Position numbers and translations under genes: made by a program
Source: Candidatus Nanopelagicales bacterium
GTDB lineage: Bacteria > Actinomycetota > Actinomycetes > S36-B12 > CAIYMF01
Length of the DNA: 32,945 bases
Direction: 5' to 3'
Assembly: GCA_025456015.1 (NCBI GenBank)
Contig: JALOLK010000047.1
Location: 1 to 32,945, forward strand
The notes under the pieces: generated by a model
What the model was told of the DNA's origin: nothing
Seen by the model: only the letters and a program-made list of their open reading frames with translations
Databases searched by the model: none
Part shown: in pieces, positions 1 to 32,945 of the stretch
Layout of the letters: each line of letters begins with the position of its first letter
How positions within the stretch are numbered: the stretch's first letter is position 1

Positions 1-284
1 ACGTCCGCCGCGCCGACGACGGCGGCGTTGCGCCGGGCCGTCGCGGCGGCGACCCGGTCCCGCTCGACGAGGATCGCCCGGGACGCCCCACGGCTCACGG
101 CCTCCAGGCCCAACGCACCTGAGCCGGCGTACAGGTCGAGCACCGCGCGGCCCGCGAAGCCGCCCAGCAGGTGGTCCAGCGAGGCGAACAGCGACTCGCG
201 CACGCGGTCCGTCGTCGGCCGGGCCCCGCCGGGCGGCACCTCGAGCCGGCGTCCCCGGGCCGCCCCGGCGATGATCCGGGTCAC
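1..284 (-). CDS. rsmD: 16S rRNA (guanine966-N2)-methyltransferase RsmD, N-terminal part
   Basis: RsmD methylates N2 of guanine 966 of 16S rRNA, using S-adenosylmethionine, during 30S assembly. The 94 visible codons begin [17 protein letters not shown] and continue with the [12 protein letters not shown] segment and the SAM-binding motif [14 protein letters not shown] followed by SRGA, all typical of RsmD. The window edge removes the C-terminal half, including the catalytic N/D-PP-[FY] motif. I chose the GTG at 284 because a GAGGGG ribosome site lies 5-6 nt upstream; an in-frame ATG at 302 would add six residues but overlaps the hairpin at 300-352 and has no such site. It lies downstream of recG on the same strand, a common actinobacterial neighbourhood, but the strong inverted repeat between them may separate the transcripts. 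Confidence 0.9.
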
Positions 285-299
285 CGCGACCCCTCGCGA

Positions 300-352
300 C
301 ATCGGTGTGGATGGAACCGACCATCACGTGGTCGGTTCCATCCACACCGATG
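300..352. repeat. Perfect 24-bp inverted repeat between recG and rsmD
   Basis: Arms 300-323 and 329-352 are exact reverse complements, with a 5-nt centre (TCACG). The repeat fills nearly all of the 73-bp gap between the recG stop (358) and the rsmD GTG (284). There is no T-run on either side, so it is not a classical intrinsic terminator, although a 24-bp RNA stem could still end or process the recG transcript. The sequence differs from the 50-bp palindromes at 22.7 and 32.3 kb. Confidence 0.9.
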
Positions 353-357
353 CAGGG

Positions 358-2571
358 TCACGTCTTCTCCAGGTACTCGGCGTGCTCCTCGTCGACGAGG
401 TCGGCCACCCAGGCGGCCAGCTCGGGATGCCCGGTGAGGTCGGGGTCCTCGCCGACCAGGCGGATCGCCTCCTCACGGGCACGCACGATGACGTCCTCGT
501 GCTCGAGCACGCTGAGCAGGCGCAGCGAGCGCCGGGCACCGGACTGGCTCGCGCCGAGGACGTCGCCCTCCCGGCGCGCGGCCAGGTCGTAGCGCGACAG
601 CTCGAACCCGTCGTTCGTGGCGGCCACGGCGGCCAGCCGCTCGCGGGCGGGCGTGTCGGGGGCGGCCGAGGTCACCAGCAGGCACAGCCCACCGTGCTCG
701 CCCCGACCCACCCGGCCGCGCAGCTGGTGCAGCTGGGAGACCCCGAACCGGTCCGCGTCGAGCACGACCATGAGCGTGGCGTTGGGCACGTCGACCCCGA
801 CCTCGATCACGGTCGTGGCCACCAGCACGTCGACGCCGTCCGGGCCCGAGGGATCGGCGAAGCGCGCCATGACGTCGTCCTTGTCGGCGGCGGCCATGCG
901 CCCGGTCAGGGCGGCCAGGCGCAGGCCGGCGAGCGGGCCCTCGGCCAGTCCCGGCAGCACGGTCTCGACCGCCGCCGTCGGCCGTGGTGCCGCGCCCTCG
1001 TCGCCCGGCTCGTCCGGCTCCTCCAGCAGGCCCTCGCCGTCGGCCTCCTCGGTGGTCGCGTCGATGCGCGGGCACACCACGTACACCTGCCGGCCCGCGG
1101 CGACCTCCTCCCGTGCGCGCTGCCACGCCCTGGCCAGGAAGTCCGGGCGCTCGAGTGCCGGCACCACGTGGGTCGTGATGGGGGCCCGACCGGCCGGCAG
1201 CTCGCGCAGCGTGGAGACCTCCAGGTCGCCGAAGACGGTCATCGCGACGGTCCGCGGGATGGGCGTGGCCGTCATGACCAGCGTGTGCGGCCGCGCGCCC
1301 TCGGCGGCCTTGGCCGCGAGGGCGGCCCGCTGCTCGACGCCGAACCGGTGCTGCTCGTCCACCACGACCAGGCCGAGGTCGGCGAACTGCACCCGCTCCT
1401 CGAGCAGGGCGTGGGTGCCCACCACGATCCCGGCCGTGCCCGCCGCGACCTCGGTCAGGACCTGCCGACGCGTCGCCGCCGACACCGAGCCGGTGAGCAG
1501 CACCACCCGGGTGCCCTCGGCGGCGCCGCCGAGCATGCCCGCCTCGGCGAGCGGGCCGAGCAGCGCCCGGATGCTGCGCGCGTGCTGGGCGGCGAGCACC
1601 TCGGTGGGGGCGAGCAGGGCCGCCTGGCCCCCGGCGTCCACGACCCGCAGCATGGCCCGCAGCGCCACGACGGTCTTGCCCGATCCGACCTCGCCCTGCA
1701 GCAGGCGGTGCATCGGATGGGTCCGGGCCAGCTCGGCGTCGAGCACCGCGCCGACCTCGCGCTGCCCTGCGGTGAGGGTGAACGGCAGGCGCGCGTCGAA
1801 CGCGTCGCGCAACCCTCCCGCACGACCGGCGCGGGCCACGGCCGGCGCCGCTGATGCGGCCGCGCGGCGCTGGGCGAGCACCACCTGCACCCCGAACGCC
1901 TCGTCCCAGCGCAGCCGCTCCCGCGCCCGGGTGATCTGCGCCCAGTCCCGGGGGGCGTGGATCCACTGCACGGCGGTCGGCCGCTCGATCACCCCGGCCC
2001 GCTCGCGCAGCGCGGGGTCGAGGGGGTCGACGAGGTCCGCCGCCAGCGGCAGGACCACCTTGACCTGGTCGGCGATCTGCCACGTGTCGAGCTTCTCGGT
2101 GGCCGGGTAGATGGGGATCGGCCGATCGGCGAACTCGGCGGCCTCGTCGGCCGCGGCCTCCTCGGAGACGAAGTTCGCGCGCGGGTGCAGCAGCTGGCGC
2201 TGGCCCTTGAACACGCCCACCGTGCCGGCGAACAGGCCCAGCCGACCCTCCCGGTACTCCTTGGCGATCCACTCCTGGTTGAAGAACGTCAGCGTCAGGG
2301 TGCCCGTGCCGTCGGTGACGGTGACCTCCGTGATGGTGCGGGTGCGTCGGTCGCCGGGTCGCCGCGGCAGCGCCCGGGTGCGGACCTGCCCCACCCGGGC
2401 CAGGACGGTCACCGGCTCCCCCACCCGCAGCGAGGCCAGCTCGGTGAGCTTGCCCCGTTCGACGTAGCGGCGGGGGTAGTGGGCCAGCAGGCCCTCGACG
2501 GTGGTGATGCCGAGCCGTTGCTCGAGGGCCTTCACGGACTTGCCGTCGAGCAGCATCCGCAGCGATGCCAT
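358..2571 (-). CDS. recG: ATP-dependent DNA helicase RecG
   Basis: RecG is a superfamily 2 double-strand DNA translocase that regresses stalled forks and processes recombination intermediates. The 737-aa protein has the N-terminal wedge/OB domain (about 1-190), the Walker A motif GEVGSGKT (293-300), the DEQH box followed by RFGV (405-412), TATPIPRT (434-441), TTVIEVGVDVP (586-596) and the QLRGRVGRG motif VI (616-624). The C-terminal part contains RYDLAARREGDVLG, the RecG-specific motif. Residues 503-540 form an acidic, glycine-rich insertion between the two helicase lobes that looks like a variable loop. The start is an ATG only 3 nt past the stop of the DAK2 gene, with GGAG upstream, so the two genes are probably co-transcribed. 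Length and motifs are normal for actinobacterial RecG. Confidence 0.97.
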   Translation of the reverse strand: MASLRMLLDGKSVKALEQRLGITTVEGLLAHYPRRYVERGKLTELASLRVGEPVTVLARVGQVRTRALPRRPGDRRTRTITEVTVTDGTGTLTLTFFNQEWIAKEYREGRLGLFAGTVGVFKGQRQLLHPRANFVSEEAAADEAAEFADRPIPIYPATEKLDTWQIADQVKVVLPLAADLVDPLDPALRERAGVIERPTAVQWIHAPRDWAQITRARERLRWDEAFGVQVVLAQRRAAASAAPAVARAGRAGGLRDAFDARLPFTLTAGQREVGAVLDAELARTHPMHRLLQGEVGSGKTVVALRAMLRVVDAGGQAALLAPTEVLAAQHARSIRALLGPLAEAGMLGGAAEGTRVVLLTGSVSAATRRQVLTEVAAGTAGIVVGTHALLEERVQFADLGLVVVDEQHRFGVEQRAALAAKAAEGARPHTLVMTATPIPRTVAMTVFGDLEVSTLRELPAGRAPITTHVVPALERPDFLARAWQRAREEVAAGRQVYVVCPRIDATTEEADGEGLLEEPDEPGDEGAAPRPTAAVETVLPGLAEGPLAGLRLAALTGRMAAADKDDVMARFADPSGPDGVDVLVATTVIEVGVDVPNATLMVVLDADRFGVSQLHQLRGRVGRGEHGGLCLLVTSAAPDTPARERLAAVAATNDGFELSRYDLAARREGDVLGASQSGARRSLRLLSVLEHEDVIVRAREEAIRLVGEDPDLTGHPELAAWVADLVDEEHAEYLEKT

Positions 2572-2574
2572 CGG

Positions 2575-4203
2575 CTACTCCACGCCGATGATCGCGTGCC
2601 AGCGCGGCTGGCCGCCCTCGTAGCCGACGACCTCGACCCCCGGATGGTGCTCGGCGACCCACGCCTCGACGACGTCGAGGAGGTCCTCGGGGGCGTCGGC
2701 GCCGAGCACGACGGTCACCAGCTCGGCGCTGCCCCCCGACAGCATCCGCCCGACCACCCGCACGGCCACGTCACGGCAGTCGCTGCCGATCTCCAGGATG
2801 TCGCCGCGGACCACGCCGAGCTCGTCGCCGACGTGGCAGGTCCCCGCGCTGGTGAGGGCCTCCCGGCTTGCCGTGGTCAGGCCCGCGTACTGCGTGGCCG
2901 AGGCGGCTCGGGTCATGTTCACGACGTCGTCGTCGAAGGGCTCGTCGGGGCTGTGCACCGCGACGGCCGCCAGCGACTGCACGATCGAGCGCGTGGGGAT
3001 GACCGCGACCCGCCGGCCGGCGTCGCGCGCGGCCAGCGCGGCCGACTCCGCCACGGGCCTGGAGTCCTTGTCGCCGGGCATGAGGACGACCTCGCTGGCC
3101 CCGGTGGCCTCGACGCCGTCGAGGAACTCCTGCACCGAGGGCCGCCCCAGCGCCGGGGCCCGCACGACGGTGACGCCGCTGGCCTCGAGCAGGTCCGCCA
3201 CGCCCTGGCCGTGGGCGACCACGACGAGCGCCCGGCCGGTGGCCTGCTGGTGGCCAGCCCCCACGACGTCGGCCAGGTAGGTGATGCGGATGCGGTGCGG
3301 GTGGCCGACGGCCAGGGCGGCCTCCACCGCCGCACCGGCGTCGTCGACGTGGACGTGGACGTTCCACAGCCCCTCGCCCCCGACCACGACGAGCGAGTCG
3401 CCGAGCGTGGCCAGGCGGGACTTGAGGCTGGGGACCGCGTCGTCCGGCGCGTCGAGCAGGTACATCACCTCGTAGGCGGGGCCCCCGTACCCGTGCACCA
3501 GGTCCTCAGGGCTGGCCAGCGAGTCGGGCACCGGGGCGGTGCGCGGGAACTCCGGCAGCTCGCGGTGCACGCCGGTGACGACCTCGAGCAGCGCGTCGGT
3601 GAGCACGACGTAGCCGCGCCCGCCGGCGTCCACCACCCCCGCCCGGCGCAGCGCCTCGAGCTGGTTGGGCGTCTCGGCGAGTGCTGCCCGCGCGGCCTGC
3701 GCTGCCGCGTCGGCCACCTCGTGGAGGTCGCCCCCGCTGGCCGAGGCCGCGGCCAGGGCGGCATCGGCCGCCGCGCGGGCCACCGTGAGCACGGTGCCCT
3801 CCTTCGGATCGGCCACCGCGCCGTGCGCCGCACCCGCCGCGCGGTCGAGGGCCCCGGCCAGCCAGGTGCCATCGAGGGTGCGCTCGAGGTCGGCCGCCCG
3901 GGCCGCGGCCACCCCCCGCAGCAGCTCGGAGGCGATCACCCCGGAGTTGCCGCGGGCCCCGAGCAGCATGCCGCGGGCCAGTGCCGCGAGGCGCTCGGTG
4001 CCGCCCTCCCCCTCCAGCGTGGCATCCACCGCGAGCATCGCCTCGATGCCGGCCTCCAGCGTGAGGTACATGTTGGTGCCGGTGTCGCCGTCGGGGACCG
4101 GGAACACGTTGAGGGCGTCGATGTCGCGGCGGTGCCGGCGCATGCTGTCCAGCGCCAGCGCGGCCCACTGCCGCAGGGCCTCGGCGTCCAGGTGCGTGCG
4201 CAT
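2575..4203 (-). CDS. DAK2/DhaL-domain kinase, FakA (YloV)-like
   Basis: This 542-aa protein has the domain order of FakA, the ATP-binding subunit of fatty acid kinase, which phosphorylates fatty acids held by a FakB (DegV-family) carrier. Residues 1-205 form the DhaL domain, with the nucleotide- and Mg-binding signature NVFPVPDGDTGTNM (32-45), GARGNSGVI (82-90) and GVVDAGGRG (189-197). The FakA middle domain follows, with GDSLVVV (268-274) and HVHVDD (283-288), then a C-terminal domain. The GYCTE-type cysteine of firmicute FakA middle domains is replaced by AYEVMYLL (243-250). A near-perfect AAGGAGG precedes the ATG. It sits just upstream of recG and divergent from rpmB, an arrangement I recall as common in actinobacteria. 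No FakB is in the window, so the substrate is inferred. Confidence 0.85.
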   Translation of the reverse strand: MRTHLDAEALRQWAALALDSMRRHRRDIDALNVFPVPDGDTGTNMYLTLEAGIEAMLAVDATLEGEGGTERLAALARGMLLGARGNSGVIASELLRGVAAARAADLERTLDGTWLAGALDRAAGAAHGAVADPKEGTVLTVARAAADAALAAASASGGDLHEVADAAAQAARAALAETPNQLEALRRAGVVDAGGRGYVVLTDALLEVVTGVHRELPEFPRTAPVPDSLASPEDLVHGYGGPAYEVMYLLDAPDDAVPSLKSRLATLGDSLVVVGGEGLWNVHVHVDDAGAAVEAALAVGHPHRIRITYLADVVGAGHQQATGRALVVVAHGQGVADLLEASGVTVVRAPALGRPSVQEFLDGVEATGASEVVLMPGDKDSRPVAESAALAARDAGRRVAVIPTRSIVQSLAAVAVHSPDEPFDDDVVNMTRAASATQYAGLTTASREALTSAGTCHVGDELGVVRGDILEIGSDCRDVAVRVVGRMLSGGSAELVTVVLGADAPEDLLDVVEAWVAEHHPGVEVVGYEGGQPRWHAIIGVE

Positions 4204-4311
4204 GGCCCTCCTTCCCGGGGTCCGCTCGATGCTAGTGGTCGGGTCTGGCGCGAGGCGGGATCGGCGCCGGTCTCGTCCTCGCCGGTCGTGCGCCCGGCCG
4301 CATGGCGCGAT

Positions 4312-4341
4312 TTGGGCGCCGCCGCGGCGTCGGCGTATCCT
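4312..4341 (+). promoter_or_regulatory. Predicted rpmB promoter
   Basis: A -35 TTGGGC (4312-4317) and a -10 TATCCT (4336-4341) are separated by 18 bp. This gives a leader of about 50 nt before the rpmB ATG at 4398. Confidence 0.6.
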
Positions 4342-4397
4342 GTGGTGTCGTCCGTGGGCCCGCCGGCCCGCGCCCCCATGTGAACTGGAGTTGCACC

Positions 4398-4586
4398 ATG
4401 GCTGCCACCTGCGATGTCTGCGGCAAGGGCCCCGGCTTCGGCCACAGCATCTCGCACTCGCACCGGCGCACCAAGCGTCGCTGGAACCCGAACGTGCAGT
4501 CCGTGCGCACGGTCGTCGGCGGCACCCCCAAGCGCGTGAAGGCCTGCACGTCGTGCATCAAGGCCGGCAAGGTCACCCGCGCCTGA
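4398..4586 (+). CDS. rpmB: 50S ribosomal protein L28
   Basis: A 62-aa ribosomal protein L28 of the large subunit. It begins [12 protein letters not shown] and has [18 protein letters not shown], the L28 core. Two CxxC pairs (C5/C8 and C50/C53) make this the zinc-ribbon (C+) form. The open frame extends upstream to 4302, but the ATG at 4398 gives the standard L28 N-terminus and has GGAG 7 nt before it. It is transcribed away from the DAK2-recG unit and ends at a clear hairpin. C+ forms are typically used when zinc is sufficient; no Zur-type site or C- paralogue is visible here. Confidence 0.97.
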
Positions 4587-4599
4587 TCGCCTGAGCACC

Positions 4600-4629
4600 C
4601 GGCCCCGGCTCCCCATGGGACCGGGGCCG
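4600..4629 (+). terminator. Hairpin terminator after rpmB
   Basis: CGGCCCCGG (4600-4608) pairs with CCGGGGCCG (4621-4629), and TCCC/GGGA can extend the stem inward past one bulged C. It lies 13 nt after the rpmB stop and is followed by GTTCC. It may also serve thiL, which converges from the other side. Confidence 0.65.
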
Positions 4630-4675
4630 TTCCATGTCCGGGCGACCCCGGTCCCGGGGACTGCGCCGGCCGGTG

Positions 4676-5662
4676 TCAGCCCGCGAAGTGGTCGTGTCCG
4701 CCCGTGCTGCGCGGCACCCGCCCGCCCACCGTGATCCCCGGCCCGTCGAGCACGTCGACCTCGGCGGGATCGCGCACCTCGCCCACCACCGTGAAGCCCT
4801 CGGGCAGGGTGGCACCGGCCGGGAAGGTGGCGGCGACCGCATGGTCCTCGCCCCCGGTCAGGACCCAGACCAGGGGGTCGGCGTTGAAGGCCGCGGCCGC
4901 CGAGGCGACCGGCTCGTCCACCACCGCGCGGGACGGGTCCAGCTCGACCGCCACCCCGGACGCGATCGCGACGTGGCGCAGGTCGGCGACCAGGCCGTCA
5001 CTCACGTCGATCATCGCGGTCGCGCCCGCCTCGGCTGCCGCGGCCGCCGCGGCGTAGGGCGGCTGCGGACGGCGGTGCGCGTCGACCAGCACCCGCGGCG
5101 TGCGGAACCCCCGCGACAGGATCGACAGGCCGGCGGCAGCCCACCCCAGCCGGCCAGCCACGGCGACGACGTCACCGGGCTGGGCCCCCGAGCGGCGCAC
5201 GGCCGCCTCCCCGGTGAGGACGCCCAGGGCGGTGACCGAGATCACGACGCGATCGGCGCGGACGAGGTCCCCGCCCACGATCACGGCCCCCTGCGCCCCG
5301 GCCTCCTCCCGCATCCCCGCGTACAGGTCGGTGACCCACTCGACTGGCAGGTCCGCCGGCAGGCCCAGGGCCACGACCAGCGTGGTCCCCCGGGCCCCCA
5401 TGACGGCGATGTCGATGAGGTTCTGCGCGGCCGCGCGGGCGCCGACGTCAGCCCCCGTGGACCAGTCGCGGCGGAAGTGCCGGCCCTCCACGAGCATGTC
5501 GGTGGAGACCACCGCACGGCCGTCCCCGGGCAGGCGGACCACGGCAGCGTCGTCACCGATGCCCACCTCGACCCCACCGGCCGGCTGGCCGGCCAGCGCG
5601 GCGGCGATGCGTTCGACCAGGCCGAACTCGCCCACGTCGCTGATCGGGGTCCCAGTGCCCAT
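4676..5662 (-). CDS. thiL: Thiamine-monophosphate kinase
   Basis: ThiL phosphorylates thiamine monophosphate to thiamine diphosphate, the last step of cofactor synthesis, in the cytosol. The 328-aa protein shows the PurM/ThiL-fold signatures in order: GIGDDAAVV (34-42), the substrate loop DMLVEGRHF (55-63), NLIDIAVMGA (81-90), GGDLVRAD (130-137), IDVSDGL (218-224) and TGGEDH (269-274). The aspartates that bind Mg-ATP are present. The ATG is supported by AGGAGG 5 nt upstream. It converges on rpmB and diverges from the AsnC-domain gene. Thiamine diphosphate is the cofactor of acetohydroxyacid synthase, whose small subunit is encoded at the far end of the window, but nothing links the two genetically here. 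Confidence 0.96.
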   Translation of the reverse strand: MGTGTPISDVGEFGLVERIAAALAGQPAGGVEVGIGDDAAVVRLPGDGRAVVSTDMLVEGRHFRRDWSTGADVGARAAAQNLIDIAVMGARGTTLVVALGLPADLPVEWVTDLYAGMREEAGAQGAVIVGGDLVRADRVVISVTALGVLTGEAAVRRSGAQPGDVVAVAGRLGWAAAGLSILSRGFRTPRVLVDAHRRPQPPYAAAAAAAEAGATAMIDVSDGLVADLRHVAIASGVAVELDPSRAVVDEPVASAAAAFNADPLVWVLTGGEDHAVAATFPAGATLPEGFTVVGEVRDPAEVDVLDGPGITVGGRVPRSTGGHDHFAG

Positions 5663-5717
5663 GCATCCTCCTGTGGCCGCGCACCGGCGGTCACGCCGTC
5701 ACGTCGAGTGCGCACGC

Positions 5718-5723
5718 TAGTCT
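5718..5723 (+). promoter_or_regulatory. Possible -10 box for the AsnC-domain gene
   Basis: TAGTCT lies 51 nt before the ATG at 5775. No convincing -35 is visible, so this is a weak call. Confidence 0.35.
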
Positions 5724-5774
5724 GGGCGCACCGCCACCGGAGGAGCCGGGTGGCCCGGAGGGAGGGCCCGCGCC

Positions 5775-6008
5775 ATGGTGCACGCGTACATCCTGATCCA
5801 GACCGAGGTGGGCAAGGCCCCGTCCGTCGTCGCCGAGATCGCCGGGATCGACGGCGTCACCGTCGCCCACGACGTCACCGGCCCGTACGACGTCATCGTG
5901 CAGGCCCAGGCCGAGTCGATCGACGACCTCGGGCGGCTCGTGGTGGCCAGCGTCCAGAAGGTGCCGGGGATCACCCGCACCCTCACCTGCCCGGTGGTCA
6001 ACCTCTGA
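5775..6008 (+). CDS. Stand-alone Lrp/AsnC ligand-binding (RAM) domain protein
   Basis: This 77-aa protein is a single RAM (regulation of amino acid metabolism) domain, the effector-binding half of Lrp/AsnC regulators, with no helix-turn-helix. It starts MVHAYILIQTEVGK and contains VTGPYDVIVQAQAESIDDLG and a closing PGITRTLTCPVV strand, the beta-alpha-beta-beta-alpha-beta pattern of the family. Such proteins form oligomers that bind amino acids or associate with full-length Lrp proteins; the ligand cannot be read from sequence. GGAGGGAGGG lies about 8 nt before the ATG. It is divergent from thiL and its stop overlaps the proposed start of the DUF3515 gene, suggesting one transcript. Confidence 0.85.
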   Translation: MVHAYILIQTEVGKAPSVVAEIAGIDGVTVAHDVTGPYDVIVQAQAESIDDLGRLVVASVQKVPGITRTLTCPVVNL

Positions 6009-6463
6009 GGCACCGGCGCCGCCACGGCCTGCTCGCGCTCGCGGGCGTGCTCCTGCTGGCCGGATGCGCCCGCTCGGTGCAGGTCGATCCCCCCGATCCC
6101 GCGCCGGACGCGGACACCGCGGCGGCCTGCGCCGCCTTCACGGCCGCCCTGCCCGACGCCCTCGAGACCGCCGGCCCGCGCCGCGGGACCTCCCCGGACT
6201 CCGCGCTCACCGCGGCCTACGGGGACCCGCCGGCGGCCGTGCGCTGCGGCGTCGCCGAACCCGCGGCGCTGACCCCGACCTCCCTGCTGGTGACGGTCGA
6301 CGGCGTGGACTGGCTGCCCGAGGAGCTCACCGACGGCTGGCTGCTCACCACCGTCGGCCGCTCGGCGAACGTGGAGCTCACGGTGCCCGCCGCGCTCGGG
6401 CCCGCACCCTCGGTCGCCGCGGACCTCAGCGCCACGATCACGGCCACGCTGCCCCCGTCGTGA
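6005..6463 (+). CDS. DUF3515-family lipoprotein, probable CTG start
   Basis: The frame encodes a short cationic N-region, a hydrophobic stretch LLALAGVLLLAGC with a lipobox (Cys 21 if the start is 6005), then an exported domain that matches my memory of actinobacterial DUF3515: TAAACAAFTAALPD, an AVRCGVAEP segment and WLPEEL. The function is unknown; it should be a lipid-anchored envelope protein. No in-frame ATG, GTG or TTG occurs at a sensible place: the only GTG (6047) would cut the signal peptide to a stub. A CTG at 6005 overlaps the upstream stop (CTGA), is preceded by GGTGG at 7 nt, and gives a textbook 21-residue lipoprotein signal of 152 aa in total. A sequencing or assembly error near 6000 is the alternative. 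Confidence 0.75.
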   Translation: MRHRRRHGLLALAGVLLLAGCARSVQVDPPDPAPDADTAAACAAFTAALPDALETAGPRRGTSPDSALTAAYGDPPAAVRCGVAEPAALTPTSLLVTVDGVDWLPEELTDGWLLTTVGRSANVELTVPAALGPAPSVAADLSATITATLPPS

Positions 6464-6549
6464 CCGCGCACGGGCCCAGGAGCCCTGCCATCGGGCTCGG
6501 GCGCGGACCCTGGTGATGGGGCGAGGCACCCGGGCCGCCGGCACCCGCG

Positions 6550-7938
6550 TCAGTCCAGCGGATGGTTGCCGCGGATCACGCCCTGCGGGTCCGCCGCGCG
6601 CTTGACCGCGCGCAGGCGCGCCACCGTGGCGGGATCGTGGACCGACGTGCGGTCGCTCCCCGGACCGAGCAGGGTCAGCGGGATGCGGGCCGTTCCTGCC
6701 GGACCGCACACCTGCGCCACGTCGCGCAGCGACGCCCGGATCGGGTCGGCGAGCGCGGGGACGGCGGCGACCCCGAAGGCGAACACGACGTACTCGGCCC
6801 CGAGCTCGGTCATGGCAGCCGGGGGTCCCCCCGCCGTGGACAGCGCACCGCCGGCGTGGCGCACCTGCAGCACGGTCAGCGCGGTGCGCCCCCGGTTGCC
6901 GGCAACGCCCACGAGCCGCTCGATGGTCGTCGGATCCAGCCGGGGCAGCACGCCGCCCCAGTCGATGAACGGCATCGGCGTCGTCGGCTCAGCCGCCACC
7001 TCCCCCAGCCTTCCGATCGACACGGGACCGAACGAATCGCTGAGCACCGTGCCGGCTCGGCGCAGCGGGGCGATGAGTCCAGCCCCCTCCGAGGCTGCCC
7101 CGAGCCACGTCACGTCGACGGTCACGAACGACCCGCCGCGGATCGGCTCGGGGAGGTCCGGCAGTGGGGGGAAGTGCATGAACGAGGCCCAGCAGGTCAA
7201 CCCGTCGGGGGCACCCTGCGTGACCTGGGCGAAGGCCTGCAGGACGGCGGCGGCCTCGGCGATCGGGAACATGAGCTTCCCACCGTGGAGCTCGGGCTCG
7301 GGGTACAGGTCGATCTCCACCTCGGTGACGACGCCGAACTCCCCACCGCCGCCTCGAAGCGCCCACAGCAGCTCCGGGTCGGAGGCGTCGTCCACCCATC
7401 GCAGGGTGCCGTCGCCACCGACGATGCGCGCGGCCCGCAGGCTCCGACAGCCCAGCCCGTAGCGGCGGCCGAACCACGGCAGGCCGCCTCCGAGCAGGTA
7501 CCCGACGACGCTGACGTCCGGGTTGCTGCCCGCCATCGCGACCAGGCCGGTGCCGTCCAGCGCGGCGAGGAGCTGGCCCCACTTGACGCCCGCGCCGACC
7601 CGCGCGATCCGGGCCGCCGGGTCCACGGCGATCGCGTCGAGCGCCGTGGTCCGCAGCAGGACGGTGCCGTCGAGGGCGGTCGTCGCGCCGTGCCCACCGG
7701 GCTGGGCGCTGACGACGAGACCCTGCTCCCGAGCCAGCCGGACGACGGCGACGACATCCTGGGCATCGTCGACCTCCACCACGGCCCGCGGGCGCTGCGC
7801 CACGGCGACGTTCCATGCCCGCGACGCGTCAGCGAACCCGTCGTCGCCGGGGAGCAGCACCCGGCCCCGCACCACGGCGCGCAGGCTCGTGAGGTCCGGC
7901 TCGGTCGTACCCGCCATCGGGTCGGCGGTCTGGGTCAT
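6550..7938 (-). CDS. FAD-linked (berberine-bridge-like) oxidoreductase
   Basis: A 462-aa secondary-metabolism-style oxidase of the FAD_binding_4/BBE type. The FAD domain contains RPRAVVEV (49-56), PGGHG (80-84) with His 83 as the expected covalent FAD anchor, the pyrophosphate-binding LGGGLPWFGRRYGLG (149-163) and LRGGGGEFGVVTEVEIDLYP (194-213). The cysteine used for a second covalent link in bicovalent enzymes is not visible before the glycine loop (NPDVSVVGY). The C-terminus ends VIRGNHPL, like the BBE motif FRxNxxI. The substrate is unknown. An AGGAG site precedes the ATG. It sits between the DUF3515 gene and ddl, genes I recall as close neighbours in other actinobacteria, so it is probably an accessory insertion. 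Its codon use looks slightly less GC3-biased than that of its neighbours (qualitative). Confidence 0.85.
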   Translation of the reverse strand: MTQTADPMAGTTEPDLTSLRAVVRGRVLLPGDDGFADASRAWNVAVAQRPRAVVEVDDAQDVVAVVRLAREQGLVVSAQPGGHGATTALDGTVLLRTTALDAIAVDPAARIARVGAGVKWGQLLAALDGTGLVAMAGSNPDVSVVGYLLGGGLPWFGRRYGLGCRSLRAARIVGGDGTLRWVDDASDPELLWALRGGGGEFGVVTEVEIDLYPEPELHGGKLMFPIAEAAAVLQAFAQVTQGAPDGLTCWASFMHFPPLPDLPEPIRGGSFVTVDVTWLGAASEGAGLIAPLRRAGTVLSDSFGPVSIGRLGEVAAEPTTPMPFIDWGGVLPRLDPTTIERLVGVAGNRGRTALTVLQVRHAGGALSTAGGPPAAMTELGAEYVVFAFGVAAVPALADPIRASLRDVAQVCGPAGTARIPLTLLGPGSDRTSVHDPATVARLRAVKRAADPQGVIRGNHPLD

Positions 7939-8044
7939 CGCTGCTCCTGTCCCGGTGACGCGCCCACACCCCGCGTGCAGGCGCCCGGCGCAGCACTACC
8001 CCGCCGACGGCGGTCCATCCCGGAACTGAGCCCCGCGGCAGGAC

Positions 8045-9154
8045 TCAGCGCAGGCCGGTCCCGCGGCGCAGGGCGTCGGCGACGAGCCGGTCGACCAGCT
8101 CCGGGTAGGACAGGCCCGAGGCCTGCCACATCCGCGGGAACATCGAGATCGACGTGAACCCGGGCATGGTGTTGACCTCGTTCACGACCGCGCTGCCGTC
8201 GGGCAGCACGAAGAAGTCCACCCGCGCCAGGCCCTCGCAGGTGAGCGCCTCGAAGGCCGCGACCGACTGGCGCCGGACGGCTGCCTCCACCTCGGCGGGC
8301 AGCGCGGCCGGCACGACCAGGTCCACGGCGTCCTCGAGGTACTTGGCCTCGAAGTCGTAGAAGTCGTGGCCGGGCCGCACGACGATCTCCGCCGGCACGC
8401 TGGCCACCGGCCCCTCCGGGCCGTCCAGCACGCCGCACTCGATCTCGCGGACCCCGAGGAAGCCCTGCTCGACGATGACGCGCGGGTCGTGGGCGCGGGC
8501 GGCCTCGATCGCGGCCGGCAGGTCGGCGGGATCGCTGACCCGGGTGATCCCCACGCTGGAGCCGGCCCGCGCAGGCTTGACGAACACCGGCATGGCGAGT
8601 CGGGCCACCCGCTCGAGCACCACGGCCGGTCCCTCGGTCCACTGCCGCGCCGTGATCAGCTCGTAGGGGCCCACCGCCAGCCCCGCGGCGGCCAGCACGG
8701 CCTTCATGTGGCCCTTGTCCATCGCCGCGGCCGAGGCGAAGACCCCCGAGCCCACATACGGGATGCCGGCCAGCTCGAGCAGGCCCTGGATGGTGCCGTC
8801 CTCGCCCCAGGGTCCGTGCAGCACGGGGAACACCACGTCGACGTCGTGGAACATGGCGGCGGCGTCCTGGGCGTCACGGACCTCGACCCCGCCGCGCGTG
8901 GGGTCGCCGTGCAGGGCCACGGCCGACCCGGCGGCGTCCACCGCAGGCAGCCGCCCCTCGGCGATCCGCAGCCGCTCGGGATCGTCGCGCTCGATCACCC
9001 AGCGGCCCTCGGGCGTGATGCCGATGGGCAGGACGTCGTAGCGGGTCCGGTCCAGCGCGGCCAGGATGCTCCCGGCGCTGATGCACGAGATCGCGTGCTC
9101 GCTGCTGCGGCCCCCGAAGACCACGGCCACCCGGATGCGTCGCTGCTCGTCCAC
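8045..9154 (-). CDS. ddl: D-alanine--D-alanine ligase
   Basis: Ddl is the ATP-grasp enzyme that joins two D-alanines for the peptidoglycan stem. The 369-aa protein has VFGGRSSEH (12-20), the catalytic loop HGPWGEDG (113-120), KPARAGSSVG (193-202), ARVDFF (310-315) and the Mg/ATP and D-Ala site NEVNTMPGFTSISMFP (325-340). The omega-loop motif HDFYDFEAKY (263-272) has the Phe/Tyr pattern of D-Ala-D-Ala ligases rather than the vancomycin-resistance D-Ala-D-Lac type. The GTG start has no ribosome site; a TAGGGT -10 box ends 7 nt upstream, implying a leaderless mRNA. It is divergent from the sulfur amino acid gene. Confidence 0.96.
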   Translation of the reverse strand: MDEQRRIRVAVVFGGRSSEHAISCISAGSILAALDRTRYDVLPIGITPEGRWVIERDDPERLRIAEGRLPAVDAAGSAVALHGDPTRGGVEVRDAQDAAAMFHDVDVVFPVLHGPWGEDGTIQGLLELAGIPYVGSGVFASAAAMDKGHMKAVLAAAGLAVGPYELITARQWTEGPAVVLERVARLAMPVFVKPARAGSSVGITRVSDPADLPAAIEAARAHDPRVIVEQGFLGVREIECGVLDGPEGPVASVPAEIVVRPGHDFYDFEAKYLEDAVDLVVPAALPAEVEAAVRRQSVAAFEALTCEGLARVDFFVLPDGSAVVNEVNTMPGFTSISMFPRMWQASGLSYPELVDRLVADALRRGTGLR

Positions 9155-9161
9155 GGCGACG

Positions 9162-9167
9162 ACCCTA
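9162..9167 (-). promoter_or_regulatory. -10 box of leaderless ddl
   Basis: TAGGGT on the minus strand is followed by 7 nt and the GTG start at 9154. There is no ribosome site. No good -35 is seen. Confidence 0.6.
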
Positions 9168-9191
9168 GCCCGCCGCCCCCGGGCCCCGGAC

Positions 9192-9197
9192 TAGGCT
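9192..9197 (+). promoter_or_regulatory. -10 box of leaderless cystathionine synthase/lyase gene
   Basis: TAGGCT is followed by 8 nt and the ATG at 9206. It faces away from the ddl -10 box, and the two hexamers are 24 bp apart. Confidence 0.6.
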
Positions 9198-9205
9198 CGG
9201 CCACC

Positions 9206-10378
9206 ATGCCCGACGTCCCCGATCCTGCCCCCGGTCGCCCGGCCCCCGGGCACGACCAGCCCCTCGCGCCGGCCACCATCGCCGTCGCGGCCGGGCGCCC
9301 GGCCCGCGAGCCGGGCGCCCCGGTGAACCAGCCGCCGGTCCTGAGCTCCACCTACGCCGCGGGCGGACCTGTCTCGTACGCCCGTGTGGCCAATCCGACG
9401 TGGACGGCGCTGGAGCAGGTGCTGGCCGGCCTCGAGGGCCCGCACGCCACCGCCCTGGCCTTCGCCAGTGGCATGGCCGCGATCAGCGCCGTGGCCGAGC
9501 TGGCCCCGGTCGGGGCCACGCTCATCGGCCAGCGGGTCGCCTACAGCGGCACCCGCGGCCTGCTCACCCGATGGCACGGGACGGGCCGGATCGACCTGCA
9601 CGAGGTGGCGCCCGACGCCGCCGGCCTCATCGCCGCGATCGAGGCAGCCCCCCAGGTGGCGATGGTCTGGCTGGAGACCCCCACGAACCCCACGCTCGAC
9701 GTCGTCGACGTGCGCGCGGTGGCCGACGCGGCACACGCCGCCGGCGCGCTCGTGGTGGTCGACTCCACGTTCGCCACCCCGCTGGGCCAGCACGCCCTGG
9801 AGCTCGGCGCCGATGTCGTCGTCCACAGCGCGACCAAGTACCTCGCGGGGCACTCCGACGTGCTCCTCGGCGCAGCCGTCGTCGCCGACGAGCAGCTGGC
9901 GGCCCAGCTCGGCCAGCACCGGATCCTCGGTGGCGGCATCCCCGGGCCGATGGAGGCGTGGCTGGCGCTGCGCGGCCTGCGCACGTTCCCGCTGCGCTGG
10001 GAGCGGGCCTGCGCGAACGCCACCGAGCTCGCGAGGCGGTGCGTGGGGCATCCCGCGGTCGCCCGCGTGCGCCACCTGGGGCTGCCCGAGGACCCGGGCC
10101 ACGCCGTCGCCGCCCGGCAGATGGCCTCGTTCGGGGCGATCGTGAGCCTGGACCTCGTCGGTGGCGCGGAGGCCGCCGAGGCGGTCGCGGCGGGCACGAC
10201 GCTCTGGCTGCACGCCACCAGCCTGGGTGGCGTGGAGTCCACGCTCGAACGCCGGCGCCGCTGGCCGGAGGAGAGCCCCGACGTCCCCGACGGCCTGCTG
10301 CGGCTCAGCGTGGGCATCGAGGACGTCGAGGACCTCTGGGACGACCTGCGCCGCGCCCTGGACGCCGTCGCACCCTGA
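9206..10378 (+). CDS. Cystathionine gamma-synthase/lyase family PLP enzyme
   Basis: A 390-aa member of the Cys/Met-metabolism PLP-dependent family (cystathionine gamma-synthase, gamma-lyase and relatives). PLP Lys 211 lies in HSATKYLAGHSD. The phosphate-binding Tyr/Arg pair lies in SYARVANPT (57-65), the SGMAAI loop at 88-93 and the cofactor-stacking tyrosine in VAYSGTRGLL (111-120). ETPTNPTLDVVD (157-168) and VDSTFATPLGQ (185-195) are also characteristic. Sequence alone does not separate synthase, gamma-lyase and methionine gamma-lyase. The frame is open far upstream, but the ATG at 9206 gives a normal length and lies 8 nt after a TAGGCT box, so it should be leaderless. It is divergent from ddl and convergent with the MarC gene. 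Confidence 0.9.
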   Translation: MPDVPDPAPGRPAPGHDQPLAPATIAVAAGRPAREPGAPVNQPPVLSSTYAAGGPVSYARVANPTWTALEQVLAGLEGPHATALAFASGMAAISAVAELAPVGATLIGQRVAYSGTRGLLTRWHGTGRIDLHEVAPDAAGLIAAIEAAPQVAMVWLETPTNPTLDVVDVRAVADAAHAAGALVVVDSTFATPLGQHALELGADVVVHSATKYLAGHSDVLLGAAVVADEQLAAQLGQHRILGGGIPGPMEAWLALRGLRTFPLRWERACANATELARRCVGHPAVARVRHLGLPEDPGHAVAARQMASFGAIVSLDLVGGAEAAEAVAAGTTLWLHATSLGGVESTLERRRRWPEESPDVPDGLLRLSVGIEDVEDLWDDLRRALDAVAP

Positions 10379-10400
10379 CCAGCTCGCCGCCGTCCTGCCC

Positions 10401-10421
10401 GGCCGGCGGCCTCAGCCGGCC
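10401..10421. terminator. Possible bidirectional hairpin between converging genes
   Basis: GGCCGGC (10401-10407) pairs with GCCGGCC (10415-10421) across a 7-nt loop. It overlaps the last codons of the MarC gene and has no T-run, so the call is weak. Confidence 0.35.
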
Positions 10422-11014
10422 AGCACGAACCCGCGCACCGCATCGGCGATGAGCTGCACGGCGATCGCGGCCAGCAGCACACCGGAGATCCGGGTGAGCA
10501 CGGTGATCCCGCCGCGGCCGAGGATCCGGGCGATCACCACGGAGTAGCGCATCGCGGCCCAGAGCAGCGCGTGCACGAGCACGATCGCCGCGGCCAGCGC
10601 CAGCATCTCGGGAGGCGTCTGGGCGTCGCGGGCGAACAGGATCGTCGCCACGATCGCGCCGGGGCCGGCGAGCAGCGGCACGCCCAGCGGCACGAGGGCG
10701 ATGCTCACGTCGTCGTGGGCCTCGGGCTCGGTGGTCTTGCCCGTGAGCAGGTCCAGGGCGACGAGCAGCAGCAGCAGGCCGCCGGCACCCTGCATGGCCG
10801 GCAGCGAGATGTGCAGGTAGGCCAGCACCTTGTCACCCAGGACGGCGAAGCCCGTGATCACCCCCAGCGAGGTCGCCGTGGCCTGCAGGGCCAGGCGCGC
10901 GACCTCGGCGCGGGCCCGCCCGGCCGTCAGCCCGAGGAAGATCGGGATGATGCCGGGCGGGTCGATGATGACGAGCAGCGTGATGAACACACTGCCGAGG
11001 AACGCCCACTCCAT
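10412..11014 (-). CDS. MarC/UPF0056-family integral membrane protein
   Basis: A 200-aa hydrophobic protein with about six membrane helices (roughly 3-23, 42-62, 72-90, 106-128, 136-158 and 174-196). The first helix carries the family signature IIDPPGIIPIFLGLT (16-30), and the mid-protein PLLAGPGAIVATI matches the second conserved block. MarC was once linked to multiple antibiotic resistance in E. coli, but that role is not supported and the transported substrate is unknown. The ATG has no clear ribosome site; a TAGAAT -10 box ends 6 nt upstream, suggesting a leaderless transcript. It lies downstream of gpsA on the same strand with its own promoter. Confidence 0.88.
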   Translation of the reverse strand: MEWAFLGSVFITLLVIIDPPGIIPIFLGLTAGRARAEVARLALQATATSLGVITGFAVLGDKVLAYLHISLPAMQGAGGLLLLLVALDLLTGKTTEPEAHDDVSIALVPLGVPLLAGPGAIVATILFARDAQTPPEMLALAAAIVLVHALLWAAMRYSVVIARILGRGGITVLTRISGVLLAAIAVQLIADAVRGFVLAG

Positions 11015-11020
11015 GCAACG

Positions 11021-11050
11021 ATTCTATGGCACGGGGACGGATTGTCCGAA
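11021..11050 (-). promoter_or_regulatory. Promoter of the leaderless MarC gene
   Basis: Minus-strand -35 TTCGGA (11045-11050) and -10 TAGAAT (11021-11026) are spaced 18 bp. The -10 ends 6 nt before the ATG. Confidence 0.6.
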
Positions 11051-11090
11051 AATCCTCCGGCCGAACGCGGCTGCTGCGAAAGGAACGAGG

Positions 11091-12098
11091 TCAGACGGCG
11101 CCCATCTCCGGCTTCGTGGTGCGCCCCATGAGCGCCCCGACCATGTCTGCCGGGGCCACGCCGTGGTGCACGACCTGCACGACCTGCTCGGTGATCGGCA
11201 TCTCCACCCCGTGGGACCGGCCCAGCTCGAGGATCGGCAGGCAGGACTTCACGCCCTCGCAGGTCTGCTTCGTGACCGCCACGGTCTCCTCGACGGTCAA
11301 GCCCTTGCCCAGGTTCTCGCCGAACGTCCGGTTGCGCGACAGCGGCGAGGAGCAGGTGGCGATGAGGTCACCCATCCCGGCCAGGCCCAGGAACGTCAGC
11401 GGGTTGGCCCCGAGGGCCACCCCGAGCCGGGACATCTCGGCCAGGCCACGGGTGATGAGCGAGGCCTGCGCGTTGGCGCCGTAGCCCAGCCCGACGGCCA
11501 TGCCGTTGGCCAGCGCGATGACGTTCTTCACCGAGCCGCCGATCTCAGCGCCGACGACGTCGGTGGTCCAGTAGGGGCGGAAGTACGCCGTCGTGCAGGC
11601 GTCCTGCAGGCGCTTGGCCGACTCCTCCAGGGGGCAGGCGACGGTGGTCGCCGCCGGCGAGCGCTGGGCGATCTCACGGGCCAGGTTGGGCCCGGACACG
11701 ACGGCCACCCGCTCGGCCGGGATGCCCCCGTCCTCGGCGATGATCTGGCTCATCCGGCGCATCGTGCCCAGCTCGATGCCCTTCATGAGCGAGACCACCA
11801 CCGCGTCCGGGGCCATGAGCGCGCGCCACGCCTGCAGGTTCGAGGCCAGGGTCTGCGCCGGGATCGCCAGGATCACCAGCGACGCCCCGTCGAGGGCCTC
11901 CTGCGGGTCACCCGTGGCGCGCATCTGCTCGGGCAGCGCCACGCCGGGGTGGAACAGCTCGTTCATGTGCGTGGTGTTGATCGACTCCTGCACCTCGGGC
12001 TCGCGGGCCCACAGGACCACGTCGCCGCCGGCGTCGCACAGGATCATGCCGAAGGCCGTCCCCCAGGAGCCGGCCCCCATCACCGCTACTCGTGCCAT
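11091..12098 (-). CDS. gpsA: Glycerol-3-phosphate dehydrogenase [NAD(P)+]
   Basis: GpsA reduces dihydroxyacetone phosphate to sn-glycerol 3-phosphate, the backbone of phospholipids. The 335-aa protein has the dinucleotide-binding GAGSWGT (8-14), KGIELGT (106-112), SGPNLAREI (135-143), the catalytic lysine in GSVKNVIAL (188-196, Lys 191), GYGANAQASLITRGLAEM (205-222) and GLAGMGDLIATC (238-249). Its ATG overlaps the plsC stop by one base (TGATG), and GAGGAGG at the end of plsC serves as ribosome site, so translation is coupled. GpsA product is the substrate at the start of the PlsC-containing pathway, so the pair is functionally coherent. Confidence 0.97.
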   Translation of the reverse strand: MARVAVMGAGSWGTAFGMILCDAGGDVVLWAREPEVQESINTTHMNELFHPGVALPEQMRATGDPQEALDGASLVILAIPAQTLASNLQAWRALMAPDAVVVSLMKGIELGTMRRMSQIIAEDGGIPAERVAVVSGPNLAREIAQRSPAATTVACPLEESAKRLQDACTTAYFRPYWTTDVVGAEIGGSVKNVIALANGMAVGLGYGANAQASLITRGLAEMSRLGVALGANPLTFLGLAGMGDLIATCSSPLSRNRTFGENLGKGLTVEETVAVTKQTCEGVKSCLPILELGRSHGVEMPITEQVVQVVHHGVAPADMVGALMGRTTKPEMGAV

Positions 12099-12853
12099 CA
12101 GCGCTCCTCCTCGTTCCGCTCGGCTGCCAGGCGGGTGCGCTCGGCGGCCCAGTCCAGTCGGTGCTCCGGGGCATGCTCGCCCCGGATCTGCTCCAGCAGG
12201 CCGGTGATGGCGTCCATCAGTCGGTCGGTCCCCTCGGCCAGCAGCTCGCGGGTGATCGGCTGGCCGCGCAGGTCGTCGAGCGGCACGGGCGGCCCCGCGG
12301 TCACCCGCATGCGCTTGGGCGGCAGGATCTTGAACGCCTTGCTGTAGGGCGGCATCACCTCGTGGGCGCCCCACTGCGCCACCGGGATCAGCGGCGCGCC
12401 GGTCTCCAGCGCGAGACGGATCGCGCCGGTGCGCCCGGACATCGGCCAGAGGTCGGGGTCGCGGGTGATCGTGCCCTCGGGGTAGACCACGACGCACTCG
12501 CCGGCGGCCAGCGCCTGCTCGGCGGCGGCGAGGGCCTTCGAGGGGTCGGCGTCCCGGGTGACCGGGATCTGCTCGCAGCCGCGGATGAGCCCGCCCACGA
12601 CCGGCACCTCGAACACCGCGTGCTTGGCCAGGAACCGGGGTGGGCGGCCGTGGTCGTGCAGGAAGTGCGCGATCGCGATCGGGTCGAACCACGAGATGTG
12701 GTTGGGCGCCACGATGATGCCCTGACCGTGCTGGCCGAGGTGCTCGCCGCCGTGCCACTCCCGCCGCGTGGCGGCCATCATCGGGGGCCACAGGATCGCC
12801 TCGGCGGTCCGGTAGGACGGCCCGAGGCGCATGCCCCGTGTCCTGCGCGCCAC
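12098..12853 (-). CDS. plsC: 1-acyl-sn-glycerol-3-phosphate acyltransferase (PlsC family)
   Basis: This enzyme acylates lysophosphatidic acid to phosphatidic acid at the membrane. The 251-aa form starting at GTG 12853 has the catalytic HX4D box as HISWFD (52-57), the FLAKHAVFEVPVVGGLIRG segment (73-91), YPEGT block III and a VAQWGAHEVMPP block IV. A longer frame reaches 12988, but the GTG at 12853 is preceded by GGGAGG at 5 nt and gives the usual N-terminus. Only one short hydrophobic segment is seen, so the protein is probably peripheral. It is the first gene of the plsC-gpsA unit, with a promoter at 12913-12940. Confidence 0.92.
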   Translation of the reverse strand: MARRTRGMRLGPSYRTAEAILWPPMMAATRREWHGGEHLGQHGQGIIVAPNHISWFDPIAIAHFLHDHGRPPRFLAKHAVFEVPVVGGLIRGCEQIPVTRDADPSKALAAAEQALAAGECVVVYPEGTITRDPDLWPMSGRTGAIRLALETGAPLIPVAQWGAHEVMPPYSKAFKILPPKRMRVTAGPPVPLDDLRGQPITRELLAEGTDRLMDAITGLLEQIRGEHAPEHRLDWAAERTRLAAERNEEER

Positions 12854-12912
12854 GCCCACCTCCCTGACCAGCCCGCTGCCAGCCCGCCCGGACGCGGGCG
12901 GCGCTGCGTCAC

Positions 12913-12940
12913 CGTATACCGGGCCGGCCGGGGCTGTCGG
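12913..12940 (-). promoter_or_regulatory. Predicted plsC-gpsA promoter
   Basis: Minus-strand -35 CCGACA (12935-12940) and -10 TATACG (12913-12918) are spaced 16 bp. This leaves a leader of about 50 nt before the GTG at 12853. Confidence 0.5.
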
Positions 12941-12991
12941 GCTGGCAGCCACCGTGGGCCGGCGTCCGGGACCGACGGACCCGGACATGGG

Positions 12992-13025
12992 CAGGTGCCC
13001 GGCCGGTGGACCGGCCGGGCACCTG
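12992..13025 (-). terminator. Terminator hairpin after the HU gene
   Basis: A perfect 15-bp stem (12992-13006 with 13011-13025) with a TGGA loop begins 11 nt after the HU stop. No T-run follows, as is common in high-GC actinobacteria. Confidence 0.75.
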
Positions 13026-13036
13026 TGGTCGACGAC

Positions 13037-13657
13037 CTACTCGCTGGCGGGGGTGGCCTTGGCGGCCGGCGCCTTCTTGGCCGGCGCCTTCTTCGCCGCA
13101 GGGGCCTTCTTCGCCGCCGGCGCCTTCTTGGCCGGCGCCTTCTTCGCCGCAGGGGCCTTGGCAGCCGGGGCCTTGGCCGCGGGAGCCTTCTTCGCTGCAG
13201 GAGCCTTGGCGGCGGGGGCCTTCTTGGCGGCGGGAGCCTTGGCAGCCGGCGCCTTCGCCGGTGCAGCCTTCTTGGCCGCCTTCGCGGGAACCGGCGCCTG
13301 GCCGGTCACCCGGCGGACGGCCTCCTCGGCGGCGTCGCCGGCGTCGCGCACGGCCTTGACCGCCTGGGCGGCGATGCTCTTCTCACCGGCGACGAAGGCC
13401 CGGAAGTCCCCACCCGGGCGGAACTTCGGCACCAGCGTCTCGGCCTTCTTGATCGCCTCGCCGGTCGAGGGCTTGCGGTACGTGCGGGCAGGCCGGGAGA
13501 CCTGCTCGAAGACACCGAAGCCGCTGATGGAGACCTTCTGGCCCTTGGCCACGGCCTCGGTGATCGCGTCCACGACGGCCTGCACGGCCTCCGCGGCGTC
13601 CTTCTTGCTGGTGTCGATGCGCGAGGCCACGACATCGATGAGCTCAGCCTTGTTCAT
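13037..13657 (-). CDS. hupB: HU-family nucleoid protein with Lys/Ala/Pro-rich tail (HupB-like)
   Basis: A 206-aa nucleoid protein. Residues 1-92 are an HU fold: MNKAELIDVVA start, ISGFGVFEQ (44-52), the DNA-binding beta arm with RTYRKPSTGE (58-67) and FRPGGDFRAFV (79-89). Residues 121-206 are a histone-H1-like tail of repeated KAPAA, KKAPAA and AKKAPAK units, as in mycobacterial HupB and actinobacterial HupS. Such tails add DNA compaction and, in mycobacteria, are targets of lysine acetylation. AGGAAGG precedes the ATG at 13657. It lies downstream of leuD on the same strand but has a possible promoter at the leuD stop and its own terminator, so it is probably transcribed separately. Codon order within the tail is repetitive at DNA level too. 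Confidence 0.95.
   Translation of the reverse strand: MNKAELIDVVASRIDTSKKDAAEAVQAVVDAITEAVAKGQKVSISGFGVFEQVSRPARTYRKPSTGEAIKKAETLVPKFRPGGDFRAFVAGEKSIAAQAVKAVRDAGDAAEEAVRRVTGQAPVPAKAAKKAAPAKAPAAKAPAAKKAPAAKAPAAKKAPAAKAPAAKAPAAKKAPAKKAPAAKKAPAAKKAPAKKAPAAKATPASE
13040..13297 (-). repeat. Repetitive DNA coding for the HU Lys/Ala/Pro tail
   Basis: Irregular tandem units of about 15-21 bp encode KAPAA and KKAPAA blocks. Near-identical words such as GCCTTCTTGGCCGGCGCC recur on the plus strand. This is a likely site of copy-number variation between strains. Confidence 0.8.
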
Positions 13658-13676
13658 GCGCTGCCTTCCTATGAGC

Positions 13677-13695
13677 GCACCGGCATCGCCGGTGC
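13677..13695 (-). other. Stem-loop in the HU leader
   Basis: GCACCGGC (13677-13684) and GCCGGTGC (13688-13695) form an 8-bp stem with a 3-nt loop, about 20 nt before the HU start codon. The role is unknown. Confidence 0.5.
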
Positions 13696-13745
13696 CGGTG
13701 GGCATCAGGGCGTTCGCGCGGCTCTGGCCGACGCGCACGCCGCTC

Positions 13746-13751
13746 AGGCTA
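13746..13751 (-). promoter_or_regulatory. Possible HU -10 box overlapping the leuD stop
   Basis: TAGCCT on the minus strand overlaps the leuD stop codon and would give a leader of about 85 nt. No clear -35 is seen. Confidence 0.35.
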
Positions 13752-14336
13752 CGCGGTGCGTGGCGCGAAAGCCGGCCGGCGGGACTCGAAAGCGGCGATG
13801 AGTCCAGCGCTTTGCAGGGTGATGCCGATGTCGTCGAGGCCCTCGAGCAGGCGCCAGCGCACGTAGTCGTCGATCTCGAACGACGCGGTCGTGGCACCGA
13901 ACGCGACGGTGCGCGCGGTGAGGTCCACCGTGACCGGCAGCGTGGGGTCGGCCTCGGTCGCGGCCCACAGCGCCTCGACGACGTCCTGCTCGACCAGGGC
14001 GGTGAGCAGGCCGCCCTTGCCGGAGTTGCCGCGGAAGATGTCGGCGAAACGCGAGGAGATGACGACACGGAACCCGTAGTCCTGCAGCGCCCACACCGCG
14101 TGCTCGCGGGAGGAGCCGGTCCCGAAGTCGGGTCCTGCGACGAGGACGGTCGCCCCGGCGCGGGCGGGGTCGTTCAGCACGAAGGCCGGGTCGGTGCGCC
14201 ACGCCGCGAAGAGGGCGTCCTCGTAGCCGTGCCGGCTGATCCGCTTGAGGTACTTCGCGGGGATGATCTGGTCGGTGTCGACGTTGCTGGCGCGCAGCGG
14301 GACGGCGGTGCCGGTGTGGACGGTGAACGGCTCCAT
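13749..14336 (-). CDS. leuD: 3-isopropylmalate dehydratase small subunit
   Basis: LeuD forms the heterodimeric isopropylmalate isomerase with LeuC and converts 2- to 3-isopropylmalate in leucine synthesis. The 195-aa swivel-domain protein has [14 protein letters not shown] (17-30) and [17 protein letters not shown] (68-84), which carry the substrate-binding residues. Length is typical. The ATG at 14336 has AGAGG upstream. It follows leuC by 34 nt, so the two form an operon whose expression is probably controlled from the leuC-iclR divergent region. Confidence 0.97.
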
Positions 14337-14370
14337 CTGGGGTCCTCTCGGGAGTCCGGGGCGGGCGCGG

Positions 14371-15777
14371 TCAGGCCGCGTCGAGGTCGGCCGGCGAGCT
14401 GAGCCGGCCGCGCACGGCGGTCGCCGCGGCGACCTGCGGGGAGACCAGGTGCGTGCGACCGCCCGGGCCCTGCCGACCCTCGAAGTTGCGGTTCGAGGTC
14501 GACGCGCTGCGCTCCTGGGGTGCCAGGGTGTCGGGGTTCATGCCCAGGCACATGGAGCAGCCGGCCTCGCGCCACTGCGCGCCGGCCTCGACGAACACGC
14601 GGTCCAGGCCCTCGGCCATCGCGGCCAGGCGCACCCGCACCGAGCCCGGGACCACGAGCATCCGCACCCCGTCGGCCACCCGGCGGCCGCGCAGGATGTC
14701 GGCGGCAGCGCGCAGGTCCTCGATGCGCCCGTTCGTGCACGAGCCGAGGAAGACCGTGTCGACGGCCACCTCGCGCATCGGCGTGCCCGGCGTCAGGCCC
14801 ATGTAGGCCAGCGCCTTGCGAGCAGCCTCCTGGTCCACAGGGTCGGTGAAGTCCTCCGGCGCGGGGACCCGGCCGGCCAGCGGCACGCCCTGGCCGGGAT
14901 TCGTGCCCCACGTGACGAAGGGGGTGAGCTCGCTGGCGTCGATGACCACCTCGGCGTCGAACACCGCGTCGTCGTCGGTGACCAGCGTGCGCCAGTACGC
15001 GACGGCGTCGGCCCAGTCCTGCCCGCTGGGCGCCTTCGGGCGGCCCTCGATGTAGGCGAACGTCGTCTCGTCCGGGGCGATCATGCCGGCCCGCGCGCCG
15101 GCCTCGATCGACATGTTGCAGATGGTCATCCGGGCTTCCATGCTCAGCGCCCGGATGGCCTCCCCGCGGTACTCCAGCACGTACCCCTGGCCCCCGCCGG
15201 TCCCGATGCGCGCGATCACGGTGAGGATGAGGTCCTTGGCCGTGACGCCCGGGGGCAGCTGGCCGTCGACCGTGATCGCCATGGTCCTGAACGGCTTGAG
15301 CGGCAGGGTCTGGGTGGCCAGGACGTGCTCCACCTCGGAGGTGCCGATGCCGAACGCCAGGGCGCCGAAGGCCCCGTGGGTCGAGGTGTGCGAGTCGCCG
15401 CAGACGATCGTCATGCCCGGCTGGGTCAGGCCCAGCTGCGGGCCCACGACGTGCACGATCCCCTGCTCGGCACTGCCCAGCGAGTGGATCGGGACGCCGA
15501 ACTCGGCGGCGTTGCGACGCAGCGCCTCCACCTGCGCCCGGGAGACCGGATCCGCGATGGGCTTGTCGATGTCGATGGTGGGGACGTTGTGGTCCTCGGT
15601 GGCCAGGGTGAGGTCGGGCCGGCGCACCGGACGGCCGGCGGTCCGCAGGCCGTCGAAGGCCTGCGGGCTGGTCACCTCGTGCACCAGGTGCAGGTCGATG
15701 TAGAGCAGGTCGGGCTCCCCCGGGGCGCTGCGCACGACGTGCGCGTCCCAGACCTTCTCGGCCAGCGTCTTGCCCAT
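14371..15777 (-). CDS. leuC: 3-isopropylmalate dehydratase large subunit
   Basis: LeuC is the iron-sulfur subunit of isopropylmalate isomerase, an aconitase-family enzyme. In the 468-aa protein the three 4Fe-4S cysteines are visible: Cys 347 in GSCTNGR, and Cys 407 and Cys 410 in [18 protein letters not shown] (60-67), [13 protein letters not shown] (126-138) and [12 protein letters not shown] (145-156) complete the family pattern. I chose the ATG at 15777 for the [15 protein letters not shown] start and the GAGGAGGG site 7 nt upstream; the longer open frame beyond it is spurious. It is the first gene of leuCD and is divergent from an IclR-type regulator, the usual arrangement in actinobacteria. 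Confidence 0.97.
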
Positions 15778-15866
15778 GTCCGGTCCCTCCTCGCCCTGCC
15801 GCCGCGATCCGCGCCGGTTGTCCCCGCTGGTGTCCCGCCCGATCGGCGGGATCCCACCTGCTGTGC

Positions 15867-15896
15867 TTGACGTTTCATCATGTGAGACGTCAGTAT
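15867..15896 (+). promoter_or_regulatory. Promoter of the leaderless iclR-type gene
   Basis: -35 TTGACG (15867-15872) and -10 CAGTAT (15891-15896) are spaced 18 bp. The -10 ends 6 nt before the GTG at 15903, so the mRNA should be leaderless. Confidence 0.65.
15868..15892. promoter_or_regulatory. Probable IclR-family operator in the leuC-iclR gap
   Basis: A 25-bp palindrome: TGACGTTTCA (15868-15877), a 5-nt centre, and TGAGACGTCA (15883-15892), with one mismatch in ten pairs. It fills the space between the -35 and -10 of the regulator promoter and lies 90 bp upstream of leuC. This is the position expected for autorepression and control of leuCD. Confidence 0.65.
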
Positions 15897-15902
15897 CACG
15901 TT

Positions 15903-16622
15903 GTGGACCCAGCATACAGCAGCGGCGTGGGCGTGCTCGACAAGGCCTCCATGCTCCTCGACGCCCTCGAGGGTGGCCCCCTGACCCTGGCCGGCCTGGT
16001 CGCTGCGACCGGGCTGGCCCGGCCGACCGCGCACCGCCTCGCGACGGCACTGGAGCACCACCGCCTCGTGGCGCGTGATGTCTCCGGGCGCTTCATCCTC
16101 GGCCCCAGGCTGCCCGAGCTCGCGGCCGCAGCCGGCGAGGACCGGCTCGTCGCGGCGGCCGGCCCGGTGCTGGCCCAGCTGCGCGAGCAGAGCGGCGAGA
16201 GCGCCCAGCTCTACCGCCGGCAGGGCGAGGGCCGCATCTGCGTCGCGGCCGCCGAGCGCCTGAGCGGCCTGCGCGACACGGTGCCCGTCGGAGCGGTGCT
16301 CACGATGCACGCGGGCTCGGCGGCCCAGGTGCTGCTCGCCTGGGAGGACCCCGACCGCATCCACGCCGGGGTGCGGGATGCCACCTTCACCGCCGCGACG
16401 CTGGCAGCGGTCCGCCGACGCGGCTGGGCGCAGAGCGTGGCCGAGCGGGAGCAGGGCGTCGCGTCGGTGAGCGCCCCGGTGCGCGGCCCGTCGAACAAGG
16501 TGATCGCGGCCGTGAGCGTCTCCGGGCCGCTGGACCGGATGGGCCGGGTGCCCGGGCGCCTGCACAGCCAGGCCGTGCTGCACGCCGCGGGCCGGCTCAC
16601 CGAGGCGCTGCGCCGGGACTGA
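15903..16622 (+). CDS. IclR-family transcriptional regulator (LtbR/LeuR-like)
   Basis: A 239-aa regulator with an N-terminal winged helix-turn-helix (about 8-65; [22 protein letters not shown] is the recognition region) and a C-terminal IclR effector domain (about 80-235). Its position divergent from leuCD matches the actinobacterial regulators of leucine (and in corynebacteria also tryptophan) genes, known there as LtbR; the ligand here is inferred. The frame can be extended to a TTG at 15867, but that codon is the -35 box; GTG 15903 sits 6 nt after a -10 box and gives the normal length. A 25-bp palindrome lies within the promoter, so autoregulation is likely. Confidence 0.88.
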
Positions 16623-16630
16623 GGGCGTGG

Positions 16631-16649
16631 CCCCGCTGCACTCGCGGGG
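16631..16649 (+). terminator. Weak hairpin after the iclR-type gene
   Basis: CCCCGC (16631-16636) and GCGGGG (16644-16649) form a 6-bp stem 8 nt after the stop. No T-run follows. Confidence 0.35.
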
Positions 16650-16735
16650 ATGACACCGCCCGCACGGACCCGGGACGCGGTCCACCGTGTGCCATGCTCG
16701 CCCCAGGCAGCAGCACGGCGACGGGAGGGCACCCC

Positions 16736-17149
16736 ATGAGCAGTCCCTGGACCACGACGAACCGGCCGGCCGGCGTCACCTTCGTGGCGTCGATCACGAT
16801 GATCGTCGCCTTCCTGTCGATGGTGCGCGGGTTCCTCATGATCGCCGGCCAGGACAGCGTGCTGGCCGAGGACCTCCCGGGCATCAGCGCGACCACCTAC
16901 GGCTGGGTGGAGCTGGTCTTCGGCGTGCTCACGGCGCTGGTCGGGATCGGGCTGTTCCGCGGCGCCGGATGGTCGCGGCTGCTGGTCACCGCGCTGATGG
17001 TGGTCCGGATGGTCGCCGCCTTCTGGGCCGCGGTCAACGCCAACGGCCTGGCCTGGCTGCTGGCGGCGGTCCTCGTGGGCGCACTCGCCCTGCTCGTGGT
17101 GCTCCTGCTGTGGAACGGCCGCGCGGACGCCTGGTTCACGCGCTCCTGA
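16736..17149 (+). CDS. Four-helix membrane protein (DUF7144-like)
   Basis: A 137-aa integral membrane protein of unknown function. Four hydrophobic segments are seen at about 13-33, 53-72, 78-98 and 103-124, with a short cytoplasmic N-terminus and a polar loop QDSVLAEDLPGISATTYGW between helices 1 and 2. The pattern, with a GxxxFRGAGWSRLLV segment before helix 3, resembles the small DUF7144 proteins common in actinobacteria; the family name is from memory. GGGAGGG lies 6 nt before the ATG at 16736, which I prefer over an upstream ATG at 16694. It is monocistronic and ends before a strong hairpin at 17162-17197. Confidence 0.75.
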   Translation: MSSPWTTTNRPAGVTFVASITMIVAFLSMVRGFLMIAGQDSVLAEDLPGISATTYGWVELVFGVLTALVGIGLFRGAGWSRLLVTALMVVRMVAAFWAAVNANGLAWLLAAVLVGALALLVVLLLWNGRADAWFTRS

Positions 17150-17161
17150 CCGCCTGACATG

Positions 17162-17197
17162 CGTGAGGGGCTCCTCCGGGTGGAGGAGCCCCTCACG
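17162..17197. terminator. Strong hairpin between the membrane protein gene and the tRNAs
   Basis: A perfect 16-bp stem (17162-17177 with 17182-17197) has a GGGT loop. It lies 12 nt after the plus-strand stop and 7 nt past the 3' end of tRNA-Glu on the minus strand, so it probably terminates both transcripts. Confidence 0.8.
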
Positions 17198-17203
17198 GGT
17201 GCG

Positions 17204-17276
17204 TAGCCCCGACGGGATTCGAACCCGCGCTACCGCCTTGAGAGGGCGGCGTGCTAGGCCGCTACACAACGGGGCC
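17204..17276 (-). tRNA. tRNA-Glu (CUC anticodon)
   Basis: On the minus strand, 73 nt fold as a cloverleaf. The acceptor is GGCCCCG with CGGGGCU (terminal G-U pair), the anticodon stem is CCGCC/GGCGG, the loop CUCUCAA reads CUC, and the T-arm is GCGGGTTCGAATCCCG. The discriminator is A, and CCA is not encoded. It follows tRNA-Gln by 27 nt on the same transcript. Confidence 0.95.
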
Positions 17277-17303
17277 GTGATCGGGCGGGCCCCCACACAC
17301 CTG

Positions 17304-17375
17304 CTGGGGTACCAGGACTCGAACCTAGACTAGCTGAACCAGAATCAGCCGGGCTGCCAATTACCCCATACCCCA
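17304..17375 (-). tRNA. tRNA-Gln (CUG anticodon)
   Basis: On the minus strand, 72 nt fold as a cloverleaf. The acceptor is TGGGGTA with TACCCCA, the anticodon arm is GCTGA-TTCTGGT-TCAGC, giving anticodon CUG, and the T-arm contains GGTTCGAGTCC. The discriminator is G, and CCA is not encoded. It is the first gene of a two-tRNA unit. Confidence 0.95.
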
Positions 17376-17387
17376 AGGGCAGGGAGC

Positions 17388-17417
17388 ACTCTACCGGACC
17401 CCTCGGCCACATCCCAA
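17388..17417 (-). promoter_or_regulatory. Promoter of the tRNA-Gln/tRNA-Glu unit
   Basis: Minus-strand -35 TTGGGA (17412-17417) and -10 TAGAGT (17388-17393) are spaced 18 bp. The -10 ends 12 nt before mature tRNA-Gln. Confidence 0.65.
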
Positions 17418-17434
17418 AACCGCTGATGGCGTGC

Positions 17435-18379
17435 TCAGGCCCGCAGGACCGGATGCGTGTCGAAGCGTGCCTCGAGGTCGCGGCCGACCGCATCCATGAC
17501 CGCCAGGACGGTGTCCTCGAAGGTGGTGCTGAGGATCACCTGCACGCCGTGGCGCTGCGACTGCTCCACGATGTAGGCGTCCAGCTCGCGGATGGCCTCG
17601 AGGCGCTGCAGGTACTCGGTGGGCTTGCGGTCGCCGCCGAGGAAGCGCTGGATGAACCGGCCGCGATGCTCCTCCGCGCTGCCGACGGTGAGCACGTAGG
17701 TGAACAGCGGGAACCCGGGCTCGACCTCGAGCAGGCCGGGCACCACGTGCACCCCGTTCACCATGACCTGCTGGCCCTCCTTCACCGATCGCCTGGCCAG
17801 CGCCAGCGTGCCGTGCTGGACGATCCGGGCCTGCTCCTCGAAGGCGAAGAGCAGCCGGTTGCCGCTCAGGTTGCTGCGCAGCATCTTCGCCGCGCTGAAC
17901 GAGCTCTGGCTCAGCGCCGGGAACAGGTCGGGATGCACCACGCTGCGCACCACGGCGCGCACCTGGTCGGTGCTGATGACCACCGAGATCCCGAGCCGGT
18001 CGGCGGCCTCGAGGCTCACGGTGGACTTGCCGACACCGGAGGACCCGCCGAGCGCGACGACCAGCGGCTGGTTGCTCGTGCGCACCCAGCGGCGGATCCG
18101 CACACGCCGCTCGACGTCGGCCAGCCCATCGGCGAGCAGCACGTCGGTGATCCGCGCGAACACCTCGTCGCGACGGACCGTCGGCGCCGGGCCATCCGGG
18201 GCGGCTGCCGCCACCTGCCCGGCATGCGCGTCCTCGAGCACCCGCACCACCCGTGCGGCACAGGCGTCGGCCTGGTCGGAGTCCATCCCCGCCTTCATGA
18301 CCCAGCGAGCGATCATGCCCGCGCTCAGCGGCACCCGGCGGTCGTCGAGGTCGCGCATGAAGAGCATGGCCGTGCCCAC
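17435..18379 (-). CDS. 2-phosphoglycerate kinase-like P-loop protein
   Basis: A 314-aa protein with the layout of archaeal 2-phosphoglycerate kinase (Pgk2), which phosphorylates 2-phosphoglycerate to 2,3-bisphosphoglycerate. Residues about 5-95 resemble an ATP-cone-like domain (VPLSAGMIARWVMKAGM). The P-loop kinase domain has Walker A GGSSGVGKST (111-120), ISTDQVRAVVR (135-145) and VNGVHVVPG (207-215), the family signature. In methanogens the product leads to cyclic 2,3-diphosphoglycerate; that pathway is not expected here, so the actinobacterial role is unknown. The GTG at 18379 lies 7 nt after a TAGGTT box and has no ribosome site. An ATG at 18367 is an alternative start. Between gltX and the tRNA unit, all on the minus strand. 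Confidence 0.75.
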   Translation of the reverse strand: MGTAMLFMRDLDDRRVPLSAGMIARWVMKAGMDSDQADACAARVVRVLEDAHAGQVAAAAPDGPAPTVRRDEVFARITDVLLADGLADVERRVRIRRWVRTSNQPLVVALGGSSGVGKSTVSLEAADRLGISVVISTDQVRAVVRSVVHPDLFPALSQSSFSAAKMLRSNLSGNRLLFAFEEQARIVQHGTLALARRSVKEGQQVMVNGVHVVPGLLEVEPGFPLFTYVLTVGSAEEHRGRFIQRFLGGDRKPTEYLQRLEAIRELDAYIVEQSQRHGVQVILSTTFEDTVLAVMDAVGRDLEARFDTHPVLRA

Positions 18380-18386
18380 GGGGCCA

Positions 18387-18392
18387 AACCTA
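18387..18392 (-). promoter_or_regulatory. -10 box of leaderless 2-phosphoglycerate kinase-like gene
   Basis: TAGGTT on the minus strand is followed by 7 nt and the GTG at 18379. Confidence 0.55.
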
Positions 18393-18423
18393 GCGGCGGC
18401 CGTGGCCGGCGATCACGCGTTGC

Positions 18424-18470
18424 TCCAGGTTCGGGCGCGGCTGACCCCGTTCGATCCAGGTTCGGTCGCG
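18424..18470. repeat. 16-bp direct repeat upstream of the 2-phosphoglycerate kinase-like gene
   Basis: TCCAGGTTCGGGCGCG (18424-18439) and TCCAGGTTCGGTCGCG (18455-18470) differ by one base. Their starts are 31 bp apart (three helical turns), in the 135-bp gap between the gltX stop and the kinase gene. They could be paired regulator sites or simple duplication. Confidence 0.6.
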
Positions 18471-18514
18471 CGGCGCGGGCCAGGACGTGGATCGACGCGA
18501 TGGAGGTGGTGCGG

Positions 18515-20038
18515 TCAGCGCAGGGCGGCGGCCAGGCGGGCCAGCGTGCGCTCCCGGCCGAGCAGCTCCAGCGACTCGAACAGCGGCGGCGAGACCCGCC
18601 GGCCGGTCACGGCCACCCGGACGGGGCCGAAGGCCAGCTTCGGCTTCAGGCCCAGGCCCTCGACGAGCGCGGCCCGCAGGCCCTCCTCGATCGCTGCCGC
18701 CTGCCACGCCCCCAGGCCCGCGAGCGCCTCGCGTGCCGCGCCCAGCGCCGGGGCGGCCTCGGGGCCGAGCAGCCGCTCGGCATCCTGCGGATCGGGGCTG
18801 AAGCGGGCGTCGTCGACGAACAGGAAGCCGAGCATGCCCGCGGCCTGGCCGAGCGTCTCCATGCGCTCCTGGACCAGCGGCACGGCGGCGCGCAGGGTGG
18901 CCGCGTCGTCGGGGCCCACCGGGTCGGCGAGCACGCCACGGCCGACCAGCACCGACTGCACGCGACCGGCCAGCTCGTCGGCGGGCAGGGCGCGGATCCA
19001 GTCCGCGTTGATGGCGGTGCATTTCTTGAGGTCGAAGCGGGCCGGGTTGGCACTGACCCGCTCGAGCGAGAACGCGGCAGCCATCTGCTCCTTGCTGAAG
19101 AACTCCCGGTCCTCGCCCATCGACCATCCGAGCAGCGCGAGGTAGTTCAGCAGGCCCTCGGGGAGGAAGCCCTCCTCGCGGTAGAGGTTCAGGCTGGACT
19201 GCGGGTCGCGCTTGGACAGCTTCTTGTTGCCCTCGCCCATCACGTAGGGCAGGTGGCCGAACCGGGGCGTGGTGCCGTCGGAGACGCCGACCTGCGCCAG
19301 GGCGTCGTACAGGGCGATCTGGCGGGGCGTGCTCGAGAGCAGGTCCTCGCCGCGCAGCACGTGGGTGATCCGCATGAGCGCGTCGTCCACCGGGTTCACC
19401 AAGGTGTAGAGCGGCTCGCCGTTCGCGCGGACGAGCACGTAGTCCGGCACGTGCTCGTGGCCGAAGCTCACCGGGCCGCGGACGAGGTCGTCCCAGCCGA
19501 TCTCGGTGCCGGGCATCCGGAACCGGATGGCGGGTCGCCGGCCCTCCTCGCGATAGGTCGCCCGTTGCGCGTCCGACAGCTCGCGGCAGTGCCCGTCGTA
19601 GCCCGGCGTGCGCCCGGCGCGGCGGGCCTCCTCGCGGCGCTCCTCGAGCTCCTCGGGCGCGCAGAAGCACTCGTAGGCGCGGCCGGCGGCCAGCAGGTCG
19701 GCCGCGACCTGCGCGTACCGGTCGAGGCGCTGGGACTGCCGGTAGGGCCCGTACGGCCCGCCGAGCCCCGGGCCCTCGTCCCAGTCCAGGCCCAGCCAGC
19801 GCAGCGCGGCGAGCAGCTGCTCGTAGGACTCCTCGGTGTCGCGCGCGGAGTCGGTGTCCTCGATGCGGAACACGAAGGTGCCGCCGGTGTGCCGTGCGTA
19901 CGCCCAGTTGAACAGCGCCGTGCGCACCATCCCGACGTGCGGGTTGCCGGTCGGCGAGGGGCAGAACCGCACCCGGACCGCCGGGTTGCTCCCACGTGCG
20001 GGCAGCTCGACAGGGGCGAGGACATCGAAGTCAGGCAC
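18515..20038 (-). CDS. gltX: Glutamyl-tRNA synthetase
   Basis: GltX charges tRNA-Glu and, in organisms that rely on GatCAB, also tRNA-Gln with glutamate. The 507-aa class I synthetase has the HIGH-type motif as [11 protein letters not shown] (27-37), EDTDSARD (60-67), zinc-site cysteines CFC (124-126) and Cys 151, and the KMSKS-type loop as KLSKR (273-277). I chose GTG 20038: a TAGGAT -10 box ends 8 nt upstream and nothing in the longer frame looks like GluRS. The transcript should be leaderless although the gene lies only 56 nt after the FAH gene. Genes for tRNA-Gln and tRNA-Glu lie about 1.1 kb downstream. Confidence 0.96.
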
Positions 20039-20046
20039 GGGCGCCG

Positions 20047-20052
20047 ATCCTA
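20047..20052 (-). promoter_or_regulatory. -10 box of leaderless gltX
   Basis: TAGGAT on the minus strand is followed by 8 nt and the GTG at 20038. Confidence 0.55.
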
Positions 20053-20094
20053 CCGGCGCCACCGGCACCGCCGATCCGCTCGGACCGCCCGGGG

Positions 20095-20859
20095 CTACAC
20101 GACCGGGTTGACCAGCGTGCCGATCCCGGCGACCGTCACGGCGACCTCGTCGCCGGACACCAGCGGCCCGACGCCGGCCGGGGTGCCGGTCAGGATCACG
20201 TCGCCGGGCAGCAGGGTCATCGCCGCCGAGACGTACGCGATGAGCGCGGGGACCGCGTGGATCAGCGTCGCCGTCGAGGCCCGCTGCACGCTCACGCCGT
20301 TGAGCTCGCACTCCACCTCGACGTCGGCCGGGTCCAGCTCGGTCTCGATCCAGGGCCCGAGCGGGCAGAACGTGTCGAAGCCCTTCGCCCGCGCCCACTG
20401 GCCGTCGGCGCGCTGCAGGTCCCGGGCGGTCACGTCGTTGGCGCAGGTGTACCCCAGCACCACGTCGAGCGCCTGCTCCTCGGGCACCCGCCGGCAGACC
20501 CGGCCGATGACCACGGCGAGCTCGGCCTCGTGGTGCACCTCGGTGGACTCCGGTGGCAGCACGATCGGGTCGTCCGGGCCGATCACCGCGGTCGGCGGCT
20601 TGAGGAACACCAGGGGCCGCTCCGGGGCCGCCCCGCCCATCTCGGCGGCGTGGTCGGCGTAGTTCTTCCCGATGCCGATGACCTTGCCCGGCACCACCGG
20701 CGTGAGCAGCCGCAGCGTGTCGAGGTCGCGGATCTCGCCGGTGGTCACCAGCGGCTCGCCGGGGGCCAGGAACGGATGGCCCGGCAGCTCGAGCACCTCG
20801 GTGCCCTCCACGACGCCGTACCGGGCGCCGCCCTCCCAGGCGTAGCGGGCGATCCTCAT
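20095..20859 (-). CDS. Fumarylacetoacetate hydrolase family protein
   Basis: A 254-aa FAH-superfamily protein (hydrolase, decarboxylase or isomerase acting on 2-oxo acids). It has [16 protein letters not shown], the metal-binding [13 protein letters not shown] (two of the three acidic ligands), [26 protein letters not shown] and [13 protein letters not shown], the full family pattern. The substrate cannot be read from sequence; related actinobacterial enzymes decarboxylate oxaloacetate or hydrolyse acylpyruvates. Its ATG overlaps the cimA stop (ATGA), so it is translationally coupled to citramalate synthase, which suggests a link to keto-acid metabolism or repair. gltX follows with its own promoter. 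Confidence 0.88.
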
Positions 20860-22502
20860 GCGCCGACCCCCACGGGCGCGGCGCTCGTCGCGGCGGAGGG
20901 CGACTCCGGAGGGGCGACCCCGGCCCGCAGCAGGCCGTAGTCGATCGCGTCGACGATCGCCAGCCACGAGGCCACGATCACGTTCTCGTGCACGCCGACC
21001 GTGGACCACGAGCCATCCGCGTCGTTGGTCTCGATGAGCACCCGGGTGACGGCGTCGGTGCCGGTGGCGCCCGGCACGATGCGCACCTTGTAGTCGACCA
21101 GCTGCAGCTCGGCGACCTCGGGGTAGATCTGGCTCAGCGCCCCGCGCAGCGCGGTGTCCAGGGCGTTCACGGGACCGTTGCCCTCCCCCACGGTCACGAT
21201 CCGCTGGCCGCCGGCGTGCACCTTCACGATGGCCTCGGAGCCGTGCCCGTCGCCGTTCACCTGGGGGGACACGATCGTGCGCCAGGACTCCACCTCGAAG
21301 TAGCGCCGGCGCTCGCCGGGCAGCTCGTCGCGCATGAGCAGCTCGAAGGAGGCGTCGGCGGCCTCGTAGGTCCAGCCCGCAGCCTCACGCGCCTTCACCG
21401 ACTCGACCACCCGGGCCAGTGCCGCCGGGTTGCCCGCGATGTCCACGCCGAGCTCGCGGCCCTTGAGCTCGACCGTGGCCCGCCCGGCCATCTCCGTGAC
21501 GAGGATCCGGGTGTCGTTGCCGACCAGGCGCGGGTCGATGTGGCTGTAGAGCGCCTCGTTGACCTTCAGCGCCGAGGCGTGCAGGCCGGCCTTGTGGGCG
21601 AAGCTGGAGACCCCGACGTAGGCCTGGTGCGTGTCCGGGGGCAGGTTGGCGATGTCGGCCAGGGCGTGGCTGATCCGCTTGGCCTCGCGCAGGTTGCCCT
21701 CGGGCAGCGCCCGGATGCCCAGCTTGAGCTCCAGGGAGGCGACCACCGAGAACAGGTCCGCGTTGCCCGTGCGCTCGCCGTAGCCGTTGGCCGTGCACTG
21801 CACGTGCGTGACGCCGGCCTCCACCGCTGCGAGGGTGTTGGCGACCGCGCAGGACGTGTCGTCCTGGCAGTGGATGCCCAGGCGCACCCCGGAGCGCGCC
21901 AGCACGTCGGTGACGACCCGGTGCATGCCCATCGGCAGCATGCCGCCGTTCGTGTCGCACAGCACCCCCACGCTGGCGCCGGCCTCGAACGCCGTCTGCA
22001 GCAGCGTGACCCCGTAGTCCGGGTCATGCCGGTAGCCGTCGAAGAAGTGCTCGCAGTCGACGAAGACCCGCCGTCCGGCGCGCACCAGGAAGTCCACGGT
22101 GTCGCGGACCATCGCCAGGTTCTCCTCGTTGGTGGTCCGCAGGGCCTCGGCGACGTGGCGCACGTCGGACTTCGCGACCAGGCACACGACCGGCGCCTGC
22201 GAGTCGAGCAGGGCCCGCACCTGGGGGTCGTCCGCCACCGCGATCCCGGGCTTGCGGGTCGCGCCGAACGCCACGAGCTGGGCGTGGCGCAGCTCGAGCT
22301 CCCCGGCCGCGGCGCGGGCGAAGAACTCGGTGTCCTTGGGCATCGCGCCGGGCCAGCCGCCCTCGATGAAGCCGACCCCCAGCTCATCGAGCAGCCGCGC
22401 CACGGCCAGCTTGTCGCTCACCGAGTACGAGATGCCCTCGCGCTGGGCGCCGTCGCGCAGCGTGGTGTCGAACACGTGGAATGCGTCGCGGTCGTGGTCC
22501 AT
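20856..22502 (-). CDS. cimA: (R)-citramalate synthase
   Basis: CimA condenses pyruvate and acetyl-CoA to citramalate, opening the threonine-independent route to 2-ketobutyrate and isoleucine. The 548-aa protein is a DRE-TIM metallolyase: [11 protein letters not shown] (13-23), CDTNGG (182-187), metal-binding HCQDD (211-215), [11 protein letters not shown] (240-250). A LeuA-type regulatory domain follows (about 404-525, with [16 protein letters not shown]), where isoleucine feedback is expected. The [10 protein letters not shown] start and overall size fit CimA rather than LeuA. The ATG at 22502 has GGAGG 11 nt upstream, just past the terminator of a leader region with an Ile-rich leader peptide. 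The last about 20 residues ([12 protein letters not shown]) are a low-complexity tail. Confidence 0.93.
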
Positions 22503-22518
22503 CCGGTGCCGTTCCTCC

Positions 22519-22552
22519 AACAAGAAACCCCCTCGCCCGAGGGCGGAGGGGG
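22519..22552 (-). terminator. Attenuator terminator in the cimA leader
   Basis: In the minus-strand RNA, CCCCCTCCGCCC pairs with GGGCGAGGGGG (22541-22552 with 22528-22538; one bulge, 2-nt loop), followed by the T-rich TTTCTTGTT (22519-22527). It is the clearest intrinsic terminator in the window and lies between the leader peptide stop (22571) and the cimA ATG (22502). Confidence 0.85.
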
Positions 22553-22570
22553 TCAGCGCGCTGGCCTGGT

Positions 22571-22615
22571 TCAGGCGGCAGCGCGCTTGCCAATGATGAT
22601 CGCCGGTGCGGTCAC
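22571..22615 (-). CDS. Ile-rich leader peptide of cimA
   Basis: A 14-codon frame reads (GTG) MTAPAIIIGKRAAA and stops at TGA. Three consecutive isoleucine codons (ATC ATC ATT) sit in the middle. It starts 7 nt after a -10 box and is followed by the terminator at 22519-22552. AGCGCGCT within its codons (22580-22587) can pair with AGCGCGCT at 22555-22562 just before the terminator stem, giving competing structures. Ribosome stalling at scarce Ile-tRNA should affect cimA readthrough; this matches the role of CimA as entry to isoleucine. Confidence 0.8.
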   Translation of the reverse strand: MTAPAIIIGKRAAA

Positions 22616-22622
22616 GAGCCGC

Positions 22623-22651
22623 AGTCTGCCACGCGGAGCCGGCCTCGTCAC
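22623..22651 (-). promoter_or_regulatory. Promoter of the cimA leader
   Basis: Minus-strand -35 GTGACG (22646-22651) and -10 CAGACT (22623-22628) are spaced 17 bp. The -10 ends 7 nt before the leader-peptide GTG at 22615. Confidence 0.6.
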
Positions 22652-22692
22652 GTCCGGCCCCGTCGGGCCACCCGCGGGTCCGGTCCCTCCCG

Positions 22693-22728
22693 CCCCCAGG
22701 TCCGGCCCCCTCCCCCTCGACCTCCCCC
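22693..22728. other. C-rich tract, G-quadruplex motif on the minus strand
   Basis: Four runs of four or five C occur within 36 bp next to the palindromic element. On the minus strand they read as G-runs and fit a quadruplex-forming pattern, upstream of the cimA promoter. Confidence 0.6.
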
Positions 22729-22778
22729 TGATCCATTCGGGTTGTGGTCCCAAGAGGCACGACAACGTGCATGGATCA
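22729..22778 (+). repeat. 50-bp palindromic element, copy A
   Basis: The element begins TGATCCATTCGGGTTGTGGT, has the centre CCCAAGAGGC, and ends ATGGATCA. The two 20-nt arms match at 16 positions. It is 46/50 identical to the reverse complement of copy B at 32269-32318. It sits between the ilvE stop (22878) and the cimA leader, with a C-rich tract on the left and a G-rich tract on the right. Confidence 0.9.
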
Positions 22779-22783
22779 TCGTG

Positions 22784-22859
22784 GGAAGGGGTGGAACGGG
22801 GTGGGCCCCGGGGCGGGGCGGGCGCGGGGCGGGGCGGGTGCAGTGGTTCGGGGCGGTGC
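22784..22859. other. G-rich tract right of palindrome copy A
   Basis: Many runs of three or four G occur on the plus strand, including GGGGCGGGGCGGG words. The tract could form a quadruplex on the plus strand, or could pair with the C-rich tract left of the palindrome. Confidence 0.6.
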
Positions 22860-22877
22860 GGTGGGGAGACCCGCGGG

Positions 22878-24056
22878 TCAGGCGATCCGGTGCACCCAGC
22901 CGAACGGGTCCTCGGCGCGGCCGGTCTGCAGCTCCAGCAGGGCGTGGCGCAGCCGCATCGTGATCGGGCCGGGCTGGCCGTCGCCGACGGTCCAGGAGGC
23001 GGTGGCCGACTTCACTGACCCGACCGGCGTCACGACCGCGGCGGTGCCGCAGGCGAAGACCTCCGAGATCTCGCCCGAGGCGTTGCCCGCCTGCCACTGC
23101 TCGATCGAGATGCGGCCCTCCTCGGCGGGGATCCCCAAGTGCCGGGCCAGCTTGAGCAGCGAGTCCCGGGTGATCCCCGGCAGCAGCGTGCCCGTGAGCT
23201 CGGGGGTCACGAGGCGGGCCCGGTCGCCCGAGCCGTGGACGAAGACCAGGTTCATCCCGCCCATCTCCTCGACCCACCGCCGCTCGACGGCGTCGAGCCA
23301 GACGACCTGGTCGCAGCCCTGCTCGGCGGCGTGGGCCTGGGCGATGAGCGAGGCGGCGTAGTTGCCGGAGCACTTGGCCTCCCCGGTGCCCCCGGGCGCC
23401 GCCCGGGTGAACTCGGTGGACAGCCAGACGCTCACCGGCTGCACCCCGCGCGGGAAGTACGCCCCGGCCGGTGAGCCGATGAGCAGGAACGTGTAGGCGT
23501 TCGCGGGACGGACGCCCAGGCCGACCTCGGTGGCGAACTGGAAGGGCCGCAGGTACAGCGACTTCTCCGGGTCGTCGGCGATCCAGGCCGCGTCCGCGCG
23601 GACGAGCGCCTCGACCGCGCCGAGGAAGACGTCCTCGGGCAGCTCGGCCATGCCCATGCGCCGCGCGCTGCGGGCGAACCGGCGGGCGTTGGCCTCGGGT
23701 CGGAACGACATCAGCGCCCCGTCACCGTGCCGGTAGGCCTTGAGGCCCTCGAAGATCGACTGGCCGTAGTGGATGAAGATCGCCGCCGGGTCCAGCGTCA
23801 GCGGGGCGTAGTCCACCAGCTCGGGCTCGGCCCAGCCGGCACCGGCGGTCCAGTCCGCGCGAACCATGTGATCGGTGAAGTGCCGGCCGAACCCCGGGTC
23901 GGCCAGGATCGCCGCACGCTCGGCAGCGGCCCGGGTGGTGCCGCTGGTCCGGTCGGCCACCTTCGCCGCAGCGCGGTCGGTGACCGGGTAGAGGTCGATC
24001 CCGGCGCGCGCCATCTCGGCGGCGGTCGTGTACCAGCTCGTGGCGTCGGCGGACAT
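22878..24056 (-). CDS. ilvE: Branched-chain amino acid aminotransferase
   Basis: IlvE is a PLP class IV transaminase that makes valine, leucine and isoleucine from their keto acids with glutamate. The 392-aa protein has HYGQSIFEGLKAYR (96-109), the arginine-containing block SLYLRPFQFATE (166-177), PLP Lys 228 in GEAKCSGNYAASL and GTAAVVTPVGSV (337-348). I chose the ATG at 24056: a GATACT box ends 7 nt upstream and no ribosome site is clear; the longer frame to 24200 is not conserved-looking. It is on the same strand as leuB (upstream) and cimA (downstream). Confidence 0.96.
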   Translation of the reverse strand: MSADATSWYTTAAEMARAGIDLYPVTDRAAAKVADRTSGTTRAAAERAAILADPGFGRHFTDHMVRADWTAGAGWAEPELVDYAPLTLDPAAIFIHYGQSIFEGLKAYRHGDGALMSFRPEANARRFARSARRMGMAELPEDVFLGAVEALVRADAAWIADDPEKSLYLRPFQFATEVGLGVRPANAYTFLLIGSPAGAYFPRGVQPVSVWLSTEFTRAAPGGTGEAKCSGNYAASLIAQAHAAEQGCDQVVWLDAVERRWVEEMGGMNLVFVHGSGDRARLVTPELTGTLLPGITRDSLLKLARHLGIPAEEGRISIEQWQAGNASGEISEVFACGTAAVVTPVGSVKSATASWTVGDGQPGPITMRLRHALLELQTGRAEDPFGWVHRIA

Positions 24057-24063
24057 GCGCGGC

Positions 24064-24069
24064 AGTATC
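24064..24069 (-). promoter_or_regulatory. Possible -10 box of leaderless ilvE
   Basis: GATACT on the minus strand is followed by 7 nt and the ATG at 24056. The first base departs from the consensus. Confidence 0.45.
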
Positions 24070-24135
24070 CCCGATGGCCGGCGGGCGGCGCGAGAGGGTC
24101 CGCGTCGTGGGACGGCGGTCTCGTCCTGCGGAAGG

Positions 24136-25164
24136 TCAGCCGGCGGCTGCCGCCGCCAGCGCGTCGCCGATCGCGGCGGTGGTGCGCTGCGCGGCACCAC
24201 GGCCGGCGAGGTCGGCGGCCACCGCCTGCTCGACCCGGGCGGCCGCGGCGTCGTGGCCGAGGTGGGCCAGCAGCATCGCGACGCTGAGCACGGTGGCGCT
24301 CGGGTCGGCCTTGCCCTGGCCCGCGATGTCCGGGGCCGAGCCGTGCACGGGCTCGAACATGCTGGGGTTCGTGCGGCTGGGGTCGATGTTGCCCGAGGCC
24401 GCCAGGCCGATCCCGCCGGCGATCGCGGCGCCGATGTCCGTGAGGATGTCGCCGAAGAGGTTGTCGGTCACGATCACGTCGAAGCGCTCCGGCTGGGTGA
24501 GGAAGAACATCGCCGCGGCGTCGACGTGGCAGTAGTCGGTGGTCACGTCGGGGAACTCGGCGGCGACCTCGGTGAAGGTGCGCTGCCACAGGTCGCCGGC
24601 GTGCACCAGCACGTTCGTCTTGTGCACGAGCGTGACCTTCCGGCGAGGCCGGGCCGCGGCGCGGCTGAACGCGTCGCGGACGATGCGCTCGACGCCGTGG
24701 CGGGTGTTCAGGCTCTCCTCGGTGGCGACCTCGTGGCGCGTGCCGCGCCGCAGGACGCCACCCGAGCCCACGTACGGGCCCTCGGTGCCCTCCCGGCAGA
24801 CCACCATGTCGATGTCGGCGGGGCCCTTGCCGGCCAGCGGCAGCTTCACCGGGCGCAGGTTCACGTGGTGGTCCAGCTCGAAGCGCAGCGGCAGCAGCAC
24901 GCCGCGCTCCAGCACGCCGGGCGGCACGCTGGGGTCGCCGATCGCGCCGAGCAGGATCGCGTCGTGGCCGCGCAGCTCGTCCAGCACGGACGCGGGCAGG
25001 GTCTCCCCCGTCGCGTGGTACCGCCGGGCGCCCAGGTCGTACTCGGTGGTGGCCACCGACAGGCCCGCGGCGGGGGCCACGGCCCGCAGCACCTTGAGGC
25101 CCTCGGCCACCACCTCGGTCCCGATCCCGTCGCCGGGGATCACGGCAAGTCGCAGTTGCGTCAC
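24136..25164 (-). CDS. leuB: 3-isopropylmalate dehydrogenase
   Basis: LeuB oxidatively decarboxylates 3-isopropylmalate with NAD to the leucine keto acid. The 342-aa protein has IPGDGIG (9-15), the substrate arginines in [15 protein letters not shown] (94-108), the metal aspartates in [12 protein letters not shown] (232-243) and the NAD site [12 protein letters not shown] (271-282). Start GTG 25164 gives the usual [13 protein letters not shown]-terminus. A TACGCT box ends 8 nt upstream and there is no ribosome site. The longer frame to 25248 is rejected. It is divergent from the GNAT gene and is followed by ilvE after 79 nt. Confidence 0.96.
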
Positions 25165-25172
25165 GGGGGGAC

Positions 25173-25178
25173 AGCGTA
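25173..25178 (-). promoter_or_regulatory. -10 box of leaderless leuB
   Basis: TACGCT on the minus strand is followed by 8 nt and the GTG at 25164. Confidence 0.5.
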
Positions 25179-25276
25179 GAGGGCGGTGGTGGGCGGGCCG
25201 GCACGTGCTGCCGTCCGCCGGGGCTGCGGGACAGTGGGGGGTGGTCACGGACGAGGCCGGCTGGGACGGCAGCCGC

Positions 25277-25282
25277 TAGGGT
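25277..25282 (+). promoter_or_regulatory. -10 box of the leaderless GNAT gene
   Basis: TAGGGT is followed by 7 nt and the GTG at 25290. It is the same hexamer and spacing as for ddl. Confidence 0.6.
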
Positions 25283-25289
25283 CATCCGG

Positions 25290-26318
25290 GTGTTCGAGCC
25301 GCTGCTGACCGAGCGCCTGCTGCTGCGGGCCGTCCAGCCCGACGACGTCGAGGCGCTGTTCCAGCGGCGCAACGACCCAGAGGTGGCCGCCCTGCAGGCG
25401 TGGGAGCTGCCGTACGCCTACGAGCGGGCCGAGCGGATCATCACCGACGCGGCCGCGATGCCCGGCCCGGCCGACGGACGCTGGTGGATGGTCACCGTCA
25501 CCCTGCGGGCGACCGGCGAGGTGCTCGGCGACCTCGTCATGCACGCCACGAACGAGCTGCGCACCGTCGAGGTGGGCTACGCCCTGGCCAGGCGGGCCTG
25601 GGGGCACGGCTATGCCGTGGAGGCCCTCGAGGCGCTGGTCGCGTGGCTCATGGAGTCCCTGCCGGTCACCCGCCTGGAGGGCCGCCTGCACCCGGACAAC
25701 CGTGCCTCCGCCCAGGTCCTGGAGCGCACCGGGTTCCGCTTCGAGGGCCACACGCGGCTGTCCTTCTGGCTCGGGCAGGACAACTCCGACGACTGGATCT
25801 ACGGGATGACCCGGGACGACTGGGCCGCCTGGCGGGACCGGCCGCGCAGCACCCCGCAGGACCTCCGCCTGGTGCCGATCACCCCCGAGAACCGACACGA
25901 CGTCGCGCGCCTGGCGACCCACCACAGCCAGCAAGCCCTCGTCGCGCCGGTGCTCGTCTCGATGGCCGATGCCCTGGTCCCCGACGTGGTCGACGGGGCA
26001 CCGGTCGAGCCGTGGCTGCGCGCACTGGAAGGTGACGGGGTGCTGGTCGGGTTCGTGATGCTCGCCAGCCCGACGCAGGCCCATCCCGAGCCGTTCCTGT
26101 GGCGCCTCCTGGTCGATCGGCTGCACCAGCGGCGTGGGATCGGGTCCGCGGCCCTGGGCCTGATCGAGGAGCAGTGCCGGGCTTGGGGGGCCGCGGGGCT
26201 GCTGGTCTCCTGGGAGGAGGGTCGTGGCTCACCACGCCCCTTCTACCTCGCGCACGGCTTCGTGCCCACCGGGCGGGTCGTGGCCGGTGAGACCGAGGCG
26301 CGGCTCGCGCTGCGCTGA
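25290..26318 (+). CDS. Tandem GNAT acetyltransferase
   Basis: A 342-aa protein with two GNAT folds. The N-terminal domain (about 3-165) is RimJ-like: TERLLLRAVQPDDVEALF start, VGYALARRAWGHGYAVEAL with the acetyl-CoA pyrophosphate loop, and HPDNRASAQVLERTGFRFEG. The C-terminal domain (about 190-342) has a second, more divergent set, VDRLHQRRGIGSAAL and FYLAHGFVPTGRVV. RimJ-like enzymes acetylate protein N-termini or small amines; the substrate here is unknown. The GTG start has a TAGGGT box 7 nt upstream and no ribosome site. It is divergent from leuB and convergent with the DUF4383 gene. Confidence 0.85.
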   Translation: MFEPLLTERLLLRAVQPDDVEALFQRRNDPEVAALQAWELPYAYERAERIITDAAAMPGPADGRWWMVTVTLRATGEVLGDLVMHATNELRTVEVGYALARRAWGHGYAVEALEALVAWLMESLPVTRLEGRLHPDNRASAQVLERTGFRFEGHTRLSFWLGQDNSDDWIYGMTRDDWAAWRDRPRSTPQDLRLVPITPENRHDVARLATHHSQQALVAPVLVSMADALVPDVVDGAPVEPWLRALEGDGVLVGFVMLASPTQAHPEPFLWRLLVDRLHQRRGIGSAALGLIEEQCRAWGAAGLLVSWEEGRGSPRPFYLAHGFVPTGRVVAGETEARLALR

Positions 26319-26348
26319 GCCGGCGTCGGGCCCATCCGGAACCCGGGG

Positions 26349-26855
26349 TCAGCGGGCCATGTACTTGCCCGCGGTCTGCTCGTCACCGAGCGCGCTGCCC
26401 TCGGGCCGGCCGCGACGGGCCGGCAGCAGGGCGATCACCAGGCCGAGCACCGCGCTGGCCAGGAACAGGACGTTGTCGGCCCCGTTCAGGCTCAGGACGT
26501 CGATCTCCGGCTCGCCGGCCGCGAGCAGCCCGTAGGCGAACAGCGACCCCGCGCTGATGGCCAGGGTCCAGCCGAAGGCACGCGCCCCGCCCAGCGTCCA
26601 TCCCAGCACCAGGCCCAGCCCGCCGAGCAGCAGGTGCAGCATGCTCTGCAGGCCGTTGACCTCGAACCACAGGACGGTCTCGCCGGTCTGCTCCACGAAG
26701 CGGTCCAGGCCCACGACGATGAGCCCGGCGAGCCCGAGCACGGCGTAGAGCGCGCCGGTCGCGAGCGCCAGGGCCTGGATGAGGCGCACCCGCCCCTGGT
26801 CGACGCGGCCGGGCGGGGGCTGTCGGCTGGCCCGTCGGGGGTCGGTTCCGGTCAT
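26349..26855 (-). CDS. DUF4383-family membrane protein
   Basis: A 168-aa integral membrane protein of unknown function. A polar N-terminus (about 1-24) precedes four hydrophobic helices at about 26-46, 69-88, 94-114 and 124-144, and a polar, arginine-rich C-terminus. The layout, with the NGLQSMLHLLLGGLGL block (helix 2) and a NGADNVLF block before helix 4, matches my memory of DUF4383 in actinobacteria. AGGAGG precedes the ATG at 26855, which decides the start. It is divergent from leuA. Confidence 0.78.
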   Translation of the reverse strand: MTGTDPRRASRQPPPGRVDQGRVRLIQALALATGALYAVLGLAGLIVVGLDRFVEQTGETVLWFEVNGLQSMLHLLLGGLGLVLGWTLGGARAFGWTLAISAGSLFAYGLLAAGEPEIDVLSLNGADNVLFLASAVLGLVIALLPARRGRPEGSALGDEQTAGKYMAR

Positions 26856-27010
26856 GGTGGTCCACCTCCTGCGGGTCGCGCCGCGCGGCCCGCTCGCCCC
26901 CGCTACCCCCTCCGACGCCGCGCACACGAGGACGCCGGCGCCCGTGGGCCGCCTCGGGCCCGCTCGTGCGCCGGCCGCGTGGGCTCGTGCGCGGGTCCGC
27001 ACCGATGCGG

Positions 27011-27016
27011 TACCCT
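27011..27016 (+). promoter_or_regulatory. -10 box of the leuA leader
   Basis: TACCCT is followed by 7 nt and the leader-peptide ATG at 27024. No strong -35 is visible. Confidence 0.5.
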
Positions 27017-27023
27017 CGGCCCG

Positions 27024-27052
27024 ATGTCCAGCGTGCGCCTGCTCCTTGGTCG

Positions 27053-27068
<16 letters not shown>
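27024..27068 (+). CDS. Leu-rich leader peptide of leuA
   Basis: A 14-codon frame reads MSSVRLLLGRRGGA and stops at TGA, 92 nt before leuA. It contains three consecutive leucine codons (CTG CTC CTT). It is preceded by a -10 box at leaderless spacing and followed by competing hairpins. This is the expected layout of a ribosome-mediated attenuator that senses leucyl-tRNA and controls the first committed enzyme of leucine synthesis. Confidence 0.8.
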
Positions 27069-28918
<1,850 letters not shown>

Positions 28919-28951
28919 TCGCCACCCCCGCACGAGGGGGGCCGACGCGAC

Positions 28952-28957
28952 TACGAT
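28952..28957 (+). promoter_or_regulatory. -10 box of the leaderless NIL-domain gene
   Basis: TACGAT is followed by 7 nt and the ATG at 28965. Confidence 0.5.
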
Positions 28958-28964
28958 CGCGGCC

Positions 28965-29213
28965 ATGGCGCAGGTGCACCGTCCGGTCCGGCTCACGTTC
29001 CCGCAGACGCAGGTGCGCGAGCCCGTCGTCTACCACCTGGGGGTCGACTTCGGCGTCGTCACGTCGATCCGGCGCGCGTCGATCGAGGACCACTTCGGCT
29101 GGATGGTGCTCGAGCTCACGGGCGAGCCCGAGCAGCTGGACGCCGCCGAGCGCTACCTGGAGTCCCTCGGCATCGAGGTGGACCCAGTGCTCGGCGACAT
29201 CGTCGAGGGCTGA
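28965..29213 (+). CDS. Stand-alone NIL-domain protein
   Basis: An 82-aa protein that is a single NIL domain, the ACT-like fold found at the C-terminus of methionine ABC transporter ATPases (MetN) and in some ferredoxins. It has VRLTFPQ, REPVVYHLGVDFGVVTSIRRASIED and GWMVLELTGEPEQ, the family pattern. In MetN the domain binds methionine and inhibits transport; as a stand-alone protein the partner and ligand are unknown. The ATG follows a TACGAT box by 7 nt with no ribosome site. It lies between leuA and the convergent serA. Confidence 0.85.
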   Translation: MAQVHRPVRLTFPQTQVREPVVYHLGVDFGVVTSIRRASIEDHFGWMVLELTGEPEQLDAAERYLESLGIEVDPVLGDIVEG

Positions 29214-29240
29214 GGCCCGTTCCCCCGGCTGGGGCGACCC

Positions 29241-30830
29241 TCAGACGAGGTCGACCCCGACCACCTGGTCGGCGGCGATCTCCTCGGAGATCCGCTCCAG
29301 CACCTCGGTGCCAGCCGTGGCATCCACCGTGAGCACCATGACGGCCTGGCCGCCGACAGCATCGCGGGAGACCTGCATGCCGCCGATGTTCACCCCGGCG
29401 TCGCCGAGCGCCCCGCCCACGGCCCCGACCACACCGGGCCGGTCCGCGTAGCGCATGACGATGAGGTGCTCCGAGAGCGGCACCTCGAGGTCGAGGTCGT
29501 CGACCTCGACCAACTTGGCGATGTCGCCGCGCGGGCCGGACAGCGTGCCGCCCACGCTGACCGACGTGCCGTCGGACAGGGCCAGCCGCACGCGCACCAG
29601 GTTTCGGTGGTCGCCGGCGTCGGCATCGGTCACCAGCGCCGCCTCGATGCCGCGCTCCTTGGCGATGATCGGGGCGTTGACGTAGGACACCTGCTCCTCG
29701 GACAGCGGCGTGAAGACGCCCTTGAGCGCGGAGAGCTCGAGGACCTTCACGTCGTTCTCCGTGATCTCGCCGCGGACCTCGGTCTCGATGGCGGCGACCG
29801 GCGCCTTCGCCAGTGCGGCGGCGATCTGGCCGAGGCGCTCGGTGAGCGGGAGCATCGGGCGCACGTCGTCGGCGATCGCGCCCCCCTTGACGTTCACCGC
29901 GTCGGGGACGAGCTCGCCGGCCAGCGCCAGGCGCACCGACCGAGCGACGGCGATGCCGGCCTTCTCCTGCGCCTCGTCCGTGGAGGCGCCCAGGTGCGGT
30001 GTGACGACGACCTGCTCGAGCTCGAACAGCGGCGAGCTGGTGCAGGGCTCCTTGGCCCAGACGTCGACGCCGGCACCGGCGACGCGGCCGTCCACGATCG
30101 CCTCGTAGAGCGCCGCCTCGTCGACGATGCCGCCGCGCGCGGCGTTGATGATGCGCACGCTCGGCTTGACCTTGTGCAGCGCCTCGTCGCCGATCAGGCC
30201 GATGGTCTCGGGCGTCTTGGGCAGGTGCACGGTGATGAAGTCCGACGTGGCGAGCAGCTCGTCGAGGCTCACCATCCGGATGCCCATCTGCGCGGCCCGG
30301 GCGGGCTGCACATACGGGTCGTAGGCGACCAGCTTGACCCCGAAGGCGCTCAGGCGCTGCGCCACGAGCAGGCCGATGCGGCCCAGGCCGACGACGCCGA
30401 CCACCTTGTCGGCCAGCTCGACGCCGGTGTACTTCGAGCGCTTCCACTGGCCGGCCTTGAGCGCGGCGTTCGCCGGGGCGATGTGCCGCGCGCTGGCCAG
30501 CAGCAGGGCGATCGCGAGCTCGGCGGCGGAGCCGATGTTCGAGGTCGGGGCGTTGACCACCATGACACCGGCCTGCGTGGCGGCGGGCACGTCCACGTTG
30601 TCCAGGCCCACGCCCGCACGGGCGACGACCTTGAGCCTGCGGGCCGCCGCGATCGCCTCGGCGTCCACCTGGGTGGCGCTGCGGATGAGGATCGCGTCCA
30701 CGTCGGCGATGGCCGACAGCAGCTCGGCGCGGTCCGATCCGTCGCAGTAGCGGATCTCGAAGTCGGGACCGAGCGCCTCCACGGTGGCGGGGCTGAGCTC
30801 CTCGGCGATCAGGACGACGGGCTTGCTCAC
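29241..30830 (-). CDS. serA: D-3-phosphoglycerate dehydrogenase
   Basis: SerA oxidises 3-phosphoglycerate with NAD, the first step of serine synthesis. At 529 aa it is the long mycobacterial type, with an allosteric substrate-binding domain (about 315-450) between the catalytic domains and a C-terminal ACT domain (455-529; HLIVMRYADRPGVVGAVG). The NAD loop is GLGRIG (148-153), catalytic Arg 232 lies in NAARGGIVDE and catalytic His 279 in TPHLGAST. The GTG start at 30830 has AGAGG 9 nt upstream. A TAGAAT box at 30882-30887 gives a leader of about 45 nt. It is downstream of ilvBNC on the same strand but separated by a long hairpin. Confidence 0.97.
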   Translation of the reverse strand: MSKPVVLIAEELSPATVEALGPDFEIRYCDGSDRAELLSAIADVDAILIRSATQVDAEAIAAARRLKVVARAGVGLDNVDVPAATQAGVMVVNAPTSNIGSAAELAIALLLASARHIAPANAALKAGQWKRSKYTGVELADKVVGVVGLGRIGLLVAQRLSAFGVKLVAYDPYVQPARAAQMGIRMVSLDELLATSDFITVHLPKTPETIGLIGDEALHKVKPSVRIINAARGGIVDEAALYEAIVDGRVAGAGVDVWAKEPCTSSPLFELEQVVVTPHLGASTDEAQEKAGIAVARSVRLALAGELVPDAVNVKGGAIADDVRPMLPLTERLGQIAAALAKAPVAAIETEVRGEITENDVKVLELSALKGVFTPLSEEQVSYVNAPIIAKERGIEAALVTDADAGDHRNLVRVRLALSDGTSVSVGGTLSGPRGDIAKLVEVDDLDLEVPLSEHLIVMRYADRPGVVGAVGGALGDAGVNIGGMQVSRDAVGGQAVMVLTVDATAGTEVLERISEEIAADQVVGVDLV

Positions 30831-30881
30831 GATCTGGCACCTCTCGACTGTCCCGCGGGCGAACCCCGCGCAACAGCGCCG

Positions 30882-30887
30882 ATTCTA
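30882..30887 (-). promoter_or_regulatory. Possible -10 box of serA
   Basis: TAGAAT on the minus strand lies 51 nt before the GTG. No good -35 is seen. Confidence 0.45.
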
Positions 30888-30978
30888 CCGGCGGCCCGGG
30901 GCCGCCTCGGAGGCGCCGCCACACGCGCCGGACGTGATCCCGGGCACGTCCCGGGTTCCAGCAGGCGCCCGGGCGCGA

Positions 30979-31023
30979 CGATCCCCCGGGCCGGCGCTGC
31001 GTGGCGCCGAGGCCGGGGGATCG
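30979..31023 (-). terminator. Long hairpin terminator after ilvC
   Basis: CGATCCCCCGGGCC (30979-30992) pairs with GGCCGGGGGATCG (31011-31023) with one bulge, and GGCGC/GCGCC extends the stem inward. It starts 69 nt after the ilvC stop, and no T-run follows. The rest of the 262-bp serA-ilvC gap holds only the serA promoter and a second GCGCCCGGGCGC palindrome at 30966-30977. Confidence 0.7.
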
Positions 31024-31092
31024 TTCAGCCGGTTCGGGGGTTCAGCGGGCTGCGGTGCCTGTGGCCGCAGGATCGTCGCGCTCGCGCGCTCT

Positions 31093-32187
<1,095 letters not shown>

Positions 32188-32221
32188 TCAGGTGGGATCT
32201 GCGGGTCGGACCGCCCCTCGG

Positions 32222-32261
32222 CCCTCCCCCCGCCCCGCCCGGTCCCCCTCCCCCTCCCCCC
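32222..32261. other. C-rich tract, strong G-quadruplex motif on the minus (ilvC sense) strand
   Basis: Forty bases contain seven C-runs of three to six. On the minus strand this reads as G-runs separated by one to three bases, a dense quadruplex pattern located in the untranslated region about 100-140 nt before the ilvC start. Confidence 0.7.
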
Positions 32262-32265
32262 TTCA

Positions 32266-32321
32266 CGGTGATCCATTCAGGTTGTGGTGCCTCTTGGGAC
32301 CACAACCTGAATGGATCACCG
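32266..32321 (-). repeat. Palindromic element, copy B (50-bp core 32269-32318)
   Basis: Arms 32266-32288 and 32299-32321 are perfect 23-bp reverse complements around the 10-nt centre GCCTCTTGGG. The 50-bp core is 46/50 identical to copy A in reverse orientation. It lies in the ilvN-ilvC gap, again with a C-rich tract to its left and a G-rich tract to its right on the plus strand. Confidence 0.95.
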
Positions 32322-32401
32322 GGGGGGGAGAGTGGCGCGGGGACCGGGGGCGTGCGGGGCGGGGAGGAGCAGCGGGCGGGGCGGGGTGGGCCGGGCGGGG
32401 C
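32322..32401. other. G-rich tract right of palindrome copy B
   Basis: About 80 bp contain many runs of three or more G on the plus strand. The tract ends at the ilvN stop codon and mirrors the tract at 22784-22859. It may pair with the C-rich tract across the palindrome. Confidence 0.6.
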
Positions 32402-32404
32402 CCG

Positions 32405-32929
32405 TCAGGCGGTGCGGTCCACCGGGCGCAGCGAGCGCTCGGTGATCGCCTTGGAGCCACGACCCAGGGCCACGGCACCGGACTTCACCAGCTCGCGGAC
32501 GCCGAACGGCTCGAGCACGCGCAGCAGGGCGTCGAGCTTGTCCCGGCTGCCGGTCACCTCGATGGTGACCGCGTCCGGGGCGACGTCGACGACGCCGGCC
32601 CGGAACAGCTGGACGGTCTCGAGCACGTGGCTGCGGGTCGAGGCGTCGGCGCGCACCTTCACGAGCATCAGCTCGCGCGACACCGAGGCCTCCGGCTCGA
32701 GCTCGACGATCTTGAGCACGTTCACCAGCTTGTTCAGCTGCTTGGTGACCTGCTCGAGCGGCAGGCCCTCGACCTCGACCACCAGCGTGATCCGCGAGAC
32801 GGCCGGGGTCTCGGTCGGGCCCACGGCCAGCGACTCGATGTTGAACCCGCGCCGCGAGAACAGGCCCGCGATCCGGGCCAGGACGCCCGGCTGGTCCTCG
32901 ACCAGCACGCTCAGGGTGTGACGGCTCAT
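32405..32929 (-). CDS. ilvN: Acetolactate synthase small subunit
   Basis: IlvN is the regulatory subunit of acetohydroxyacid synthase and confers valine feedback inhibition on IlvB. The 174-aa protein has an N-terminal ACT domain (4-78) with LSVLVEDQPGVLARIAGLF, RRGFNIESLAVG and SRITLVVE, and a C-terminal domain (about 85-165) beginning RELMLVKV. Length is typical of the actinobacterial protein. GGGAGG precedes the ATG at 32929 by 6 nt. ilvB is expected just beyond the window edge. ilvC follows at 283 bp. Confidence 0.96.
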   Translation of the reverse strand: MSRHTLSVLVEDQPGVLARIAGLFSRRGFNIESLAVGPTETPAVSRITLVVEVEGLPLEQVTKQLNKLVNVLKIVELEPEASVSRELMLVKVRADASTRSHVLETVQLFRAGVVDVAPDAVTIEVTGSRDKLDALLRVLEPFGVRELVKSGAVALGRGSKAITERSLRPVDRTA

Positions 32930-32945
32930 GTCAGTCCTCCCGGTC

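Follow-up and report, generated by a model that had tools for sequence, protein, structure and literature searches.

We identified an ancient actinobacterial leader element upstream of cimA, the citramalate synthase gene, whose product makes pyruvate the starting point of isoleucine synthesis; the element very probably mediates Ile-tRNA-sensing, ribosome-mediated transcription attenuation of this gene. The element was analyzed in a 32,945-nucleotide stretch of DNA (the window), a contig from a metagenome-assembled genome of a Candidatus Nanopelagicales bacterium, and in homologous loci of other genomes. A short leader ORF, whose Ile codons lie toward its 3' end, is followed by a hairpin (P1) and, almost immediately after P1, by an intrinsic terminator hairpin (T). 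Comparison with related sequences confirmed that the element is real and far above chance, and the attenuation interpretation proposed in an initial annotation of this DNA is supported at the sequence level.

Organization of the cimA leader element

All parts of the element are located on the minus strand, between cimA (20856-22502, minus strand, ATG at 22502) and the upstream gene ilvE (22878-24053, minus strand), which encodes a branched-chain aminotransferase, has the same direction as cimA and is itself preceded by leuB (24136-25176). The cimA product belongs to the TIGR00977 equivalog family (558 bits versus the NCBIfam cut-off of 450), in agreement with the initial assignment of the downstream gene, and its closest named record comes from Candidatus Nanopelagicales isolate Prado020 (94% identity over cimA). 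A Shine-Dalgarno sequence of cimA, GGAGG, is found at 22514-22518 (minus strand). Elsewhere in the window, two adjoining tRNA genes were detected with Rfam (17204-17375, minus strand).

Based on the sequence and on the hexamers of relatives, an extended -10 motif, TGG-CAGACT, was assigned to positions 22623-22631 (minus strand), its hexamer occupying 22628-22623; in the window copy, 7 nt separate this hexamer from the leader start codon, and neither a -35 box nor a match to the sigma-70 consensus was found at this promoter. Transcription is predicted to start at or beside the leader start codon, which would make the transcript leaderless. Nearly all homologous copies have a -10-like hexamer 5-8 nt, usually 6-7 nt, upstream of the leader start (73 of 82 cimA copies and 27 of 27 ilvB copies), so that the leader is probably translated from such a leaderless transcript. 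With the promoter upstream of the leader, nothing in the sequence pointed to transcripts starting downstream of the terminator, which would have argued against attenuation. The leader ORF itself (22571-22615, minus strand; conserved in the family) has 14 codons, from a GTG start to a TGA stop, and encodes VTAPAIIIGKRAAA. Its putative regulatory codons, Ile-Ile-Ile (ATC ATC ATT; 22592-22600, minus strand), end 4 nt before P1. Both the promoter and the 14-codon leader with its Ile triplet are thus present as initially described.

Two copies of AGCGCGCT had previously been regarded as a competing pairing element. The repeat does exist, but its copies at 22587-22580 and 22562-22555 are the two arms of a single local hairpin, P1 (22555-22587, minus strand; arms AGCGCGCTG, with inner GGCC-type pairs, and CAGCGCGCT), which abuts the terminator instead of competing with it. 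P1 was identified by folding and compensatory changes and has a predicted stability of -23.5 kcal/mol, which none of 500 shuffled sequences reached; the leader stop codon of the window copy falls in its loop. One nucleotide further downstream begins T (22527-22553, minus strand; identified by folding and covariation), with -20.1 kcal/mol and again no equally stable sequence among 500 shuffles. The U-tract (TTTCTTGTTGG; 22517-22527, minus strand) that follows the terminator is imperfect in the window copy (TTTCTTGTT), and most relatives have TTTTT(T).

Conservation and covariation

The cimA gene was detected in 38 of 40 relatives, and in most of the loci that we read an ORF of 7-14 codons with Ile codons near its end was present upstream. 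The leader, P1 and T are kept before cimA in relatives as well as across Actinomycetes and Actinomycetota. Lack of conservation of the leader frame or of the Ile codons would have spoken against an attenuator; both turned out to be conserved, in distant as well as close relatives. Among 112 distinct cimA leaders, 106 contain two or more Ile codons, and Ile is retained even where it is non-adjacent or its context is altered, such as in VFGIVIT, VTLVISIT, VRRTGIKIR and MSRPCSILIA. The element also occurs in Streptomyces, one of whose cimA leaders is VLSFAMIIGSRRAGPQ.

The two stems showed clear covariation. In 34 diverse leaders, 28 cells of the P1 and T stems were changed on both sides, compared with 8.3 in shuffles; none of 500 shuffles reached 28, and the signal collapsed in slid controls. 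One cimA copy from another class has a wholly different P1 (GCACACACGC/GCGTGTGTGC) together with the leader MSASIIIIA. The spacing of the parts is equally constrained: the last Ile codon lies 4-6 nt from P1 in nearly all of the 34 leaders, and the P1-T junction measures 0-2 nt in every one of them, although the length of P1 ranges from 21 to 36 nt. In a larger set, the junction was 0-1 nt in 79 of 82 cimA copies and 27 of 27 ilvB copies, counted with a parser mildly biased to short junctions, and leuS and ilvA copies share this geometry. Hairpins abutting a terminator were found for 187 of 206 terminators with such a leader ORF versus 17 of 71 others at the same loci, a background rate taken from the retrieved loci. 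Throughout the family, the leader stop codon either immediately precedes P1 or falls within it.

In cimA loci without a leader, cimA usually follows ilvE directly. Four such loci belong to small-genome relatives (1.5-1.8 Mb), in which the attenuator is gone. Four public records are titled 'MAG: Bifidobacterium breve', and their cimA genes are 69-75% identical to the Nanopelagicales gene; these organism names appear to be mistaken.

The same scaffold upstream of other genes

A covariance model (R1) was built solely from cimA leaders (34 training sequences, including the window). R1 matched the window at 22615-22523 with an E-value of 3e-13, as expected of a training sequence, and in a sample of 297 genomes of the class it had matches in 215, representing 85 of 106 genera. 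Among the 80 matches in which we read the next gene, this gene was cimA in 63, ilvB in 11, ilvA in three, leuS in one and an ACT-domain-like ORF in two, the last three identities being based on ORF reading and not on a family search. Of the 20 matches that we read in genomes beyond the class, most were located before ilvB (with leader endings such as LVLIT) and one before cimA. Hence, the proposal of an attenuator dedicated to cimA could not be maintained, since ilvB, leuS and ilvA carry the same scaffold, whose geometry the window copy shares (codons about 5 nt before P1, a P1-T junction of 0-2 nt and 5-8 nt between a -10-like hexamer and the leader start).

The amino acids encoded just before P1 change with the downstream gene. 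Over the 3 to 4 codons that precede P1, Ile accounts for 257 of 374 residues in cimA leaders and Leu for 17 of 19 in leuS leaders; before ilvB, Leu, Val and Ile contribute 36, 29 and 12 of 87 residues (together 77 of 87), and Ile is also among the residues before ilvA. The difference was pronounced for Ile between cimA and ilvB (Fisher p = 2e-21) and for Leu between cimA and leuS (p = 6e-15), both values being nominal because the sequences are related. This correspondence between the leader codons and the product of the gene that follows is the strongest evidence for the sensing of tRNA charging.

This codon exchange also bears on two other explanations. One is that the leader is translated but the identity of its codons is not the signal, with a protein, the level of translation or the general starvation state controlling the terminator. 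It could draw on the S. coelicolor ilvB leader, in which substitution of the candidate regulatory codons left regulation unaffected, as reported in PMC1262725. Given that the codons are swapped along with the gene and that Ile is retained at scattered positions, we consider it very improbable. The other is that T is simply the terminator of ilvE, next to an ORF that arose by chance and a promoter unconnected with either. The position and direction of ilvE would fit such an arrangement, with T lying between ilvE and cimA, but ORF, promoter, P1 and T recur jointly before cimA, ilvB, leuS and ilvA, and this conservation refutes it for practical purposes. Attenuation in response to Ile-tRNA is the reading retained here, and it is weakened by the S. 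coelicolor codon result, by the imperfect U-tract of the window and by the absence of the leader where cimA directly follows ilvE.

Several of the other genes with the scaffold deserve mention. Nine ilvA (threonine deaminase) loci, mostly from one family, have leaders such as VPQHLMIIN and VTVHEMAIT, which places the other entry into isoleucine synthesis under an Ile leader. The genome of the window also has ilvA (399.5 bits versus the cut-off of 378.75), and a search for an Ile leader before this gene found none. Six leuS (leucyl-tRNA synthetase) loci carry Leu-rich leaders, including MRSALLLT, MRRTLLLT and VTAYRLLLPEPR. Two loci of a single family have Ile leaders (MFALVIIM and MFTPRIII) and the scaffold before a small ACT-domain-like ORF. 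At one locus, the scaffold with the codons V-L-L-I stands before an apparent prephenate dehydratase gene, a target that does not match branched-chain codons.

Tests for an antiterminator

It had been noted that no antiterminator strand opposing the terminator was obvious and that the mechanism might deviate from the classical scheme. This was borne out by folding the transcript up to the terminator loop, so that the 3' arm of the terminator was absent, after removal of the part covered by the ribosome. The terminator 5' arm was sequestered in the E. coli positive controls (probability for trpL, 0.83; thrL, 1.0; leuL, weaker at 0.68). With P1 partly or wholly masked, 112 cimA leaders gave a median sequestration probability of only 0.01-0.08, below the 0.24-0.27 of shuffled upstream sequence, and the ilvB, leuS and ilvA copies showed no excess over shuffles. 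In total, pre-terminator folding detected no antiterminator strand opposing the terminator among 151 elements. Direct complementarity told the same story, as pairing of arm 2 with arm 3 or arm 4 was weaker than or equal to that in shuffles. The terminator 5' arm is thus kept free of pairing, below the shuffled expectation.

These values are difficult to reconcile with classical 1:2 / 2:3 / 3:4 attenuation, whose antiterminator would have to have been missed by folding, for instance a pseudoknot, a very weak kinetic pairing or a pairing with a different partner. Such a scheme is the standard logic of amino-acid operons, and PMC1262725 gives Streptomyces leuS leaders, whose elements have the same scaffold, classical antiterminators. 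Nevertheless, sequestration far below that of the E. coli controls, and arm 2/arm 3 complementarity below shuffles, make it improbable for the cimA family.

Two further approaches were set aside. An extension of P1 into the terminator base, in the manner of C. glutamicum, was inspected by eye in several copies, and mostly mismatches were found just outside P1. In equilibrium folding without the ribosome-covered part, the terminator stayed formed, but so did that of the E. coli trp control; the test therefore had no power and was dropped.

Possible mechanism

In the proposed mechanism, a ribosome on the leader would pass the Ile codons and reach the stop codon when isoleucine is sufficient; the P1 5' arm would then lie under its footprint, and transcription would end at T. 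A shortage of charged Ile-tRNA would instead hold the ribosome at the Ile codons, and transcription would continue into cimA. To explain this final step we favor, though we would stop slightly short of calling it probable, a model in which P1 acts as an antiterminator by adjacency, sharing no bases with the terminator. While a ribosome waits on Ile, P1 would stay folded at the entrance of the ribosomal mRNA tunnel, and the intact hairpin, only 0-2 nt from T, would sterically block full closure of T in the exit channel of RNA polymerase. A ribosome that reaches the stop codon would melt P1, and the terminator could then close. The steric step is physical reasoning. It is consistent with the placement of the stop codon, from which a ribosome whose footprint extends about 12 nt past the A site should cover the P1 5' arm, and this placement and the 5-nt spacing argue for adjacency over the alternative below.

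The alternative, which appears rather unlikely, is that P1 stacks on T and strengthens it, and that an Ile-stalled ribosome intrudes into the base of P1 and causes read-through; if the leader were not translated, both hairpins would form and transcription would stop. P1 and T are indeed compatible and fold together, and their near-zero linker permits coaxial stacking. At the last Ile codon, a footprint of about 12 nt beyond the A site would cover approximately the first 4-5 nt of P1. Two published observations also favor this stacking model over adjacency. In M. smegmatis, termination after gyrA is better at tandem hairpins than at a single hairpin (as cited in PMC8355165), and in C. glutamicum, loss of the ilvBNC leader start codon reduced expression by 80%, as reported in PMC11857589; the latter runs counter to adjacency, which predicts read-through of an untranslated leader. 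On the other hand, a ribosome at the stop codon covers the entire P1 5' arm, and stacking would then predict read-through under plentiful isoleucine unless release outpaces transcription. Moreover, the first Ile codon lies 11-14 nt from P1, and a ribosome waiting there would leave the hairpin free.

If P1 does act by adjacency, the scaffold might represent a phylum-wide attenuator class in which the antiterminator contains no terminator bases, the leader ribosome keeps or melts an abutting hairpin, and codon exchange sets the amino acid. We propose this generalization tentatively, as possible rather than probable; under it, the amino acid sensed would be Ile for cimA and ilvA, Leu/Val/Ile for ilvB and Leu for leuS. 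Whichever way P1 acts, Ile-responsive attenuation of cimA would place the threonine-independent entry into isoleucine synthesis under direct isoleucyl-tRNA sensing in much of Actinomycetota, including Streptomyces, a control described in none of the papers that we found. The rule of codons, 5 nt, P1, 0-2 nt and terminator spans genes and classes, so that the old puzzle of actinobacterial ilvB-type leaders without an evident antiterminator becomes cleanly testable. The swappable codons may also offer a compact candidate sensor for the engineering of amino-acid production.

Relationship to known regulatory elements

What is new here is the target gene, cimA, and the variant architecture; the kind of regulation is already known. 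We found no cimA or citramalate attenuator in the open-licence literature or in Rfam, in line with the initial annotation, which treated such an attenuator as not known to be described. A T-box is not indicated either, as the region had no Rfam match at the gathering threshold or at E-values up to 5, apart from unrelated weak hits.

Actinobacterial leader peptides before ilvB, leuS, trp and leuA were predicted in 2005 (Seliverstov et al., PMC1262725), and a reannotation of S. lividans lists eight leader peptides, none of them for cimA (PMC8079986). The ilvB leaders of these studies (including ilvL of S. lividans) likewise consist of a leaderless short branched-chain ORF and a terminator before the gene, and the cimA-built model recovers actinobacterial ilvB leaders. 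They differ from the window element in having Leu/Val/Ile codons and ilvB as the gene, instead of Ile only and cimA. The accessible text of PMC1262725 gives no rule of an abutting hairpin for ilvB, calls its mode of regulation unclear because of the S. coelicolor substitutions and, like that of PMC8079986, mentions no cimA leader. The Streptomyces leuS attenuator (PMC1262725; leuL2 MRAVRLLLSEPR in PMC8079986) also has a leaderless leader and a terminator, with Leu instead of Ile; its earlier description as classical with an antiterminator was unsupported in the six copies tested here.

Experimentally supported attenuators include C. glutamicum ilvBNC (PMC11857589, PMC10272879) and M. tuberculosis ilvB1 (PMC13236596), leader-peptide systems that are the nearest relatives studied so far. 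The Corynebacterium ilvB-II motif, which sits before ilvB and not cimA, shares the leaderless branched-chain uORF and the order of P1 and terminator hairpin, and in ilvBNC the antiterminator and terminator hairpins are neighbors. There, however, the antiterminator shares bases with the terminator, through a GCC trinucleotide or P1-loop pairing, whereas neither a shared GCC/GGC boundary pairing nor pairing of the P1 loop with the terminator was found in cimA leaders by folding or complementarity. M. tuberculosis ilvB1NC likewise has a branched-chain uORF and a Rho-independent terminator, and ribosome occupancy and induction upon pathway inhibition have been reported (PMC13236596); its leader is longer (166 nt), its gene is different and a conventional antiterminator was proposed.

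The regulatory codons, the terminator and the logic of ribosome position are common to the window element and the trp, thr and leu attenuators of E. coli. As in trp-type systems, a leader ORF with codons of the pathway is present and a terminator lies between leader and gene. In the E. coli leaders an antiterminator forms by 2:3 pairing, which stood out in trpL and thrL and was weaker in leuL, but no antiterminator sequestering the terminator strand was found in the cimA family when these three served as controls.

The LEU element, a leuA pseudoknot with a Leu leader and no terminator, was considered and rejected for the cimA region, which has an Ile leader and a terminator. Upstream of leuA (27161) in the same window, a leaderless-looking ORF encoding MSSVRLLLGRRGGA, with three Leu codons, was observed at 27024-27068 (plus strand). 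A -10-like TACCCT lies 7 nt 5' of this ORF and no terminator was apparent by reading alone; the ORF is probably the known actinobacterial LEU element.
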